NCBI GenBank assembly: GCA_030683105.1
Contig: JAUXMZ010000056.1
Coordinates: 1-64,000, forward strand
From: Burkholderiales bacterium
GTDB lineage: Bacteria; Pseudomonadota; Gammaproteobacteria; Burkholderiales; SG8-41
Length of the DNA: 64,000 bases
Direction of reading: 5' to 3'
Positions 1 through 64,000 of this stretch are shown piece by piece; the stretch's first letter is position 1, and each line of letters opens with the position of its first letter. Below the pieces are notes generated by a model that was not told where the DNA came from, made no database searches, and saw nothing but the letters and a program-made list of their open reading frames with translations. The position numbers were made by a program, and so were the translations under genes.

Positions 1-24
1 TAAACCATTTTATGGTGCACTATG

Positions 25-92
25 ACTGTTCTGCGATCGCTGAGACTTGGTAACGTTAACGTCAAAAAACTGTTCTGCGATCGGTGAGACTT
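25..92. repeat. Pair of 24-bp direct repeats
   Basis: The word ACTGTTCTGCGATCGCTGAG plus ACTT occurs at 25-48 and again at 69-92 with one mismatch. The second copy lies inside the 3' end of the next minus-strand gene and encodes its last residues. A short CTTACCG repetition follows at about 97-110. The origin is not recognised; the left window edge may cut a longer array. Confidence 0.75.
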
Positions 93-973
93 ACCCGCTT
101 ACCGCTTACCGCCCCCAGCCAGGTACGTGCGACGAAGTCCCTCACCCAGGCATCATCCCCGCTCAGCGTGCTCAACTGGCGCGTGCCATCCGGCCTGGCG
201 GTCCCGGCCGCCATCTTGTGCAGCCGCGACGCTTTCACATTGGCGGCATGAATCGCATGCCCGGCGGTCTCGTAACGCTCCTTCTCGATCGCGATTTCAT
301 CCTGCGCGCCTGATGCGAACCATATCCATTCGTCGACGAATTCACGCGCCATCTGTTCCAATTCGCTATACATTGCCCCGTCAATTTCCTGCGGTTCGGC
401 CATGACCTCGAAATCGCACCCGGATTGCGCCAGGCTGGCACGCCAGCGCATGCTCCATTCAGGACTGCCCTCGGTCGCATACAGTTCTACCGCATCGCTT
501 TCCGGCGCGCGCACCACGCGCAATAACGCATCGCGGTCGGCGGTGAGCGCGTAACCCATCCACTCCTCGCGATTTAAACGGAAAAAAGTAAGCGCGAGAT
601 CCAGTTTGCCGTTGGCAGCGACCGCAACATGAACCGGCCGGGCGCTGCCGGTCGCCATGGCGAGCTTGTGGACGTTGTGCTCAGTGAGCTTGCCTTCGAC
701 GAGGGTCGCCTCCCCGCGCTCGCCGGCGTCGATATTGACCCATTCCACTACCATCTTCAGGGCGGGAAATTCCTGCGAAGCCTGGGCGAACGCCGGAAAC
801 GGAATGCCCCCCTTCACTTTCATGTCGTAACACAATGCGCCGGCGCCGTGATGCTCGTCGATCTCACCGTCGATGTCCTGGTCGGCAAGCAACAGCCTGA
901 TGCGCGCATTGCACGCGTCGAGCTGCGACTCGTCGCCTGAAACGGTAATGGTGGCATGGATCAATGAAGGCAT
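62..973 (-). CDS. Hypothetical protein, 303 aa
   Basis: I do not recognise this protein. The ORF track starts at 1081, but the ATG at 973 gives the start MPSLIHATITV, has AGAGGTG just upstream, and avoids translating the GC palindrome at 1026-1060. The product is soluble with no signal peptide or membrane segment. Its N-terminal part (about residues 1-100) looks like an alpha/beta domain, ATITVSGDESQLDACNARIR followed by a VEWVN segment. The C-terminal half is acidic and probably helical. The final residues (about SGKRVSLTDRRTVF) are read from a repeated 24-bp sequence, so the native C-terminus may have been replaced. It is co-oriented with the MFS gene at 1096-2289, but the two need not form an operon. 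Confidence 0.6.
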   Translation of the reverse strand: MPSLIHATITVSGDESQLDACNARIRLLLADQDIDGEIDEHHGAGALCYDMKVKGGIPFPAFAQASQEFPALKMVVEWVNIDAGERGEATLVEGKLTEHNVHKLAMATGSARPVHVAVAANGKLDLALTFFRLNREEWMGYALTADRDALLRVVRAPESDAVELYATEGSPEWSMRWRASLAQSGCDFEVMAEPQEIDGAMYSELEQMAREFVDEWIWFASGAQDEIAIEKERYETAGHAIHAANVKASRLHKMAAGTARPDGTRQLSTLSGDDAWVRDFVARTWLGAVSGKRVSLTDRRTVF

Positions 974-1025
974 AAGCACCTCTTTATCTTTCACTAACTC
1001 GCAACCGCGTGTTAGTTCCGTACTC

Positions 1026-1060
1026 ACCCTCTCCACCAGGGGAGAGGGTCGGGGAGAGGG
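1026..1060. repeat. GC-rich palindromic repeat (CCCTCTCC type)
   Basis: ACCCTCTCCACCAGGGGAGA followed by GGGTCGGGGAGAGGG forms a strong stem-loop. It is the same kind of palindrome as those at 54241-54316 (inside hrpA) and 59849-59890. It lies in the spacer between the MFS transporter stop and the start of the 303-aa protein, just upstream of that start. Confidence 0.7.
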
Positions 1061-1095
1061 ATTGAGCGTTTCGACTGCCATTCATTATGAAACGC

Positions 1096-2289
1096 TCAAC
1101 CGGTGGCTGCCGGCAGGCCCGGCGGTTTGCGCATGAGGGTTACCGCCGCCGCCAGTGTCGCCAACGCCGCCAGACCAAATGCCGCCGCGTAGCTGCCGGT
1201 CTGTGACACGATAAGCCAAAACAAAAAGGGACTGACCACCGCGCCCAGATAAGTCACGGCGAGCGAGGCGCCGGTCGCGATCGCCACGTTGCCCTCGGGC
1301 GCCACGCGCGCGATCTCCGCGATATATACACCGTTCCAGCCTATGACGGAGGCGCCGTACACCGCGCACACCAACAGCACCGCGCCAAACGGCCAGGCTT
1401 GCGTGACCAGCGCCATCAGCAGCGCGCACACTGTCATCACGCCCCCCAGCAGCGCAAGAATCGCGCGGGCGTTGCCGCACCAGTCTGCGGCAAGCCCCCA
1501 CAGCAACCGGCCTGCAATGCCGGCAATCATCGCTGCGGATAAGGCAACACCTGCATCGATCACGCTGAAACCGATATTTTCAGCAAGAAAAACAACGAGA
1601 TAGCTTGCAAAGCACATTTGCACGCCGGAGTAGGTAAATGAAGCCAGGGAAACGCGCCTCAGCTCCTCATGATTCATCACCATCCGGTACATGCTCGCCA
1701 GCGGCGGCCGCCGCGCCGCGGTCATCACGCGCGCCTGATCGTAATCGGCGCGGATTGCCTGCAGCGCGACGACCAGCAGCAGAATCAAACCACTCATGGC
1801 CAGCACGGCGCCGCGCCATCCGACCGAGATGACGAGCCAGGGCACCACGGCGCCCGCGAGCGCACCGCCGACCGGCACGCCGGTCTGGCGTATCGACATG
1901 ATCAGATTGCGCAGGCGGTCAGGCGTGCGTTCAATGAGCAGCACTGAACTCGCGGGCGTGATCGGACCGTAGCCCATGCCGATCAACACCGCCCCGGCGA
2001 TCACCGCCGCGGGATGCGCCAGCGTACACAATGCCAGTCCGGCGCCCGTCAGCACCATGGCGAACTGGCTCACCCGCACCGCGCCGTAGCGGGACACGAA
2101 GGTGCCGCCGATCGGCGCCGACAGCGATGCGAGCAAATAGATGATCGCGGAAAATATACCGATGGCGGTGGCAGCGACACCGATATCGCCACTTGCAACC
2201 GGCGCCAGGACCGCGGGCGTGAACACGGCCACCGACGCCAACGACTGGCAGGCGAGTGTTGCCAGCAGCGCAATGGTCAGCGATTTCAT
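1096..2289 (-). CDS. MFS transporter
   Basis: A 397-residue polytopic inner-membrane protein with about twelve hydrophobic segments, of typical length for a major facilitator superfamily permease. The motif A region between helices 2 and 3 is recognisable (GGTFVSRYGAVRVSQ). A second loop, PDRLRNLIMSIRQTGVPVGG, matches the helix 4-5 region of MFS drug and organic-acid transporters. ATG start at 2289. The substrate cannot be read from sequence. Neighbours (an unrecognised protein downstream, a PQQ-type dehydrogenase beyond a repeat upstream) give no clear functional link. The family call is secure; the role is open. Confidence 0.9.
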   Translation of the reverse strand: MKSLTIALLATLACQSLASVAVFTPAVLAPVASGDIGVAATAIGIFSAIIYLLASLSAPIGGTFVSRYGAVRVSQFAMVLTGAGLALCTLAHPAAVIAGAVLIGMGYGPITPASSVLLIERTPDRLRNLIMSIRQTGVPVGGALAGAVVPWLVISVGWRGAVLAMSGLILLLVVALQAIRADYDQARVMTAARRPPLASMYRMVMNHEELRRVSLASFTYSGVQMCFASYLVVFLAENIGFSVIDAGVALSAAMIAGIAGRLLWGLAADWCGNARAILALLGGVMTVCALLMALVTQAWPFGAVLLVCAVYGASVIGWNGVYIAEIARVAPEGNVAIATGASLAVTYLGAVVSPFLFWLIVSQTGSYAAAFGLAALATLAAAVTLMRKPPGLPAATG

Positions 2290-2443
2290 GCCGGATTAGC
2301 GTCATCTACGACGATGGGCTCGCAACGGCTGTGGAAACAAGCTGGATTCGGCACGGATTATTTCGGAAATTCAGCGGGAGCGTGATTCTAGCATCCTGCC
2401 ACTGCGCATCTTGCAGCATGCGCTGTTCTAAAAGAACAAGAAT

Positions 2444-2549
2444 AAGCCACAGAGGCCACAGAGGCCACAGAGAAGAAACCGCAATGCAACGCCCATCAGG
2501 TTTATGAGGGGCCTCTGTGATCTCTGTGTCCTCTGTGGCTAAAGGCTTT
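2444..2549. repeat. Class A element A1, (CACAGAGGC)n inverted ends
   Basis: The left arm GCCACAGAGGCCACAGAGG (three 9-bp units) and the right arm CCTCTGTGTCCTCTGTGGC are inverted copies separated by about 35 bp. At 106 bp this is the shortest of eight class A elements in the window. Its right end lies 11 nt from the stop codon of the PQQ-type dehydrogenase gene on the minus strand. No coding capacity. Confidence 0.75.
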
Positions 2550-2560
2550 GAGAGTTGTGA

Positions 2561-3715
2561 TTACTTCACCGGCTCCAGCCGCGCCAGCACGCCGTCCGAC
2601 TCGTCACTGAGCAGATAGACGTAGCCGTCGGGGCCGACGCGCACGTCGCGGATGCGGCCGATGTTGTTCTTGATGAGCCGCTCTTCCTTCACTACTTTCT
2701 CGCCGTCGAGTTCCAGGCGCACCAGCATCTGGTCCCGCAGCGCGCCCACGAGCAGATTGCCGCGCCAGTTGGGAAATTTGTCGCCGTCGTAAAACGCCAT
2801 GCCCGAAGGCGCAATCGACGGCACCCATTTGTAGAGCGGCTGTTCCATGCCGGGTTTGTGCGTGCCTTCGCCGATGCGGGTGCCGAAGCCGTAATTGGCG
2901 CCGTAAGTGATCACCGGCCAGCCATAGTTGCGCCCGGCGCGCATCACGTTGATTTCGTCGCCGCCCTGCGGCCCGTGCTCGTGCGTCCACAGTTCGCCGG
3001 TCACCGGATGCAGCGCCGCGCCCTGCATGTTGCGGTTGCCGAGCGTGAATTTCTCCGGCTTGGCGCCGGCGCGCTTCACAAAGGGATTGTCCGCCGGCAC
3101 GCGCCCGTCGTCGTGCAGCCGGATCACCGAGCCAGCGTGATCGTCAAGCCGCTGCGCGCGGTCCTTGTCGCCGCGGTCGCCGAGCGTCAGATAGACATGG
3201 CCCTTGCGGTCGAACACGATGCGCCCGCCGAAATGCTGGCCCGCGGAGGTCTTGGGTTCGAGCCGGAACAGCACCTGCGCCTGCACCAGCCTGTGCCCAT
3301 CGAGCCTGGCGCGCATCAGCTCCGTGCCGTGGCCGCCGGCACCGGGACCGTTATAGGCAAGGTAAATCCAGCCATTCCCGGCATACTCGGGATGCAGCAC
3401 GACATCGAACAACCCGCCCTGCCCCACTGCCGCAACCGGCGGCACGCCCGCAATGGGCCGGGGATCCAGCCTGAAATCCCGGGATACGACACGCAGGCGC
3501 CCCGGGCGTTCGGTGACCAGCATGCGCCCGTCCGGCAGGAATGCCATAGACCACGGATGGTCAAGGCCTTCGACCAGCGACACGATGCGGAACGCCTGTT
3601 TTTCCGATTGAACAACTCGGTTCTGCGCGGCAGCGTTAGAAACGGCGGCGGCGAATATCGCAATGGCCAGCATTGCCGATTTTGTAAACAGCTTAGTGGA
3701 TAACATGAAGGACAT
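2561..3715 (-). CDS. PQQ-dependent sugar dehydrogenase (YliI/Asd-like)
   Basis: Periplasmic glucose/sorbosone dehydrogenase-type beta-propeller of 384 aa. The start at 3715 (MSFMLSTKLF) has GGAGAG upstream; the longer track ORF overlaps the divergent ChaN gene and is unlikely. A signal peptide (about residues 1-30) ends at SNAAAQ. Family signatures include GLDHPWSMAFLPDGRMLVTE near the N-terminus, GQGGLFDVVLHP, SAGQHFGGRIVFD with the catalytic His region, and EHGPQGGDEIN with GRNYGWP, which form PQQ and Ca2+ contacts in this family. The likely activity is oxidation of aldose sugars with electrons passed to the respiratory chain. The substrate is not predictable, and no PQQ biosynthesis genes are in the window. 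The stop lies beside element A1. Confidence 0.92.
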   Translation of the reverse strand: MSFMLSTKLFTKSAMLAIAIFAAAVSNAAAQNRVVQSEKQAFRIVSLVEGLDHPWSMAFLPDGRMLVTERPGRLRVVSRDFRLDPRPIAGVPPVAAVGQGGLFDVVLHPEYAGNGWIYLAYNGPGAGGHGTELMRARLDGHRLVQAQVLFRLEPKTSAGQHFGGRIVFDRKGHVYLTLGDRGDKDRAQRLDDHAGSVIRLHDDGRVPADNPFVKRAGAKPEKFTLGNRNMQGAALHPVTGELWTHEHGPQGGDEINVMRAGRNYGWPVITYGANYGFGTRIGEGTHKPGMEQPLYKWVPSIAPSGMAFYDGDKFPNWRGNLLVGALRDQMLVRLELDGEKVVKEERLIKNNIGRIRDVRVGPDGYVYLLSDESDGVLARLEPVK

Positions 3716-3859
3716 GGCTCTCCGGTATCCGGTAAGATAAAGCAATGCTATTGCAGCCGAACTCTTTTTGCCACACAGTTTTTGCCAGTCTAGCATTGTC
3801 TTGAGACCACTCAGATCGCAGCGCCGTTCGCACCCCCCAAAAATAAATCCGATCCCGCC

Positions 3860-5071
3860 ATGAACCCGAAAACAGCCACGCTCCTCGCCGCAACCCTCCT
3901 CGTCAGCGCTGCCCCCGCGCACGCCCAGATGCCGCACGGGCATCCTGCCCCCGCCAGAGCCTGCCTCGCGCCCGCAGCATGGTATACGCTGGCCGGCGGC
4001 CAGGCGCAGGCTTCGTCCGGTCCCGTACTGCTCGAGGCCATGGCCAGGCGTGATGTGGTGCTGCTGGGCGAACAGCACGATGACGCCGATCATCATCGCT
4101 GGCAGCTGCAGACGCTTGCGGCGCTCCATCTTCAGAAGCGGCCGATGATCATCGGCTTCGAATCCTTCCCGCGGCGGGTGCAGCCAGTGCTCGACAAATG
4201 GGTTGCGGGAGAACTCACGGTAAAGCAGTTTCTCGAACAATCCGGGTGGGACAAGGTCTGGCGATTCCCGTCCGAACTCTATGTGCCGTTATTTCAGTTC
4301 GCGCGCATCAACCGCATTCCGATGATCGCATTAAACATCGAGCAGAGTTTGACGGCGGCCATTACCAAAACCGGCTGGGATACCGTGCCGCCAGAACAAA
4401 AAGAAGGCGTGTCACGTCCTGCGCCGGCCTCCGATGCCTACACGGAATTCCTGTACAAAACGTTCCAGCAGCACCCGCGCGTTGCCGACAAGGGTGCCCG
4501 GGCGCCAGACAAGAACAGCAATGAATTCCGGTTTTTTGTCGAATCCCAGACGACCTGGGATCGCGCCATGGCCGAAGCGCTCGCCAGCCGCGTTGGACCC
4601 GGACAAGGAGCACAGCGCCCGCTGGTGGTGGGCATCATGGGTGGCGGGCATGTACGCCACGGTTATGGCGTACCGCACCAGTTGCGTGATCTGGGCATAA
4701 GCAATATCGGCACGCTGCTGCCGGTGGATGCTGACCAGGACTGTGATGAACTCAAACCGGGTCTTGCCCATGCCGTGTTCGCCCTGCCTGCAACGCCGGC
4801 CGACAAGCCGCCACCGCCGCGCCTGGGCGTGCAGCTGGAATTAGCGGACAAGAGCGTGAAGCTACTGAACGTCACCCCCGGCAGTCTCGCGGAAAAAACC
4901 GGACTCAGGATCGGAGATCAAATCATTTCGATCGCCGGCACGCCGGTTACCAAAATAATCAGCGTGGTCGCCGCGGTCCGACTGCAGCCCGCCGGCACCT
5001 GGCTGCCAATCGAGGTTCGGCGCGGCACTGAAACGCGGGAGTACGTGATCAAGTTCCCGCCGCAAAAATGA
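3860..5071 (+). CDS. ChaN-family protein with C-terminal PDZ domain
   Basis: A 403-residue secreted protein: signal peptide about 1-23 (cleavage after AHA), then a ChaN/DUF399 domain (about 35-300), then a PDZ domain (about 315-400, RLGVQLELADKSVKLLNVTPGSLAEKTG). The ChaN part has the conserved opening VLLGEQHDDADHHRWQ and the GFESFPRRVQPVLDKW segment. ChaN of Campylobacter binds heme as a dimer and has been linked to iron uptake. Attachment of a PDZ module is less usual and suggests docking to an exported partner. The stop overlaps the start of the following peptidase gene (ATGA), so the two are probably translationally coupled and the PDZ may serve that peptidase. The domain calls are firm; the function is inferred. 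Confidence 0.88.
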   Translation: MNPKTATLLAATLLVSAAPAHAQMPHGHPAPARACLAPAAWYTLAGGQAQASSGPVLLEAMARRDVVLLGEQHDDADHHRWQLQTLAALHLQKRPMIIGFESFPRRVQPVLDKWVAGELTVKQFLEQSGWDKVWRFPSELYVPLFQFARINRIPMIALNIEQSLTAAITKTGWDTVPPEQKEGVSRPAPASDAYTEFLYKTFQQHPRVADKGARAPDKNSNEFRFFVESQTTWDRAMAEALASRVGPGQGAQRPLVVGIMGGGHVRHGYGVPHQLRDLGISNIGTLLPVDADQDCDELKPGLAHAVFALPATPADKPPPPRLGVQLELADKSVKLLNVTPGSLAEKTGLRIGDQIISIAGTPVTKIISVVAAVRLQPAGTWLPIEVRRGTETREYVIKFPPQK

Positions 5072-7104
5072 ACGTGCTGCCGCGTCTGCTCGCGCTGCCA
5101 GCAGGCGTGCTCGCCGCAGCGCTTGCCTGCGCGGCTACCCCCGCAGTTCCACACCTCGACCTCGACGTCACGCTCGATACGCAGTCGCGGCGCCTCGGGG
5201 TCATCGCCGAATTTGCCGCGCCCGGGGAATTCCGCTTCTCGTTGCACGAGTCGCTCACCGTTACCGCCGCCACCGTATCCGGCAGACCGGTCACTCTCGT
5301 TCCCGCCCGCCATGGCGGCAACCGCCGGGAATGGCGCGTGTCCGCTCCGCCCGGTGCGGCTCTGCGCATCGAATATAGCGGCACGCTGCCTGCACTTGAC
5401 CGCGCGCTCGGCCACCGCGGCGTGCTCGGCGCCATGCCGCCGATGGCCGATGCAGAAGGCAGCTTTCTGCACTCGGGCAGCGGCTGGTATCCGCGGCCCG
5501 CGGCGCTCTTCAGCTACCGCGTCAGCTTGTCGCTGCCCGCGGCGCAGCGCGGACTGGTCGCCGGGCGCCTCGCCGCGGAAGAAGTGCCGCGCGACGCCTC
5601 TATCCCTTACCGCGCCACCTTCGAGTTCACACAGCCCGCCGACGGCATCGATCTGATGACCGGGCCTTATACCGTGCGTGAGAAACTGGTGCCGCAGCGC
5701 GATGCGCCGCCACTGCGCCTGCGCACCTATTTCTATCGCAGCCTCGATCCGCTCGCTGAAGCTTATCTTGAAGACACGCGCCGCTATATCGAACTGTATT
5801 CGGGGCAGATCGGCGCCTATCCGTTTACCGGGTTCTCGGTGGTGGCAAGTCCGCTGCCCACCGGTTTCGGCATGCCCACGCTGACCTATATCGGCGCGCA
5901 AGTGCTGAAGCTGCCGTTCATCCGCGCCACCTCGCTCGGTCACGAAGTGCTGCATAACTGGTGGGGCAACGGCGTTTATCCCGATTACGCATCGGGCAAC
6001 TGGAGCGAAGGCCTGACCACCTTCATGGCCGATTATTTCTACAAGGAACGCGACTCGCCCGCGGCGGCGAGCGAGATGCGCCTGGGCTGGCTGCGCGATT
6101 TCGCCGCCGTGCCTGCCGGCGAACACCAGGCGCTCGCGGCGTTCCGTTCGCGCTCCCACGGCGCTGCGGCGGCAGTCGGCTACGGCAAGGCGGCGATGGT
6201 GTTTTTCATGCTGCGCGACGTGATCGGCGAAGATGCGTTCAGCCGCGGCATCCGCCTGTTCTGGGAGCGTAACAAATTCAAGGTCGCATCGTGGGACGAC
6301 CTGCGCGCCGCGTTCGAGCGTGCTGCGGGCCGGCCGCTCAAACCGTTCTTTGACCAGTGGTTGCAGCGCGCCGGCGGGCCGGTGCCGGCGATCGCAGAAG
6401 CAAAAGTGCAGTCCGTCGATGGCAATACAAAACTCGCTCTGACGCTGACGCAGACGACGCCGCCCTATGCGCTGCGCGTACCGGTGGAAATCGTGACCGG
6501 CAACCATATGGAGACGCGCTGGGTGGATCTCGACCGGGAACGGCAAGTCATCACGCTCGACGTTGATGCCCTTCCCGATGGCGTGCGCCTCGATCCCGAT
6601 CTGCGCGTCTGGCGCGTGCTCGACCGCGAACAACAGCCGCCCATCCTGCGCCAGTGGGTCATCGCGCGCGCGCCGCGGCTATTGATTGAATCGTCAGAAC
6701 CCGGTGCAGCGAGCGCAGCGCAGGCGCTGGCCCAACGCCTGTTTGAAGTTCCGCCACAAGCGATCGATTCCGAACAGATCGCGCAGAACCACGAACCCGT
6801 GCTGCTCATCGGGCTGCACCACGAGGTGGATGCCGCGCTCGCAAGACTGGGACTGCCGCCGCGCCCGGCGCAGCTTGCTTCACGCGGCTCGGCACAGGTA
6901 TGGACTGTCCAAAATAAAATGGACAGCGCCCCCATCGCCGTGGTTTCAGTGCGCGACGCAGCCTCGATCACCGCCCTGCTGCGGCCGCTGCCGCATTACG
7001 GCGCGCAAAGCTATCTCGTATTCGACGGCAGCCGCGCGCTCGAGCGCGGCATCTGGCCGGCGCCGGGGCGGCTGATCCCAGTAACGCGGGCTAAGGCGTT
7101 GTGA
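5068..7104 (+). CDS. M1-like zinc aminopeptidase, periplasmic
   Basis: A 678-residue protein with an N-terminal signal peptide (about 1-23, cleavage near LACAA). It has an M1/gluzincin catalytic core with HEVLH at residues 292-296 followed by WSEG, giving the two zinc His and the third Glu ligand. The spacing is one residue shorter than the classical M1 HExxH-x18-E. A PTLTYIG segment lies just upstream and a C-terminal helical region follows. It overlaps the ChaN-PDZ gene by four nucleotides (ATGA). It is predicted to trim peptides in the periplasm. The GxMEN exopeptidase motif is not evident (GMPTLTYI lies near the expected position), so its specificity may differ from true aminopeptidases. 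Element A2 follows 15 nt after the stop. Confidence 0.85.
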   Translation: MNVLPRLLALPAGVLAAALACAATPAVPHLDLDVTLDTQSRRLGVIAEFAAPGEFRFSLHESLTVTAATVSGRPVTLVPARHGGNRREWRVSAPPGAALRIEYSGTLPALDRALGHRGVLGAMPPMADAEGSFLHSGSGWYPRPAALFSYRVSLSLPAAQRGLVAGRLAAEEVPRDASIPYRATFEFTQPADGIDLMTGPYTVREKLVPQRDAPPLRLRTYFYRSLDPLAEAYLEDTRRYIELYSGQIGAYPFTGFSVVASPLPTGFGMPTLTYIGAQVLKLPFIRATSLGHEVLHNWWGNGVYPDYASGNWSEGLTTFMADYFYKERDSPAAASEMRLGWLRDFAAVPAGEHQALAAFRSRSHGAAAAVGYGKAAMVFFMLRDVIGEDAFSRGIRLFWERNKFKVASWDDLRAAFERAAGRPLKPFFDQWLQRAGGPVPAIAEAKVQSVDGNTKLALTLTQTTPPYALRVPVEIVTGNHMETRWVDLDRERQVITLDVDALPDGVRLDPDLRVWRVLDREQQPPILRQWVIARAPRLLIESSEPGAASAAQALAQRLFEVPPQAIDSEQIAQNHEPVLLIGLHHEVDAALARLGLPPRPAQLASRGSAQVWTVQNKMDSAPIAVVSVRDAASITALLRPLPHYGAQSYLVFDGSRALERGIWPAPGRLIPVTRAKAL

Positions 7105-7119
7105 GTTGCTGAAGATCTG

Positions 7120-7327
7120 AAAAGCGATGACACAGAGGACACAGAGGATAAAAATATAATAAAAACAACGCGGTGTGATTCTATGCATGAAGGACTGGGC
7201 TAAAGAACACCCGAACACTTCTTAGTACATTCCCTGTTTCGCACGGAGCACACTGAGGCCACCGAGTCTTATTGATATGAACTCTGATCTTCCTTCGTGT
7301 CCTCTGTGTCCTCTGTGTCTATGCTTT
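7120..7327. repeat. Class A element A2, inverted (ACACAGAGG)n ends
   Basis: The left arm AAAAGCGATGACACAGAGG (plus one more unit) at 7120 and the right arm ending in CCTCTGTGTCTATGCTTT at 7327 are inverted. The 208-bp element starts 15 nt after the peptidase stop codon. Its interior is AT-rich on the left, then contains CCCTGTTTCGCACGGAG, shared with element B1 (8164-8412). Immediately downstream (7338-7372) is another short-period motif, CTTCGCGACCCTTCGCGCCC, followed by TTCGCG. No gene lies in 7105-7471. Confidence 0.85.
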
Positions 7328-7471
7328 ACCTTGCTTTGCTTCGCGACCCTTCGCGCCCTTCGCGTTCCCGCTTTTGACTTTCAAGCCTCGATCATTTCCT
7401 CCAGCCCCGTGAGCTTGCGGCGCATCCATAATGGATGCATAATGAATCTTCCCGACACCGGAACAACCATC

Positions 7472-7813
7472 ATGCCCGTCACGCTTACCATCAAGCAAGT
7501 CCCCGACCGCGTTGCGCAGAAACTGCGCTCGCGGGCGTCGGCAAGTCATCGGTCGTTGCAGGGGGAGCTGATGGCGATCCTGGAAGAAGCCGTGCTCCAG
7601 GGCGCGGCAGAAGCCAGGGAACCTGAAACGGCGCCTTACGTTGCGAAGCGCACGCGCGCAGCGAAAACCGCCGCCTCCGGCCGTGTTGCGGCCCACGGCA
7701 AGCGCCTCACGTTGAGCGAACTGTGGGAGCGCTCGAGCCGCCTCGGTCCCCGCTCGAAGAGCGAATCCACTGCGATCATCAGGACACTGCGGGATGAGCG
7801 TCACGGTCATTGA
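7472..7813 (+). CDS. FitA/VapB-like ribbon-helix-helix antitoxin
   Basis: A 113-residue protein opening MPVTLTIKQVPDRVAQKLRS, then ASASHRSLQGELMAILEEAV. This is the pattern of FitA/Arc-like ribbon-helix-helix antitoxins: a beta strand VTLTIKQVP, then two helices. The C-terminal part (about 60-113) is basic and would wrap the toxin. The start at 7472 is chosen because the RHH strand begins there; an in-frame ATG at 7442 is possible, and the track start at 7277 reads through repeat DNA. The gene overlaps vapC by 20 nt, as is typical for type II modules, and the complex probably autorepresses its promoter in 7380-7470. Confidence 0.85.
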   Translation: MPVTLTIKQVPDRVAQKLRSRASASHRSLQGELMAILEEAVLQGAAEAREPETAPYVAKRTRAAKTAASGRVAAHGKRLTLSELWERSSRLGPRSKSESTAIIRTLRDERHGH

Positions 7814-8183
7814 TGCCTCGGCGATCGCGGCCGTCGTGTTCGACGAACCGGAGGGCGCGCCCGTTATTGCGAGTGTCGGCGACGCGTTAATTGCGCCAAG
7901 CCTGCTGCGTTATGAACTGGCCAGCGTTTGCGCCACCAAACTGCAGCGCGAACCCGGGCGCGCGCAGTTGATCCTCTCCCGTTACCGTCTATTGGCCAAG
8001 TTGGACATCGAATTGGCCGAACCCGATTGGGATGCGCTGCCGGTCCTGGCCCGGCAATGGGCGATCAGCGCTTACGACGCGGCTTACCTGCAGCTCGCGC
8101 TGGCACGTAAAGCGCCCCTCGTCACGCTCGATGCGCGCCTTGCCAAGGCTTACGACCAGGCCCAAAAAATTAGCCGCCGATGA
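7794..8183 (+). CDS. vapC: VapC-family PIN-domain ribonuclease toxin
   Basis: A 129-residue PIN-domain protein. The acidic residues expected for the Mg2+ site are visible: VIDASAI at the N-terminus, YELAS in the first third, AYDAAYLQLA, and LVTLDARLAKA near the C-terminus. VapC toxins are ribonucleases, often cleaving tRNA or rRNA, and are neutralised by the upstream RHH protein. The two genes overlap by 20 nt. The last codons (KISRR and TGA) lie within the terminal repeat of element B1, so the insertion supplies the present stop codon and possibly altered the C-terminus. Length is normal for the family. Confidence 0.9.
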   Translation: MSVTVIDASAIAAVVFDEPEGAPVIASVGDALIAPSLLRYELASVCATKLQREPGRAQLILSRYRLLAKLDIELAEPDWDALPVLARQWAISAYDAAYLQLALARKAPLVTLDARLAKAYDQAQKISRR

Positions 8184-8412
8184 ACGCAGATAAATTCTTT
8201 TCAATACCCCCTTGAGGGGTACGCCGATAAGATCAAAAGCCGACACGACGATTAATATAATACAAACAATATGTTACGATTCTGCACGCGGGGATTGAGC
8301 TGCCGGGTGCCGGAACAGTTCTTCGTGCACACCCTGTTTCGCACGGAGGACACGGAGTTCACGGAGGATTCATTTCAATGCCCCCCCTCGAGGGGTACAC
8401 GGAGTTTTCGTG
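8164..8412. repeat. Class B element B1 (GCCGAT end, GTACCC hairpin)
   Basis: The left end TAGCCGCCGATGAACGCAGA followed by the hairpin TACCCCCTTGAGGGGTACG closely matches the reverse complement of the right end of B2 (9644-9859). The interior contains AATATGTTACGATTCTGCAC and CCCTGTTTCGCACGGAGGAC, the latter shared with A2. The right part combines a degenerate class A arm (ACACGGAGTTCACGGAGG) with a second hairpin (CCCCCCTCGAGGGG). The element overlaps the 3' end of vapC. The remaining gene-free sequence to 8540 shows nothing else recognisable. Confidence 0.75.
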
Positions 8413-8540
8413 GGTAATCACATCGCACTTACGAACGTGACCCAAGTTGAAATTAGCCAACAATCGGCCGCTTGATCGGTACAAAGCCTGATCGTTAAGC
8501 GCCTTTTCCCTCAGACAGCCACTGCGCGTATCATTTTGCT

Positions 8541-8779
8541 ATGAGTCCGACTGTTTTTCGCGAAGGTGGGTTTCGTTTCTACTTCTTCTCACGGGAGGAA
8601 TCGAGAATGCATGTGCATGCTCAGGGTCAAAACGGGGAGGCCAAGTTTTGCTTGAACCCACAATTGAGTTTGCCCAATATGCTGGCCTCTCACAGCGCGA
8701 AATCAACGAGGCACTTCAAGTAGTTCAGGAGCATCAAAATGACATCCGCAACGCCTGGCATAAGCACTTCCCCGGCTGA
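8541..8779 (+). pseudogene. DUF4160 gene with single-base frameshift
   Basis: The first frame reads MSPTVFREGGFRFYFFSREESRMHVHAQ...GEAKF, the hallmark of DUF4160 proteins. After the TTT TG at about 8646-8650 the frame fails. One base further on the expected continuation appears: LEPTIEFAQYAGLSQREINEALQVVQEHQNDIRNAWHKHFPG and a TGA at 8777-8779. Restoring one G (TTT TGG CTT) would rebuild the usual W-L-E-P motif, giving a normal protein of about 80 aa. It is either a recent inactivating deletion or a sequencing or assembly error. DUF4160 genes are commonly paired with DUF2442 genes, as here, with the start of the next gene inside this one. Confidence 0.85.
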
Positions 8780-9008
8780 AGTAACGAACATTTCCAAGCA
8801 TGGCTTCTGGCTATTGCTTGAAGATGAAGAGCTGTTCCTGCCGTTTTCGGAATTCCCGTGGTTTCAAGATGTGCCGGTCGGCAAGATTTTGAACGTCGAA
8901 CTTCCATCTTCAGGCCATCTTTACTGGCCCGATCTCGATGTCGATTTGGCCGTTGATTCCATTCGGCATCCCGAAAGATTCCCACTTGTCAGCCACGTCG
9001 GCGCTTAA
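8739..9008 (+). CDS. DUF2442 domain-containing protein
   Basis: An 89-residue soluble protein with VTNISKHGFWLLLEDEELFLPFSEFPWF, the characteristic DUF2442 opening, and a C-terminal WPDLDVDLAVDSIRHPERFP segment. The ATG at 8739 is preceded by CAGGAG. The gene begins 41 nt before the end of the DUF4160 reading frame, so the pair is probably translationally coupled. DUF4160-DUF2442 pairs are widespread and have been suggested to behave like toxin-antitoxin or small regulatory modules; no activity can be read from the sequence. With its partner frameshifted, this protein may be orphaned. Confidence 0.88.
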   Translation: MTSATPGISTSPAEVTNISKHGFWLLLEDEELFLPFSEFPWFQDVPVGKILNVELPSSGHLYWPDLDVDLAVDSIRHPERFPLVSHVGA

Positions 9009-9077
9009 CCGCTCATTGGTGCTGACGCCTGTCGGCGCCGCACAATTCGATTAGTCGTCACCAGAGGCAACGGGACA

Positions 9078-9464
9078 ATGGAACGTTACGACCCCGAAAT
9101 GACACTCTCCGCTGAGGAATGGCTGGAGACTGATGAAGGCGAAAGAATCCAACTCGTTGAAGAGTATCATCGAGACGCGCGGATTGCTTTGCCCAAGCGC
9201 ACACGAAGACTCCACGCTTGCATGCATGTAATCGTGGAGAACCAATTGGCGGCGAACGACGAACCCGTTGTTCGCGCGCTCGTTCGCCTCATGAAAGAGG
9301 GCCTGTCGAGGCACGACGCGGTTCACGCCATTGGTTCTTTGGTCGCTGAGGAAGTGTATGATCTTCTCAAAGAGCACGACCCTCCCGAGACCGCCCATGC
9401 CCGATACTATGCCGCAATCGAGCGGCTTACCGCCGCAACGTGGCGTGCAAGCGGTGACGACTAA
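9078..9464 (+). CDS. Hypothetical helical protein (DUF1841-like)
   Basis: A 128-residue, probably all-helical cytosolic protein starting MERYDPEMTLSAEEW. The central segment RLHACMHVIVENQLAANDEPVVRALVRLM with GLSRHDAVHAIGSLVAEEVYDLL contains regularly spaced His, Glu and Asn residues, reminiscent of DUF1841-type proteins (MH...E.Q and H...H.IG). That resemblance is from memory and uncertain. There is no signal peptide and no obvious ribosome binding site. It is co-oriented with the DUF4160/DUF2442 pair and may belong to the same small accessory islet. Confidence 0.6.
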   Translation: MERYDPEMTLSAEEWLETDEGERIQLVEEYHRDARIALPKRTRRLHACMHVIVENQLAANDEPVVRALVRLMKEGLSRHDAVHAIGSLVAEEVYDLLKEHDPPETAHARYYAAIERLTAATWRASGDD

Positions 9465-9643
9465 CCGCGTGTTCGAGAGGGGAGTACGGGGTCTAGCAAA
9501 GTAGCACGGATCACGTCGGCATACACTTCACGACGGTGGGGAGGATCGTGAGAGGGGCTGGAGGAATGCCATGATGCTAGACCTGAACACCCCATACACA
9601 GCGCTGTTACTTAGAGCGCATTTCAAAAAGACCAAGATCGATG

Positions 9644-9859
9644 TTACCGCCGATAGATTCTTTTTAATACCCGCTCGACGGGTACGCCGATCAAACCAAC
9701 TCCGATGACTTTTGTTCCAGAGAACGTCAATAATAATTAATAATAACAATATGTTGTATGACGCCACTGCACCCTGTCGTATTTGGAGTTTTTAATGTGT
9801 ATCGGCGTACCCGTCGAGCGGGTATTAAAATGAATCTATCGGCGTTCATCGGCGGTTAA
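9644..9859. repeat. Class B element B2 with about 44-bp inverted ends
   Basis: The left end CCGCCGATAGATTCTTTTTA, then ATACCCGCTCGACGGGTACG, is mirrored by the right end GTACCCGTCGAGCGGGTATT and ATGAATCTATCGGCG. The inverted arms (about 9647-9691 and 9801-9844) differ at few positions. Each arm contains its own hairpin, ATACCCGCTCGACGGGTA. The interior is AT-rich (TAATAATTAATAATAACAAT) and non-coding; the 79-aa track ORF here is not credible. The rest of 9465-9912 holds no gene. Confidence 0.9.
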
Positions 9860-9912
9860 TTTCTTTTATTTTGTTATGAGCTTTTAGAACGTCCACCGCA
9901 GGAGCCGTCCCT

Positions 9913-10773
9913 ATGACTATCCGTGATTTCCCGGACTCGAAATATCTGATCGATGCGCGCGAACTGGGCGAGCGACTGGATGCGGTCACACTGATCGACC
10001 TGCGTCCGGCGGAGGATTTCGCGATTGGCCATATCGAGGGCAGCAGGCATCTCGACATCTACGGCGTCAGCCTGAACGACTCTGCTGAAGGCCCGCTGAA
10101 CGCCTTTCTGTCCATTTTCAGGAACCTGTTCGGCTCCCGCGGTGTCACTCGAGACAAGCCGGTGGTCATATACGACCACGAGACCGGCGAGCGCGCGGCG
10201 CGGGCAGTCTGGCTTCTAGCCGTTTTAGGCCACCCGGACGTCAGAATTCTTGAGGGTGGCACCCGGGCGTGGGTTGAGTCCGACCGTCGACTCACACGTC
10301 TGACGGAAGCACCCCCGCCCGTCGATCCGGCAAAAGCGCCGCCGACGTCTCCGCCTTTCAAAGCAACGTTGAATCCCGATCTGCTGGCGACCCGGTTCGA
10401 CGTCCATCGCGCCATCGATGATGCACAGACGGTCATCGTCGATGTCAGGCGGGAGTCCGAGTATCGTGGCACGGAAAAGCGGGCCCGGCGCGCTGGAACC
10501 ATACCCGGCGCCGTGCACATTTTCTGGCGCGAGCACCTTGACGATAAAGGCGCGTTTCGGCCGGCGGAAGAAATCCGCGATCTTTACGCTTCACGAGGGG
10601 TGACGCCGGGCAAGACCATCATTCCCGTCTGCCAGGGCGGCTACCGCTCGGCCAACACCTTCCTCGCCCTCAAGTCCCTGGGCTATCCGCGCGTCCGCAA
10701 CTATGTCTCGTCCTGGGGAGAATGGGGGAATAGAGATGATTCGAAGATCGTCGTTCCCGAGCCGGGTAAATAA
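9913..10773 (+). CDS. Sulfurtransferase with two rhodanese domains
   Basis: A 286-residue cytosolic protein with two rhodanese folds. In the N-terminal domain (about 10-125) the active-loop position reads VVIYDHETGERAAR with no cysteine, so it is structural. In the C-terminal domain (about 155-280) the catalytic loop is VCQGGYRSANTFLALKSLG with Cys at the nucleophile position. It transfers sulfane sulfur from thiosulfate, 3-mercaptopyruvate or a persulfide to a thiol acceptor. The CQGGYRS loop resembles thiosulfate-type rather than CG[S/T]GVTA mercaptopyruvate-type enzymes. ATG start with GGAG upstream. A second rhodanese protein is encoded in the octaheme operon at 33386-34549. Confidence 0.92.
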   Translation: MTIRDFPDSKYLIDARELGERLDAVTLIDLRPAEDFAIGHIEGSRHLDIYGVSLNDSAEGPLNAFLSIFRNLFGSRGVTRDKPVVIYDHETGERAARAVWLLAVLGHPDVRILEGGTRAWVESDRRLTRLTEAPPPVDPAKAPPTSPPFKATLNPDLLATRFDVHRAIDDAQTVIVDVRRESEYRGTEKRARRAGTIPGAVHIFWREHLDDKGAFRPAEEIRDLYASRGVTPGKTIIPVCQGGYRSANTFLALKSLGYPRVRNYVSSWGEWGNRDDSKIVVPEPGK

Positions 10774-10819
10774 TAGGCGCCTAATTATCTGTTGCCGATT
10801 GCCTGAGCAGCACTTCGTG

Positions 10820-10872
10820 TAGTTCTTCCGGGGTCAGACTCCTTGTTGTAGTTCTTCCGGAGTCAGACTCCT
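10820..10872. repeat. Two 24-bp copies of a GGGTCAGACTCC repeat
   Basis: TAGTTCTTCCGGGGTCAGAC followed by TCCT at 10820-10843 recurs at 10849-10872 with one mismatch. Motifs of the form GGGGTCAGACTCC are a familiar dispersed intergenic word in proteobacteria. They sit between convergent transcription units (rhodanese and a beta-barrel protein). Confidence 0.7.
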
Positions 10873-10903
10873 AAGACCCCAGCGACATCACAAGGCGAAC
10901 CAT

Positions 10904-10930
10904 AAAAAACAAACCCCGCCGCAGCGGGGT
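10904..10930 (-). terminator. Rho-independent terminator
   Basis: On the minus strand ACCCCGCTGCGGCGGGGTT forms a GC stem with a short loop and is followed by TGTTTTTT. It lies about 45 nt beyond the stop of the beta-barrel gene (10973-11461) and would end its transcript. Confidence 0.8.
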
Positions 10931-10972
10931 CTGGTCGATTCAGGCCGGCACTCAAAGCGCCGCTCAGGCTGT

Positions 10973-11461
10973 TCAGAATAAAACACCGAGGGTTACCATA
11001 GCCCCGGCCGTGCCGAACAGAACCACTTCACCGCTGATACGCTTCCCCGACAATCCGATCATGGGAACGATCGCCGGTGCAATCCCGCTGCCATTCAGAG
11101 GGATCTTGTCGCGATACTTGTCCTTATAGCCATGTATCAGCCCCCCGGTGAGCTTGACGTGCACCAGCGGTGCAGACTCTAGCGGTCGCCATATCCTGCC
11201 GTAATACACATACTGCGAAGGCTGGCTGAAAGAACTGTCGAAGAAAGCAGCACCAAAGACCGACCTGTCGGGCCGCTGGTACTCGAGGTTGATCAGATTC
11301 TGGTTGTTGTTGTGCTCGGGATTGGAGCTGAAATGAGTAGTATAAATACTCGTTTGCAGCAGCCACCGGGCACCCTCCTGGGCATGCGCCTTTCCCGGCA
11401 TCGCAAAAGAGCCGAGCAGGACGGCGAAACAACTGATCGAACAAAATATAAATTTGTGCAT
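10973..11461 (-). CDS. Small outer-membrane beta-barrel protein
   Basis: A 162-residue secreted protein: signal peptide about 1-28 (cleavage AHA-QEG), then alternating amphipathic strands rich in aromatic residues (TSIYTTHF, NLINLEYQRP, FGAAFFDSSFSQPSQYVYYGRIW, HVKLTGGLIHGYKDKY). It ends in GAMVTLGVLF, a terminal aromatic residue typical of BAM substrates. It matches a family of short barrels often mis-annotated as sn-glycerol-3-phosphate transporter and possibly related in shape to PagP. The function is unknown. It is monocistronic, with its own terminator. Confidence 0.7.
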   Translation of the reverse strand: MHKFIFCSISCFAVLLGSFAMPGKAHAQEGARWLLQTSIYTTHFSSNPEHNNNQNLINLEYQRPDRSVFGAAFFDSSFSQPSQYVYYGRIWRPLESAPLVHVKLTGGLIHGYKDKYRDKIPLNGSGIAPAIVPMIGLSGKRISGEVVLFGTAGAMVTLGVLF

Positions 11462-11640
11462 GGGATTTTAATCAAAAAAAATGCTGACTTTCAGTATTCT
11501 AACTGATTGCACTTTCCATGTTTCGTGACATCCTTCTTTCCAGCTATCGTCGTCCCGGCGAAGCCTGCGCCGGAATGACGGACGGGCAGACCCTGTGCGG
11601 ACTGGAAAAATAATACATAAGTATTTGATATTGTTACTAT

Positions 11641-13560
11641 TTAAATCTCGCCGATGACCTCGAGTTCCGCGTGCACTTCCAGCCAGCGCTGCTCCGCATC
11701 TTCGATCTGGCGCGTAACTTCCTGTTGCCGCAGCGTGGTGCGTTTCAACAGCGCAGCATCGGGACTCGTGTAAAACGCCGGGTCGGCGAGCTGCTGGTCT
11801 ATCCTGAATTTCTCTTTCTGCCACTCGGCGATTTTGCGTTCCAGCTGCTCCGCTTCCTTGGCCAGCGGCCGGCGTCGCCCGGTCTTTCCCTGCCGCGTCC
11901 CGGCGCTGTCGCGCTCTTCGCGGCGCGACACTTTCCTGGCCACGCGGTCGTCGTCAGCCACAACCGTATTCTGAGTTCTGCGGCGCGCTTCCAGCCACTC
12001 GAGATAGTCGTCGAGATCACCGTCGAATTCCGTGGCGCGCCCATCGACCACCAGCAGGAAAGCATCGCATACCGTGCGCAGCAGCGAGCGGTCGTGCGAC
12101 ACCAGCACCATGCTGCCCTCGTACTCGGCGAGCGCCTTGGTCAGCGCGTGGCGCATATCGAGGTCGAGATGATTCGTCGGCTCGTCGAGCAGCATTAAAT
12201 TGGGGCGGCGGCGCACCAGCAGCGCCAGCGCCAGGCGTGATTTCTCGCCGCCGGAAAACGGCGCGGTCGGCGTGTCGGCCATTTTGCCGCGGAAATCGAA
12301 GCCGCCGAGGTAATCGCGCAGCAGTTGCTCCTTGGTGCGCGGCTCCTGGTGGATCATGTGCCACAGCGGCGATTCGTCCGGCCGCAGTTGTTCGAGCTGG
12401 TGCTGGGCGAAGTAGCCGATGGCCAGTCCCTTGCCCTCGTGACGCTGGCCGGTGAGCGGGGCCAGTTCGCCCGAGAGCAGCTTGATCAGCGTCGATTTGC
12501 CCGCGCCGTTGGGGCCGAGCAATCCGAGACGCGCGCCGGGGCGCAGCGTCAGCTTCACGTGCTCCAGCACCGTCTTGCCGGCGTAACCCGCCGCTACCTC
12601 GTCCAGCGTGAGCAGCGGATCGGGCGCCCGTGCCGGCGCCGGGAACTCGAAATCGAACGGCGCATCGACGTGGGCCGCGGCGATGTGCTCCATGCGGTCA
12701 AGCGCCTTCAACCGGCTCTGCGCCTGGCGCGCCTTGGTGGCCTGGGCACGGAAGCGCCGGATATAGCTTTCCAGATGCGCAATGGTGCGCTGCTGTTTCT
12801 CGTACATCGACTGCTGCCCCGCGAGTTGCGCGGCGCGGGCCTCTTCAAACGCGGTGTAGTTGCCGGTGTAAAGCGTCAGGCGCTGGGTATAGATATGGGC
12901 GATGTGCGTGACACAGGCATCGAGGAAATCGCGATCGTGCGACACCAGCAACAGCGTGCCGCGATAGGTGGTAAGCCATTTCTCCAGCCACACCACGGCA
13001 TCGAGATCGAGGTGGTTGGTCGGTTCGTCGAGCAGCAGCAGGTCCGAGCGGCTGATCAGCGCCTGCGCCAGGTTCAGGCGCATGCGCCAGCCGCCGGAAA
13101 AAGACGACACCGGGTTCTCGAACTCGGCATCGGCAAACCCCAGCCCCGAGAGCAGCGCCGCGGCACGCGCCCGCGCGCTATAGCCTTCGATTTCGTGCAG
13201 TCTCGCGTGCAGTTCGCCGACGCGGTGGCCGTCGTGATCGGCCTCGGACGAGGTTTCCGCGGCGGCGAGCTCGCGCTCTATCGCGCGCAGTTCGGTGTCG
13301 CCGTCGAGCACGTAGTCGATCGCCGGCATCTCGAGCGCGGGCGTCTCCTGCGCCACCGTGGCGATGCGCCAGACCGCGGGGATTTCGCAGTCGCCGCCGT
13401 CCGCGTGCAGTTCGCCGCGCAGCAGTGCAAACAGGCTGGACTTGCCGCTGCCATTGGCGCCCACCAGACCGACGCGCCAGCCCGGGTGGATCTGCATCGA
13501 CGCATCTTCGATCAGGCGCCGGGCCCCGCGGGCAAGAATAAGATTTTTGAATTGAATCAT
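11641..13560 (-). CDS. ABC-F family ATPase (YheS-like)
   Basis: A 639-residue protein with two ABC cassettes and no membrane domain. The start MIQFKNLILARG at 13560 agrees with the family; the track start at 13641 is upstream. Domain 1 has Walker A GANGSGKSS, signature SGGWRMRLNLAQAL and LLLLDEPTNHLDLD. Domain 2 has GPNGAGKST, signature SGGEKSRLALAL and LMLLDEPTNHLDLD. The inter-domain linker, rich in Arg and Gln (YIRRFRAQATKARQAQSR), is the P-site tRNA interaction motif of ABC-F factors. A coiled-coil C-terminus (about 545-639) fits YheS/Uup types. It acts on stalled ribosomes in translation. Confidence 0.93.
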   Translation of the reverse strand: MIQFKNLILARGARRLIEDASMQIHPGWRVGLVGANGSGKSSLFALLRGELHADGGDCEIPAVWRIATVAQETPALEMPAIDYVLDGDTELRAIERELAAAETSSEADHDGHRVGELHARLHEIEGYSARARAAALLSGLGFADAEFENPVSSFSGGWRMRLNLAQALISRSDLLLLDEPTNHLDLDAVVWLEKWLTTYRGTLLLVSHDRDFLDACVTHIAHIYTQRLTLYTGNYTAFEEARAAQLAGQQSMYEKQQRTIAHLESYIRRFRAQATKARQAQSRLKALDRMEHIAAAHVDAPFDFEFPAPARAPDPLLTLDEVAAGYAGKTVLEHVKLTLRPGARLGLLGPNGAGKSTLIKLLSGELAPLTGQRHEGKGLAIGYFAQHQLEQLRPDESPLWHMIHQEPRTKEQLLRDYLGGFDFRGKMADTPTAPFSGGEKSRLALALLVRRRPNLMLLDEPTNHLDLDMRHALTKALAEYEGSMVLVSHDRSLLRTVCDAFLLVVDGRATEFDGDLDDYLEWLEARRRTQNTVVADDDRVARKVSRREERDSAGTRQGKTGRRRPLAKEAEQLERKIAEWQKEKFRIDQQLADPAFYTSPDAALLKRTTLRQQEVTRQIEDAEQRWLEVHAELEVIGEI

Positions 13561-13700
13561 GGGGATAAGGTGCGGCGGTAGTCGGCGTGCCGTAACAACA
13601 GGGGCCGAATTATCCCACAAACCCGCCTGCACCACGACCACAAGGGCAGTTTCGGAAAAACCTCCCTGATCATCTCTCGGTCAGGAGAAGCGGGGATTTC

Positions 13701-13729
13701 CCCTCACGCCTCACTCCTCACGCCTCACC
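13701..13729. repeat. Short tandem CTCACGCCTCACTC repeat
   Basis: CCCTCACGCCTCACTCCTCA followed by CGCCTCACC is a low-complexity, 7-8-bp-period word between the ABC-F gene and a Bug receptor stop codon. It is another example of short-period words that fill spacers in this window. Confidence 0.6.
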
Positions 13730-13733
13730 AGTT

Positions 13734-14708
13734 TCAGTTCAGCTTCGCGCCGCTCCGCTTCACGACGTCCGCCCACTTTGCCATGTCGGCGAGCAGGAAC
13801 TTGCGGAAGTCCTCCGGCGAACTGCCCACCGGGGTTCCGCCCGCCGCCACCATGCGCTTGTTCGTTTCCGGTTCGCGCATGATCTTGACGATCACATCAT
13901 GCAGCTTCTTCAGCAGCGGTGCCGGCAGCTTGGGCGGCGCCATCACGCCATACCAGCCCACCACCGAGAATCCCGGCAGGCTCTCCGCCATGGCGGGAAA
14001 TTCGTCCAGTCCGGGCACGCGCCTGGGTGTCGTGACCGCGATCCCACGCAGCTTGCCGGCACGCGCCAGCGGCACCGTGCCCAGCAGCCCGGCAAAGTTG
14101 TAATGGTACTGTCCGCCCATCAGATCGGTCAGCGCCGGGCCCGTTCCCTTGTACGGGATGTGCTGCGCCTTGACCCCGGCCATCAGATTGTAGAGTTCAC
14201 CCGCGAGGTGCCCGCCGCTGCCGATGCCCGCCGAGCCGAAGTTGAGCGCGCCCTTGTAGTTCCTGGTCCACTCGACGAACTCCCTGGGGGTCTTCGGCGG
14301 AGAAGAAGGATTGACGACCAGCAATAATCCCGCTTCGGTGAGCTGGGTGATGGCTGTGAAATCGTTGACCGGATGGTACGGCAGCTTTTTATTCAATGCT
14401 GCATTCACCGTATGCTGATGATAAGGCAGAAAGATCGTGTAACCGTCGGGTGCCGAGTTCTTGGTCACTTCGCCGGCAAGTACGCCCGAAGAACTGGGCC
14501 GGTTGTCCACCACCACCTGCTGGCCGAGCACCTCGCTCATCCGCGCGCCGAAGATCCGGCCCAACCCGTCGGTCGTGCCGCCCGGTGCGGCCGGGATAAT
14601 GAAGCGTATCGGCCGGCTGGGATAATTATCGGCGGCGTACGCGGCAACCGGAGCCAACGCCACGGCAGACAAAAATATTGCTTTAATAACAATGCCATAG
14701 GAAATCAT
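13734..14708 (-). CDS. Bug/TctC-family periplasmic solute receptor
   Basis: A 324-residue protein: signal peptide about 1-25 (AAYAADNYP), then the Bug signature YPSRPIRFIIPAAPGGTTDGLGRIF and VDNRPSSSGVLAGEVTKNSAPDGYT. These two-lobed receptors bind carboxylates and serve tripartite tricarboxylate transporters. Betaproteobacteria typically carry many orphan copies. No TctA/TctB membrane genes are in the window, so this one is an orphan. It is divergently oriented to a second Bug gene at 14966 across a 257-bp spacer. The ligand is unknown. Confidence 0.93.
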   Translation of the reverse strand: MISYGIVIKAIFLSAVALAPVAAYAADNYPSRPIRFIIPAAPGGTTDGLGRIFGARMSEVLGQQVVVDNRPSSSGVLAGEVTKNSAPDGYTIFLPYHQHTVNAALNKKLPYHPVNDFTAITQLTEAGLLLVVNPSSPPKTPREFVEWTRNYKGALNFGSAGIGSGGHLAGELYNLMAGVKAQHIPYKGTGPALTDLMGGQYHYNFAGLLGTVPLARAGKLRGIAVTTPRRVPGLDEFPAMAESLPGFSVVGWYGVMAPPKLPAPLLKKLHDVIVKIMREPETNKRMVAAGGTPVGSSPEDFRKFLLADMAKWADVVKRSGAKLN

Positions 14709-14965
14709 GTCAATCAGCCTCGTCTCGATTTGTTATATATTGCAAAAGCATACAGAAGCACCCCCTGTTTTGCACGCTTTGGTGCGATTCAACCCTATTT
14801 CGTTATTTCCGGAATTTCTACTGTCAGCTGTGAGCGCTGCAACCGGCCGGCCTTTGATCAATTCAGACTAATGCAGTAAGCTTTTCATCAAGCTCCAATA
14901 AACAGCAAGAGGCTGGCGACACGGCAATTGCGCAAGCTATCGACTTACATCAAAGGGAGACCGTC

Positions 14966-15931
14966 ATGCACCGATCTGCGTATTGTTTTCTTGTGCTATT
15001 GGCAGCAGCGCTGCCGCTTGCGGCACAGAGCCAGCCCTATCCAAACAAACCGATACGCGTGATCATCCCCTACCCGGCGGGCAACACCGCGGATATCAGC
15101 GCGCGCCTGATCGGGCAAAAACTCACCGAGCGCTTCGGCCAGCAGATGATCGTGGACAACCGCCCGGGTGCGAGCGGCCAGCTCGGACTCGATATTGCCG
15201 CCCGCGCCACGCCTGACGGCTACACCATTGCCGTCGGCCAGGGCGGCAACATGGTCGTCGCCCCGCACACTTACAAGAAAATTCCCTACGATCCGGTGAA
15301 GGACTTCGCACCGGTCGCGCTGATTGCCACCAATTTTCTCGTGCTCGCCACCCATCCCGACTCGCCTTTCAAGAACGCCGGCGACATGGTGCGTTATGCC
15401 AAGGCCAATCCCGGCAAGCTCACGGTCGCGACCAACGGCGAAGGCGGATTCCCGCACCTGATATTCGAGGATCTGCGCATGATGGCGGACTTCAAGTACC
15501 TGCATGTGCCCTACAAGGGTTCCGCGCAGATCGCGACGGAACTGATGGGCGGGCAGGTGCAGATCGCGGTCGACGGCATCACCGGCATGGCGCCCTACAT
15601 CCGCGGCGGCAGGATGCGGCTGCTCGGCGTGACCAGTCCGAAGCGCGTGTCGCTGTTCCCGGATTCGCCCGCGGTCGCGGAATCGGTGCCGGGCTATTCC
15701 TCGGGCGGCTGGTTCGGCTTTGTCGCCCCCGCCAATACACCGAAGAAAATCATTGCCATTCTCAACAAGGCCATCAACGAAGCAATGGCGATGCCGGACG
15801 TGCATGAGAAGCTCACTGTGGCAGGCCTGATCCCGGCCAACGAATCGCCCGAATCTTTCGGGGAACTGATCAAAAGCGATCTCGTCAAGTACGGCAAACT
15901 CGTCAAGGGAATCGGCTTCGAGCCGCGGTAA
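14966..15931 (+). CDS. Bug/TctC-family periplasmic solute receptor
   Basis: A 321-residue receptor: signal peptide about 1-22 (AAQSQPYPNKP), then YPNKPIRVIIPYPAGNTADISARLIG and VDNRPGASGQLGLDIAARATPDGYT. The ribosome binding site AAAGGGAG lies 8 nt before the ATG. A sequence resembling an FNR-type palindrome (TCGACTTACATCAA, 14940-14953) lies just in front of it, but it is too close to the RBS for activation and may be chance. Orphan receptor without membrane partners nearby; ligand unknown. Confidence 0.93.
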   Translation: MHRSAYCFLVLLAAALPLAAQSQPYPNKPIRVIIPYPAGNTADISARLIGQKLTERFGQQMIVDNRPGASGQLGLDIAARATPDGYTIAVGQGGNMVVAPHTYKKIPYDPVKDFAPVALIATNFLVLATHPDSPFKNAGDMVRYAKANPGKLTVATNGEGGFPHLIFEDLRMMADFKYLHVPYKGSAQIATELMGGQVQIAVDGITGMAPYIRGGRMRLLGVTSPKRVSLFPDSPAVAESVPGYSSGGWFGFVAPANTPKKIIAILNKAINEAMAMPDVHEKLTVAGLIPANESPESFGELIKSDLVKYGKLVKGIGFEPR

Positions 15932-16027
15932 CCGCGGATCGCCTCTCCACAGCTTCAGCCACGGGGATCAGCCTCTCCGCGGGTTATGCCTGTTTAACCG
16001 GCGGCTTCACGCGGCGCCGCGCTCTTG

Positions 16028-17332
16028 TCAGGCAAGCTTGCCGCCGAGCCGCTCGGCCAGCCAGTCAGCCACCAGGTTGACACCAACCTGGCGGTTGTCT
16101 TCCTGGCAATGATCGCTGCCGCCATCGTGCGCGGTGAGGATTTTCAGCGTCTTGTCCTTTGATCCCACGATTTCGTAGAGGCGCTGCGCGAATTCCAGAG
16201 GCACAATGTTGTCGTTTTCACCGTGAATGCAGTAGAACGGACACTTGATTTTCTCGGCAACACCCGCCAGCCGGTAGCCCTCGAGCTTTTTCATGCACGC
16301 ATCCATGTCCGGCATGCCGAGCACCCACGGCAGCTGGAACGGCGGCGCGGAAAGTTTGGTGCCGCCCGACTCCATGATTTTGCGCCGCCTCATCCACGCT
16401 TCGTGATAATCGAAATGGCCGCCCCACGCCACGCACGCCGCAAAGCGCGGCTCCATCGCCGCTGCGCGCGGCGCGTAATAACCGCCCATGCTAAAACCCA
16501 TTACCGCCACGCGCGCCGCATCAACCTCGGGCCGCGCTGCAATATAGTCGTAGGCGGCACGGCCCGGCACCTCGTAATCATGGCGGCTGGGGATGCCCTG
16601 CAGACGCAAGGCTTCGCCCTGCCCCGGCCCGTCGATCGCCAGCACGTGGATGCCGCGACGCGCGATTTCGACGCCGCCGAACAACACGCTCATCTCCTTG
16701 GCATTGTCGAGGCCGTCAAACATCACCACCGCCGGTGCAGGCCCTGCGACATCCGCTTTGAGCAACCACGCCGGCAGTGTCGTGCCCACGGACGGCGGAG
16801 CAGGGTTCCCGCTTGCGGGATGCGACCCGGAAGTGGGCAGTGAAGCGCCGGAATCTCGAACCGTGAGCTTATGCGCGCCTTTGCGGTCCCATCCCCCGGA
16901 ATCGGGGGCCCCTGCTCCACGCTCCGGCGCGCTCTCGTACGGCACCTCGACCCGCTCGATATTGGGATAACGCCGCGCTATGCCTTTACGGAAACAGCGC
17001 AGACAGCTGCGATACGTCTCCCACTTGCGCTCCGACGGTGCGATGAAACGCTCTCCGCAAAAATAATAGATGGCGGCCCGCAGATAGTAGCTGCCTGCGC
17101 TCAATTGATGGCCCTGCTGTTCCTCGGCTTCTGCGAAGCCTTCAACGCGCTGCGCCATGGCCGTCCATTCCTGCCACCACTTCTCGTTGTCGCCGGCATG
17201 CGGTTTGAGTTTTTGTCCGATCTGATCGATTTCACCCAGCGCCGCCGCGCCCCAGGTCTGCATCTCGATGCCGAACATCATGCCCTGTGACCACATGTGA
17301 TTGCCGGGGAAATACTCGAACCAATGACTCAT
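16028..17332 (-). CDS. Alpha/beta hydrolase (FrsA/dienelactone hydrolase-like) with in-frame insert
   Basis: A 434-residue alpha/beta hydrolase with an N-terminal helical cap (about 1-130, SAGSYYLRAAIYYF), a nucleophile elbow GFSMGGYYAPR and a late DGGSDHC segment carrying the likely catalytic His. It resembles FrsA/2,6-dihydropseudooxynicotine hydrolase-type C-C or ester hydrolases. Between the strand VEVPYESAP and the expected TLPAWLLKA there is a low-complexity stretch of about 45 residues (ERGAGAPDSGG... to ...GNPAPPSVG). It is encoded by a 122-bp palindrome-bounded repeat (16797-16918) inserted without breaking the frame. The start is taken at 17332 (MSHWFEYFPG); an ATG at 17365 is an alternative. 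Substrate unknown. Confidence 0.85.
   Translation of the reverse strand: MSHWFEYFPGNHMWSQGMMFGIEMQTWGAAALGEIDQIGQKLKPHAGDNEKWWQEWTAMAQRVEGFAEAEEQQGHQLSAGSYYLRAAIYYFCGERFIAPSERKWETYRSCLRCFRKGIARRYPNIERVEVPYESAPERGAGAPDSGGWDRKGAHKLTVRDSGASLPTSGSHPASGNPAPPSVGTTLPAWLLKADVAGPAPAVVMFDGLDNAKEMSVLFGGVEIARRGIHVLAIDGPGQGEALRLQGIPSRHDYEVPGRAAYDYIAARPEVDAARVAVMGFSMGGYYAPRAAAMEPRFAACVAWGGHFDYHEAWMRRRKIMESGGTKLSAPPFQLPWVLGMPDMDACMKKLEGYRLAGVAEKIKCPFYCIHGENDNIVPLEFAQRLYEIVGSKDKTLKILTAHDGGSDHCQEDNRQVGVNLVADWLAERLGGKLA
16797..16918. repeat. In-frame palindromic insert with GGAGCAGGG inverted ends
   Basis: GGAGCAGGG at 16797-16805 and CCCTGCTCC at 16910-16918 are perfect inverted ends. They enclose smaller palindromes (TTCCCGCTTGCGGGA and TCCCCCGGAATCGGGGG). 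The insert sits inside the hydrolase gene and is read through, encoding Pro, Ser and Gly-rich sequence. Confidence 0.8.
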
Positions 17333-17663
17333 TTTCTTACCCGTTGTTGAATGGATGAATGACATTAAAGCAATATGCAGAGGAGATCATAGCCGAATTC
17401 CGGCCCGCGTCCCCGGGCAGGCTGCAGCACGCCGCATGCGGCTTGTCCGGGCCGCGCGGACACGGTGTGGGTCATCGGGATTTATTCAGGAACGGATCAA
17501 AGGGCGGTTGGTCGCCCGCACTGCGTCGGCCACTGGATAGCGCGGCCCTGTCGTCACGTCGAGGGGCCGTTGCTTTGATCGCGCACCCCCCTCCGCGTTC
17601 AACGCCATCATCAGCGCTTACGCGTGTCTGACCGCAGTGCGGCCACACCGGGCTGTTACCGGC
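17333..17663. other. Gene-free spacer
   Basis: This 331-bp stretch carries only overlapping plus-strand track ORFs (61 and 90 aa) rich in Arg, Pro and Ser, with no family resemblance and no ribosome binding site. I see no repeat, terminator or RNA gene in it. It probably holds the promoter of the hydrolase gene. Confidence 0.5.
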
Positions 17664-17855
17664 TTATTCCCAGCCCAGGACAGCCAACAGGATCAATACG
17701 AATGCCAGACCCTGTAACGCAACCCGCCATACCATCCACTGCGCGCTGTTGCGATGCGCGATCTCACTATCGTTTGCCATTGAGACAATTCCGGTAGCGA
17801 GCGCGGCGACAGTGGCTAAAGTGGCCAACAGAACCAAAGCAGTAAGGAAAGTCAT
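17664..17855 (-). CDS. Twin-transmembrane HIG1-domain-like small protein (DUF2909 type)
   Basis: A 63-residue inner-membrane protein. The ATG at 17855 has an excellent AGGAGGTG ribosome binding site; the 209-aa track ORF is an artefact. Two hydrophobic helices (TALVLLATLATVAALATGIV and LQGLAFVLILLAVLGW) flank a short polar loop ending QWMVWRVALQG, as in HIG1/hypoxia-induced and twin-TM proteins. These often associate with terminal oxidases. An FNR-like box 124 nt upstream (17979-17992) fits oxygen-linked control. Length and topology support the call; the exact partner is unknown. Confidence 0.8.
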   Translation of the reverse strand: MTFLTALVLLATLATVAALATGIVSMANDSEIAHRNSAQWMVWRVALQGLAFVLILLAVLGWE

Positions 17856-17978
17856 GACACCTCCTCTTCTACTTGAGAGGGCGGGGAGCCGGTCTGCTTG
17901 GGCGCCTGATCTCCCCTGGAGAATAGCTTTATTCGCCCTCCACGTTATAAAGCTACGCCCTGCAGAGCACACGCCGCA

Positions 17979-17992
17979 TTGATCTAACGCAA
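17979..17992 (-). promoter_or_regulatory. Candidate FNR/ANR-type box upstream of HIG1-like gene
   Basis: TTGATCTAACGCAA matches 8 of the 10 conserved positions of TTGAT-N4-ATCAA. The identical 14-mer occurs in the same orientation, 139 nt upstream of the kor operon (48912-48925). That shared placement is the main reason to take it seriously. The rest of the 320-bp spacer 17856-18175 holds no gene. Confidence 0.5.
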
Positions 17993-18175
17993 GTTTTCCG
18001 CAACGGACACCCGCCATGAACACGCCATCCCGGGAGACGCTGGGGCAGACCGGCCGAAACGGCCGGAAGCTATGCGAATGATTCTGAATTGCGCAAGCGC
18101 CGGCAAGCGGACGGCTAACCAGGCGTTGCCATTTAATTTCCCCTTGAAAAACAATACAGGAGAATGACCATCCGA

Positions 18176-18622
18176 TCAGCGCACCACCAGAACCGGTATT
18201 TTGGAGTGGGTCAGCACCTTGGCGGTGACGCTGCCGAGCAGCAGACTTTCCAGCCCCCTGCGGCCATGCGAGGCCATTACCACCAGGTCGCACTTGCCTT
18301 TCGCGGCGTTATCGATGATCTCCTGATACGGATGATCGCCCACCACCACCATGCCTTTGCATTCCACACCTTCCTTTTTTGCCGCAGCGCCGACCTGATC
18401 CAGTACTTTCTGAGCGCCTGTCCTCGCCACCTCTTCGTGTTCCTTTTCGATGGTCTTGAGTGCTTTTGAACCCAGCCCCATTTCGACATTGATGTGAAAA
18501 TGCGAAATGACATGGAGTACGGTGATCTTCGCCCCGGTCGATTTGGCAAGCGCAATGCCTTCCTTGACAGCCTTCATCGATAGTTTGGAGCCGTCTATGG
18601 GCAACATGATGTGTTTGAACAT
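18176..18622 (-). CDS. Universal stress protein UspA family
   Basis: A 148-residue protein starting MFKHIMLPIDGSKLSMKAV at 18622; the track start adds an unlikely N-terminus. The ATP-binding motif of the ATP-binding USP subclass is present near the C-terminus: VVVGDHPYQEIIDNA, then ASHGRRGLESLLLGSVTAKVL (G-x2-G-x9-GS) and IPVLVVR. USPs of this type respond to stress and are often induced under oxygen limitation. It lies upstream, in transcription direction, of the HIG1-like gene, but 320 bp apart, so it is separately transcribed. Confidence 0.93.
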   Translation of the reverse strand: MFKHIMLPIDGSKLSMKAVKEGIALAKSTGAKITVLHVISHFHINVEMGLGSKALKTIEKEHEEVARTGAQKVLDQVGAAAKKEGVECKGMVVVGDHPYQEIIDNAAKGKCDLVVMASHGRRGLESLLLGSVTAKVLTHSKIPVLVVR

Positions 18623-18749
18623 GGCGATTCTCTTTTGTGGTGGATTGGTGGATTGATCAACGAATCCTGCTGCAGCGGCGCAGGCCTGCGCCAATTTTAC
18701 TCCAATATGCGGAAGATAATTGGTATCTGCCGATGAACTTCTATGCTGT

Positions 18750-19013
18750 TTACATATTTCCGCTGTCGGCGAACAGCGCTTCTTTTTCCTGCCGGTTCAA
18801 CTGCTTGAGCTGATACTCCCGGCTGGCCGCAGCAGAACGCGTTGCCACCGATTCACTATACACCAGCGTTACCGGCCGCCGGCTGCGCGTGTAATTGGCG
18901 GCCAGTGCATTGTTCGTATTGTGCTCTACGACGCGACGCGCGACATCTCGCGCAATTCCGGTGTAGAGACTGCCATCGGCGCAGCGCACCATGTAGACGT
19001 TCCAGGCCGGCAT
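18750..19013 (-). CDS. GIY-YIG nuclease superfamily protein (UPF0213, YhbQ-like)
   Basis: An 87-residue protein, MPAWNVYMVRCADGSLYTGIARDVARRVVEHN. The paired strands VYMVRC and LYTGI are the GIY-YIG element, followed by the conserved Arg, and YSES and REYQLKQL carry the family's catalytic region. The start at 19013 gives the normal YhbQ-like N-terminus; in-frame ATGs at 19028 and 19037 would overlap the next gene. UPF0213 proteins are small single-domain members, possibly acting on DNA structures. It probably shares a transcript with the upstream 75-aa membrane protein. Confidence 0.88.
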   Translation of the reverse strand: MPAWNVYMVRCADGSLYTGIARDVARRVVEHNTNNALAANYTRSRRPVTLVYSESVATRSAAASREYQLKQLNRQEKEALFADSGNM

Positions 19014-19017
19014 GGCT

Positions 19018-19245
19018 TCAGCCGGCATCCCGCACACCCGCCATGCGGATCAGCTTCAGCACCAGCAGGACGACCGGCGTCGCGTGCCACAGCAGATCGA
19101 ATATATCGATCGGCCGCGTCAGCGTGCCGGCGAACAGCATCTTCAGCTTCTCCCACAGATGCGGCTCCGGCATGAACGGCGCAAGGCCCAGCAACACGGC
19201 AAACAGCACAAACACCACCAGCGGAATTTTATCGAGCCAGCTCAT
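19018..19245 (-). CDS. Small two-helix membrane protein
   Basis: A 75-residue protein with two hydrophobic segments (IPLVVFVLFAVLLGLAPF and DLLWHATPVVLLVLKLI) separated by PEPHLWEKLKMLFAGTLTRPIDIF. Such short proteins are often labelled RND transporter in databases without experimental support. It lies 4 nt from the GIY-YIG start and 18 nt from the amidase stop, in one minus-strand unit (amidase, this gene, GIY-YIG). Function unknown. Confidence 0.75.
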   Translation of the reverse strand: MSWLDKIPLVVFVLFAVLLGLAPFMPEPHLWEKLKMLFAGTLTRPIDIFDLLWHATPVVLLVLKLIRMAGVRDAG

Positions 19246-19263
19246 TTCAATTCGGGTCTCGCC

Positions 19264-20052
19264 CTACCTCTCCTGCTTTTTAGACACCAGGCACTGTAAC
19301 AGCGCGCGATCATGCTCCGTCAGCTGCCGCGACAAATCGTCGGGGGTGAAGCGGCGCTTGAATGCGCCGACCGCCGCAAAATAATCGGACACATCGTAAC
19401 CGAATGTGGCAAGCAGCGTCGCGTCGTCCTGATCCGGCGGCGCCGGAAAAACGCCCGGCGCACACCACAAACCGAAACCCTGCCCGGCGAGCCTCTCCCA
19501 GGGAAACCAGCGACTGGGATCGACCTTGCGCCCCGGCGCGACATCGCCATGGCCAAGAAAATTCGCGGTCGGAATGCCATAGCGCTGTTTGAGGTCGGCC
19601 AGCAGCGCCAGCAGTGCTGCAATCTGGTCATCGGCAAAGGGTTCGTCGCCGTTGTTGTCGAGCTCGATGCCGATGGAGGCGGAATTAAGGTCGCTGTTGC
19701 CGCCCCAATACGATTCGCCGGCGTGCCACGCGCGCGCCAGCTCATCCACCAGGTAATAGATCCGGCCATCGCGGCTTATCAGATAATGAGCGCTCACTGC
19801 GCGCGCTGCGTCTGTCAGCGTGCCCAGCGCGCGTGCCGCAGTGTCGTTGCTGGTGTGGTGAAGAATCACGAAGTTCGGCCGCCGCTCATTGAAGTTGGGC
19901 GAGGGCCGCACTTCAACCGGCAGGCTGGTTCGTGACGGCAGCAGCGGCGCGCAGCCGGCAATGGCGAGCACGGCAAGAGACACAACCAAACGGCACAGCC
20001 GCAGGCCCGCACTTGCACTGAAGAATGTCCGTTTCGGCAAGATCGCGTTCAT
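19264..20052 (-). CDS. N-acetylmuramoyl-L-alanine amidase, lipoprotein (AmiD-like)
   Basis: A 262-residue amidase_2-family peptidoglycan hydrolase. The N-terminal lipobox LAIAGC places the lipidated cysteine at residue 34, which predicts membrane anchoring in the periplasm. Zinc ligands of the family are visible: VILHHTS (first His), AWHAGES, and FLGHGDVAPGRKVDPS (third His with the catalytic Lys region). It cleaves the bond between MurNAc and L-Ala, probably for cell-wall recycling. An ATG at 20052 gives the whole signal sequence. It is the first gene of a probable three-gene unit. Confidence 0.92.
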   Translation of the reverse strand: MNAILPKRTFFSASAGLRLCRLVVSLAVLAIAGCAPLLPSRTSLPVEVRPSPNFNERRPNFVILHHTSNDTAARALGTLTDAARAVSAHYLISRDGRIYYLVDELARAWHAGESYWGGNSDLNSASIGIELDNNGDEPFADDQIAALLALLADLKQRYGIPTANFLGHGDVAPGRKVDPSRWFPWERLAGQGFGLWCAPGVFPAPPDQDDATLLATFGYDVSDYFAAVGAFKRRFTPDDLSRQLTEHDRALLQCLVSKKQER

Positions 20053-20085
20053 CCAAACGATTCTGAACGATTTTCAGGTTCGCCG

Positions 20086-20577
20086 CTAGAAGATGCCGAG
20101 CGCAAGTCCGGCTGCAATCGTAGCTCCCAGCTCCTCGCAGCGGCGCAACTCATCCGCCGCGATGGTCTTGGGCGCAAGTATTGCTTCCGGCGTTTGTGCG
20201 CGGGTACAGACGATGATCGGCTCGGCAACCTGCTTCAGGCGCCAGCCGGTGCAGATACGCTCGATCTGGCGCACGGCATTGTGGCCATCGCTGCCCGCGC
20301 ATACCAGCGTCGCACAGGGCCGGCCATTGATGCGCTCGAGCACTGCGTAATAGGTACGGTCAAAAAACTCCTTCATGACCCCGGCGATCGCGGCAAGATT
20401 CTCCGGCGCCACGAATACATAGCCGTCTGCCTGCAGCACATCTTCAGCCCCGGCTTCGGCGGCGTGCAGCAGGCGCACCTGCACCTCGCGCTCCTGTGAC
20501 GCGCCGCGCAGCACCGCCTGCGCCATCTGACGCGAGCCGCCGGTCCTGGAATGAAACACGATCAGCAGGTTTTTCAT
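20086..20577 (-). CDS. Flavodoxin-like / NADPH-dependent FMN reductase-type protein
   Basis: A 163-residue protein starting MKNLLIVFHSRTGGSRQMAQAV at 20577. The HSRTGGSRQM loop is the flavodoxin phosphate-binding loop (T-G-x-[ST]), and DGYVFVAPENLAAIAGVMKEFFDRTYY corresponds to the second FMN-contacting loop. It follows the cupin gene by 17 nt and the nitroreductase before it, so the three likely form a unit. A role in flavin-dependent electron transfer or quinone reduction is likely; the partner is unknown. Confidence 0.85.
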   Translation of the reverse strand: MKNLLIVFHSRTGGSRQMAQAVLRGASQEREVQVRLLHAAEAGAEDVLQADGYVFVAPENLAAIAGVMKEFFDRTYYAVLERINGRPCATLVCAGSDGHNAVRQIERICTGWRLKQVAEPIIVCTRAQTPEAILAPKTIAADELRRCEELGATIAAGLALGIF

Positions 20578-20594
20578 CGTCCCTGTCTGCTCAT

Positions 20595-20915
20595 TCAGCC
20601 ATAGTGCACCGCGAGCCATACTGTCGGCAGTTGCGGATGTGTGAACTCAACCCGGTGCCGGCGTCGCGGCGCGATCTCTACGAAGTCCCCGGGTTTTAGC
20701 ACGCGGGGCGCCGCTTCATCTTCGAAACGCAACTGCGCCTCGCCCTGCAGCAACAACACCCACTCGGCTTGCGGCTGCTCGTACCAGTACCCCGGCGGAC
20801 TCGCTTGCCCATTGGACACGATGCGCTCGATCCTGATGCCTTCGTGCGCCATCAGCTCGATGATCTGCTCTTCCCTGGCACTTGCCGGGATATCTGAATT
20901 TATGTTTTTAATCAT
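20595..20915 (-). CDS. Cupin domain-containing protein
   Basis: A 106-residue single-domain cupin (start MIKNINSDIPASAREE at 20915). Motif 1 (EWVLLLQGEAQLRFED) and motif 2 (LKPGDFVEIAPRRRHRVEFT) are clear. Metal ligands are partly unusual: the typical GxxxxHxH is WYEQPQAEW, so the first His pair is absent, while the final His (RRRHRV) is kept. It sits between the nitroreductase and flavodoxin-like genes. Substrate unknown. Confidence 0.85.
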   Translation of the reverse strand: MIKNINSDIPASAREEQIIELMAHEGIRIERIVSNGQASPPGYWYEQPQAEWVLLLQGEAQLRFEDEAAPRVLKPGDFVEIAPRRRHRVEFTHPQLPTVWLAVHYG

Positions 20916-20947
20916 AGCGTTATGATACTTCCTGCTGCGGTCCGGCA

Positions 20948-21643
20948 TCAATCCAGGAACACCGCGTACTCGTCCACTGCAATCCGCGGCGGCCGGAAGG
21001 TATTGATGATGGCGCCGGGGTCAGCGTAGCCCATCGCCATGCCGCAGATCACAATCCACTCGTCGCTGATACCCAGCTCGCGCCGCACGATATCCGGATA
21101 GTTCGCGATCGAAGCTTCCGCGCAGGTATGCAGCCCGCGCGCACGCGCCGCGAGCATGATCGTCTGCAGGAACATCCCGTAATCGAGCCAGCTGCCCTTC
21201 TCGAGCCGGCGGTCGATGGTGAAGACCAGTCCTGCGGGTGCACCGAAAAAATCATAGTTCGTTGCCCGGTAGGCCCGGGATTTCTCGTGATCGCCGCGCC
21301 CTATGCCCAGGGTGCCATACAAACCCCAGCCGCACTGGCGCCGCCTCGCAAGATAGGGTTCAAGAATCGGGTCGGTGTAGTAATCGTAGTCGCGCTGGTG
21401 CCCGGGTTCGTCATTGAGGAAAGCCTGCCGGATCGCGTTGCCCAGGCGCACGAGCGTTGCGCCGGTCATTACATGCACGCGCCAGGGCTGGATATTCGAG
21501 CCGCTCGGGGCGTGGCGTCCAAGCGCGATGATCTCGCGCAGGGTTACGAGAGGCACCGGATCGCGCTTGTAGGCGCGGATGGAGCGGCGCGTGCGTGCCG
21601 CCTCGAACACATCCAGCGCGGGCTTGTTGAGATCGTCGGACAT
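20948..21643 (-). CDS. Nitroreductase family protein
   Basis: A 231-residue FMN-dependent NAD(P)H oxidoreductase. The ATG at 21643 has GGAGGAAAG in front. FMN-binding arginines lie in ARTRRSIRAYKRDPV, the family loop in HAPSGSNIQPWRVHV, and GMAMGYADP near the C-terminus. The family reduces nitroaromatics, quinones or related compounds, and some members act as dehydrogenases. It is the first gene of the nitroreductase - cupin - flavodoxin-like unit, divergent from the nuclease gene. Confidence 0.92.
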   Translation of the reverse strand: MSDDLNKPALDVFEAARTRRSIRAYKRDPVPLVTLREIIALGRHAPSGSNIQPWRVHVMTGATLVRLGNAIRQAFLNDEPGHQRDYDYYTDPILEPYLARRRQCGWGLYGTLGIGRGDHEKSRAYRATNYDFFGAPAGLVFTIDRRLEKGSWLDYGMFLQTIMLAARARGLHTCAEASIANYPDIVRRELGISDEWIVICGMAMGYADPGAIINTFRPPRIAVDEYAVFLD

Positions 21644-21730
21644 GCTTTCCTCCCGCAGCGATGTTAGGGCTTGTACTTCGCAGCAGCAATTGCAATAATA
21701 GCTGATGGGCCAATCAATCACTGCATTCAA

Positions 21731-22423
21731 TTGATAGCATTCCCCCCCAAGCCCGTCATTACCGGCCGACTCACAGCTTCACGCGCATTTCTACCTGGTT
21801 TACGCCGCCTGCTGCTCTTGTATGTGCTGCTGTTTGCGGCCGGGCTTGCCACTGCAGAAGAACTCCGCGGCACCGTCATCAATGTAGCCGATGGCGACAC
21901 CGTCACCGTGCTCGACAGCGCCCATGTACGGCACAAGGTGCGGCTCTCGGGTATCGATGCCCCCGAAAAACATCAGGCTTTCGGCACGCGCTCGAGGCAG
22001 CATCTGACGGCACTGGCCCAGGGTAAAGACGTCATCGTGATCTGGAACAAGCACGACCGCTACGGCCGCATCATCGGCAAGGTGCTCATCGCGAAATGCG
22101 CGAACAACGCCTGCCCCGGCACTCTGGACGCCGGCCTTGCCCAGTTGCACACTGGTCTGGCCTGGCACTACAAACAATACCAGCGTGAGCAGGAAGCCGG
22201 GGAGCGCACGAGCTATGCAGCCGCCGAACTTGCTGCCAGGATTAAACTCGCAGGTCTGTGGCAGGATGCCAGCCCGGTGCCGCCGTGGGACTATCGCCGC
22301 AGGGCGAGGGACTTGAAAATATCGGCGACGGGCAGCCGCGCAGCCTTACTTGAGCAACCCGCGCTCTTTCAGGTAGCGCCGGCCTTTATGCGCCAGCGCA
22401 TAGCGCAACTCCGCCCCGTTTAG
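21731..22423 (+). CDS. Thermonuclease (SNase)-family secreted nuclease
   Basis: A staphylococcal-nuclease-like domain preceded by a hydrophobic export signal (LLLLYVLLFAAGLATAEE). Catalytic signatures are present: VADGDTVTVLD (Asp ligands), RLSGIDAPEKHQAFG (Arg and Asp), and DRYGRIIGKV (second Arg). The start is uncertain, since the track start (21671) and 21731 are both TTG codons without a good RBS; about 230 residues are assigned. The 3' end overlaps the convergent gene at 22346 by 78 nt. Predicted to cleave extracellular or periplasmic DNA or RNA using Ca2+. Confidence 0.85.
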   Translation: MIAFPPKPVITGRLTASRAFLPGLRRLLLLYVLLFAAGLATAEELRGTVINVADGDTVTVLDSAHVRHKVRLSGIDAPEKHQAFGTRSRQHLTALAQGKDVIVIWNKHDRYGRIIGKVLIAKCANNACPGTLDAGLAQLHTGLAWHYKQYQREQEAGERTSYAAAELAARIKLAGLWQDASPVPPWDYRRRARDLKISATGSRAALLEQPALFQVAPAFMRQRIAQLRPV

Positions 22424-22726
22424 AGGCGCATGCACATAGTCATCCTGCACCAGGGTGCCCAGGTACATCTCCACCATCTGAACATTCAATTGACAGGCCT
22501 GCGCGATCTCTCCCGCATGGCCGTTTTCGTTCTGCGAGAGATAGACCAGCGATTTCACAGCGTCGCCATCCAGCGTGTACCAGCGCTGGATGTACTGCGC
22601 CAGTTCCTCCTGAAGCTCCGCGTTCTCCGCCTTCAGAAACGCATTTTCCTTTTCCATTGCGTCCAGCCCGGACTTGTACTTTGCCGCCGCCGGAATTTCT
22701 TTAATCAAATCTGCAATCACGCCCAC
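22346..22726 (-). CDS. Coiled-coil plus winged-helix-like protein
   Basis: About 126 residues. A GTG at 22726 (VGVIADLIKEIPAAAKYK) with AGGGG upstream is the best start; the longer track ORF has an unlikely Arg and Cys-rich leader. Residues about 20-50 form a coiled coil (AMEKENAFLKAENAELQEELAQ). The rest, SLVYLSQNENGHAGEIAQACQLNVQMVEMYLGTLVQDDYV, looks like a winged helix in which EIAQACQLNVQMVEMYL is the helix-turn-helix part. Possibly a small regulator; no known family recognised. It overlaps the 3' end of the nuclease gene on the other strand. Confidence 0.7.
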   Translation of the reverse strand: MGVIADLIKEIPAAAKYKSGLDAMEKENAFLKAENAELQEELAQYIQRWYTLDGDAVKSLVYLSQNENGHAGEIAQACQLNVQMVEMYLGTLVQDDYVHAPLNGAELRYALAHKGRRYLKERGLLK

Positions 22727-22879
22727 TGCTTCGCCCCTTCTTTTCCATGGTTTAGACGGCGCAATTCTACACAAACCGGCGCAGAATCCATAAACTTTCC
22801 CGGGCCGCCTGCAGTAAGCGGCTTTCGCGCGCCGCCATCTGCCGTCATAATGTGACTTCATTAATTAAAAGGATTTTTT

Positions 22880-23224
22880 ATGTCTACCACCACAACGACC
22901 AGCGGCCTGATCATCGAGGAAGTCGTCGTCGGCGCAGGCGCCGAGGCCACGGCCGGACAGAATGTCTCTGTCCATTACACCGGCTGGCTTACTGATGGCA
23001 AAAAATTTGATTCAAGCAAAGATCGCGGCGATCCGTTCGGGTTCCCGCTTGGCGGGGGCCGCGTCATCAAGGGCTGGGACGAAGGCGTGCAGGGCATGAA
23101 AATCGGCGGCACGCGCAAACTTACTATCCCGCCCGCGCTCGGCTATGGCGCGCGCGGCGCAGGCAGCGTCATTCCACCCAATGCGACGCTGGTGTTCGAG
23201 GTGGAATTGCTGGCGATAGATTAA
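22880..23224 (+). CDS. FKBP-type peptidyl-prolyl isomerase
   Basis: A single-domain cytosolic FKBP of 114 aa: [65 protein letters not shown]. The aromatic pocket residues (Y, F, W, Y) are in place. It has no signal peptide or extra domain. ATG start with AAGGA upstream. It catalyses cis-trans isomerisation of Xaa-Pro bonds during folding. Length is normal for the minimal FKBP class. Confidence 0.95.
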
Positions 23225-23236
23225 AGGGATGCCCGT

Positions 23237-23273
23237 AAAAAAGGCCCGGAACGGCATTACCGTTGCCGGGCCT
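23237..23273 (-). terminator. Rho-independent terminator
   Basis: AGGCCCGGCAACGG and CCGTTCCGGGCCT pair on the minus strand and are followed by TTTTTT. The U-tract serves leftward transcription from the ElaB/YqjD-like gene. The same stem could also help stop the FKBP transcript, whose stop codon is 13 nt away. Confidence 0.75.
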
Positions 23274-23420
23274 AATACTGCAGGTGCCCATCAGGGAGGA
23301 AAAACCTGAACACCTGTCTGAATCATCCCCTACTCCGCCGAGACGCTCTGTACGCCAGCTAACATAAGGCTGGTATATCGCTATGCGCGAGAAACCGACC
23401 CCACCGGATAGATCGCCGGC

Positions 23421-23747
23421 TTAACGGCGGGAAAGCAGCACGCCGATCACGACGCCCAGAGCGGCTCCGACACCCGCGGCCACACCAATGCTCTGCCAGG
23501 GGTTCTCGTGCACGTATTCATCGGTGGCCCGCGCAGCGGCCCTGGACTTATCCACCACCGTTTCTTCCAGACCGCGCAGCCGCTCCTTGGCAGCATTAAG
23601 TTTTTTTTCCACCTTGGCGCGCAAAGCGCTGGCCTTGTCGCCGCCCTCGTCGGTCACGAATTTCAACAATTGCTAGGCTTCGGTCACTACCGCATTGAAA
23701 TCGGCGAGGAGCTCTTGCTTGATTGCTTCGGTATGTGAATGGGACAT
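23421..23747 (-). pseudogene. ElaB/YqjD/DUF883-family gene interrupted by an amber codon
   Basis: From the ATG at 23747 (GGAGAG upstream) the frame reads MSHSHTEAIKQELLADFNAVVTEA, then TAG at codon 25 (23675-23673). It continues in the same frame QLLKFVTDEGGDKASALRAKVEKKLNAAKERL to a C-terminal membrane helix (GVAAGVGAALGVVIGVLL) and SRR. The total of 108 codons is the usual length of these stationary-phase, ribosome-associated inner-membrane proteins. One base change (GAG to TAG) explains the break. The track ORF begins after the stop at a TTG and lacks the native N-terminus. Confidence 0.85.
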
Positions 23748-23880
23748 CGCACTCTCCATTATGTGGCAGGTTGGCGGTGTCGGGCATGGTCTCACTGATC
23801 CCGGCCACCTTTGCAAAGACTATCAGGAGCGCTGAACGTGATCGGTACGGTGACGTACATTGGCTCCCGGCCGGCGGGCA

Positions 23881-24816
23881 CTAAGCGCTGCCGTCGGCCG
23901 CGTTTTTTGCAGCCAGCAAGCGCCGCCTTTCATGCTGAAGGCTGCCGAACCACAGTGCATATTGCCTGGTGAACTCCGCGCCAAAAAAAAACATCAGCGC
24001 CGAGTAATAGACCCATACCAGCAATGCGACGACGGATCCGGCGGCGCCAAAGCTGGAGGCCACGCCGCTGTTGCCCAGGTAGAGCCCGATCGCATATTTT
24101 CCAAGACTGAACAATCCCGCCGTGAAAATGGCGCCGGTCCAGACATCGTTCCATGAGAGCCTCACGTCGGGCAGCATCTTGTAGATGACCGCAAACAGGC
24201 AGGCGATGACGCCGAACGAAATCAGCGAGGAGATTGCCGCGAGAACGGTGGCGGAACCGCCCCACATGCCGCCCGCGTAACGCTCGAGCACGGCAAGCGT
24301 GGCGCTGACCACCAGCGAAATGAGCAGCAGGAAAGCCAGCACGAGCACCAGCCCGAAGGACAGGAGCCGGGTTCTCATGAGTATGCTGAAACCCGACCGG
24401 CGGGAGGGTTTGATCCCCCACAGGTCATCCAGACTGGCCTTGAGCTCCGCGAAGACGCTGGTGGCGCCGACCAGCAACAGGGCGCTCGCCACGAGGGTCG
24501 CCACCAGCCCGGACACCGGATCCTGCGCGGCCGCCAGCAATGCCTGGATCGCCTGCGCCCCGTTCGGCCCTGTCAGCCCTTGCACCTGGAGGATGATTTC
24601 TCCCTGGGCCGCCTCGGCGCCGAAGAAGTAACCGGCGACCGCGATGGCCAGCATCAGAATGGGCGTCATGGAGAACAGGGTATAAAAGGCCAGCGCCGCG
24701 CCCTTGCTGGCGGCACGATGATCGACCCAGGCTTTCGCAGACTCGATCACGACCGTTTTCATGCGCCGCAGCAAGAAAGGCGGCAGATGGAACAGTCGGG
24801 ACACGAATCCTTTCAT
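23881..24816 (-). CDS. YihY/BrkB-family membrane protein
   Basis: A 311-residue inner-membrane protein with six hydrophobic segments in the YihY order: the opening KAWVDHRAASKGAALAFYTLFSMTPILMLAIAV, a central LVATLVASALLLVGATSVFAELKASLDDLWGI, and the late GAAGSVVALLVWVYYSALMFFFGAEFTRQYA. The ATG at 24816 follows GGAGCAGG. The family was once misassigned as RNase BN and its function is not established. Its neighbour, the Lys-rich cupin gene, ends 40 nt upstream. Confidence 0.93.
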   Translation of the reverse strand: MKGFVSRLFHLPPFLLRRMKTVVIESAKAWVDHRAASKGAALAFYTLFSMTPILMLAIAVAGYFFGAEAAQGEIILQVQGLTGPNGAQAIQALLAAAQDPVSGLVATLVASALLLVGATSVFAELKASLDDLWGIKPSRRSGFSILMRTRLLSFGLVLVLAFLLLISLVVSATLAVLERYAGGMWGGSATVLAAISSLISFGVIACLFAVIYKMLPDVRLSWNDVWTGAIFTAGLFSLGKYAIGLYLGNSGVASSFGAAGSVVALLVWVYYSALMFFFGAEFTRQYALWFGSLQHERRRLLAAKNAADGSA

Positions 24817-24855
24817 CACCTGCTCCCGGACAGCGGAACTTTCAGGCCGACGATC

Positions 24856-25446
24856 TTACTTCGCTTTAGATACGTCCGACGAGCGCTTCTTGATGTGTGC
24901 TACAACGCCCTGCTTGCCCTCCTCGGTTTCCGGATTCCAGATGTTCCGGTGCTTGAGCAGATCCTGTTTTTCCCAGACATGGGTCGCGTCACCCATGTAG
25001 ACGATGAATACCTCGCAGCCGTCCGGATACTCGTACGGGCCGTGGGGTATATCCCAGCCGAACACGTAATCGCCGGGATGCAGGTCCTTGCCGGCCACGC
25101 ACATGCGCCCTTTGGTGACCAGAATGGAATGCCAGCTCTTGTGGGTATGTTTGGGCTCGACGTATCCAGCCGGGAATCGCTGCTTCATATCGATGCGGTT
25201 CATCACCGGGTCGTAGTTCAGGACCTTGACCTGCACGCCGGGCGGCAGCTTGAGGATGCCGCGCACGTCGTCGTTCTCCCACGGAATATCGCGGTCGTAG
25301 ATCGCCCTGAACGTGTGATCGTAGCGCGGGGCGGCTGCGCGCTTTACAGCTTTGCGCTTCGTTGCCGCGCTTTTTTTCGCTTTGGCCTTCACTGCCACTT
25401 TCTTGTTCGCTTTTGCTTTTGTTGCCACTTTCTTCTTCGCCTTCAT
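24856..25446 (-). CDS. Cupin protein with lysine/alanine-rich N-terminal tail
   Basis: A 196-residue protein in two parts. Residues 1-40 are a basic repeat-like tail (MKAKKKVATKAKANKKVAVK, then further K, A and V) like histone H1 or nucleoid-protein tails. Residues 45-196 are a cupin-like domain, with RFPAGYVEPKHTHKSWHSILVTKGRMCVAGKDLHPGDYVFGWDIPHGPYEYPDGCE showing the His-x-His ligands and the second motif His. A cupin fused to a nucleic-acid-binding-type tail is unusual. The tail could be low-complexity expansion. Function unknown. Confidence 0.75.
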   Translation of the reverse strand: MKAKKKVATKAKANKKVAVKAKAKKSAATKRKAVKRAAAPRYDHTFRAIYDRDIPWENDDVRGILKLPPGVQVKVLNYDPVMNRIDMKQRFPAGYVEPKHTHKSWHSILVTKGRMCVAGKDLHPGDYVFGWDIPHGPYEYPDGCEVFIVYMGDATHVWEKQDLLKHRNIWNPETEEGKQGVVAHIKKRSSDVSKAK

Positions 25447-25495
25447 AGTGCCGTATCTCCAAGTATTTGATTATTATAACTATTATTCCTGTCGC

Positions 25496-26482
25496 TCAAG
25501 GTTCCATTACGATCCCGGCATCCTTGATAACCTTCACATATTTCACCTGATCGGACTTGATGATGCTGGTGAATTCCTGCGGCGTGCTCGTCACCGACTC
25601 GATGCCCAGCGCTGTATAGCGTTCTACCACATCCGGCTGCTTCAGCGCCTTGACGATCCCGGCATTGATCCTGTCGACGATACTCTTCGGCGCCCCTTTC
25701 GGGATCAACAGTCCCCACCAGTTATCCAGCACAAAACCCGGAAGGCCGGCTTCGATTGCAGTCGGCACACCCGGCGTGAGCGGGAACGGCTTCGATCCTG
25801 CCACCGCGATCGCGCGAAACGCGCCTGATTTGACGTAGGGCAGGGAAACCGGCATGTCGGAAAATACTACCTGCACCTGCCCGCCCATGAGATCCACCAG
25901 GGCGGGCGCCTGGCCCTTGTAGGGAATCTCCGTAATCTTCGCCCCGGTTACCGTGTTGAACATCAGGCCGCCAAGCTGAGGAAGCGTGCCGGAGCCGCTG
26001 CTGCCGAAGTTGAGCGCTCCGGGTTTCGATTTTGCAAGCGCGATCAAATCCTGCATCGACTTGACCGGAAACGTTGATTTGACCACGATGAGTTGCGGCG
26101 CGGAGGCGACAATCGATACCGGCACAAAGTCGCGCAGAGAATTATAGGGTGTCTTGTAGAACAGCGGATTGAGCACGATCGGGGCGACGCTGCCGACCAC
26201 CAAGGTATAGCCATCCGCCGCAGCAGCGGCTGCGATACCCGTGCCTATGCTGCCGCTGGCGCCCGGACGATTGTCCACCACGACGCGCTGTTTCCAGTCT
26301 TCGGCCAGCTTCTGACCCAGGATGCGCGCAATGGTATCGGAAGAGCCACCGGGCGGGAATGGCGCGATGAGCCGGATCGGTTTGGAAGGATAGGCCGCCT
26401 GGCCCGCAGCAAACCCCGCGGTCAATGCGCAGAATGCCGCTCCCGTCAACAATGCCAGACGACGTGCTATTTGGCTACTCAT
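25496..26482 (-). CDS. Bug/TctC-family periplasmic solute receptor
   Basis: A 328-residue receptor: signal peptide about 1-29 (ending FAAGQAAYPSKP), then YPSKPIRLIAPFPPGGSSDTIARILGQ and VDNRPGASGSIGTGIAAAAAADGYT. A strong AGGAGG sits before the ATG at 26482. It is the third Bug receptor in the window and again has no TctA/TctB membrane partners. Ligand unknown; carboxylates are typical. Confidence 0.93.
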   Translation of the reverse strand: MSSQIARRLALLTGAAFCALTAGFAAGQAAYPSKPIRLIAPFPPGGSSDTIARILGQKLAEDWKQRVVVDNRPGASGSIGTGIAAAAAADGYTLVVGSVAPIVLNPLFYKTPYNSLRDFVPVSIVASAPQLIVVKSTFPVKSMQDLIALAKSKPGALNFGSSGSGTLPQLGGLMFNTVTGAKITEIPYKGQAPALVDLMGGQVQVVFSDMPVSLPYVKSGAFRAIAVAGSKPFPLTPGVPTAIEAGLPGFVLDNWWGLLIPKGAPKSIVDRINAGIVKALKQPDVVERYTALGIESVTSTPQEFTSIIKSDQVKYVKVIKDAGIVMEP

Positions 26483-26720
26483 GGAACTCCTCCTGATGGT
26501 TTCTGGATCCGGTATGAATTATCAGTTTTATGAATTTTCTCAGACTGGAAAGAGCATGACGCGCACCCACACGGAAGTCAATATCCGCCGGGTTGCGAAT
26601 CCCGCCGCAGCGGTGCATCATCACGCGTCGTACATCGCCACGCAACATATGATCCGGGAGCGGTGTCGCGCAGTCTGATATTTCGTATATGTTGATCACA
26701 ACTTTTAGCAGGAGACGGGA

Positions 26721-27698
26721 ATGTTGAAAGCTGCAATTTACGGCATGGGGCGCTGGGGCGCACGGCTGATCGATTCAGTCAAAGCCAGCGACAAGATCCG
26801 CATCGTCAAGGGGATTTCCCGCAATCCTGACAAGCACAGTGAATTCTCCGCAAAAACCGGAATGCCCATCGTTTCCTCCTATGCGGACGTGCTCAAAGAC
26901 CCGCAGATCGACGCCGTTGTGCTTGCCACGCCACACTCGCTGCACCACGAGCATATCGTGGCCGCGGCCAAGGCCGGCAAGCATGTGTTCTGCGAGAAAC
27001 CGCTTACCCTGACGCGCGCTACCGCCGAGGCGGCGGTGGCCGCCTGCCGCGCGGCGGGTGTGACGCTGGGACTGGGCTTCAACCGCCGCTATACACCGGC
27101 GTTTTTGGAAATGACGCGCAGAATAAGCGCCGGGGAAATCGGCGAAGTACTGCACATCGAGGGACAGCATTCCGGCCCCACCGGCTACCGGCTCAAGGCC
27201 GGCGATTGGCGGGCAAACCAGACCGAGTCCCCCGCCGGCGGCATGACGGCGCGGGGCATTCATACCCTTGACTCCATGATCCATATCGCCGGCCTGGTGA
27301 GTTCGGTGTATGCCCACAGCGGCAAACGCAAGATGCCCGCGGATATCGATATGGACGACACGACTTCCATGCTGCTGACCTTTGCAGGCGGCGTCACCGG
27401 CTACCTGGCCACGGTGTTTGTCACCAGCGAATTGTGGCGGGTGCATGTGTTCGGCACCAAAGGCTGGCTCGAGATGCGGGGCGACTCTGATCTCGTGGCA
27501 TGCGCGCTTGAAGGCAAGCCGGAGCGCGTTATGCTGCCTACGATAGACCGGGAGCAGGCGACGCTGGAGGCGTTCGCCGATACCGTAGCCGCCAAAAAGC
27601 CCTTTATGGTGCCCTCCGAGCAGGCGGTCAACGGCATCGCTGTGCTGGAGGCGGTCGTGGCGTCGGCCGCCAGCGGCAAACCGGTCCGGATCGTATAG
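26721..27698 (+). CDS. Gfo/Idh/MocA-family oxidoreductase
   Basis: A 325-residue NAD(P)-dependent dehydrogenase. The N-terminal Rossmann domain opens LKAAIYGMGRWGARLIDSVK, a glycine-rich loop with an atypical G-x-G-x-x-G (GMGRWG). The conserved EKP motif is present (HVFCEKPLTLTRA), and the C-terminal substrate domain contains AGGMTARGIHTLDSMIHIAG. RBS AGGAGACGG before the ATG. These enzymes act on sugars or cyclitols; the substrate cannot be told. No sugar-metabolism neighbours. Confidence 0.92.
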   Translation: MLKAAIYGMGRWGARLIDSVKASDKIRIVKGISRNPDKHSEFSAKTGMPIVSSYADVLKDPQIDAVVLATPHSLHHEHIVAAAKAGKHVFCEKPLTLTRATAEAAVAACRAAGVTLGLGFNRRYTPAFLEMTRRISAGEIGEVLHIEGQHSGPTGYRLKAGDWRANQTESPAGGMTARGIHTLDSMIHIAGLVSSVYAHSGKRKMPADIDMDDTTSMLLTFAGGVTGYLATVFVTSELWRVHVFGTKGWLEMRGDSDLVACALEGKPERVMLPTIDREQATLEAFADTVAAKKPFMVPSEQAVNGIAVLEAVVASAASGKPVRIV

Positions 27699-27802
27699 AC
27701 CGGAATCGTTCCCGCACTCCGGCCCGGGCTGAAGCGACAGACCATGGTGGCCATGTTGCAAAAATATCAATGAAAATAGCGACCTTCTTCGCTGGAACCG
27801 TG

Positions 27803-27950
27803 TATAATGCCGCTGGTGTTTAGTTTCCAAGTGCTTGAGGGCTGGATTTTCAGTTGTTGTTGGATGTTCGTTCTTTGGGAGCTTTGAGATTTAAACATTG
27901 GTCGGGGTTACTCCCGTTATTCTCAATATAGTTTTTAAGGAACGTGCACA
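27803..27950 (+). promoter_or_regulatory. Putative promoter and long 5' leader of the cold-shock gene
   Basis: TATAAT at 27803-27808, with only a weak -35 element, would start transcription near 27815. That leaves a leader of about 135 nt before the cspA-like ATG. Long, structured 5' leaders are typical of cold-shock genes, where they act as RNA thermosensors. The leader contains T-rich patches and GTTGTTGG; the RBS AAGGAACG lies 8 nt before the ATG. The TSS is inferred only. Confidence 0.5.
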
Positions 27951-28157
27951 ATGGCAACAGGTACTGTTAAATGGTTTAACGACGCGAAGGGCTTTGGTTT
28001 CATCACCCCGGACGGCGGCGGCGAAGATCTTTTCGCTCACTTCTCGGCTATTAACATGCCGGGATTCAAGAGCCTGCAGGAAGGCCAGAAAGTTAGCTTC
28101 GATATCACCGATGGCAACAAAGGCAAGAAGCAAGCAAGCAACATTCAGGCCGCTTAA
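27951..28157 (+). CDS. cspA: CspA-family cold-shock protein
   Basis: A 68-residue single cold-shock domain: [34 protein letters not shown], with RNP1 (KGFGFIT) and RNP2 (DLFAHFS; Leu replaces the usual Val and Ala the usual Val of VFVHFS). It binds single-stranded RNA and DNA and melts secondary structure, aiding translation at low temperature or during stress. A long 5' leader and a strong terminator frame it as a monocistronic gene. The symbol marks family membership, not a confirmed orthologue. Confidence 0.95.
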
Positions 28158-28180
28158 TAGCGACTCTGGATTGACAAAAA

Positions 28181-28207
28181 AGCCGGGCGGCATGCCCGGC
28201 TTTTTTT
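28181..28207 (+). terminator. Rho-independent terminator of the cold-shock gene
   Basis: AGCCGGGCGGCATGCCCGGC forms a perfect GC stem, preceded by AAAAA and followed by TTTTTTT, about 24 nt after the cspA stop codon. Confidence 0.95.
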
Positions 28208-28274
28208 ATTGGCGGACAGGTTGCCTGCACCTGAAAGCCCGCGCAAGAATCCCTCTTGAAAGGAGAAGCAAATT

Positions 28275-28949
28275 ATGAAATTACTTTGGGTTGCACTTGC
28301 GATGCTTTGCATCAGCGTGAGCTGGGCGGCGGATAACCCGGCGGCATCGGTCAGCGGCACGGTCCTCGAAGCGAAGGAGGTCGAAAGCTACACCTACCTT
28401 CGCCTCAAGACCAAAGACGGCGAGACGTGGGCCGCGGTTGCCAGGACCCCGGTTAAAAAGGGCGCTGAAGTCACGATCGACAACGTGATGGTCATGACCA
28501 ATTTCGAGAGCAAATCGCTCAAGAGAAAATTCGAGAAAATTGTCTTTGGCTCGCTGGGAGGCGCGGCGGCAGGCCCGGCGGTCTCGCCGCACTCAGGCGT
28601 CGCAAAGGCAACGGACGTGGGCAATGTAAAGGTCGCCAAGGCCACCGGGCCGAATGCGCGGACCGTTGCGGAAATCGTTACCCAAAAAGGCGATCTCAAG
28701 AACAAGACCGTCCTGGTGCGCGGCAAGGTCGTGAAGTTCACGCCGGACATACTCGGGAAAAACTGGGTCCATCTGCAGGATGGATCGGGCTCGGCCAAGG
28801 ACAATACGCATGACGTGCTGGTGACCACCAAAGATCAGGCCAAGATCGGGGATGTCGTGGTTGCCAAGGGCGTCGTGCACACCGACAAGGATCTGGGGTC
28901 CGGCTATTCGTATAAAGTGCTGATCGAAGAAGCGGTCCTGCAGAAGTGA
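28275..28949 (+). CDS. Periplasmic OB-fold protein (NrfJ-like, duplicated)
   Basis: A 224-residue exported protein: signal peptide 1-19 (SVSWAADNP), then two related beta-rich domains. Domain 1 (about 20-95) has SGTVLEAKEVESYTYLRLKTKDGETWAAVARTPVKKGAEVTI. Domain 2 (about 125-222) has LKNKTVLVRGKVVKFTPDILGKNWVHLQDGSGSAKDNTHDVLVTT. This resembles NrfJ or OB-fold putative DNA-binding proteins often found near c-type cytochrome genes. An Ala, Gly and Pro-rich linker joins the domains. AGGAG precedes the ATG. Role unknown; metal or heme handling has been proposed for relatives. Confidence 0.7.
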   Translation: MKLLWVALAMLCISVSWAADNPAASVSGTVLEAKEVESYTYLRLKTKDGETWAAVARTPVKKGAEVTIDNVMVMTNFESKSLKRKFEKIVFGSLGGAAAGPAVSPHSGVAKATDVGNVKVAKATGPNARTVAEIVTQKGDLKNKTVLVRGKVVKFTPDILGKNWVHLQDGSGSAKDNTHDVLVTTKDQAKIGDVVVAKGVVHTDKDLGSGYSYKVLIEEAVLQK

Positions 28950-29245
28950 GTTTCAGGCCGGCGCGGAACTGCTGGTTGTGTTTCAGACACTACTGACCGC
29001 TCTTAGGACCGGCGGCACACCCGCCCACGCCTGCACTGTACAACCGATATTAAATCCTGTACATTGCCCCGGCAATCTGGACAACCCGCGATCAAGACAC
29101 GTATGCGATCCATGAACGGCCTGCAAAAACCGTCTTTCGATCCGGTCAGACGGGGGCAACCGGAAAACCGAATGGTGTATGCTTGTCAAACTTTATTTGC
29201 CAACTAATTTAGTTTCATTTATTTCTTACCGACAGTGGAGACCAT

Positions 29246-29878
29246 ATGGAATTCTTTGGCAGCCTAGCATTCCGGCAGTGGGCCATGCACTTTTTAACCA
29301 TTCTGTTCTTTGTCGGCGGAATCGTCGGGCTCGCGGCTGGCGCAAGTCTGATCTTTAACGGCGAACGAACGCTGCGGTTTTTCAATTCCCTGAATCGCTG
29401 GGTGTCCATGCGCAGCACCTCCAAACCGCTCGAGATTCCCCGTGATACCACCCAGACCGTCCAAAAATACCGGCGCTGGCTCGCGGTGTTCTTTATCGTC
29501 GGCGCCGTCTTTTCGTTATACGTCCTCTCCATGAAGTTTGACGCTCGCGCGGCCATTTCCGCGTTGAATCTTGATACTCTGCGCGCCCCGGTCGCGGACT
29601 GGCTCGTCGCAAGCGCCAGGTGGATCCTGATCGTCGGAAACCTGGCTGCGATTGCAGTCGGCATCATGCTCGGCTTTTTCCCCCTTGCACTAACCACTGT
29701 CGAGACCCGTGGCAGCAAGTGGTATTCGGAACGGCGGGTTGTCAAAGGCTCGGACAAGATGAATCTGACGCTCGACAATTGGGTCGCGGCATTTCCCCGC
29801 ACTACCGGCGTGATATTCATGCTTACCACCCTGATACTGGTGGGCAATTTCGGATTTACGTTGTTCGGTCTTCGCTAG
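29246..29878 (+). CDS. Hypothetical inner-membrane protein, four helices
   Basis: A 210-residue protein with hydrophobic segments at about 15-38, 80-100, 125-148 and 185-207, a basic loop (LNRWVSMRSTSKPLEIPRDTTQTVQKYRRW) and a second basic loop before the last helix. GTGGAG precedes the ATG. No enzyme motif or known family is recognised. It is convergent with the phosphatidylserine synthase gene, with 7 nt between the two stops. The 296-bp spacer upstream (28950-29245) shows nothing recognisable. Confidence 0.7.
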   Translation: MEFFGSLAFRQWAMHFLTILFFVGGIVGLAAGASLIFNGERTLRFFNSLNRWVSMRSTSKPLEIPRDTTQTVQKYRRWLAVFFIVGAVFSLYVLSMKFDARAAISALNLDTLRAPVADWLVASARWILIVGNLAAIAVGIMLGFFPLALTTVETRGSKWYSERRVVKGSDKMNLTLDNWVAAFPRTTGVIFMLTTLILVGNFGFTLFGLR

Positions 29879-29885
29879 CCGGTAT

Positions 29886-30482
29886 TTAGAATTTGGGGAT
29901 GCGCAGCGTTTTGCTGATCATCAAAGTCCCGGACACGACGAAAATCAGGGCCAGCGGGTGCAGTTCCCAGGGCCCCAGCGCCCAGGCGCCCCAGTAAATA
30001 TTCCCGCCCAGCCTGTCCTGCCACGCGGCCCAGGCCAGCACACCGGCCAGCAGCGCGCTGGTGGGGATGGGCGTGCCTTCGAAGTAGGCGACTTTGTCCC
30101 CGCCCTGTGAAAGGCTCTCGGCGGTGACGTTGAACCGGGCCAGCCGGCTGACCCCGCAACACACGAAGTAGATCAGCGCCACCCAATCCCAGCCCCCGCG
30201 CAAGCCGGCAGCAAATCCAATTACCGCGGGAGCGACCCCGAATGAAATGATGTCCGCCAGCGAATCCAACTCGCGCCCGAGCGCCGAATGCGTATGCCGC
30301 CAACGCGCTATGCGGCCATCGAGCACATCAAATATTACGGCGACCCACACCAGGGCTGCTGCGGTCAGGAACTGCGCTTTCGACGGATGACCCATGTAGG
30401 CCATGGCGCAAAAGACTGCCGCCACCCCGCAGGCGGCGTTGGCCAGCGTGAAAAAATCGGCCAGGTGAAACTCGCGTATCAT
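29886..30482 (-). CDS. pssA: CDP-diacylglycerol-serine O-phosphatidyltransferase
   Basis: A multi-pass CDP-alcohol phosphatidyltransferase of about 198 aa. The family signature D-G-x2-A-R-x8-G-x3-D-x3-D is present as LDGRIARWRHTHSALGRELDSLADIISFG. The combination ADFFTLANAACG near the start and FGVAPAV after the motif is typical of the membrane (type II) PssA. It condenses CDP-diacylglycerol with serine to make phosphatidylserine, the precursor of phosphatidylethanolamine. The start is uncertain: ATG 30482 (MIREFHLADFF) is preferred, ATG 30518 is possible. No psd gene is nearby. Confidence 0.88.
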   Translation of the reverse strand: MIREFHLADFFTLANAACGVAAVFCAMAYMGHPSKAQFLTAAALVWVAVIFDVLDGRIARWRHTHSALGRELDSLADIISFGVAPAVIGFAAGLRGGWDWVALIYFVCCGVSRLARFNVTAESLSQGGDKVAYFEGTPIPTSALLAGVLAWAAWQDRLGGNIYWGAWALGPWELHPLALIFVVSGTLMISKTLRIPKF

Positions 30483-30636
30483 CGTGAAATGCCTGGAAGG
30501 AGAATCAGTGCGACGCATAGCGCTCAGTCCAGTGCCAAGGGGGTAGCCCCGGGGGGTTGTAGCCGAACCCGAAAATGAATGTATGCCATTGTTTTATTTA
30601 ATATTTTAGAGTGCCGTCTGCAAACTGCGATGCGCG

Positions 30637-31029
30637 CTATATGAAGGCCTTGACCACGCCCCACGCCGCGCCCAACGCAAGCACCGCGAATACGAGAAAC
30701 GCCAGCCCGAAAGCCGGCCCGCGCTTGGCTGCGTTCTGCTGGTAGGTTATTGCATACCACACCCGCGCAGCGAGCCACACCGCTCCCAGCACGGCCGACC
30801 ACAGCCCGCTTACATACGCCGCGAACAGCCATAGCACCGGCAGGAACGCCACCGCGCTTTCCAGCGTGTTCATCTGCACGCGGAACGCGCGCTCGAATGC
30901 CGGGTCGCCCGTCGTCGCGGGCGCTCTGACTTTGTATTTGCCGCGCGCCCTGCCCACATTCCCCGCGACGGCGAATAACAACAAGACTACTCCCAGAGTG
31001 ATCAACGCCGGCCATCGAAAGTCATGCAT
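30637..31029 (-). CDS. MAPEG-family membrane protein
   Basis: A 130-residue protein with four predicted helices. The MAPEG signature is present: GDPAFERAFRVQMNTLESAVAFLPVLWLFA with the conserved Arg/Gln/Asn/Glu set, then AVWLAARVWYAITYQ with the conserved Arg-x-x-Tyr. RBS AGAAGGG before the ATG. In eukaryotes the family handles eicosanoids and glutathione; bacterial roles are unclear. It stands alone on the minus strand. Confidence 0.9.
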   Translation of the reverse strand: MHDFRWPALITLGVVLLLFAVAGNVGRARGKYKVRAPATTGDPAFERAFRVQMNTLESAVAFLPVLWLFAAYVSGLWSAVLGAVWLAARVWYAITYQQNAAKRGPAFGLAFLVFAVLALGAAWGVVKAFI

Positions 31030-31164
31030 TTGCCCTTCTCCACAAAAAAGGCCCAGACCCCTTCGCTACTTTACTCCAGTCAACCGAGAATCTGAGATGA
31101 TATCTTCAATACTGGCCCCCTACCCGCCCCTCTCACCTTCCTTCTTCAGCTCATTACGCTCAGA

Positions 31165-32163
31165 TCACGCCGAAGCAGAAACGGTGAGTATGGGCTTGCC
31201 CACCATTTGTCTCGTCTCCAGTACGGCATGCGCTTCGGCCACGTTATCGAGCGAGTACTGCCTGGCGATGGTGATCTTGAGGGAGCCGTCAAGCAAGGCG
31301 CCAAAGATGGCGTCCGCGCGCCGCTGTATCGTTTGCGCATCAGGCAGATGATCGGCAAGACGCGGCCGGGTCAGGAACAGCGAGCCCGCCTCGCCGAGTT
31401 CTATCGGGTCCAGATCCTGGACCGGGCCCGAAACCGTGCCGTAATTGACAACCAGACCGCGCCGGCGCGTTGCGCGAAAACTGTCCCGCAAGGTTGCCTT
31501 GCCTATGGAATCGAAGACCACATCGACACCGTGCCCGCCGGTGGCTTCGCGGATGGCGTCGGCAAAGCGCCCGTTCTCGTACAACACCACCTGGTCGGCG
31601 CCCCGCGCCCGAGCCACTTCCGCTTTCTCGGGCGTGCTCGTCGTGGCGTAGACCCGCGCGCCGCAGCGCCGGGCCAACTGGATCAGGATCTGACCGATAC
31701 CTCCCGATGCGGCATGAATCAGGCATGTCGTTCCAGGCTCAAGCCGTGCCACGTCATGCGCAAGATAATGCGCCGTGAATCCATGAAACAGCGCTGCCGC
31801 CGCCATTTTCAACGGCAGGGCCGCGGGCACTCTCACCACGCGCCAGGCCGCCACCACCGCATATTCGGCGTAACTGCCCCACACGATGCAATAAGCAACA
31901 CGATCGCCGGGTAACAGTGTTGTGACCCCTTCCCCTGTGGCAACCACCTGTCCCGCGCCTTCCATGCCGAGCGTGCACGGCAGCATTACCGGATATGTGC
32001 GCGAGGTCGCGTATTTCCCCTCCCGCGTGTGTATGTCCATGAAATTAATGCCCGAATGGCTGATGCGTATCAGGACCTCGCCGGGACCGGCGACGGGAAC
32101 GGGAATGCGGCGCCGGATGAGTACCTCAGGGCCGCCGTAACGGTCAATCTGTATGCTCTGCAA
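31165..32163 (-). CDS. Zinc-free quinone oxidoreductase (QOR-type MDR)
   Basis: A 332-residue medium-chain dehydrogenase/reductase. The N-terminal GroES-like domain has ISHSGINFMDIHTREGKY and the Rossmann domain has CLIHAASGGIGQILIQLARRCGARVYATTST. Zinc-binding cysteines of alcohol dehydrogenases are absent, as in NADPH:quinone reductases. AGSLFLTRPRLADHL is the usual QOR C-terminal segment. The start is a TTG (32163), since no in-frame ATG fits the conserved N-terminus MQSIQIDRYGGPEVL. Quinone is the likely substrate class. Confidence 0.9.
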   Translation of the reverse strand: MQSIQIDRYGGPEVLIRRRIPVPVAGPGEVLIRISHSGINFMDIHTREGKYATSRTYPVMLPCTLGMEGAGQVVATGEGVTTLLPGDRVAYCIVWGSYAEYAVVAAWRVVRVPAALPLKMAAAALFHGFTAHYLAHDVARLEPGTTCLIHAASGGIGQILIQLARRCGARVYATTSTPEKAEVARARGADQVVLYENGRFADAIREATGGHGVDVVFDSIGKATLRDSFRATRRRGLVVNYGTVSGPVQDLDPIELGEAGSLFLTRPRLADHLPDAQTIQRRADAIFGALLDGSLKITIARQYSLDNVAEAHAVLETRQMVGKPILTVSASA

Positions 32164-32327
32164 CTGAAAGGCTCTTTAGAGTCCCTGACGAAACGCGTGA
32201 TGCGCTGGACAACCGGTTTTGCCCGGTTCGGTGACCATTCTATTCCGATATCAGTGCGTTGAGCGGTGAAGCGTGGAGGGTCCCGGCCATGAGTGCATCG
32301 TAGAATGCAGCAAGACCGTTCCCCAAT

Positions 32328-32353
32328 AAAAAAGGCAGGGTAAAAACCCTGCC
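32328..32353 (-). terminator. Rho-independent terminator
   Basis: GGCAGGGTTTTTACCCTGCC forms a 7-bp stem on the minus strand, followed by TTTTTT, 22 nt beyond the stop of the Lys/Ala-rich protein gene (32375). Confidence 0.9.
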
Positions 32354-32374
32354 CTTCTCGAATAAAAACGGAGA

Positions 32375-32743
32375 TTACTTTTTGGTATCGTCTTTCTTCA
32401 TTTCGGCTTTCTCTTTCGCCGGTTCTTTCTTCGCTGCTTTTGCTTCTTTGGCATCAGCTGCGGCTTTCGCTTTTGCTGCCTTCGCTTCGGCGGCGGCTTT
32501 CGCTTTCGCTTCTTTCGCATCAGCTGCGGCCTTCGCTTTTTCGGCCTTCGCATCAACGGCTACTTCCTTTTTTTCTGCTTTCGCGTCAACGGCTACTTTC
32601 GCTTTTTCTGCTTTCGCATCAACGGTAACTTTCGCTTTTTCTTCTTTCTTCACTTCGTCTTTTTTCGCGGCGTCAGCGGCAAAAACCGAAGCCGAACCCA
32701 GGCCAAACAGGACTACAACGAGAGCGGGGATTAATTTGTTCAT
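32375..32743 (-). CDS. Secreted Lys/Ala/Glu-rich repeat protein
   Basis: A 122-residue exported protein. The ATG at 32743 (MNKLIPALVVVLFGLGSASVFAADAAKK) is chosen because AGGA lies 6 nt before it. After the signal peptide (about 1-23) the protein is almost entirely a degenerate 11-14-residue repeat (VTVDAKAEKAK, VAVDAKAEKKE, AAADAKEAKAK), strongly helical and highly charged. Similar alanine and lysine-rich periplasmic proteins resemble TolA-domain-II-like helices. It may bind the envelope or act as a spacer. It is monocistronic with its own terminator. The function is not recognised. Confidence 0.75.
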   Translation of the reverse strand: MNKLIPALVVVLFGLGSASVFAADAAKKDEVKKEEKAKVTVDAKAEKAKVAVDAKAEKKEVAVDAKAEKAKAAADAKEAKAKAAAEAKAAKAKAAADAKEAKAAKKEPAKEKAEMKKDDTKK

Positions 32744-32945
32744 TTTCATTCCTGACTAAGAGAGTTATGGGGATAGATTTGACCGACTATGCGTGGGCTA
32801 TCCTATTTAACGCCTCAGCGGAATAAGCGTTGACGGGCACGCGACAATCACGGTGTCGAGATAATAATGCAACTATTTGTTTATATTACATATTTATAGA
32901 TAAGCGCCGAAGGGCAGATATATTTAGCGGGCAGGGCGGACCCGG

Positions 32946-33290
32946 TCAGCTGGCCGACATCTCCTCGTAAGCGCTGAGCGCTTCGGCAGCGTACATCAGC
33001 GACGGGCCCCCGCCCATGTACACGGCCATGCCCAGCGCTTCTTCGAGTTGTGCGCGCGTCACGCCAAGCTTGATCAGCGCTTCGACATGGAATCCGATGC
33101 AGGCATCGCAGTGCGCGGCCACACCCAGCGCCAGCGCAATCAGTTCCTTGGTTTTCTTGTCGAGCGCCCCGTCGCGCAATGCGGCCTGGGCCATCATGCT
33201 GAAGCCCTTGGTCGTATCCGGTATATCCGCCCGCAGTTTCGCCAGCGAAGCCGACACGCTTTTCGTGATGTCCCGGTAGCTTTTGCTCAC
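32946..33290 (-). CDS. AhpD-like carboxymuconolactone decarboxylase family protein
   Basis: A 114-residue protein with the AhpD-type redox motif E...HCDACIGFH, in which the two cysteines are separated by two residues and followed by His, plus KELIALALGVAAHC. The start is taken as the GTG at 33290, which has AGGA 6 nt upstream; the track start at 33305 is a TTG. The CxxC couple usually gives thiol-disulfide or peroxidase activity. It is the last gene of the octaheme/rhodanese run, 95 nt from the rhodanese stop, so co-transcription is plausible. A role in handling persulfide or peroxide is inference. Confidence 0.85.
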   Translation of the reverse strand: MSKSYRDITKSVSASLAKLRADIPDTTKGFSMMAQAALRDGALDKKTKELIALALGVAAHCDACIGFHVEALIKLGVTRAQLEEALGMAVYMGGGPSLMYAAEALSAYEEMSAS

Positions 33291-33385
33291 AGCCCGTCCT
33301 TTCAAAAATTTAAATGGCCCGTGAGCCGCCCGGGGCTGCCAATAGCAAGTCCCTCCCCCTGCCGAGGGAGGTAGCGACAGACTGC

Positions 33386-34549
33386 CTATGACTTGCCCTT
33401 GAGCTGGTAACTGCCGTCAGCGGCGAAAGTAATTTCGGCGTCGACGAAATAGGCCTGGACTTCGGCGCGCAGCAGCTTGACCGTGTCGTAGGCTTCGCCG
33501 GACCGGCCGCCGGTCGAACACAGAAAGATGACCGGTTTGTCGGTGGGCAGGGAGGCCAGTTTTTTATCCAGTTCACCGATCGGGATGTTGACCGCGCCTT
33601 TGAGGTGTCCCCGCGCAAACTCCTTGGCATCGCGCACATCGACGAACAGCACCGCATTGGGCGTTTCCTTGACCAGCTTTTCGAACGAGGCATTGGTAAT
33701 GCTGCCCTTCTCCTTGCCGGGAACAATGTCCACAGCCTGTTTCGCTGCGACAGGAGCCGGTCCGGCGTCTGCAGCAGCCGCGGTTTTCATCTCCGGATAC
33801 GCCTTGCCCCATCCGGGATAGCCCTCGGCATAGGTCTTGACGTTGGTGTACCCGAGCGCGCGCGCCTTGTCCGCGGACTTGTCTGAGAGATTGCACTCCA
33901 GGCCGCCGCAGTAAAACACCAGAAAGGTCGACTTGTCAGCCGGCAGCTGGCTGACGTTTTTATCGAACTCGCTGTCCGGGATATTGACCGCGCCCGGTAT
34001 GGCGCCCTGCCCGAAAACACGCTTCGGCCGGGAGTCGATCAGCATGAACTTTTCCTTGTCATCGAACAGTTTTTTCACGAAGACGGTGCTGACCGACAGC
34101 GGCAGCCCGGCCTTGCTCCACGCCGGATTGCCTTCGGCGTACACCTTGATGTTGGTGTAGCCGAGCTTTTCCATCTTGTGCGCGACATTGTGGCTCAGCA
34201 TGCATTCGAGCCCGCCGCAGTATACGATCACCAGCATGTTCTTGTCGGCGGGCAGCCGATTCGTCATCTTGTCGAACTGCGAATCGGGAATGTTGACCGC
34301 GCCCGGCAGATGGCCGTTGTCGTATTGACGTGCCGCCGGCCGCGCATCGATGAGCACCACATCCTTGCGCGGCGGAATGTCGACATACTGCTTGACGAAA
34401 TCGGTGCCGACGAGGTTCTTGTAATAGCCCTCTTTCATCTGTACCTGCGCCTGCGCCGATTCAATAAACCCGGGCGGCGCAACCAGGGTTGCCAGCGGCA
34501 ACGCTAGGACCGAAACTGACATGATTTGGACGATAAGTTTCGTTTTCAT
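33386..34549 (-). CDS. Secreted triple-rhodanese sulfurtransferase
   Basis: A 387-residue exported protein: signal peptide about 1-35 (SAQAQVQ), then three rhodanese-like domains. Domains 1 and 2 share the motif YCGGLEC at residues 110-116 and 213-219, with Cys111 and Cys214 at the nucleophile position and a second Cys five residues later. Domain 3 has FLCSTGGRSGEAY with Cys344. Domains 1 and 2 look like a recent internal duplication (shared GAVNIPDSxFDK and YAEGxPxW). An Ala and Pro-rich linker precedes domain 3. RBS AGGAG. It lies 12 nt after the YeeE/YedE gene and probably relays sulfane sulfur in the periplasm for that transporter or the cytochromes. Confidence 0.92.
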   Translation of the reverse strand: MKTKLIVQIMSVSVLALPLATLVAPPGFIESAQAQVQMKEGYYKNLVGTDFVKQYVDIPPRKDVVLIDARPAARQYDNGHLPGAVNIPDSQFDKMTNRLPADKNMLVIVYCGGLECMLSHNVAHKMEKLGYTNIKVYAEGNPAWSKAGLPLSVSTVFVKKLFDDKEKFMLIDSRPKRVFGQGAIPGAVNIPDSEFDKNVSQLPADKSTFLVFYCGGLECNLSDKSADKARALGYTNVKTYAEGYPGWGKAYPEMKTAAAADAGPAPVAAKQAVDIVPGKEKGSITNASFEKLVKETPNAVLFVDVRDAKEFARGHLKGAVNIPIGELDKKLASLPTDKPVIFLCSTGGRSGEAYDTVKLLRAEVQAYFVDAEITFAADGSYQLKGKS

Positions 34550-34561
34550 GATGGCTCCTTT

Positions 34562-35788
34562 TTATAGCACTGTGAATTTTTCGGTAGACTCGTTGTAGCG
34601 CACCGCCAGATACCAGATGAGCAGGATGCCGAAACAAAGCAGGTAGGTGAGCCCCCATCCGCCGAGCAGATTCGGCAGGTAGGCCTGGACTCCGACCTTG
34701 GTGAATTCGACCAGATCGAGATTCATGTCGGGGGTAAGCAGCTGCCAGTACTGGGCGATGCCGGAGAAGGTGGAACCGGCCCACGCGAAGAAAAACCCGG
34801 CTACCCACAGTTTCAGATGCCCTTCTCCCATGCGCCACAGCGCGCCCGAGGCGCAGCCGCCGGCGAAGATCATGCCGGTGCCGAAGATGAATCCGCCGCC
34901 GAGCGAACCGATCCAGAACGCCGCCGGGATGGCCACATACGGATCGATCACCTTGTTCTGGAACAACAGCGATCCGGCTACTATCCCCAGTGCCAGCGCG
35001 AGAATGATGGCTTTAGACATCTCGCCCTCGGCCGTCATGAACGGCTCGCGAAACGCCCGCGCAAAGCAGATGCGCGAGCGGTGCAGCACGAATCCCATGG
35101 CAAGACCGGCCAGAATAATGATCGCGCGCGCCGCCAGCTTGTCGTCGTCGGCAGCCGCCCACTGTGCCGCCCACAGGCCGACGGCTGCGAGCAGCAGCAC
35201 CCCGAACAGCGGATACCAGCTGCGCAACGGCGCCGAAACAGCGACCTTGGGCGCCTGCATGCCCCACTCGATATGTTCCATCGTCCATAACAGCAATTTA
35301 AGCCCGATCACCGCACCTGCCAGCAGTCCGGCCCCCATCGCCCAGCCGGCGGGTGAAGCGTGCATCAGCGGGGTGAAGAAGCCGCCGGTCGTGCAGCCGC
35401 CGGCAAGTGATGCGCCTATGCCCATCAGGGTGCCGCCCACTGCGCCCCAGACGTATTCGAGCCTGGGCGCCCGGATCAGGCCGAACTGGCGCGACATCAT
35501 GGCGGCAGCGACCGCGCCCAGTATCAGCGTCATGTTCATCAGCGACATGCGGTGCAGCAACGGCGATTCGAGATTGGGCTTGATGTTGAGCAGCGGCCCC
35601 AGGCCGATGGCGTGATTGAGCCAGTCGCCCCATAACTTGAGCCCGCCATAGATACCCCAGAACAGCCCGCTCACCATCAATCCGACGATGATCAGCACCA
35701 TCAGGATCGCGCCGACATAGGGCGACCACTGCTCGACGAACAGCGCTTCGTAATCCTTGCGCAGGCCGTTCACCCAATTCGCACTCAC
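34562..35788 (-). CDS. YeeE/YedE-family sulfur-compound transporter
   Basis: A 408-residue membrane protein with about ten helices and two DUF395 (Sulf_transp) repeats. Each repeat carries the family Cys-containing loop, SLAGGCTTGGFFTPLMH in the first half and MIFAGGCASGALWRMGEG in the second. A further FVLHRSRICFARAFREPF motif carries another conserved Cys. Family members such as E. coli YeeE import thiosulfate through these cysteines. It starts with GTG at 35788, with AAGGG upstream. It lies between the monoheme cytochrome and triple-rhodanese genes with 12-18-nt gaps, so a role in sulfur uptake linked to redox chemistry is likely. Confidence 0.93.
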   Translation of the reverse strand: MSANWVNGLRKDYEALFVEQWSPYVGAILMVLIIVGLMVSGLFWGIYGGLKLWGDWLNHAIGLGPLLNIKPNLESPLLHRMSLMNMTLILGAVAAAMMSRQFGLIRAPRLEYVWGAVGGTLMGIGASLAGGCTTGGFFTPLMHASPAGWAMGAGLLAGAVIGLKLLLWTMEHIEWGMQAPKVAVSAPLRSWYPLFGVLLLAAVGLWAAQWAAADDDKLAARAIIILAGLAMGFVLHRSRICFARAFREPFMTAEGEMSKAIILALALGIVAGSLLFQNKVIDPYVAIPAAFWIGSLGGGFIFGTGMIFAGGCASGALWRMGEGHLKLWVAGFFFAWAGSTFSGIAQYWQLLTPDMNLDLVEFTKVGVQAYLPNLLGGWGLTYLLCFGILLIWYLAVRYNESTEKFTVL

Positions 35789-35806
35789 GACAGGCCCTTC
35801 TCTGCC

Positions 35807-36205
35807 TTATTGGCAACGTGACGGGTTGTCCGAATCCTTCGCGCCATACAGCACCCAGGCCTTGATATCGGCCTGCAGTTCGGCATCCGGCACCTCGAGA
35901 AACTTCTCCGCGGCCTTGTTCTTGGTCTTGATGCTGTCACGGTAGGCGCGGCTGGTCGCGTACTTGAGCGAGGGATTGCTTTTCTTCGTCGCATCGTGCT
36001 TGTCGGCGGTGATATAGGCGGTCCACTCGGCCTTGGTCTTTTCGTTGGGCGAGATGGTTTTTTTCGCCATCGACTGGTGACAGTCCGTGCAGACCTGCCG
36101 GTAATACACCCGGCCCCGTTTCCAGTCGCCGTCGTAGGCGCCAGCAGTGCCGACCATCACGATGCCGAGCACGGCACCCATCAGCAATTGTTTAGTCATC
36201 CTCAT
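35807..36205 (-). CDS. Monoheme c-type cytochrome
   Basis: A 132-residue exported protein: signal peptide about 1-23 (GTAGAYDGD), one heme site VCTDCHQSM, and a downstream Met-containing segment. The sequence GDWKRGRVYYRQVCTDCHQ is typical of small class I-like cytochromes. RBS AAGGAG 6 nt before the ATG. The C-terminus VLYGAKDSDNPSRCQ contains an extra Cys. It is encoded between the membrane cytochrome b and the sulfur transporter, so it probably carries electrons between the octaheme enzyme or cytochrome b and other partners. Confidence 0.9.
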   Translation of the reverse strand: MRMTKQLLMGAVLGIVMVGTAGAYDGDWKRGRVYYRQVCTDCHQSMAKKTISPNEKTKAEWTAYITADKHDATKKSNPSLKYATSRAYRDSIKTKNKAAEKFLEVPDAELQADIKAWVLYGAKDSDNPSRCQ

Positions 36206-36223
36206 TTCAGTCTCCTTGAAAAA

Positions 36224-36859
36224 TTAACCTGCTGATTTCCCTGCCGGCGCAGCCCCGTGATCCTCAACATCCTCGTAGCCGATGATCATCGCCTTGATGT
36301 GCGCAGTCGGCGTGTGGCCTGCGGTAGCAAGGTAAATATGGGCAATGAAGAAAATCAGCATCAGGAAGGCAGCGGCGGTGTGCACGAGGGCGATCGGAGC
36401 CAGTGGCAGCCCGCCAAGACCGATGGCGCCGAGATCGCGGTAGAACAGGTAAGCGAACCCGCTGATCCAGATCAGTGGATTGATCAGCAGTTTCACGAAC
36501 AGATAGGCCAGTCTTTGCAGCGGATTGTGCTTGATTAACGGCGTCGTGCGAAACGGATGAGGCGCATCGGTAAAAATCCCGGTGACGTAGTATTTCACCA
36601 TGACATCGACCTTTTCCATGGTCGGGATGTACTGCTTCCATTCGCCGGTGGTGAAATGCCAGAAGATGGCGAATACCCACAGGGCGACCAGCGCCCACGC
36701 CGCATTGGTGTGCAGTTGCGCCGCCTTGGCCCAGCCCAGCAGCGTGTACGTGCCGTGCACCTCGAAGCCGGTCAGCATCATGAATATGATCAGCGCGGCC
36801 TGAGTCCAGTGCCAGAAGCGCTCAAAGCGTTTGAAGATGTATACGCGTTGCGTGGTCAT
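36224..36859 (-). CDS. Membrane cytochrome b (thiosulfate reductase/b561-type)
   Basis: A 211-residue integral membrane protein with four main helices. Histidines suited to b-heme ligation occur in helix 1 (FERFWHWTQAALIIFMM), the segment QLHTNAAWALVALWVFAIFWHFT, and the last helices (APIALVHTAAAFLMLIFFIAHIYLATAGHT). The pattern matches cytochrome b subunits of thiosulfate reductase, formate dehydrogenase and hydrogenase. GGAG lies upstream of the ATG. Being 12 nt after the octaheme cytochrome gene, it most likely exchanges electrons between the quinone pool and that periplasmic enzyme. Confidence 0.9.
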   Translation of the reverse strand: MTTQRVYIFKRFERFWHWTQAALIIFMMLTGFEVHGTYTLLGWAKAAQLHTNAAWALVALWVFAIFWHFTTGEWKQYIPTMEKVDVMVKYYVTGIFTDAPHPFRTTPLIKHNPLQRLAYLFVKLLINPLIWISGFAYLFYRDLGAIGLGGLPLAPIALVHTAAAFLMLIFFIAHIYLATAGHTPTAHIKAMIIGYEDVEDHGAAPAGKSAG

Positions 36860-36871
36860 TTTTTTGCTCCA

Positions 36872-38473
36872 TTAATCCTTTTTCTTGCGGGTGGCGATGC
36901 GCAGTGATCCGTGCACGACGACCCCGAACAGGGTCAGCGCGGCGAGACTCCAGCCTGCGGTGTCAAGCAGGCCCAGGTGGTCGCGTGAACGACCCGGGAT
37001 ATAGACGCCTTCGATCTTCTCCAGCCGCCCGCCGGCCTTATGGCATTCGACGCAGCCGACGGCCTTGTCCTTGGGCGCCACCATGTGGGTAATCGGCCAG
37101 GTCATTTCGGTCTTGACGAAGTCGTACTTGCCCGAGAACGTATCCCCGACGCTGGCCATGCCGGCGGCGATGGCTTTCTCCCAATTGAAGTGCTTCCAGT
37201 AGGAGGCGTCATCGTTGCCGGTGGTGTGCAGAATCACCAGCGACTTGCTGACCGTGTCATAGGGCTGCTGGCCGCGGAACACCTTGACCGGCCAGATCAC
37301 CGACTTGCCGTCGTGCGGGCTGCCTTCGAAGCGGTTGATCCGGGTGGGCTGGTCGCTTTTTTCCACCGGGTCGCCGCGCAGCGTGTACTGGACGCTGCCG
37401 TTGAACCAGATGTATTCGGGCGTCACGTTTTCAGCCAGCACGAAATCGCCTTTCTTGGAGTCGTAGATGACATGCTTCTTGTCGTCTTTTACGGTCATCG
37501 GCTTGCCGTCCGGTCCCATTTTTCCCGCGGTCGACCAGTCCCACGACATCTTGGTGGCGATGCCACCGCGCGCAAAACTGGGCACGTGGCAGGTTTGGCA
37601 GGCCAGCTTACTGGTGTGATCGTTGAGCTTTGCGGTTTTGGTATGGGGCGCCTGGCCATGACAGGACTGGCAGGTGGCCGGATTTTTACGGTCTTCGCTG
37701 CCACGCACCTGGGCGCCCTTGCGGTCCACCGCGGTGGGCGCATAACGGCTGCCGGCCACGTCGTGACCGCCGGTCTTGTGGCAGGTGGCGCAGGTGAAGT
37801 TGAGCCCGAGCGAATCCATGTGCACGTCGAGTTCTTTGTCCGGAGCCTCGAGCGAAGTGTCAAGATCGCCGTGCTTGACCGCATTGCCGCCGCCGCCATT
37901 GAAGTGGCAGGCGCCGCAGGTATCGCGGCTGGTCTTGCCTACCTTCTGCGCTACTTTCTTGAGATCAGTAGCCTTGACGAACGAGCCCGAACCGGGCGGA
38001 TACTCCATATCCTTGTAGGGCACATGACCGGCCATGCCGGCCAGCTTGAGATAGCTGCCGGTGGTGTCATGGCAGGCGAGGCAATCAACATTGGTTTCGA
38101 CGGTGAAATCGAATTTATCATCCTTCCAGCCATACCCAATATGGCAGGCGGTGCAGGCGGCATAATTTGACGGCACCGCAATGCAGAAATTATTGATGAC
38201 GTTCTTTTTACCCAGGCGCTGCTTGTTCTCCGGATTGAGGTATTCCCAGGTCCAGTGCTTGGTTTTCTGAACCTGCTTGGCCGCCTCGGTGTGGCAGCTC
38301 AGACAGGCTTTGGTGACCTCCGGACCGGACTGGAAATTCTGCTGAAGTTCCTTGAACTTGCTGTGGTCAGCAGTTGATTTCGACGCCCCTGCCGCGGGCA
38401 TTGCGGTGAATGCTGTTGCCAGCATGATTGTCACGGCCACTTTTAGCCACGTGGTGCCAGGAGGTAAGTTCAT
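36872..38473 (-). CDS. Octaheme tetrathionate reductase-like c-type cytochrome
   Basis: A 533-residue exported protein with eight CxxCH sites starting at residues 57, 107, 131, 186, 228, 268, 292 and 474. The ATG at 38473 has AGAGG 5 nt before it and yields a signal peptide (about 1-30). A C-terminal helix (LLDTAGWSLAALTLFGVVVHGSL) and RKKKD tail anchor it in the membrane. Size, heme spacing and anchor fit the octaheme tetrathionate reductase (OTR) family. Shewanella OTR reduces tetrathionate, nitrite and hydroxylamine in vitro. It heads a packed operon with cytochrome b, cytochrome c, a sulfur transporter and rhodaneses, which favours a sulfur substrate. Direction (reduction or thiosulfate oxidation) cannot be told. 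Confidence 0.94.
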   Translation of the reverse strand: MNLPPGTTWLKVAVTIMLATAFTAMPAAGASKSTADHSKFKELQQNFQSGPEVTKACLSCHTEAAKQVQKTKHWTWEYLNPENKQRLGKKNVINNFCIAVPSNYAACTACHIGYGWKDDKFDFTVETNVDCLACHDTTGSYLKLAGMAGHVPYKDMEYPPGSGSFVKATDLKKVAQKVGKTSRDTCGACHFNGGGGNAVKHGDLDTSLEAPDKELDVHMDSLGLNFTCATCHKTGGHDVAGSRYAPTAVDRKGAQVRGSEDRKNPATCQSCHGQAPHTKTAKLNDHTSKLACQTCHVPSFARGGIATKMSWDWSTAGKMGPDGKPMTVKDDKKHVIYDSKKGDFVLAENVTPEYIWFNGSVQYTLRGDPVEKSDQPTRINRFEGSPHDGKSVIWPVKVFRGQQPYDTVSKSLVILHTTGNDDASYWKHFNWEKAIAAGMASVGDTFSGKYDFVKTEMTWPITHMVAPKDKAVGCVECHKAGGRLEKIEGVYIPGRSRDHLGLLDTAGWSLAALTLFGVVVHGSLRIATRKKKD

Positions 38474-38579
38474 CGCAACCTCTGCTGCAATTCGGGGCAC
38501 CCGCTTGATTTGTTTGTTGCGTGGTGTCCGCTTGTTACTCCTCCGATTCGTAGTCTATAGACATCGGCTGCGCTCTTTT

Positions 38580-38593
38580 TTGACTTGCATCAA
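38580..38593 (-). promoter_or_regulatory. FNR/ANR-type box upstream of the octaheme operon
   Basis: TTGACTTGCATCAA matches TTGAY-N4-RTCAA closely and is centred about 113 nt upstream of the octaheme cytochrome start. The surrounding AT-rich DNA (38575-38640) fits a promoter region. Anaerobic activation of the operon is the natural reading. Confidence 0.65.
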
Positions 38594-38669
38594 TATATTA
38601 GAATTTACTTATATTTCAATATCTATCAAACTAAAGTCCGTCTTAATTTTTGTCAAGGCGTGTCCCGGA

Positions 38670-38943
38670 CTAGGGCCTGTTAACATTCACCACGTGAGAT
38701 GCGTTGTGGCCAAAATTTTTGATGGCAAGGCGCTTGTCGCAGCCCATATCGCGAATATAGGCAAGACGAGCAACGAAGCCAGCGACGATTTTGGCCACAA
38801 CCCGAAGGGACGGGACGATTTTGGCTCATGGCGTTGTCGCACCTTCGCTTATTTGCCACGGGGCAAACCGCGCTCGGCGCTCCTAGCCCTGAGCCCAAAT
38901 CGCCTCCGTCGCACTCATGCGGTGATTGTTAACAGGCCCTAGT
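38670..38943. mobile_element. MITE-like element with GGGCCTGTTAACA inverted ends
   Basis: The ends GGGCCTGTTAACATTCACC (from 38673) and GGTGATTGTTAACAGGCCC (to 38940) are inverted with one mismatch and flanked on both sides by CTA/TAG, suggesting a TA or CTAG target. The interior has a 14-bp inverted pair (GTTGTGGCCAAAAT and ATTTTGGCCACAAC) and no transposase. It occupies the 0.5-kb gap between the octaheme operon promoter and the 165-aa protein gene. Confidence 0.85.
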
Positions 38944-39009
38944 CAATGGCAAGATCACATTGCTGATCCGCAACGCGCTGCAACCCGAGCTGCGCGCCAG
39001 ACTCAATCT

Positions 39010-39507
39010 CTACTCGAAGCGGACGAAATCCTCCGCCATCGCATCGGCGCCAAAATGCTCGATCAGGTTGTCGATTTCGGCGAGCAGCGTGCCTTCCTCG
39101 TCGGGATCCAGAGTGCCGTCGCCCACCAACTGCGTCGTAAGACCGTCCGCCATTGCTTCGCGCACCATGTCCAGCGTCGGCCGGCGGTGCATGTTGAGGT
39201 CGCTCATCGCCGTTTCAATGATCCGCGACAAGCCTTCGCTGGCCTTGCTGATAACAAAATCGCTGGCCAGCACTTCACCGCCGAACTCCTCGATCAGCCC
39301 GTCAAGTTCGGAAAGCACGGAAGTTTTTTCCTGCGGATGCAGCAACCCCAGCTCGGTTGCACCGACATCTTCATCCTCAACCATGGCACGCACCTCGTCC
39401 AGAGTTGGATACTCCTCTCGATCCGGATCATTGACGAATTTTTCCAGGATGTTCGAGAGTTCGGCGCTGACGCGCGTTGCAACGTCGATGGGCAGTCGGA
39501 TTGTCAT
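39010..39507 (-). CDS. Hypothetical protein with duplicated 75-residue module
   Basis: A 165-residue acidic cytosolic protein. I do not recognise the family. The sequence divides into two similar halves. Half 1 (about 30-90) has YPTLDEVRAMVEDE, then LGLLHPQEKTSVLSELDGLIEEFGGEVLASDFV. Half 2 (about 105-165) has RPTLDMVREAMADG, then DGTLDPDEEGTLLAEIDNLIEHFGADAMAEDFV. The pattern is of a helical repeat. A well-formed FNR-type box lies 80-93 nt upstream (39587-39600). It neighbours the octaheme operon across a MITE. A role under oxygen limitation is inferred from the box only. Confidence 0.75.
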   Translation of the reverse strand: MTIRLPIDVATRVSAELSNILEKFVNDPDREEYPTLDEVRAMVEDEDVGATELGLLHPQEKTSVLSELDGLIEEFGGEVLASDFVISKASEGLSRIIETAMSDLNMHRRPTLDMVREAMADGLTTQLVGDGTLDPDEEGTLLAEIDNLIEHFGADAMAEDFVRFE

Positions 39508-39586
39508 GGTACCTGGTCGAGAAGGAACGAAGTGCTGGCGTTGATGCGTTTACAAAACAACCATACTCCACCGAGTAGCGGCGGTT

Positions 39587-39600
39587 TTGACCTGGATCAA
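39587..39600 (-). promoter_or_regulatory. FNR/ANR-type box upstream of the duplicated-module protein
   Basis: TTGACCTGGATCAA is a full match to TTGAY-N4-ATCAA. It is centred about 86 nt before the ATG of the 165-aa protein, a suitable place for a class II or class I activator site. Confidence 0.75.
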
Positions 39601-39648
39601 ATGTTGTCGCAGACCTCGTCGGGGACCACGCGACTTAACGTGTCCTGA

Positions 39649-40158
39649 TTATTTCGCGCCCGCAGTTGCGTTGAGCGTCTTGATCACCTGATCGGTGATG
39701 TCATGAGCCTTGGAGACATATGTCGCTTCCTGCAACACGAGGTCGAGGTTCATGGCCTTGGCGATTTTTTCCACAACGGCGTTCACATTGGCATAGAATT
39801 TTTTCAGTTCATCGTTCTTGCGCAGGTCCACGTCTTCCGTCAGAGAGCGGCGCGCCTGTTCCAGACGCTGGACGACGATACTGAACTCGCGCTGTTTTTT
39901 TCCCTGCCCAGCGGCGGATGTGCCGGGCTTGAGCTTTTCCAGTTCCGCACGCAGCGTGTTTACCTTGTTGTACAGCGCGTTGACCTCACGCTCGCGCGCG
40001 GCGAATTCCTGTTTGAGGATTTCAGCGCCACGCTGCAACTCTTTGGATTCACGCTCGATGCGCGCGGCGTCGATAAACCCGATTTTGACCTGCTGCGCCG
40101 CGGCGGCATTTGCGAACAGCGCCAGGGCGCACAGAAACAGTGTGGCAATTCGTAACAT
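39649..40158 (-). CDS. OmpH/Skp-family periplasmic chaperone
   Basis: A 169-residue exported protein: signal peptide 1-21 (ANAAAAQQ), a short beta start VKIGFIDAARIERES, then long coiled-coil helices (residues about 35-120, AEILKQEFAAREREVNALYNKVNTLRAELEKL) and a C-terminal strand segment DLVLQEATYVSKAHDITDQVI. This is the OmpH/Skp arrangement, a trimeric holdase for outer-membrane proteins. The usual lpxD/bamA neighbours are not present here, so it is a stand-alone copy. Confidence 0.9.
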   Translation of the reverse strand: MLRIATLFLCALALFANAAAAQQVKIGFIDAARIERESKELQRGAEILKQEFAAREREVNALYNKVNTLRAELEKLKPGTSAAGQGKKQREFSIVVQRLEQARRSLTEDVDLRKNDELKKFYANVNAVVEKIAKAMNLDLVLQEATYVSKAHDITDQVIKTLNATAGAK

Positions 40159-40259
40159 AAGAGCCTTTGATAGATGGGTATTTCATCGCGGCCGCAAGCG
40201 GCACCAGTCAGCCACAGCCGAATTATAAGGCGTTTGTCCCGGCAGGGGACGGCCATCAC

Positions 40260-40811
40260 TCACGGTTTGAGCGCATAGACCTCATCGAATTTTCGCTCCA
40301 ACTCGGCGTGGGTGCCGCGCAGCCTGTCGACCACTTCCCTCGCCCAGTCGAAATATTGCTGCTTGCGCTCCAGCCCCCAGCCCGCAGGCGGGTGTGCCGA
40401 CATGTCGCGAAGATTGCAAATCTTGTCGGCGAGCTTGACCAGCTTGGCCTGCTCGCTGGAGTGCCGGGCGCGCGCCACCTGCAGGCGCTTGCGCAATTCC
40501 TTCTTGATCCACTGGGTGTCGGTGACTTCGAGCACGACGTCGGCGATGTCCTCGCCGAATTCGCCGCGCAACTCCATCCAGGTGGTTTCGGTGTCTTCGA
40601 GCGTGTCGTGCAGCAGCGCGGCGGCAATGACTTCAGGATCGCGCACTTCGCCATCTTCCCACAGCACCTTGGCGAGCTGGATCGGATGATTGATATAGGG
40701 TGAGGCGCCCTTGTCCTTGCGCCGCTGGTCGCGATGCTTGTGTGCGGCGAACGCCACTGCGCGCAGAATCAGATCTGTGGGATCGTTTGTTGCGCTTAAT
40801 TTGCTATCCAA
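40260..40811 (-). CDS. Small HD-domain (p)ppGpp hydrolase-like protein (MESH1 type)
   Basis: A 183-residue protein with only the hydrolase domain of RelA/SpoT enzymes: FAAHKHRDQRRKDKGASPYINHPIQLA, LLHDTLEDTETTW and KLVKLADKICNLR. The metal and catalytic set His42, His68-Asp69, Glu72-Asp73 and the late Asp in LADK is intact. No synthetase, TGS or ACT domain follows, as in MESH1/small alarmone hydrolases. The start is a TTG at 40811 with GAGG upstream. Predicted to remove pyrophosphate from (p)ppGpp or act on NADPH-type substrates, as shown for MESH1. Confidence 0.87.
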   Translation of the reverse strand: MDSKLSATNDPTDLILRAVAFAAHKHRDQRRKDKGASPYINHPIQLAKVLWEDGEVRDPEVIAAALLHDTLEDTETTWMELRGEFGEDIADVVLEVTDTQWIKKELRKRLQVARARHSSEQAKLVKLADKICNLRDMSAHPPAGWGLERKQQYFDWAREVVDRLRGTHAELERKFDEVYALKP

Positions 40812-40992
40812 GCGGGTACGCCTCGATCAGTCGATACGGCATTGATGCGAGAATCATTTATATATCATTGTTTTTGTTTACTATTTTACCGCCGCGCCAG
40901 ATTGGCGTCCATACTCGACAGTATACAACCGCCGAGGGGAAGGGCTTGAATGCCCTGCGGAAAAACGAAAGGAAGTGAAAACGGAGATGCGA

Positions 40993-41020
40993 ATCGGGGG
41001 CGCCGGAACCGGCACCCCCG
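40993..41020 (-). terminator. Strong stem-loop ending the kor operon
   Basis: TCGGGGGTGCCGG and CCGGCGCCCCCGA pair almost perfectly around a 2-nt loop, starting 4 nt after the stop of the 733-aa gene. Only a weak T tract follows (CGTTTTCAC), so termination efficiency is uncertain. Confidence 0.55.
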
Positions 41021-41024
41021 ACGG

Positions 41025-43226
41025 CTATGCGAACACTGCGGCGCGCTTGATCAACTCGTCGATACCCGGCTCATTGGCATTCCACGGCTTGCCCGGGTGA
41101 ATGATGGATACCTGGCAACTCTCGGCCGCCTCCACCAACTGCGCATAAGTCCCGGCCTCCCTGCTGGCAATATAGGCCTGCTTGTTGGCGTCGTAGGCAA
41201 ACATCTTGCTGTTGATATGCGTGCACTCGTCGCAGCTCGTGCAGCGCGGGGTCTCGATATAGGCTTCGTCGGATGGCGGCTCGGGCTCCGCTGCGGCCGG
41301 CTGCGGGGTCGCAGCAGTTGCAGCCGGTGCAGCCGTCGCCGCAGGCACAGCCACCGGGGCTGCTGCCGCAGGCCCGGCCTTGGCCTCACGCTGTTGTTCG
41401 TGTTCTTCCCAGGTCTTTCTTTCGCGCGCGAGCAGGCGCTCCGCGTGCGAATTATGGATGCCGCCAAGCTCCTGCAGGCTGTGCCAGGTCTCGCGGCAGC
41501 GGTTGGCCTCCCGGATCAGCTTGTCGTCGATGATCACTTTTTGCAACACGTTGTCAGCATCGACCATCAACAGGCAAGGCACTTTGTCGGGAATGCTCAT
41601 CGGTTCGCGGGCCAGAAACTCGCCGACCGGGATCATGGTACCGTTCCATTTCGCCTTCGGGACCCGCGCCAGGTGTTTCGCGTAGCGGCGATCGCAGGCC
41701 ACGAAATCAATCAGCGTAAATGCGAGCTTCTCCGAGACCCTCTGGTGCGCTTCGTCCTCATAGGCAACGCTCTGCACCGGCCAGTCGAGATCCACCTGTG
41801 AATTTGCCTCGAGGTAAAAGCGCGACGCCCAGTTCGGGCCCGCCGACGGATCAAAGGTATAAGCCGGGAAGGCGCGCGAATCCATCGCGGCCGCCGCGAC
41901 CAGGTAAGGCGTGATGTCGGCGTCAGGCGACGATGCACCCGAGAACACGCTGAACAGCGCGGACCCGGGATACGACAGCCCCTTGAGAATGCGGTCCCGG
42001 AACTGGAACAGGTGCGAGCCGCTGGCCTGCAGGACATAGACGTCATTCAGACCCATCGCCATGTTGGCGAGTTGCTTGCTGCGCTTGCCCAGGGCCAGGT
42101 GCGGCTGCTCCGCGAGAATGTCATCACTTTGCACCAGAATCTTCACGGACATGCCGGTGGACAGAATCTCCATCAACCTGTCATTCTCGGCGGCCTGGAT
42201 ATTATCGGCGTTCAGGCACACCAGGTAATCCGGAAACTGGGCCAGGTCCCTGGCATCCAGGCTATTTTCATTAAATTCCCTGAAGAACGAGTCATGCCTG
42301 GCTTCGACGTATTTATTGTCGATCTCGAACTCGGCTATTGCGACCGCCTTGGCCAGTTCTATCATTTCGGGCTGGCGCTTGCGGATCGCCGCGAGCACTT
42401 CGATGCAGTTTTCGAACACAAAGGAATGCGCCTTGCCGGCCTCGCCGCGTTTCTTGGCTCCATTCTGCAGGGGGAAAAATCTCTGTGATTCAAGCGCTGA
42501 GATCGCCCACTCGATCCGGCGGCGCCGGCTCTCGGGCAACGCATTTTTTGGCGTCCCCTTGCCCAGCAGACGGGACATCACCTCGAAGTCGAACGCGTCA
42601 TCATAGGTGCCCCCGACTGCCGCCTTGAGGCTTTTCGCCTGCTGCCCCGCTTCGGAGCGCACAAAATCAGCTTTCAGAATGTTTGACAGCTTCAGCGCCA
42701 GCTGGCCGATGTGTTCCTGGAATTTTCTGGCCTTTTGCTGCTGGATTCTGCTCCAGGCGTGGGTCAGGAAGCGCACCGGCAGCGCTGCGCCGCAATCGAT
42801 GACCTCGCCGTCGGTCTTGAGGGCAGCCCGCGCCCGGCCCAGGCTGTCCTTGAACAGCTTGTCGGTGCCTGCCAGCCTGTCAGCCGCCTTGACCCAGAGC
42901 ACCGACAGTGCTCCGCTCTCGCCCGCCGCAACCAGGGCGCGAATCTCCTGCTCGAGCCGCAGCACGTGTTTCGTGACACGTTCACCATCGTCGCCGCCGG
43001 CAACCTGGGTCAGGATGCCGTCGATGAGACCGGAGAGAGACTGCACGAACGCCGCATCCGGGCCGTCGAGCAACACCAGCGGAAAATCGTAGCGCAGCCG
43101 GGTGAGATCCCGGTAGCCGGCGAACAGGACGGGGCGCAGTTTGAGCCCATCGACCGCGTCGAGGCTGGTGCCCGGGGTTTTCCCCGTCAGATAAAAGGCA
43201 ACGTGCTGTTGAAGATCAGCTTCCAT
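41025..43226 (-). CDS. Large protein with C-terminal ferredoxin-like Cys cluster, kor-associated
   Basis: A 733-residue protein with no signal peptide. The C-terminus (about 660-733) carries RCTSCDECTHINSKMF and AAESCQVSIIHPG, giving four cysteines (662, 665, 668, 704) suited to one [4Fe-4S] cluster. An Ala and Pro-rich linker (about 620-650) joins it to a 600-residue N-terminal part. That part contains LNDVYVLQASGSHLFQFRDRILKGLSYPGSALFSVFSGA and AAAAMDSRAFPAYTFDPSAGPNWASRF, recalling accessory segments of pyruvate:ferredoxin-oxidoreductase-type proteins, though no TPP motif is seen. It follows korB by 34 nt. An electron-accepting or scaffold partner of KorAB is likely; the function is not established. 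Confidence 0.75.
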   Translation of the reverse strand: MEADLQQHVAFYLTGKTPGTSLDAVDGLKLRPVLFAGYRDLTRLRYDFPLVLLDGPDAAFVQSLSGLIDGILTQVAGGDDGERVTKHVLRLEQEIRALVAAGESGALSVLWVKAADRLAGTDKLFKDSLGRARAALKTDGEVIDCGAALPVRFLTHAWSRIQQQKARKFQEHIGQLALKLSNILKADFVRSEAGQQAKSLKAAVGGTYDDAFDFEVMSRLLGKGTPKNALPESRRRRIEWAISALESQRFFPLQNGAKKRGEAGKAHSFVFENCIEVLAAIRKRQPEMIELAKAVAIAEFEIDNKYVEARHDSFFREFNENSLDARDLAQFPDYLVCLNADNIQAAENDRLMEILSTGMSVKILVQSDDILAEQPHLALGKRSKQLANMAMGLNDVYVLQASGSHLFQFRDRILKGLSYPGSALFSVFSGASSPDADITPYLVAAAAMDSRAFPAYTFDPSAGPNWASRFYLEANSQVDLDWPVQSVAYEDEAHQRVSEKLAFTLIDFVACDRRYAKHLARVPKAKWNGTMIPVGEFLAREPMSIPDKVPCLLMVDADNVLQKVIIDDKLIREANRCRETWHSLQELGGIHNSHAERLLARERKTWEEHEQQREAKAGPAAAAPVAVPAATAAPAATAATPQPAAAEPEPPSDEAYIETPRCTSCDECTHINSKMFAYDANKQAYIASREAGTYAQLVEAAESCQVSIIHPGKPWNANEPGIDELIKRAAVFA

Positions 43227-43260
43227 GTCAGTTTCGGTTTATTCTCTGGTTACGGCCGTT

Positions 43261-44262
43261 TCACGGTGCCGGGGACTCCGCAGGCCGGCTGCGGGATTTT
43301 TTACTGCCTTCTATCGTGAACTTGTCGAACTGCGCTTCGAGCCCCGCCTGGATGTATTCGTTGGTGCGCAGCTGCCCGGTGTTGTGCAAGTCTTCGTAGC
43401 AGGGAACCTCCGGATTGCGATACAAAATACCCACGGGCAGCGGGTCGTCATACGACGCGATTTCACGCGCGCGGTCGATGTTCGATGGATCGTGCTGCAG
43501 CTGATTCTTGTAAATCTTGGCCATCGCCGGACTGATGCGCAAACCCTGATCGTGGTGCAGCAACTGGATTTTCTGCGGATCCTGCATCCACGGTTCGAAC
43601 TGATGCGGCAGCCACTCGGGACAGCGCTGGACGATGCGCACGAAGGACAATCCCTTGTGATGGTAAGCGGCCTTGACGATGTCGAAGAGCACTTCCGGGA
43701 TCCAGTCAACCGCTTGCGCAACGAAGGAAACATTTTGGACACCCAGGGTCACGGTCAGGGGTTTCAGGGCGTCCAGATGCGAGCCGCGGGGAGTGGTGTT
43801 GCTCTTGGTCCCTCTCGGCGAGGTCGGTGAGGCCTGCATCTTGGTCAGACCGTAAATCTGGTTGTCGTGCAGGAACACCGTGATGTTCATGTTATAGCGG
43901 ATGGCGTGAATCCAGTGGGCAGCGCCTATGCTGCAGCAGTCGCCGTCGCCGGTGTTGACGAACACGTCAAGATCCGGCCGCGCCATTTTGACACCCTCTG
44001 CGATCGGCAGCGCCCGCCCGTGTATGCCATGGAAGCCATAGGTCTTCATGTAATGGGGAAAGCGGCTCGAGCAGCCGATGCCCGACACGAACACGGTCTT
44101 CTCGGGACGCAATTTTTCGTCGCGGCACAGCCGTTGCACGGCGGTGAGAACGGCATTGTCGCCGCAGCCGCTGCACCAGCGCGGCACCCCGCTCTGATAG
44201 TCCTCCAGCTTGTGCTGGTCCTCATACATCCGGAGCATGCACTCGGTAGCAGCAGTCGTCAT
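43261..44262 (-). CDS. korB: 2-oxoacid:ferredoxin oxidoreductase, beta subunit
   Basis: A 333-residue TPP-binding subunit. The start MTTAATECMLRMYED at 44262 overlaps the korA stop by four nucleotides (ATGA). TPP and Fe-S features are visible: RWCSGCGDNAVL, GIGCSSRFPHYMKTYGFHGIHGRALPIAEGVK, and FVNTGDGDCCSIGAAHWIHAIRYNMNITVFLHDN. The cysteines fit the family's single cluster. With KorA it oxidises or carboxylates a 2-oxoacid such as 2-oxoglutarate using ferredoxin. The substrate preference is not readable. Confidence 0.92.
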   Translation of the reverse strand: MTTAATECMLRMYEDQHKLEDYQSGVPRWCSGCGDNAVLTAVQRLCRDEKLRPEKTVFVSGIGCSSRFPHYMKTYGFHGIHGRALPIAEGVKMARPDLDVFVNTGDGDCCSIGAAHWIHAIRYNMNITVFLHDNQIYGLTKMQASPTSPRGTKSNTTPRGSHLDALKPLTVTLGVQNVSFVAQAVDWIPEVLFDIVKAAYHHKGLSFVRIVQRCPEWLPHQFEPWMQDPQKIQLLHHDQGLRISPAMAKIYKNQLQHDPSNIDRAREIASYDDPLPVGILYRNPEVPCYEDLHNTGQLRTNEYIQAGLEAQFDKFTIEGSKKSRSRPAESPAP

Positions 44263-46175
44263 GATTTTTTCCTTAACTTTTCGCGGATCACGCTGCGTAT
44301 GGTGTCGGGTTTTATCGGTTGGCCCCGCACTTCGCTCCAGCAATCGACATCGATCAGGTAGCGCGCCCGCAGCAGGATCGCCACGGCCGAGTAGCGGCGG
44401 TTGGTCTCGTCAATGATCTCGTCCTCGGGACGGTCGCTCCAGTTGCTCTCTATGGTCATGACATTTTTGAAGCGTTGCATGATTTCCTTGATCCCCCCGG
44501 GCAGGGGCTGCAGGAACCTCAGATGCAGGGAAGACACTTTGCAGCCTTCCGCGCGCATCAACTCGACCGCCTCCTCGATCGCACCGCGGGTGCTGCCCCA
44601 GCCGACGATCAACAGGTCGCCTGTCTCGCCGCCGAACACCGGCGGCGTCTTCAGTGTCTTTTGCAGCGCGGCGAGCTTGAGGCTGCGCATGCGTATGCTG
44701 TGCGCGTTGATTTGCGGATCATAGGCGACATGACTCGCGCTATCGTGAGCCAGGCCGGTTACAGTGTGCATGCCGTTGGGCTGGCCCGGAATGAAGCGGC
44801 GTGCCAGACCGGTGACCGGATCCCAGTCATACGGCTTCATGCCCGCAGGAATTACGCTTTGGTCCACCGGTGGCGCCAGCCAGTCCGGCCTGAATTTGGG
44901 CCGCGGAAACGGCTGCTGGGACGAGGCAAGGCCGGCGTCCGTGAGCACGACGACCACCATGTTGAACGTTTCGGCGATTTTGCGCGCGGTGATGACAGAG
45001 TAGAAGCAGTCCTCGATGGTGTCGGCCGCCATCACCACTTTCGGCGCATCGCCATGACTGCCGAAAATAGCGGCCATCAGGTCGCCCTGCTCGGTTTTGG
45101 TCGGCTGGCCTGTGCTGGGGCCGCCGCGCTGGACATTGATCACGACCAGGGGAATTTCAGCCATGACCGCCAGCCCGATCGCCTCCTGCTTGAGCGAATA
45201 ACCGGGACCGGAAGTGATGGTGACCGCGCATTTTCCGGCATAGGAGGCGCCGATCGCGAACGCGCAGGCCGCAATCTCGTCCTCCGCCTGGTGGACCATG
45301 CCGCCGACTTTTTCGTAGACGTCGCTCAGATAGTGGGACGCCGAGGTGGCGGGCGTGATCGGATACATGGCGCAGATCTCCATGCCCGACGCCAGCACGC
45401 CCAGCGCCAGCGCCGTGTTGCCGTTGACCACGATCTGCGGCTCGGTGGGCATTTCCGCAGGAATACGGAACTTGAAGTCGAAATGGTCCTCGGCCCACTG
45501 GTAACCCGCGTCGAGCAGCATGACGTTGGTTTTGATGACGCTCTCGTCCTTCTTGCTGAAGGTCAGTGCGATCTGGTCCCGGGCCAATTGCAGGTCCAGG
45601 CTGTAGAGATTGCAAATCATGCCCAGCGCAAACATGTTCTTGCCGCGCTTCGCGTCGGCTACGAGGGCGAGGCATTCGCGCTCCATCGGGATCTCGTACA
45701 CCTTGTAGCCTTCCGCCACCAGACTGTCGTAGGTCTGGACATACGACGCTGCTATTTTGGCATCGGCGCTTTCCCGCCATATCGCTTCCAGCAGAATGAT
45801 ACAGCCGGGCTTGAGTTCGCCGGCCTTGACCCGGCCGATCAGCACCTGTTCATTGAAAGCCACTACGAAATCCGTCTCGTTGCCGCCATTGGTGATGCGG
45901 TGCGAGCCGAGGCGTATGCGGTTGCCGCTAGCTCCGGCTACGCTGCGTGCCGGCGGCCGTATTTCGGCCGGGATGATCTCCTCCGTCCACACGCCATTAC
46001 CCATCTTCGCGGCAATCGCGCCCAGCGACTGGCCGCAGCGCTGCGCGCCCTCGCCCGAATCGCTGATCACCTCGATCACGTTAACCGTCAGTGTAGTGAC
46101 CGTTTTCTTCTCCGCGGGGGGGCGGGCCTTCTTGAAGGCTGGTGTGCCGGATTTCAGTGTTGGGGTATCGCTCAT
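44259..46175 (-). CDS. korA: 2-oxoacid:acceptor oxidoreductase, alpha subunit (gamma-alpha fusion)
   Basis: A 638-residue protein. The gamma domain is at the N-terminus (about 25-215, SGEGAQRCGQSLGAIAAKMG). The alpha domain follows, with ICAMYPITPATSASHYLSDVYEKVGG and a C-terminal transketolase-like part (DLLIVGWGSTRGAIEEAVELM). This gamma-alpha fusion is standard for KorA-type enzymes. It lies 54 nt after the NfnL-like gene and overlaps korB by ATGA. The operon as a whole links NAD(P)H, ferredoxin and a 2-oxoacid. Confidence 0.93.
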   Translation of the reverse strand: MSDTPTLKSGTPAFKKARPPAEKKTVTTLTVNVIEVISDSGEGAQRCGQSLGAIAAKMGNGVWTEEIIPAEIRPPARSVAGASGNRIRLGSHRITNGGNETDFVVAFNEQVLIGRVKAGELKPGCIILLEAIWRESADAKIAASYVQTYDSLVAEGYKVYEIPMERECLALVADAKRGKNMFALGMICNLYSLDLQLARDQIALTFSKKDESVIKTNVMLLDAGYQWAEDHFDFKFRIPAEMPTEPQIVVNGNTALALGVLASGMEICAMYPITPATSASHYLSDVYEKVGGMVHQAEDEIAACAFAIGASYAGKCAVTITSGPGYSLKQEAIGLAVMAEIPLVVINVQRGGPSTGQPTKTEQGDLMAAIFGSHGDAPKVVMAADTIEDCFYSVITARKIAETFNMVVVVLTDAGLASSQQPFPRPKFRPDWLAPPVDQSVIPAGMKPYDWDPVTGLARRFIPGQPNGMHTVTGLAHDSASHVAYDPQINAHSIRMRSLKLAALQKTLKTPPVFGGETGDLLIVGWGSTRGAIEEAVELMRAEGCKVSSLHLRFLQPLPGGIKEIMQRFKNVMTIESNWSDRPEDEIIDETNRRYSAVAILLRARYLIDVDCWSEVRGQPIKPDTIRSVIREKLRKKS

Positions 46176-46229
46176 GATGTAATGGTATCTGCCTTGGTGT
46201 TATCGAATCTGTTCCGTCTCCCGACTGAA

Positions 46230-47735
46230 CTAGGCGATGCGTATGCGTGCAAAGTTTCTCTCCCTGAGATCGATCCCGAACAGTTTTCCGGCGCTGCCCC
46301 AGCCTTCGCTCAGATAGGGAAGATCGGTATCGCGGATGCCAAGATAAGCCTTCATGCTGCGCGCAGCCGTGCGGCCCGCGCCCATCGCTTCGATCACAGT
46401 GGCCGCGCCGGTGACGATATCGCCTCCGGCAAACACGCCTGCGATGGATGCGGCGAGGCTGGCATCGGTATCGATGTAGCCCCACTTGTTGAGCTTGAGC
46501 TTGGAGGTCTGCCCCATGATCGGGTTGGCGTTGGTGCCGATCGCGAATACGACCATGTCGGTCTCGAACTCGAACTCGCTGCCCGCAACCGGCACCGGCC
46601 GGCGCCGGCCCGAATCGTCAGGCTCGCCGAGTTCCATGCGGATGCAGCGCATGCCGCGTACGTTGTTGTTTGCGTCTCCGAGAACCTCCACCGGGGCGGT
46701 CAGCCAGTGGAACTCCACGCCTTCCTGTTCGGCATGGTGGACTTCTTCGGCCCGCGCCGGGCACTCCGTCTTGCTGCGGCGGTAGACGCAGTACACCTTC
46801 TCCGCGCCCAGCCTGATACAAACCCGGGTGGCGTCCATCGCCGTGTTGCCGGCGCCGATGACGGCGACGCGATTGCCCAGTTGCAGCGGGGTGTCGAAAT
46901 TGGGAAATTCCTTGGCGCGCATCAGATTGCAGCGCGTCAGCAGCTCGTTGGCAGAAAGTACCCCGTTCAGGGAGTCGCCAGGCACCCCCATCATCGTCGG
47001 ATAACCGGCGCCGGTGCCGATGAAAACGGCGTGGAATCCCATCTCGTTGATCATCTGCTCGATCGTGAACAGGCGGCCGACCAGGGTGTTGCACTCGAAT
47101 TTGACGCCCAGCTTGGTCAGGTTCCCGATCTCGGCGTCGATCACCGGGTTCGGCAGGCGGAAGTCGGGGATGCCGTACTTCAATACGCCCCCGGCCTGAT
47201 GAAAAGCCTCGTACACGGTGACATCGCACCCGGCCTTGGCCATGTCGGCGGCGCACGCCATGCCGGCGGGTCCGGAGCCGACGATGCCGACTTTAAAGCC
47301 ATTGGGCTCGATATAGGGGATGTTGGACCAGCCTTCTGCGATCGCAAGATCCCCGATGCAGCGCTCCATCCGGCCGATGGCAACCGGTTCCAGCGTCTCG
47401 CCTACGGGGCAGACTCCTTCGCACTGATTTTCCTGCGGGCAGACCCGGCCGCAGATGGCCGGCAGCAGATTGGTATCCGTAATGACATCATAGGCGCCGC
47501 GGAAATCCTTGGCGCTGATCTTCATGATGAAACCCGGGATGTCGATGCTGACCGGGCAGCCCTTGACGCAGGCCGGATCCGGACACAGCAGGCAGCGCTC
47601 CGCTTCGTTCACCGCATCCTCGATGCGATAACCGCAGTTCACTTCCGCGAAATTCTTTACCCGCTCAACCGGATCCAGTTCCTGGACGGGGGTCCGCTCC
47701 TGCGGAATGGTCCGTATCGTTTTCTTTTTTGCCAT
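46230..47735 (-). CDS. NfnL/GltD-like NADPH-dependent flavoprotein oxidoreductase
   Basis: A 501-residue flavoprotein. The ATG at 47735 follows AAGG; the track start is a GTG one codon earlier. Domains are an N-terminal cysteine-rich Fe-S domain (ERCLLCPDPACVKGCPVSIDIPGF and CGRVCPQENQCEGVCP, eight or more Cys for two [4Fe-4S] clusters), an FAD Rossmann fold (VGIVGSGPAGMACAADMA) and a second dinucleotide fold (VAVIGAGNTAMDATRVCIRLGA). The same layout occurs in glutamate synthase small subunits and the large subunit of electron-bifurcating NADH-dependent ferredoxin:NADP oxidoreductase. It is paired with the NfnS-like gene and korAB, which favours the latter role over glutamate synthesis. Confidence 0.9.
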   Translation of the reverse strand: MAKKKTIRTIPQERTPVQELDPVERVKNFAEVNCGYRIEDAVNEAERCLLCPDPACVKGCPVSIDIPGFIMKISAKDFRGAYDVITDTNLLPAICGRVCPQENQCEGVCPVGETLEPVAIGRMERCIGDLAIAEGWSNIPYIEPNGFKVGIVGSGPAGMACAADMAKAGCDVTVYEAFHQAGGVLKYGIPDFRLPNPVIDAEIGNLTKLGVKFECNTLVGRLFTIEQMINEMGFHAVFIGTGAGYPTMMGVPGDSLNGVLSANELLTRCNLMRAKEFPNFDTPLQLGNRVAVIGAGNTAMDATRVCIRLGAEKVYCVYRRSKTECPARAEEVHHAEQEGVEFHWLTAPVEVLGDANNNVRGMRCIRMELGEPDDSGRRRPVPVAGSEFEFETDMVVFAIGTNANPIMGQTSKLKLNKWGYIDTDASLAASIAGVFAGGDIVTGAATVIEAMGAGRTAARSMKAYLGIRDTDLPYLSEGWGSAGKLFGIDLRERNFARIRIA

Positions 47736-47801
47736 CACATAACCTTATCTAGTCACACATTCGAGACATGCCTGCTCCCCGCTCCCTGACCCTATCGTGC
47801 T

Positions 47802-48773
47802 TTACCCACCCTTGGTTTCCTCATAGGGGTCAAGCTGGTCAAGTTCAGAGGGATCGAGTTGCGAGAGCTGCGCCGCTGTGAGTGAGGATATCAACGCGGG
47901 ACTGATCGGGGTCTTCATGCGACAGCCATCTTCCCACCGCTTCAGGGCGGTTTTCTCAGTGGGGGTATAGCGCTTGAGGCGGGCCATCAGATCGTCGAAG
48001 TCCACGCGGTGGCCGTCGAAATCCGGGCCATCGACGCAGGCGAACTTGATCTGGTCGCCGATCTTGACCCGGCAGCCGCCGCACATGCCGGTGCCGTCCA
48101 CCATGATGGGGTTGAGGCTCACCAGTGTCTTGATTTTGTGCGGCCGCGTCGTTTCGGCACAGCCTCTCATCATCACGGGCGGGCCGATCGCGACGACCTC
48201 GTCGATGTCCGAATGCTTCGCAATCGCCTGTTTGATGCCTTCGGTCACCAGCCCCTTGATGCCCGCCGAACCGTCGTCCGTGCACACGATCAACTCATCG
48301 CAGCAGGCGCGGAACTTGTCTTCCCAGAACATGAGATCTTTGTTGCGAAAGCCCACAACGCCGATCACGTAAGCCCCGCTTTCCTTGTAGGCGCGCGCCT
48401 GGGGATAGATTGGGGCCACGCCCAGTCCGCCGCCCACGCACACCACTTTGTTCGCCTGGCCAATGTGGCTGGGAATGCCCATCGGGCCGACCACTGCGTA
48501 AAGATGGGTACCTTCGCGGCAATTCTGCTGCATTTCCCGGGTCGTCTTGCCGACCGCCTGCACCACCAGCGTGATGGTGCCCTTATCGCGGTCGTAGTCA
48601 GCGATGGTAAGCGGGATGCGTTCGCCGTGTTCGTGCTCCATGACGATGACGAACTGGCCCGGCCGGGCGGCCTTGGCCATCATGGGGTGGTGAACTTCCA
48701 GCAGGTAGGTAACGTCCGAGAAATCTTCCCGTTTTAATATTTCAAACCTGTTTCCTTCTTTTTCCAGCGGCAT
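47802..48773 (-). CDS. NfnS-like FAD/NAD(P)-binding iron-sulfur subunit
   Basis: A 323-residue protein. The start MPLEKEGNRFEILKRED at 48773 (AGGA upstream) removes a spurious 73-residue leader of the track ORF. It has an FAD-binding beta-barrel (PGQFVIVMEHEHGERIPLTIADYD), an NAD(P) fold (ANKVVCVGGGLGVAPIYPQARAYK) and a C-terminal [2Fe-2S] site (GTGMCGGCRVKIGDQIKFACVDGP). This is the PyrK/SudB/NfnS layout. The C-terminus is extended by about 40 residues rich in Ser, Leu and Gln. With the following gene it should form an Nfn-type transhydrogenase. It is the first gene of the operon, with an FNR-like box 139 nt upstream. Confidence 0.9.
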   Translation of the reverse strand: MPLEKEGNRFEILKREDFSDVTYLLEVHHPMMAKAARPGQFVIVMEHEHGERIPLTIADYDRDKGTITLVVQAVGKTTREMQQNCREGTHLYAVVGPMGIPSHIGQANKVVCVGGGLGVAPIYPQARAYKESGAYVIGVVGFRNKDLMFWEDKFRACCDELIVCTDDGSAGIKGLVTEGIKQAIAKHSDIDEVVAIGPPVMMRGCAETTRPHKIKTLVSLNPIMVDGTGMCGGCRVKIGDQIKFACVDGPDFDGHRVDFDDLMARLKRYTPTEKTALKRWEDGCRMKTPISPALISSLTAAQLSQLDPSELDQLDPYEETKGG

Positions 48774-48911
48774 AGTTATTCCTGTTAAGCAGGGTGTCGG
48801 ATAACCAGTTTTCGGGGATGGGCCGAGCTGTGAGACACTCTTATTACCCAGTGTTTTTGGGAACCCGCTAACCCTCAGGGGCCAATGTAACGGTGTCCCC
48901 CCTCTCCAGTT

Positions 48912-48925
48912 TTGATCTAACGCAA
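48912..48925 (-). promoter_or_regulatory. Candidate FNR/ANR-type box upstream of the nfn-kor operon
   Basis: TTGATCTAACGCAA is identical to the 14-mer upstream of the HIG1-like gene (17979-17992) and lies in the same orientation at a similar distance (139 versus 124 nt). It matches 8 of 10 conserved FNR positions. Confidence 0.5.
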
Positions 48926-49068
48926 GGATTTTCCTGTTTTCAATGCATCGCGGTTCCTGTTGCAGTTGATTTACAACATTAAACACAGCCATCGTCCGCT
49001 CTCAGCGGGCAGCCCGGAAGCACGGTATAAAATGGGGCTGGCACTAACAAGCGCATCAAAGGCAAAAC

Positions 49069-49428
49069 ATGACAAAACACACGGACAGCCTGGAAACCTT
49101 GCGTGAGCGGCTGGCGCAGTTCGCCACAGAGCGTGACTGGGACCAGTTCCACAATCCCAAGAACCTGGCGATGGCGATGGCGGGCGAGGCGGGTGAACTC
49201 ATCGAGCATTTCCAGTGGCTTACGCCGGATCAGGCGGCGAACCTGCCGCAAGCCGCGCGCGACGAGGTGGCATTGGAATGTGCTGACGTGCTGTTGTTTC
49301 TGGTGCGGCTGTGCGACAAGCTCGGAATCGACCTGGCGGCGGCGGCAGAGAAAAAACTGAAGCTCAATGCCAAAAAATACCCGGTGGAGAAATCCCGGGG
49401 GCTTGCGACGAAGTACAACAAGCTTTAA
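49069..49428 (+). CDS. MazG-like nucleotide pyrophosphohydrolase (dCTPase type)
   Basis: A 119-residue all-helical protein. The MazG-type metal-binding sets are clear: NLAMAMAGEAGELIEHFQWL (E-x2-E-type) and DEVALECADVLLFLVRLCDKLGI (E-x2-D). Aromatic residues RDWDQFHNPKN at the start match RS21-C6/dCTP pyrophosphatase proteins, which hydrolyse modified or excess dNTPs. It is monocistronic and plus-strand. Element A3 begins 10 nt after its stop codon. Confidence 0.92.
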   Translation: MTKHTDSLETLRERLAQFATERDWDQFHNPKNLAMAMAGEAGELIEHFQWLTPDQAANLPQAARDEVALECADVLLFLVRLCDKLGIDLAAAAEKKLKLNAKKYPVEKSRGLATKYNKL

Positions 49429-49438
49429 AGCCTAGGTC

Positions 49439-49652
49439 AAAAGCATAGACACAGAGGACACAGAGGACACAGAGGACACAGAGGACACAGAGGAAAAACG
49501 AAAATACTTAAACTTCAATATTCATAATAGTATTAGCAATCAATAAATAATCTCCGATAGTCTTGGAATGGTTTTTTGATATCGCTCTACTTCGTGTACC
49601 CGTCAAGCGGGTATTGAAAAGAATCCTCTGTGTCCTCTGTGTCTATGCTTTT
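49439..49652. repeat. Class A element A3 (five ACACAGAGG units)
   Basis: The left arm AAAAGCATAGACACAGAGG continues with four further 9-bp units; the right arm is CCTCTGTGTC twice, then TATGCTTTT. Length 214 bp. The right 75 bp (49577-49652), including the hairpin TACCCGTCAAGCGGGTA, is nearly identical to the right end of A5 (55083-55156). It begins 10 nt after the MazG-like stop and ends 23 nt before the rlmJ start. Confidence 0.92.
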
Positions 49653-49675
49653 ATGAGATTTTAATTAAAGAAAAC

Positions 49676-50515
49676 ATGCTTTCTTACCGCCACATGTACC
49701 ACGCCGGCAATTACGCCGACGTCTTCAAGCACGCGCTGCTCACGCGGCTGCTGCTCGCGCTCGGCCACAAGGACAAGCCGTACTGCTATCACGACACGCA
49801 CGCCGGGATCGGCCGCTACGACCTGATGCACCCGTGGGCGCAGAAAGCGCGCGAGTATGACAACGGCATCGCCCGGCTGTGGGGGCGCGAGGACATCCCC
49901 GAGGCGCTCGCGTCGTACATGGCCGCGGTCAAGGCGGCCAATCCGTATCCCAACCTGCGGTTTTATCCGGGCTCGCCGGTCATCGCGCGCCACCTGATCC
50001 GCCCCGGCGACCGCATGATACTCACCGAGCTCAACAAGGAGGATTACGCCGAACTCAAGTTGCAGTTCGCCGGCGACAAGCAGGTCGCAGCACACCTGCT
50101 CGACGGCTATCAGGGACTGAAGGCCTTTCTGCCGCCTGCGGAGCGGCGCGGCTTGGTGCTGCTCGATTCGTCGTTCGACCGCGCAAAGGAATTCATGCGC
50201 ATCGCCACCGCGCTCAAGGAAGCGCATGCGCGCTGGCCCACTGGCATGTATGCGGTGTGGTATCCGCTGATGGAACCGGGCGCCATGCTTGGCTTCGCGC
50301 GCGAGATCGAGAGTTCGGGCATACGCAAGATACTGAAGCTGGAGTTCTCGGTCATGCCCGATGAATCCGCTTTTACCCCCGGCTGCGGCATGCTGGTGAT
50401 CAACCCGCCGTATCAGTTCAAGGACGAAGCGAAGCCGCTGCTGGACTGGCTGTGGCGCGCGCTTTCAGTCGATGGCGCGGGCGGGGTGAAGGTGGATTGG
50501 CTGGTGCGGGAGTAG
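49676..50515 (+). CDS. rlmJ: 23S rRNA (adenine(2030)-N6)-methyltransferase RlmJ
   Basis: A 279-residue SAM-dependent methyltransferase with the RlmJ opening MLSYRHMYHAGNYADVFKH, then YHDTHAGIGRYDL, FYPGSPVIARHLIRPGD and IRKILKLEFSV near the C-terminus. It methylates A2030 of 23S rRNA. The catalytic motif IV is unusual: E. coli has LIDPPYE where this protein reads LLDSSFD, so Asp is kept but both prolines are Ser. That is odd for an N6-adenine methyltransferase and should be compared with close relatives. The start is ATG 49676 with a weak RBS directly after element A3; element A4 begins 13 nt after the stop. Confidence 0.93.
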   Translation: MLSYRHMYHAGNYADVFKHALLTRLLLALGHKDKPYCYHDTHAGIGRYDLMHPWAQKAREYDNGIARLWGREDIPEALASYMAAVKAANPYPNLRFYPGSPVIARHLIRPGDRMILTELNKEDYAELKLQFAGDKQVAAHLLDGYQGLKAFLPPAERRGLVLLDSSFDRAKEFMRIATALKEAHARWPTGMYAVWYPLMEPGAMLGFAREIESSGIRKILKLEFSVMPDESAFTPGCGMLVINPPYQFKDEAKPLLDWLWRALSVDGAGGVKVDWLVRE

Positions 50516-50528
50516 CTTAAAACCATTA

Positions 50529-51108
50529 AAGCATTGACACGGAGGACACAGAGGACACAGAGGAAAAACAATAATACCTATTCAAGACTGGAATGGGCGC
50601 CATCAGCCGTTGATAACTCGATTTATCCCTTCCCGCATATGCACGGAGTTGAAATTTAATAACAACCCAACCCTGTATCCGCCCAGTTTCAAGTACGTCA
50701 GCAGTTGAGCCCTGTGCAGCGGCAACAGTTTTTCCACAGCTTCGACTTCAACAACTATCTTGTCCTCTACCAGCAAATCCAGGCGATATCCGATATCGAG
50801 AACCACGTCCTCGTAGCGGACCGGCATCGGAATCTGTCTTTTGACGCACAGCTTTCTTTTTGAGAGCTCATGCTCAAGACAAGCTTCGTAGACATTCTCC
50901 AGCAATCCGGCACCCAGCACCGTATGGACCCTTAGCGCCGCATCGATAACGTGACCGCTTACCTTCACCTCATCCATATTCGCCCCATGTTCTTATCTCA
51001 AGTCTTTAACGCGCGGCTAATTCAATAGAGTACAGGGTGCTGATTATGCAGGTTCAATTCGATATGTTTTCCCTCTGTGTCCTCTGTGTCCTCTGTGTCT
51101 CCGCTTTT
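50529..51108. mobile_element. Class A element A4 carrying a GxxExxY gene
   Basis: The left arm AAAGCATTGACACGGAGG, followed by two more units at 50529-50564, and the right arm of three CCTCTGTGT units ending CTCCGCTTTT at 51108, are inverted copies of the ends of A1-A3 and A5-A8. At 580 bp it is the only class A element with coding capacity. It begins 13 nt after the rlmJ stop and ends 17 nt from the hrpA stop. Confidence 0.85.
50603..50977 (-). CDS. GxxExxY protein (PDDEXK_3-type nuclease-like)
   Basis: A 124-residue protein with the family signature GLLENVY (G24, E27, Y30) in RVHTVLGAGLLENVYEACLEHEL, then YRLDLLVEDKIVVEVEAVEKLLPLHRAQLLTYLKLGGYRVGLLLNFN. The PD-(D/E)xK core should run D67, E77-x-K79. 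Here position 79 is Glu (codon GAA at 50743-50741), where relatives have Lys (VELKAVE). The active site may be dead or rebuilt. ATG start with GGGGCG upstream. The gene lies inside the inverted (ACACAGAGG)n arms of element A4. The biological function of this large family is not established; a nuclease role for the element is my inference. Confidence 0.9.
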   Translation of the reverse strand: MDEVKVSGHVIDAALRVHTVLGAGLLENVYEACLEHELSKRKLCVKRQIPMPVRYEDVVLDIGYRLDLLVEDKIVVEVEAVEKLLPLHRAQLLTYLKLGGYRVGLLLNFNSVHMREGINRVING

Positions 51109-51125
51109 CACGTCATTGAAATTGC

Positions 51126-54100
51126 CTAACGCATCGCGTTCCAGAGTTTGTCCAGCCGCTTGTAGGACACCGGGATCGGCGTCTTCAGTTCCTGCGCGTA
51201 AAGCGACACCCGCAGTTCCTCCAGCAACCAGCGGAATTCTTCCAGCCGCGAATCCACCGCACCGGCTTTGCGCTGCTTATCCAGTCTTTCCTCATAGCGT
51301 TTCCACAGCTCGGCGATGCTGTGCGCGTGTTTCGCATCGCGATCAGGGTCGCGCGGATATTTTTCCAGACGCAGTTGCATCGCTTTCAGGTAACGCGGCA
51401 GATGCGCGAGCTGCTCCCACGGCGTGGCGCTGAAAAAGCCTTTGCAGATGAGACGCGCCAGCTGAGCGCGGATGTCGGCGGCGGCGCGTGCCAGCACCCC
51501 GCCACTGACGCCGAGTTTCAGAGACACATTGTGATGTTCAGCGGCGACCGCTGTAAACAAACGGCACGCCGCTTCGGACACCGCCGGCAGCCGCGTGCGT
51601 GCGCGCTTGAGCTGCGCTTCGTATTCCTTCAGGGTTCGCGGAAGCTCGTCCTCGCCGATGAACGCACGGTCGGTAATCGCGGCGAGCAGGTCGTCGCGCA
51701 GTGCGTCGGCGCCTACGACGTTGCGCAGCTGCAGCGCCGCCTGTTCGAAGCCGCGCAGGTTCTTGGTCAACTGTTTCATCTGCTCCGTGAGTGCAAGGCG
51801 CATCAGGCGCGTGACGCCAGTGCGCATCGCCGCCTGCGCCGACTGTCTGACGTCGAACAACCGGATCGCCACACTGTCGCCCTCATCGACCAGCGCCGGA
51901 TAGCCGGTAAGCTTGCGGCCGCCGCGGGTAAATGCAATCTCCTGCGGCAGGTCGCCGAAGTCCCAGCTGCGAATATTCTCGCGCTCGATGCCGGGCTCGG
52001 CTTTGCCGAACGTGAGTTGCGCCGCCTGACCGAGCTGCGTTTTTAGTGCGGCAAGATCGCGCCCGCCCGCCAATTCGCGCCCGGCATCGTCGGTCACGCG
52101 GTAATTCATGCACAAATGCGGCGGATAGGCGATTGCTTCCAGCACTTCGCCCGCCACCGGCACACCGGCCGCGCGCTGCACGAACGCCGCAAGCGTCGTA
52201 ACCAGCGGGTCACGCCCCCCGCCTCCCGCATCACTCTTTGCGCACTCCGTCAGGAATACAGTGACCTGTTCCGGCACCGGCACCAGGTTTCTGCGGATCG
52301 TTTTTGGCAGCGCCTTGAATGCAAACGTAATCTTGTCTCGTATCAGACCCGGCACCAGCCAGTCGAAGTCCGCGGCATCCAGTGTGTTGAGCAACGCCAG
52401 AGGCACGGTGGCAGTGACGCCGTCGAGCGCATGGCCGGGATCGAAACGGTAAGTGAGCTTGAACTCGGCGCCGCCCGCGGCGAGCGTCTCGGGGAACTGC
52501 GCTTCGGTGATGTCGGATGCGGCGTGGCGCATCAGGTAGTCGCGCGTGAGGTAGAGGAGCTTCGGATTCTGCGACTCGGCCTCACGCCGCCATTTCTCGA
52601 ACGCTGCGCCGTTGTAAATGTCCGGCGGGATCAGCGCATCGTAGAACTCGAAAATCACCTGCTCGTCTACCAGCACGTCGCGCCGCCGCGCCTTGTGTTC
52701 AAGTTCTTGCACATCTTTTATAAGTTGTTGATTATATTCATAATATTTTGCCCGTGTCTCGTAGTCCCCCGCAGCGAGCGCGCGGCGGATAAAAATCTCA
52801 CGCGCGCCTTTCGGATCAATTGGCCCGTAGTGCACGCGGCGCTTGGAGACGATGGTCAGACCGTAAAGCGTGACGCGCTCGAACGCCACCACCATCGCGC
52901 GCTCTTTTTCCCAGTGCGGATCGAAGTAATGCTTTTTGACCAGCGCTTGCGCCACCGGCTCTATCCATTCCGGATCGATTTTCGCGACACAGCGCGCATA
53001 CAGCCGCGCGGTCTCGGCCAGTTCCGCGGCCATCACCCACTTGGGTTGCGCTTTGCGCAGCACCGAACCGGGGAAGATCGCGAACTTGATCGCGCGCGCG
53101 CCCAGGTACTCGCCCTCCTCGTTCTTGAAACCGATGTTGCCGAGCAGTCCGGCAAGCAGCGCGCGGTGAATCTGCTCGAAACTCGCGGGCGTCTGATTGG
53201 CGAGCATGCCGAGTTCTCCCGTGTGCGCTGCGAGCTGGCCGTGGATGTCGCGCCATTCGCGCATGCGCTGATGCGACAGAAAGTTCGTGTGCAGCAATTC
53301 CACAAGCTTGCGGTTCGACTTCTTGTGTTTTATCGCGTCCTCGAAGAACGCCCACAGCTTGAGATAGGCGAGAAAGTCAGAGCGCTCGTCCTGGAAGGCC
53401 TGGTGGGCACGATCAGCGGCCTCGGCGCGCTCGTACGGCCGCTCGCGCGGGTCCTGCACCGTGAGCGCGGCCGCAATGATCAACACTTCGGTGAGACAAT
53501 TTTCCTGCTTCGCGGCGACGATCATACGCGCGATCCGCGGGTCGATCGGAAATTTCGCAAGCTGCCAGCCCACCTGCGTCAGCTGGTTTTTTTCATCGAC
53601 CGCGCCGAGTTCGGCCAGCAGCTGATAACCGTCGGCGATCATGCGCGGGGTCGGCGGCTCGATGAACGGAAAGTCTTCGATCTCGCCGATCTTCAGCGAC
53701 TTCATGCGCAATATCACCGCTGCCAGCGATGAGCGCAGGATTTCGGGCTCGGTGTACTCGGGGCGCGCCGCGTAATCTTCCTCCGCATAAAGCCGTATGC
53801 ACACACCCGCCGCCACCCGCCCGCAGCGCCCGGCGCGCTGGTTGGCTGAGGCGCGTGAGATTTTCTCTATCTGCAACTGCGTGACCTTGTTGCGCCAGCT
53901 GTAGCGGTTGACCCGCGCGACCCCGGTGTCGATCACGTAATGAATGCCGGGCACGGTAAGCGAGGTTTCAGCGACGTTGGTGGCAAGCACGATTCTTCTC
54001 GAACCGCCGGGCTTGAACACGCGCGCCTGCTCCTCGTACGACAGCCGAGCGTAGAGCGGCAGGATTTCAGTGCCCGGCGGATGGTGCTTGCGCAGCAGTT

Positions 54101-54944
54101 CCGCGGTATCGCGAATCTCGCGTTCGCCGGGCAAAAAAACCAGAATATCGCCGCCGGCGCGATCGCGCGCGAGTTCATCCGCCGCGTCGAGTATCGCCTG
54201 CTCCATGTCCTGTTCTTCCTTGTCCATCCCGAATGCTTTTCCTTTCCCCCGGTTAGGGGGAAGGGAAACCATTGTTTCCCCTCTCCCGTTTGCGGGAGAG
54301 GGGTCGGGGGAGAGGGCAGCAGCAAGCGGACGGTAGCGCGTTTCCACCGCATAGGTGCGGCCCGAGACCTCGATGACCGGTGCACCGTTGAAATGTTGCG
54401 AGAAGCGTTCAGCATCAATGGTGGCCGAGGTCACGATCAGTTTCAGGTCGGGACGCCGCGGCAGGATGCGCTTCACATAACCGAGCAGGAAATCGATATT
54501 GAGGCTGCGTTCGTGCGCTTCGTCGATGATCAGCGTGTCGTACGCTTGCAGCAACCGGTCGCCCTGGGTTTCGGCAAGCAGAATGCCGTCGGTCATGAGC
54601 TTGATGTAGGTATGGGCCGACAGCTTGTCGGAAAACCGGACTTTGTAGCCCACGGCGTGGCCGAGCGGGGATTTCAATTCCTGCGCGATGCGCGCGGCGA
54701 CGGTGCGCGCGGCAATGCGCCGCGGCTGGGTATGGCCGATCAGGCCGGTGACGCCGCGTTTGAGCTCAAGGCAGATCTTGGGCAGCTGAGTGGTCTTGCC
54801 CGAGCCGGTCTCGCCGCAGACGATGACGACCTGGTTCGCCGTGATGGCGCGCGCTATCTCCTCGCGCCGGGCGACGACGGGCAGTTCTTCAGGATAAGTC
54901 GGCTGCGGCAGATTGCGCAGGCGCTGTTCGGGATCAATTTTCAA
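51126..54944 (-). CDS. hrpA: ATP-dependent RNA helicase HrpA
   Basis: A 1272-residue DEAH-box helicase. Motif I is GETGSGKTTQLPK (about residues 41-53), motif II is DEAHERSLN, motif III is TSATIDAE, and motif VI is QRAGRCGR. Winged-helix, OB-like and long C-terminal HrpA-specific regions follow. It unwinds RNA or rescues collided ribosomes. Two oddities appear. First, the only usable start is a TTG at 54944 without RBS, preceded in frame by TAA and 13 nt from element A5, so the native N-terminus may have been lost. Second, about 30 residues (SPDPSPANGRGETMVSLPPNRGKGKAFGMD) between YRPLAAAL and QAILDAADEL are encoded by an inserted GC palindrome (54241-54316). Confidence 0.93.
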   Translation of the reverse strand: MKIDPEQRLRNLPQPTYPEELPVVARREEIARAITANQVVIVCGETGSGKTTQLPKICLELKRGVTGLIGHTQPRRIAARTVAARIAQELKSPLGHAVGYKVRFSDKLSAHTYIKLMTDGILLAETQGDRLLQAYDTLIIDEAHERSLNIDFLLGYVKRILPRRPDLKLIVTSATIDAERFSQHFNGAPVIEVSGRTYAVETRYRPLAAALSPDPSPANGRGETMVSLPPNRGKGKAFGMDKEEQDMEQAILDAADELARDRAGGDILVFLPGEREIRDTAELLRKHHPPGTEILPLYARLSYEEQARVFKPGGSRRIVLATNVAETSLTVPGIHYVIDTGVARVNRYSWRNKVTQLQIEKISRASANQRAGRCGRVAAGVCIRLYAEEDYAARPEYTEPEILRSSLAAVILRMKSLKIGEIEDFPFIEPPTPRMIADGYQLLAELGAVDEKNQLTQVGWQLAKFPIDPRIARMIVAAKQENCLTEVLIIAAALTVQDPRERPYERAEAADRAHQAFQDERSDFLAYLKLWAFFEDAIKHKKSNRKLVELLHTNFLSHQRMREWRDIHGQLAAHTGELGMLANQTPASFEQIHRALLAGLLGNIGFKNEEGEYLGARAIKFAIFPGSVLRKAQPKWVMAAELAETARLYARCVAKIDPEWIEPVAQALVKKHYFDPHWEKERAMVVAFERVTLYGLTIVSKRRVHYGPIDPKGAREIFIRRALAAGDYETRAKYYEYNQQLIKDVQELEHKARRRDVLVDEQVIFEFYDALIPPDIYNGAAFEKWRREAESQNPKLLYLTRDYLMRHAASDITEAQFPETLAAGGAEFKLTYRFDPGHALDGVTATVPLALLNTLDAADFDWLVPGLIRDKITFAFKALPKTIRRNLVPVPEQVTVFLTECAKSDAGGGGRDPLVTTLAAFVQRAAGVPVAGEVLEAIAYPPHLCMNYRVTDDAGRELAGGRDLAALKTQLGQAAQLTFGKAEPGIERENIRSWDFGDLPQEIAFTRGGRKLTGYPALVDEGDSVAIRLFDVRQSAQAAMRTGVTRLMRLALTEQMKQLTKNLRGFEQAALQLRNVVGADALRDDLLAAITDRAFIGEDELPRTLKEYEAQLKRARTRLPAVSEAACRLFTAVAAEHHNVSLKLGVSGGVLARAAADIRAQLARLICKGFFSATPWEQLAHLPRYLKAMQLRLEKYPRDPDRDAKHAHSIAELWKRYEERLDKQRKAGAVDSRLEEFRWLLEELRVSLYAQELKTPIPVSYKRLDKLWNAMR
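54241..54316. repeat. In-frame GC palindromes inside hrpA
   Basis: Two adjacent stem-loops, CCTTTCCCCCGGTTAGGGGG with AAGGG, and TCCCCTCTCCCGTTTGCGGG with AGAGGGGTCGGGGGAGAGGG, lie within the hrpA reading frame. The second is the same repeat as at 59849-59890. The reading frame stays open through both. Confidence 0.85.
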
Positions 54945-54957
54945 TTAAATACTTTTT

Positions 54958-55156
54958 AAAAGCATAGACACAGAGGACGCAGAGGACGCAGAGGACGCAG
55001 AGGAAAATCAAAAGACTGATCAAATTTCAAAAATAATATTACAGTCGTCTAATGGTTCCGCGTATATAAGAAAGGGTTTGTTGATATTGTTCTACTTCGT
55101 GTACCCGTCAAGCGGGTATTGAAAAGAATCCTCTGTGTCCTCTGTGTCTATGCTTT
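54958..55156. repeat. Class A element A5
   Basis: The left arm AAAAGCATAGACACAGAGG is followed by three GACGCAGAG units; the right arm is CCTCTGTGTC twice, then TATGCTTT. 199 bp. The right 74 bp match A3 with only a few differences, including the hairpin TACCCGTCAAGCGGGTA. It sits between the start of hrpA (13 nt away) and the phaC promoter region. No gene in 54945-55298. Confidence 0.92.
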
Positions 55157-55298
55157 GGACTTATTTACGCCCTTATGAAATTTCGGGATATGAAGCAGGG
55201 CACTGGCAACGCGGCGGGATCGGGGTATCATATCTGTGAGCCACACCGCGTTGAGCAGCCCCGCCGCGGCTTGCAGGGCGCAATGATAGAGCCATCTC

Positions 55299-57041
55299 AT
55301 GAATAAGCCAACTCCAGACCCATCCGCCGCTGGATGGCAGGCCGGTTTCGAACAGTGGGCCGATCAGCTGGCCCGACTCAACCGGTCGGTAGACCCGTTT
55401 GGCATCGGTGCTTCGATGACCAAAGTCTCCCAGGGTTGGCTTACGCATCCCACGGAACTGGCGGTTGCGCTTGCCGATTTCACACGCGAACTCCAGAAAA
55501 TGCAGTTGGACGAGTGGCAGGCTGCGGCCGGCCTGCAAAAGCGGCCGCACAGCGCTGCCGCTGCCGACGATGAACGCTTTACCGACCCGGCGTGGTCCGA
55601 GGTGCCGGCGCTCTCCATCATCAAACAGTACTACCTGCTCTACACCCACTGGTCGCAGGAGGCGCTGTTCGAAACGCCAGGCGTGCCGCAAGAAGACAGA
55701 CGCCGCGCTACGTTCTGGGCGCGCCAGTGGCTGAACGCCGTGGCGCCGACAAATTTTTTTCTGACCAATCCCGTCGCCATCCGCAAGTTCTGGGAGTCCG
55801 GCGGCCAGAGCCTCACCGCCGGCCTCAAGCTGTGGCTGGAAGATATGCGCGCAGGCGATGTGCGCATGGTCGATGCCTCGGCGTTCAAGGTCGGCCAGAA
55901 TATCGCCACCACGCCGGGTTCGGTGGTCTATCGCAACGAACTGATCGAACTCATCCAGTACGCACCGGCGACCGCCGAAGTGCATACGGTGCCGCTGGTC
56001 ATCGTCCCGCCCTGGATCAACAAGTATTACATCCTCGATCTCAACGAAAAGAAAAGCCTGCTGCGCTACCTGGTCAGCCAGGGCTACACGGTGTTCGTCG
56101 TCAGCTGGAAGAACCCCACCGCGCTTCAGTCGGACACCACTTTCGACGACTACCTGATGACCGGGTTGCGGCAGGCGATCGAGGTTGCGCGCGGCATCTG
56201 CGGCACGCCCCACGTGCACGCGGCGGGCTACTGTATCGGCGGCACCGCGCTCGCGGCCATGATGGGGTGGTTCAATCGCGAGTTTCCCGACGCCGCGCAG
56301 GTTCCGGTGTCGCACTGGTCGCTGCTCACCACCCTGGTCGATTTCTCGCGCCCCGGTGGCATAGAAGTATTCATCGACGAGAAAACCATAGACACGCTGG
56401 AAGAGATGATGGCGCATCAGGGTTATCTCGACGGCAAGGACATGGGCCGCTCATTCCGCATGCTGCGTTCGAACAGCCTCATCTGGCATTATTTCGTGCA
56501 TAACTATCTTTATGGCGAAACGCCGCCGCCATTCGATGTGCTGTACTGGAACACCGACGTGACCCGCATGCCGCGTGCGATGCACAGCTTCTATCTGCGC
56601 GAGTTTTACCTCAACAACAAGCTCATCAAAAAGGATGCGCTGCAACTGGCCGGCCACCCCATCGATCTGGGCCGGATACGCCAGCCGCTTTATGCCGTGG
56701 GCTGCGAAGAAGACCACATCGCGCCGTGGAAAGCGGCGTTCAAGATCGCCGGCAGGATCAAGGCGCCGGTGCGCTATACGCTGTCGAGCTCGGGCCACAT
56801 CCTGGGCATCATCAATCCGCCGGTCCAGCCGCCCAAGCGCAGCTACTGGAGCGGCGCGACCAGCTCGGCCCCTCCTGAGGAATGGCTCAAAGGCCAGCAC
56901 CGGATAGAGGGCAGCTGGTGGGAAGATTGGTCAGCGTGGCTGGGCGGGCACTGCGGCGAGAAAGTCCCCGCGCGCACGCCCGGCAGCAGGGACTACCCTG
57001 TGCTGGGTCCCGCGCCCGGCAGTTATGTGCACGAGATCTAG
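55299..57041 (+). CDS. phaC: Class I poly(3-hydroxyalkanoate) synthase
   Basis: A 580-residue polymerase with the PHA synthase N-terminal domain (about 70-240, including NFFLTNPVAIRKFWESGGQSLTAGL) and an alpha/beta-hydrolase core. The lipase-like box is GYCIGGT with nucleophile Cys312. The Asp lies in GCEEDHIAPWKAAF and the His in LSSSGHILGIINPP. Length and motifs indicate class I, which uses short-chain 3-hydroxyacyl-CoA. It makes carbon-storage granules. No phaA/phaB/phaR neighbours are present. Element A6 begins 3 nt after the stop codon. Confidence 0.95.
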   Translation: MNKPTPDPSAAGWQAGFEQWADQLARLNRSVDPFGIGASMTKVSQGWLTHPTELAVALADFTRELQKMQLDEWQAAAGLQKRPHSAAAADDERFTDPAWSEVPALSIIKQYYLLYTHWSQEALFETPGVPQEDRRRATFWARQWLNAVAPTNFFLTNPVAIRKFWESGGQSLTAGLKLWLEDMRAGDVRMVDASAFKVGQNIATTPGSVVYRNELIELIQYAPATAEVHTVPLVIVPPWINKYYILDLNEKKSLLRYLVSQGYTVFVVSWKNPTALQSDTTFDDYLMTGLRQAIEVARGICGTPHVHAAGYCIGGTALAAMMGWFNREFPDAAQVPVSHWSLLTTLVDFSRPGGIEVFIDEKTIDTLEEMMAHQGYLDGKDMGRSFRMLRSNSLIWHYFVHNYLYGETPPPFDVLYWNTDVTRMPRAMHSFYLREFYLNNKLIKKDALQLAGHPIDLGRIRQPLYAVGCEEDHIAPWKAAFKIAGRIKAPVRYTLSSSGHILGIINPPVQPPKRSYWSGATSSAPPEEWLKGQHRIEGSWWEDWSAWLGGHCGEKVPARTPGSRDYPVLGPAPGSYVHEI

Positions 57042-57044
57042 ACC

Positions 57045-57228
57045 AAAAAAACATCGACACAGAGGACACAGAGGACACAGAGGAATTCAAATACAATAAC
57101 AATAAAGATGTTATCAAGATGGCAAGCGGCAAGGTCTCAAATTTTTCTTGTTTTATTTTGCCTAATACTAAATGTATTTTCTTTGCTTTTCCTCTGTGTC
57201 CTCTGTGTCCTCTGTGTCTAAGCTTTAT
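57045..57228. repeat. Class A element A6
   Basis: The left arm AAACATCGACACAGAGG is followed by two further units; the right arm has three CCTCTGTGT units ending CTAAGCTTTA. 184 bp with an AT-rich interior (ATACAATAACAATAAAGATG). It lies between convergent genes: 3 nt after the phaC stop and 31 nt from the PEBP stop. Confidence 0.9.
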
Positions 57229-57259
57229 TAAGATTTTACTTGGCGGTCAAGCTAAACCG

Positions 57260-57889
57260 TCAGACTTTGACATCAGGGTTCAGGCTGTAGACGCCGGTCA
57301 GCTTCGCCTGGCCGAGCACATGGCCCTGGATCGCGACGAGCACGTCTGCGCCCTTGAAGTTGCCGATCACCGGACAACTTTCCACATCGAGCGCGTAGAG
57401 CGTAAACACGTAATGATGCGGGATGGTGTCGTTCCACGGCGGGCAAGGGCCGTCGTAACCGAAATAGTCTCCGGACATGTCCTTGTCGCCGCTGAACCAT
57501 ACACTGTAATCGTTGATGCCCTGGCGCGTGCCGCGCGGCCCGGTGGGTCCGCCCTTGCCGCGCGTAGTGATGCCGTCTGAAAATTCACCGGCCTTGAGCG
57601 ACCCGGATTTAGGGTCAAGATCCACCAGCAACCAGTGATAAAAATCTATCCGCGGCAATGACGCCGGAACGCTGCGCCCTTCCTGGTTGACGTCATCGGG
57701 CTTGGACGGCACATCAGGATCGTGACAGATCAGCGCCAGCGACAGGGTACCGTCCGGCAGATCGCTCCATGACAGGTCGGGATTGCGATTGCCGGAGAGC
57801 GTGACATGGTTTTGGGGATCGGGGGCGCAAAACGCGAACTCCACCGGGATGGGCTGGTTGTCGCCGAAACTGCTGCTCGTCAGCTTCAT
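57260..57889 (-). CDS. YbhB/YbcL-type PEBP (Raf kinase inhibitor-like) protein
   Basis: A 209-residue cytosolic protein of the phosphatidylethanolamine-binding family: LTSSSFGDNQPIPVEFAFC, then PDLSWSDLPDGTLSLALICHDPD (the conserved D-P-D anion-site segment), FYHWLLVDL, then GYDGPCPPWNDTIPHHYVFTLYALD (GPCPP...HHY motif). A strong AGGAGG lies before the ATG at 57889. Bacterial PEBPs are of unclear role. An insertion of about 25 residues (SKPDDVNQEGRSVPASLPRID) compared with E. coli YbhB is notable. Confidence 0.93.
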   Translation of the reverse strand: MKLTSSSFGDNQPIPVEFAFCAPDPQNHVTLSGNRNPDLSWSDLPDGTLSLALICHDPDVPSKPDDVNQEGRSVPASLPRIDFYHWLLVDLDPKSGSLKAGEFSDGITTRGKGGPTGPRGTRQGINDYSVWFSGDKDMSGDYFGYDGPCPPWNDTIPHHYVFTLYALDVESCPVIGNFKGADVLVAIQGHVLGQAKLTGVYSLNPDVKV

Positions 57890-57936
57890 GGTCGTCCTCC
57901 TGTGCTTGTGTTCCTGAAAATTATACAGTGCCGCGG

Positions 57937-59010
57937 CTATTTCGCGCTGCCCGGCTTATCCGCATCCGGCGCCAGTTTCAGCATCAGTTCGTCACGCTCC
58001 CGCTTCTCGATCCTCGCAAGCGCTATAACGGCATCGTAAAAACGCGGCAGGTCCCCGCCTTCGCGCGCCAGCAGCGCCTGGAACGCCGGCACCTTGCGGG
58101 TATAAATCGCCACCGAGGCCAGGTTGGCATTATTAGGTTGCTGCGCAAACCATGGATCGTACCCTTTGAATCCGTCCCATGCGGTTTTGAGCTGCTGGTA
58201 ATCGAGTGCCATGGCTGCGAAAAGCTGATTTTTGCGCTCGCGCATCAGTTCCACCTCCAGCCCGCTTGCATACAGCGCTTCGAGGCGCACCCGATAAGCC
58301 GCGACCAGCCGCACAAAACCGTCGCGATGCCGCCGCATGCGCTCATAGATCTCTTTATCCTTGGAGCTGCCGTGACGCGCTAACCAGCGGCCGACGCTCT
58401 CCTGTTCCACCGTGACGGCAAAAGACTCGTTGAACACGGAATCGTCGCGGACATAGACGACCTGGTGCGCGAGTTCATGAAAAATCAGCCGCGCGATGCC
58501 GGGATCGGGATACCGGATGAACGTGTTAAGCACCGGATCGGCAAACCAGCCCAGCGTCGAATAGGCAGGAACCCCGCTGACGAAGACATCGTGGCCCGCG
58601 GCGTTCATCTGTGCTGCAAACTCATCAGCCTGCGCTTTGGAAAAGTAGCCGCGATAGCCGACGCAGCCGGCGACCGGGAAGCACCACTGCACTGGCTGCG
58701 TCGAGAATTCGGGCGTCGCGAACACGTTCCATACCACGTACGGCCGCCCGAGATCGGCGTAGCGCAGGTAGCTCGTATTATCCGGCAGGCCCAGCTCGCG
58801 GCTTGCGAACTCGCGTATGCGCAGCACCGCTGCGAGCTTCTCCCTGAGCGCTTCCGGTGTCGCCGGATCGGCAATGATCCCGTCTATTGGACGCTCGCGT
58901 TGCCAGACGCCGATCTGCCCGGTTACCGACTGCATGTAGTAAGCAACGTGAGTGCAGCCCGAGAGCGCCAGCAGCAGAATAATGGCAGGGATGCGCAGCA
59001 CGATGAGCAT
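57937..59010 (-). CDS. Putative aminopeptidase lipoprotein (Aminopep family)
   Basis: A 357-residue predicted lipoprotein. The start MLIVLRIPAIILLLALSGC at 59010 places the lipidated Cys near residue 19. The catalytic zinc motif HELAHQVVYV is followed by NESFAVTVEQESV, providing the downstream Glu. The pattern matches the bacterial family labelled putative aminopeptidase (Pfam Aminopep). It probably faces the periplasm, attached to a membrane. There is no visible RBS: a 7-bp tandem repeat (59014-59051) lies directly before the start and may have displaced the native leader. The minus-strand neighbour (59074-59724) may be co-transcribed. Confidence 0.85.
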   Translation of the reverse strand: MLIVLRIPAIILLLALSGCTHVAYYMQSVTGQIGVWQRERPIDGIIADPATPEALREKLAAVLRIREFASRELGLPDNTSYLRYADLGRPYVVWNVFATPEFSTQPVQWCFPVAGCVGYRGYFSKAQADEFAAQMNAAGHDVFVSGVPAYSTLGWFADPVLNTFIRYPDPGIARLIFHELAHQVVYVRDDSVFNESFAVTVEQESVGRWLARHGSSKDKEIYERMRRHRDGFVRLVAAYRVRLEALYASGLEVELMRERKNQLFAAMALDYQQLKTAWDGFKGYDPWFAQQPNNANLASVAIYTRKVPAFQALLAREGGDLPRFYDAVIALARIEKRERDELMLKLAPDADKPGSAK

Positions 59011-59013
59011 CGA

Positions 59014-59051
59014 GTGTTCAGTGTTCAATGTTCAATGTTCAATGTTCAGTG
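59014..59051. repeat. 7-bp tandem repeat (TTCAATG)n
   Basis: TGTTCAGTG, three TTCAATG units and TTCAGTG form an array of about 38 bp in the 5' leader of the aminopeptidase gene, where an RBS would be expected. Arrays of this size can change length by slippage. Confidence 0.85.
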
Positions 59052-59073
59052 AATAGTAACCGGTTCTTGCCCC

Positions 59074-59724
59074 TCATCCCTCTTCCTTCATCCCTCTGGA
59101 AAACGCTCCGGTGCGCAGGAACGCGCAGAGCTGCCGCGCCACTTCCGCCGACACCAGCATGGAAGAATGACTGGCGCGGAGCACGATATGATCGCGTGCG
59201 CCCGGCACCCGGGTTTCCTCCACGGTGACCACGCCATCATTGGGCCGCGGCAAGTCAGGTGCAATCAGCGAGCCGAGTCCTATGTTGGAACTGCCTGCGA
59301 TCACCCCGATCTCGTATCGGGCGTAATCCGCTGCGCGGCCATGGTCCAGCCATTGCCGGATGCTGCATCCGAGTGCTTTGTGCCCGCCGGGCAGTTGTTC
59401 GAAGCGGCGCGCAGCAAAGCTGCCGGCGTAGGGCGGTCCGGCGAGCACGATGCGCCCGATATCCAGAGCCGCTGCGTTCTCAAGCAGGGTCAGAATCACG
59501 GGTCCGCCGAGACTGTGACCGACGAAGTGCAGGCGCCCGGCACCCTGCTCGATGCAAAAGCGCGAAAGGCGCTCGGCATTTTCTGCCAGCGACAGGTCCA
59601 TCGAGGGATAGGAGTAGCTCAGCACATGGTATCCGCAGCGCTCGATGCGGTGGCGCATCAGCGCCATGACGATGCCGTGCATCCACAGCCCATGCACCAG
59701 AATCACTTTTTCCTGTTTGCTCAT
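59074..59724 (-). CDS. Alpha/beta hydrolase, lipase-like
   Basis: A 216-residue single-domain alpha/beta hydrolase: VILVHGLWMHG (oxyanion-hole segment), LHFVGHSLGGPVILTLL (Ser nucleophile in GHSLGG), NDGVVTVEETRV with the likely Asp, and LRASHSSMLVS with the likely His. The start MSKQEKVILVHG at 59724 replaces the longer track start. No signal peptide is seen. Triacylglycerol lipase/PGAP1-like esterases look similar. Substrate unknown. Confidence 0.88.
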   Translation of the reverse strand: MSKQEKVILVHGLWMHGIVMALMRHRIERCGYHVLSYSYPSMDLSLAENAERLSRFCIEQGAGRLHFVGHSLGGPVILTLLENAAALDIGRIVLAGPPYAGSFAARRFEQLPGGHKALGCSIRQWLDHGRAADYARYEIGVIAGSSNIGLGSLIAPDLPRPNDGVVTVEETRVPGARDHIVLRASHSSMLVSAEVARQLCAFLRTGAFSRGMKEEG

Positions 59725-59848
59725 GAGGGTGACTAAAAGCACATTTCAAAAACCCAAACTAATGAAACCGCCCGCCCCTCATCCCTGACCCTTCCACCCC
59801 TCAAGGGGGTGCTATACCGAGTCCCCCAGTGGAGAAGGGAAACAAATG

Positions 59849-59890
59849 CCTCCCCTCTCCCGCTTGCGGGAGAGGGGTCGGGGGAGAGGG
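59849..59890. repeat. GC palindrome (CTCCCGCTTGCGGGAG)
   Basis: CCTCCCCTCTCCCGCTTGCG and GGAGAGGGGTCGGGGGAGAG with GG form a near-perfect hairpin. It is the same repeat found inside hrpA. A second imperfect palindrome (CCCCTCAAGGGGG) lies at about 59797-59812. Confidence 0.8.
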
Positions 59891-59892
59891 TT

Positions 59893-60050
59893 CGAACGCC
59901 GATCGAGCTAACGTCAAAAGTTTTTACTGCAAATTAAGAATAATAACAATTAAAAACAATGCGCTATAGAATAGACTCGTGTGCTCGCAATTAGAAGGTT
60001 TAGATTTTTATCGGCGTGCATCGGCGTGCATCGGCGGTTAATTTTTTGAT
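59893..60050. repeat. Class B-like element B3 with tandem GCATCGGCGT end
   Basis: The right end, TATCGGCGTGCATCGGCGTG plus CATCGGCGGTTAATTTTTTG, contains 10-bp repeats and matches the outer end of B2 (CATCGGCGGTTAATTTCTTT). The interior includes AATAATAACAATTAAAAACA, as in B2. The left end (GAACGCCGATCGAGC) is degenerate. It abuts the stop of the histidine phosphatase gene (60064). No gene in 59743-60063. Confidence 0.65.
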
Positions 60051-60063
60051 TTTGTTACAGACT

Positions 60064-60705
60064 TTAGACGCTGCCGCTTTCAAAGTGCGTGACAGTGCCG
60101 CCCTGCAGATGGGATACATCTCCCCAGGTTTCGCAACGCCAGTGCCGGTTGCCATAATGAAACACATTCAGGCTCGCGTTGAGCAGCGGCACCGGCCGCG
60201 GCTCTCCGAGCGCAATGGCGTGCGCCTCGCGATACGCAACATCCAGCACCAATCCGTGAGTCACCACCACTACCGTCGCGCCAAGGTGGCGTTCGGCAAT
60301 CTCCTCAAGAACAGAGAGACAGCGATCGCGGAATTGTTGCGCGCTCTCGCCGCCAGGGATCACGTAGGCCGGATTGCGGCTTTTAAAGCAATCAAATTCG
60401 GCAGGAAAGCCGGACTCTATCTCGTCGCTGGTCAGGCCTTCGAATACGCCAAAATGACGCTCGCGCAAACGCGTATCGACGGCAATCTCGTGGCCCGTCA
60501 CTGCGGCCACGCTGCGCGCGGTCTCATACGCACGCCCGAGATCGCTGCTATAGAGCACGCTGAACGACAGGTCGGCGAGGCGCTGCCCGAGCCGGCGTGC
60601 CTGGTGCTTACCCGTGTCCGACAACGGGCTGTCCCGCTGGCCCTGCATGCGCCGCTCGCGATTCCACAGCGTCTCGCCGTGGCGTACAAGTATCAGCTGG
60701 GTCAA
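60064..60705 (-). CDS. Histidine phosphatase superfamily protein (GpmB/CobC-like)
   Basis: A 213-residue protein with the phosphohistidine RHG motif ILVRHGETLWNRERRMQGQRDSPLS. The second-site Arg and Glu are in LRERHFGVFEGLT and PGGESAQQFRDR, and the second His is in VVVVTHGLVLDVAYREA. It belongs to the cofactor-independent phosphoglycerate-mutase-like phosphatases; the exact substrate (phosphosugar or alpha-ribazole phosphate) is not clear. The start is a TTG at 60705, with AGGA 6-7 nt before it. Confidence 0.9.
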   Translation of the reverse strand: MTQLILVRHGETLWNRERRMQGQRDSPLSDTGKHQARRLGQRLADLSFSVLYSSDLGRAYETARSVAAVTGHEIAVDTRLRERHFGVFEGLTSDEIESGFPAEFDCFKSRNPAYVIPGGESAQQFRDRCLSVLEEIAERHLGATVVVVTHGLVLDVAYREAHAIALGEPRPVPLLNASLNVFHYGNRHWRCETWGDVSHLQGGTVTHFESGSV

Positions 60706-60746
60706 TTTGCTTCCTTGTTAAATTTCAATGCAAAGCTCCTAAAATC

Positions 60747-60918
60747 AAAAGCGGTGACACAGAGGACACGGAGGAAAAACTAGAATGAATAAAGAACTTC
60801 ACTAGCATGCACGCGCTGATATGGAATTCTTAGCCCATTCAGAACGCCGACAACTATTACTTGATCCTTATCTTCGTTCTTTCTCTGTGTCCTCTGTGTC
60901 CTCTGTGTCTATGCTTTT
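60747..60918. repeat. Class A element A7
   Basis: The left arm AAAAGCGGTGACACAGAGG plus ACACGGAGG, and the right arm of three CTCTGTGTC units ending TATGCTTTT, are inverted. 172 bp. It lies between the divergent histidine phosphatase and TauE/SafE-like genes. The rest of the spacer to 61049 contains TATACT (61016-61021), a possible -10 of the following gene. Confidence 0.9.
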
Positions 60919-61049
60919 GTATTACCCTGATTGTCCATGGCTTAATCACCCGCTTCCCTCAAAAGCGATATTGTAAGGTAAACGCCGGCTGCGGCATCAC
61001 TCCCCTCGCTTCCGCTATACTCGACATTCCTATCCATCCGGGTCAGGCA

Positions 61050-61787
61050 ATGCCCAGCACCGAAATTCTTGTGTTCGCGCCGCTGATCGTGCTTCTGGCC
61101 TATGTCACTTTCGGCATGGCGGGTTTCGGGTCGACGCTGGTTTCGATACCGCTGCTCGCGCACCTGTTTCCGCTGCAGGCCGTGCTGCCGATGGTGGCGG
61201 TACTCGATTGTGTGGGTTCGCTCAGCATGGGCCTGCGCCTGCGCGCCGACATAAATAAACGCGAATTTCTGCCGCTGCTGCCGTTCCTGCTGGCGGGCAT
61301 GGTCGTCGGGGTCCTGCTGTTGCTGCGCCTGCCCGGTGAAGTGCTGATCGCCAGTCTGGGTGCATTCGCCTTGTTCTACGGCACGATGTATGCGCTCAAT
61401 CGCGGGGCGCAACTCAAGATTGCGCGCTGGGCCACGGCGCCGATCGGACTGGTGGCGGGAACCTGTTCCTCGCTGTTCGGTGTCGGCGGGCCGATCTACG
61501 TGATGTATCTGGCGGGACGCGGCGCAACACCGGACCAGATCCGCGCCACGGTGCCGGTGATTTTCATATTCACCACCATAGGCCGCATTTCGCTGTATAC
61601 CGCGGCGGGACTGTTTTCATGGCAAATACTGGGTTATGCAGCGGCCCTGCTGCCTGTGATGTTCTTCGGGCTTTATTTAGGGCACCGGCTGCATCTGAAC
61701 CTGTCGCGCAACACCCTGATCCGGGTCATAGGCGGGCTGCTGATGGCGAGCGGCGTGTCGTTGCTGCTGCGGGCGTTACAGTCCTAG
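61050..61787 (+). CDS. TauE/SafE-family anion permease
   Basis: A 245-residue membrane protein with seven to eight helices. The family pattern appears twice: FGMAGFGSTLVSIPLLAHLFP near the N-terminus and GTCSSLFGVGGPIYVMYLAGRG in the second half, the GxGG-containing re-entrant motifs of DUF81 permeases. The ATG at 61050 (AGG upstream) is preferred to the longer track ORF, which runs through element A7. TauE/SafE proteins export sulfite or sulfoacetate or move other anions; the substrate here is unknown, but a sulfur compound would suit the window's sulfur genes. Element A8 starts 15 nt after the stop. Confidence 0.88.
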   Translation: MPSTEILVFAPLIVLLAYVTFGMAGFGSTLVSIPLLAHLFPLQAVLPMVAVLDCVGSLSMGLRLRADINKREFLPLLPFLLAGMVVGVLLLLRLPGEVLIASLGAFALFYGTMYALNRGAQLKIARWATAPIGLVAGTCSSLFGVGGPIYVMYLAGRGATPDQIRATVPVIFIFTTIGRISLYTAAGLFSWQILGYAAALLPVMFFGLYLGHRLHLNLSRNTLIRVIGGLLMASGVSLLLRALQS

Positions 61788-61802
61788 AACGAAATCTAAG
61801 TC

Positions 61803-61962
61803 AAAAGCGTAGACACGAAGGACACAAAGGAAAACCTTCAAGAATTAAAACCGAATAATATTGGGGAAGCCCATGATATTCAATATTCCGCAGGGGCAAA
61901 ATATTAATGAAGATATTTGTCCTTCCTTCGTGTCCTTTGTGTCCTTCGTGTCATTGCTTTTT
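61803..61962. repeat. Class A element A8 (diverged arms)
   Basis: The left arm AAAAGCGTAGACACGAAGGA and ACACAAAGG, and the right arm CCTTCGTGTCCTTTGTGTCC, TTCGTGTCATTGCTTTTT, keep the 9-bp period but with AAGG in place of GAGG. 160 bp. It lies between convergent stops: 15 nt after the TauE/SafE stop and 17 nt from the aminotransferase stop. Confidence 0.85.
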
Positions 61963-61979
61963 CGTTCTTTTACTTTGAA

Positions 61980-63152
61980 CTAGCGGCCGAGAAAGCCCGC
62001 GATGCGGCGCACGCCCTCGGCAAGCTCCGCGACGGGGCGCGTATAGGCGAAGCGCACATGGCGCTCCGGCGCATGGTGGCCGAAATCGATCCCCGGGGTG
62101 ATCGCGACACCTGCCTGTTCCAGCAGGTCATGCGCGAAAGCAAAACTGTCGGTGGCCAGTGGCGCACAACCGGCGTAGATGTAGAAAGCGCCCTGCGGCA
62201 TGTTGGGTATATCGAAACCCAGTTCGCGCAGCGCCGGCACCAGATAGTCGCGACGCGCTCTGAATTCTTCCCGGCGCACATCAAGCAGCGCCAGTGTCTG
62301 TGGCTCGAACGCCGCCAGCGCCGCGTATTGCGAGGGCGTGGGCGCCGCGAGAAATATGTTCTGAGACAGCTTGTCTATTTCCTTCACGTACGCCTCGGGC
62401 GCCACCATCCATCCCAGGCGCCAGCCGGTCATCTGAAAGTATTTCGAGAAGCTGTTGATGACGAAGACCTCGTCAGACAGCGCAAGCGCCGTTGTCGCCT
62501 CGCCATCGTAAACCAGCCCATGGTAAATCTCGTCTACGATCAGCGTGCCGCGGCGCGCTGTCGCAAATTCGATCATCGTCTTCATCTGGTCAACTGGTAT
62601 CAGCGTGCCGGTGGGATTGGCGGGCGATGCGACCAGTGCCGCGACGGTACGGCTGCCCCAATGCAGCGCCATGAGTTCGGTGTTCAACTGGTAATTGCTG
62701 TCGACACCGACCGCAACACCGATCGGCTCACCTTCCATCAGCCGCACGAAATGGCGGTTGCATGGATAGCCGGGATCAGACACCAGCACCTGGTCACCCG
62801 GATTCACCAGTGCCGCGACCGCAAGCAGCAGCGCCCCCGATGCGCCGGGGGTGATGATGATGCGTGCAGGGGAAACCGCTACGCCGTAGCGCGTGCGGTA
62901 GAACGCGGCGATGGCCTCGCGCAGCTGCGGCAGGCCGAGTGCCGGCGTGTAAAACAATTCGCCGGTGCGCAGCGCTGCAATGCCGGCATCACAGATCGCC
63001 TGCGGCGTCGGGAAATCCGGCTCGCCGATTTCCATGTGCACGATGGAGCGACCCTGCGCTTCGAGTTGGCGCGCGCGCGCCAGCAGCGCCATGACGTGAA
63101 ACGGCTCGATGTCATGGACGCGCTGCGCAAGCGGGAGGCTTTTATTTATCAC
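61980..63152 (-). CDS. Class I/II pyridoxal-phosphate aminotransferase
   Basis: A 390-residue fold-type I aminotransferase: IEPFHVMALLARARQLEAQGRSIVHMEIGEPDFPTP at the N-terminus, PANPTGTLIP with the conserved Asn, LIVDEIYHGLVYD with the PLP-nitrogen Asp and a Tyr, and the Schiff-base lysine in VINSFSKYFQMTGWRLGW. The late Arg for the substrate carboxylate is in HVRFAYTRP. The start is a GTG at 63152. It resembles aspartate/aromatic-type aminotransferases of about 390 aa. The preferred amino acid cannot be told. Confidence 0.92.
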   Translation of the reverse strand: MINKSLPLAQRVHDIEPFHVMALLARARQLEAQGRSIVHMEIGEPDFPTPQAICDAGIAALRTGELFYTPALGLPQLREAIAAFYRTRYGVAVSPARIIITPGASGALLLAVAALVNPGDQVLVSDPGYPCNRHFVRLMEGEPIGVAVGVDSNYQLNTELMALHWGSRTVAALVASPANPTGTLIPVDQMKTMIEFATARRGTLIVDEIYHGLVYDGEATTALALSDEVFVINSFSKYFQMTGWRLGWMVAPEAYVKEIDKLSQNIFLAAPTPSQYAALAAFEPQTLALLDVRREEFRARRDYLVPALRELGFDIPNMPQGAFYIYAGCAPLATDSFAFAHDLLEQAGVAITPGIDFGHHAPERHVRFAYTRPVAELAEGVRRIAGFLGR

Positions 63153-63210
63153 ACCAGAAGACTAACAGCTTGAATGCGAAATGCTCTTTGTGAATTACCC
63201 CCCGTCAGAC

Positions 63211-64000
63211 TCAGGCCACCCCGTGCTTCTTGAACCACTCGGCGGCGCGCTTCCAGCCGTCCGCCGCCTGTTCCTTGCGGAAGCTCGGCCGGTAGTCGGC
63301 GTGGAAAGCGTGCGGGGTATCGGGATAGAGGTGAATCATGGACAGCTTGCCCGCGCTCTTAAGCGCGGCGTTCATGCGCTCGACGGTGTCGTTGGGTATG
63401 CCGGCGTCGGCGCCACCGTACAGCCCCAGCACCGGCGCATTGATCTGGGCCACCAGATCGACCGGATGCAAGGGCGTCATCTCGCTGGCATCACCGACCA
63501 GGCGCCCGTACCAAGCCACGCCCGCTTTGACCTTCTGGTTGTGCGCGGCATAGAGCCAGGTAATGCGGCCGCCCCAGCAAAAACCGGTGACGCCGAGGCG
63601 CTTTGCGTCGCCGGAACCCGATTTCTCGGCCCACGCCACCACCGCATCGAGATCGCTCATCACCTGGGCGTCAGGCACCTTGCTCACCACCTTGGCGAAG
63701 ATTTCCTTGTTGTCCTTGAGCTGCGAGACATCGCCCTGGCGATGATAAAGTTCGGGGGCGACCGCCAGGTAACCGAGCTTGGCGAAGCGGCGGCAGACAT
63801 CTTTGATGTGCTCGTGCACGCCGAAGATTTCCTGAACCACCAGTATCATCGGGAACATTTTCCCCTGCGCCGGCATTGCGGCGTAGGCCGGGATCGAACT
63901 GCCGCCCACGGGAATGCTGACCTCCCCTGCATTGAGTCCGGCGGTATCCGTCGTGATCATAGTCTGGGCGCAGACGGGTTGCACCGCCAGCGCAAATCCG
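63211..64000 (-). CDS. Dienelactone hydrolase family protein, 5' end beyond the window
   Basis: The reading frame is open to the right edge. Residues before the track start read [18 protein letters not shown], the end of an export signal, so the true start lies beyond 64000. The mature part has the DLH fold: [35 protein letters not shown] with the conserved Glu, nucleophile loop VTGFCWGGR (Cys), the Asp in GADAGIPND, and the His in [10 protein letters not shown]. The Cys-Asp-His triad is therefore complete. A signal peptide is typical of a subset of bacterial DLH proteins. Substrate unknown. Confidence 0.9.

Follow-up and report, generated by a model that had tools for sequence, protein, structure and literature searches.

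In REP/RAYT systems, the gene is flanked by cognate repeats, and hundreds of short inverted doublets of the same repeats lie between genes (PMC3116915, PMC8266576). The coding form has not been recently duplicated while the short forms multiply, repeat and protein co-diversify, and the system persists in lineages for a long time (PMC3116915, PMC8266576). The BrickBuilt MITE of Porphyromonas gingivalis contains a 23-bp minisatellite and has IS-like ends (PMC4596501). In Coxiella, heptamers have been described upstream of S23p (PMC4990558).

In this report, we analysed a 64,000-nucleotide stretch of DNA (the window, which always refers to the whole stretch) in which a gene of the GxxExxY family lies between inverted arrays of a short repeat (arms). 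To our knowledge, no role has been established for the proteins of the GxxExxY family, which is widespread. The open-access literature barely mentions the family, and our search of that literature found no description of GxxExxY function or of these inverted arms.

Results

Eight inverted-arm elements in the window

Allowing up to 3 mismatches, ACACAGAGGACACAGAGG had 30 matches in the window versus 0 in dinucleotide shuffles. These matches formed exactly eight inward-facing pairs, several of which carried an additional outer inverted 9-mer (AAAGCATAG...CTATGCTTT). The initial annotation had reported a GxxExxY gene (50603-50977) inside the same inverted arms that bound seven shorter elements, and the eight pairs bore this out. 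The pair with ends at 50537 and 51098 enclosed the gene, which lies on the minus strand and encodes 124 aa. Its left arm (50537-50563, plus strand) consisted of ACACGGAGG ACACAGAGG ACACAGAGG, and its right arm (51072-51098, minus strand) of three ACACAGAGG units in inverted orientation. With the outer 9-mer terminal inverted repeats, AAAGCATTG ... CTCCGCTTT, read directly from the sequence, the whole element extended from 50528 to 51107. The neighbours at this site are MazG-like, rlmJ and hrpA-type helicase genes.

The other seven pairs measured 92-194 bp from end to end. At 2447-2538, arms of 3+3 CCACAGAGG units belonged to the subtype found at L003 and L004, two further GxxExxY elements of the same genome (DNA-fold z -6.1). 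ACACAGAGG arms bounded the elements at 7130-7318 (with degenerate units inside), 57057-57217 (3+3 units; DNA-fold z -5.7) and 60757-60908; the second of these was 69% identical over 201 bp to another copy in its own genome. The element at 49449-49642, in the spacer between the MazG-like gene and rlmJ, ended in AAAGCATAG/CTATGCTTT and was 81% identical over 197 bp to that at 54968-55147, which had ACACAGAGG/ACGCAGAGG arms. Finally, the pair at 61813-61951 had ACACGAAGG/ACACAAAGG arms, the subtype of L002, another GxxExxY element of this genome (DNA-fold z -6.7). The elements were AT-richer than their surroundings, with 37-57% GC versus 60% for the window. The seven shorter ones had been described as non-coding; this held insofar as they contained no recognisable gene, but mechanical ORFs of neighbouring reading frames crossed some of them.

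Other repeats were noticed in the same sequence. A module, ATTCTTTTCAATACCCGCTTGACGGGTAC, lay beside the arm at 49580-49625 and 55080-55130 in the window, at about 1440-1470 in L002, and in L272; it recurred in coding and non-coding elements, also in another genus. The intergenic region 59733-60058 of the window contained a partial GAT-type element (CGCCGAT, period 10) together with a dispersed repeat that had about 10 further partial copies in the genome. At 32436-32648, there was a tandem array of 6.5 copies with a period of 33/66 bp, possibly a protein-coding repeat because the period is a multiple of three.

The GxxExxY protein

Over its full length, the window ORF matched TIGR04256 (GxxExxY; E 1e-40, 138.7 bits versus a cut-off of 35) and PF13366 (PDDEXK_3; E 3e-40, 137.7 bits versus a cut-off of 22). 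A search of solved structures by sequence gave nothing useful, and a fold search was needed. The AlphaFold model of the window protein had a pLDDT of 96 and a pTM of 0.89; employing Foldseek, we found Cas4 SSO0001 as the best solved fold, followed by Hjc resolvase, and LHK-Exo, lambda exonuclease and AdnAB were also matched. We predict GxxExxY to be a PD-(D/E)xK nuclease of the RecB/Cas4/Hjc type. Its earlier assignment to the PD-(D/E)xK fold (PDDEXK_3) agrees with the PF13366 match and the Cas4/Hjc-like predicted fold.

E27, D67, E77-x-K79 and Q91xxxY95 were near-invariant in 132 proteins, part of this sample having been selected on E27 and Q91; D67, E77 and Q91 occurred in 132/132 and K79 in 131/132. 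Since the active site is near-invariant, the family appears to be kept as an active nuclease. The window copy was the sole one of the 132 without K79, with Glu for the active-site Lys of ExK (K79E; codon at 50741-50743, minus strand); the three other GxxExxY copies of its own genome retain the lysine. The window copy has probably been inactivated by K79E, and the coding element in the window is probably a once autonomous unit that is now decaying. It had been proposed as the candidate autonomous unit of its family; because of K79E, that label suits its relatives better.

Inverted arms at GxxExxY loci

The genome has four GxxExxY genes, each enclosed by inverted 9-mer arms; these were of three subtypes: ACACAGAGG (window), ACACGAAGG/ACACAAAGG (L002) and CCACAGAGGACACAGAGATC (L003 and L004). 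We scored inverted arms elsewhere by the best local alignment between the 400 bp to the left of a gene and the reverse complement of the 400 bp to its right. Of 134 GxxExxY loci, drawn from archaea and many bacterial phyla, 100 scored at least 20, versus 1 of 315 control genes taken from random stretches of four relatives. In the phylum and family set, 42 of 56 loci reached this score (median 25; Fisher p ~1e-42 versus controls). In named genomes from many phyla (Methanosarcinales, Bacteroidota, Acidobacteria, Verrucomicrobia, Chloroflexi, Cyanobacteria, Planctomycetes, Spirochaetota, Dojkabacteria and others), where L167 and L199 repeat loci of the phylum and family set, 58 of 78 loci scored at least 20 and 68 of 78 at least 18 (Fisher p ~1e-50 versus controls). 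Alignment A1 was too diverse for the collection scan, and the closer subset A2, used instead, biases the 80 named loci toward the GLLES clade and residues G22, E27 and Q91.

The comparison of GxxExxY loci with random genes had been suggested in the initial annotation, together with two outcomes that would speak against a link. The first, GxxExxY genes elsewhere without arms, did not occur. The second, arms flanking unrelated genes equally often, was contradicted by the control genes, but four-helix-bundle genes carry analogous arms with another period (see below).

The arm core common to GxxExxY loci was CRCNRA(G/T), recurring at intervals of 9-10 bp (8-10 bp at loci with a called period), and the (ACACAGAGG)n arms of the window are one local variant of this more general degenerate unit. 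At the level of sequence, these results established that the unit consists of one predicted PD-(D/E)xK nuclease gene between inverted arrays with a 9-10-bp unit and the core CRCNRA[G/T]. One control gene, AnmK, scored 21 between two CCGCTCACCGCT arms, which we read as two separate solo elements, one on each side. A CGCCAAG arm pair 1.2 kb apart surrounded an unrelated 221-aa reading frame (L156, 16561-17798; contig C11 of G000), so arms are able to span other genes occasionally. GxxExxY was present in 8 plasmid records, with arms in both of the two examined; no GxxExxY was found in phage records with the query used.

On the evidence of the control genes, we rejected the view that GxxExxY lies near repeats by chance or by hitch-hiking. 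The flank statistics also largely refute the view that GxxExxY serves the cell as a nuclease, in defence or otherwise, and was inserted by chance near repetitive intergenic DNA. GxxExxY-like proteins resemble Cas4, and one copy gave weak PADLOC matches to Cas4; however, the arms are inverted and pair-matched at most loci in contrast to the controls, the window copy had no PADLOC match at E<=1, and the loci are scattered, with no defence neighbours at the window, radA and fabD sites. We consider a defence nuclease placed there by chance very improbable.

Arm type and the resident gene

Arm composition tracked protein distance (Mantel r 0.39, 0 of 2000 permutations; partial Mantel r 0.38 with GC controlled), a result that gene and arms could also give simply by being inherited together. 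When the closest protein in a different genome or group was taken, the arm distance was 0.96 versus 2.18 on average.

The type of the dispersed arms is a stronger test of specificity than the Mantel correlation. In 24 genomes of the family, which share ancestry and were counted regardless of kinship, CGCCAAG arms were raised only where the resident GxxExxY was of the CGCCAAG type (p 0.002), GAT-type arms only where it was of the GAT type (p 0.006), and CACAGAG arms only where it was of the CACAGAG type (p 0.0015); the six mismatched comparisons gave p values of 0.06-0.67. The number of dispersed arms per family genome had a median of 40 with GxxExxY versus 3 without it (p 5e-4), and the difference was also found over all 40 relatives (p 5e-7). 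An independent check in another family of the phylum, f33 (apparently Zetaproteobacteria), gave 4 with the gene versus 0 without (p 4e-5). Thirteen GxxExxY loci of f33 occupy one and the same site; there, the match between left and right arms had a median of 24 within the same copy versus 17 between copies. Many arms were also present without a gene of matching type, such as 58 CACAGAG arms in G320 and 68 GAT arms in G000, for which lost or unassembled genes are needed as an explanation.

Empty sites and short copies

The site of the GxxExxY element of the window, the rlmJ-hrpA spacer, was empty in relatives G299, G303 and G305. That of the window element at 49449 was empty in G299 and G313 and held other elements in G303 and G305. 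In a Bacteroides finegoldii plasmid record, the whole arm-gene-arm unit lay between radA and a FAD-dependent gene; the gap between these genes in Parabacteroides distasonis is 13 bp, with no element. A plasmid of Sphingomonas parapaucimobilis (L302, 2438-2901) had a GxxExxY element between fabD and fabG, within a fatty-acid synthesis cluster whose gene order was unbroken, and S. paeninsulae had no insert at fabD/fabG. As judged from these occupied and empty sites, gene and arms insert as one unit, both between genes and into operons. A homing endonuclease or intron was rejected as an explanation, since the elements occupy many sites, between genes and in operon gaps.

Based on chosen stretches and pattern counts, we found 62 elements in the genome itself, of which 59 were 64-211 bp long and 3 exceeded 300 bp. 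Full-length non-coding families of about 105 bp occurred at unrelated loci with 75-86% identity. In an alignment of 14 short copies, similarity stopped about 15-19 bp outside the arms, and the termini had the AAAAACATTAGC-CACAGAG form, as in GxxExxY element L003. No target-site duplication was recognised beside these termini or at the empty sites, where the genomes compared, at 70-80% identity, were too divergent for one to be made out. The picture of a coding element accompanied by shorter empty copies, drawn initially from the window, extends to the whole genome, where short families share their ends with L003. Compared across genomes, the short non-coding elements evidently form dispersed families with the same termini as the coding elements and an arm type matching the resident gene.

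GxxExxY copies that share a genome, 14 pairs in all, were 35-61% identical, and several coding elements occupied the same site in different genera. The common sites indicate that the coding form moves rarely; taken together with the low identities, they suggest that the short forms multiply while the coding form mostly persists.

These data bear on the main rival to mobilisation by GxxExxY, namely that it is a passenger or maintenance gene. Another enzyme (a transposase, or host replication or repair acting on the repeats) would then move the elements, and the nuclease would help the element to persist, for instance through cleavage of element-free sites or of competing DNA. The element encodes no transposition-competent enzyme fold, and we know of no transposase that is a PD-(D/E)xK nuclease by itself; coding elements at the same site across genera are also what would be seen for a gene kept by benefit or addiction. 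However, the type match between dispersed arms and resident gene is hard to explain if the nuclease has no part in arm biology, and no other gene recurs within the arms: apart from the 59 of 62 own-genome elements shorter than 300 bp, two of the three longer ones hold GxxExxY. We regard a passenger role as rather unlikely.

Folding of the arms

The arms folded well as single strands (DNA-fold z -5.7 to -6.7). Such stable folding would also suit a role at the RNA level, in which transcripts fold to long stems that act as terminator, stability or RNase III processing signals, as happens with 23S rRNA intervening sequences, and the gene hitch-hikes; an analogous S23p element in the 23S rRNA of Coxiella is excised by RNase III (PMC4990558). 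However, arm mismatches had no wobble bias in the gene-sense transcript (190 versus 207, p 0.42), which led us to reject the arms as mere RNA stems. Where the two arms of an element differed, the differences were mostly transversions, Rfam matched nothing in window positions 49000-62500, and an RNA-level role leaves the dispersal unexplained. The arm period, near one helical turn, suggests action at the DNA level, and we hold the RNA-level explanation to be distinctly improbable.

Four-helix-bundle genes with similar arms

Loci of the four-helix-bundle family TIGR02436/S23p reached an arm score of at least 20 in 19 of 27 and 17 of 29 cases. Like GxxExxY elements, they have one small ORF between inverted short-period arms, are multi-copy, and often occur in the same genomes; unlike them, they have an unrelated fold and a shorter arm period, 7-8 bp in 39 of 43 cases compared to the 8-10 bp called for GxxExxY. 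The arm families of the two kinds of genes do not mix. Short-period arms are thus an architecture that GxxExxY shares with an unrelated gene family.

Arm units of four-helix-bundle loci in the relatives and the phylum (L092-L121 and L242-L270) included GGTGATTA, TAGGCAG, AGTTCCA and GTGAGGA. In G305, the mazG-rlmJ spacer contained a solo 7-bp-arm element of the four-helix-bundle arm type, GTGAAGGGCGAAGG...CCTTCACG (L275, 460-600); in the window, the same spacer holds a ACACAGAGG element.

Discussion

From the genomic comparisons, we infer that GxxExxY may cut, move or maintain the elements in which it is found. The reading that we favour, with some confidence, is that GxxExxY genes represent the coding form within a family of small mobile DNA elements and that the nuclease mobilises or maintains its own element and the short ones. 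The nuclease would bind its own arm units, which, about one helical turn apart, would lie on one face of the DNA. It would then cut at the inverted arms or at a hairpin formed by them, and cutting would mobilise or maintain the short non-autonomous elements in trans as well as the element that encodes the nuclease. This mode of action may be likened to that of RAYT/TnpA-REP as thought for REPINs.

The parallel with the four-helix-bundle genes suggests one wider principle. Short-period inverted-arm elements might be a general mobile class in bacteria and archaea, in which a lone protein, either a Cas4/Hjc-like nuclease (9-10-bp arms) or a four-helix-bundle protein (7-8-bp arms), recognises its own array and drives the dispersal of short derivatives without a known transposase. 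We offer this generalisation tentatively and lean slightly against it.

GxxExxY elements are probably a little-recognised family of mobile DNA with GxxExxY as its working part. The tie of GxxExxY to a defined DNA element provides a cognate substrate, so that its function becomes directly testable. The favoured reading would also explain a common, uninterpreted kind of repeat in environmental genomes (CCTCTGTGTCCTCTGTG and variants) and would introduce a class of mobile elements with a nuclease as sole enzyme.

Comparison with known systems

As with MITEs and the insertion sequences they derive from, the short elements are AT-richer, have inverted ends and no genes, fall into families and are matched by empty sites. 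In contrast to these, the GxxExxY element has no transposase (DDE or other), its only family-matched ORF being GxxExxY, and its termini are short-period arrays. The BrickBuilt MITE likewise combines inverted ends and an internal tandem array in a miniature element but has no coding partner of the GxxExxY kind.

GxxExxY shares with Cas4, RecB and Hjc the predicted fold and the E..D..ExK..QxxxY residues. Unlike Cas4, it is only about 120 aa long and has no conserved cysteine cluster (alignment A1); in the loci viewed, it lies inside its own repeat element and not beside cas genes.

Likeness to REP/RAYT extends further. The GxxExxY gene is flanked by cognate repeats that are also dispersed as inverted doublets; copies in the same genome, at 35-61% identity, are not recent duplicates; the short forms increase in number, the repeats diversify along with the protein, and lineages retain the system for long. 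The differences are that GxxExxY has a predicted PD-(D/E)xK fold whereas RAYT is an HUH/Y1 transposase, and that the GxxExxY arm is a degenerate tandem array of 9-10-bp units whereas REP is a 20-40-bp palindrome. Here, we detected GxxExxY elements in archaea as well as in many bacterial phyla. On our best reading, they act most like REP/RAYT systems, with a nuclease in place of the HUH transposase, and are not members of that family.
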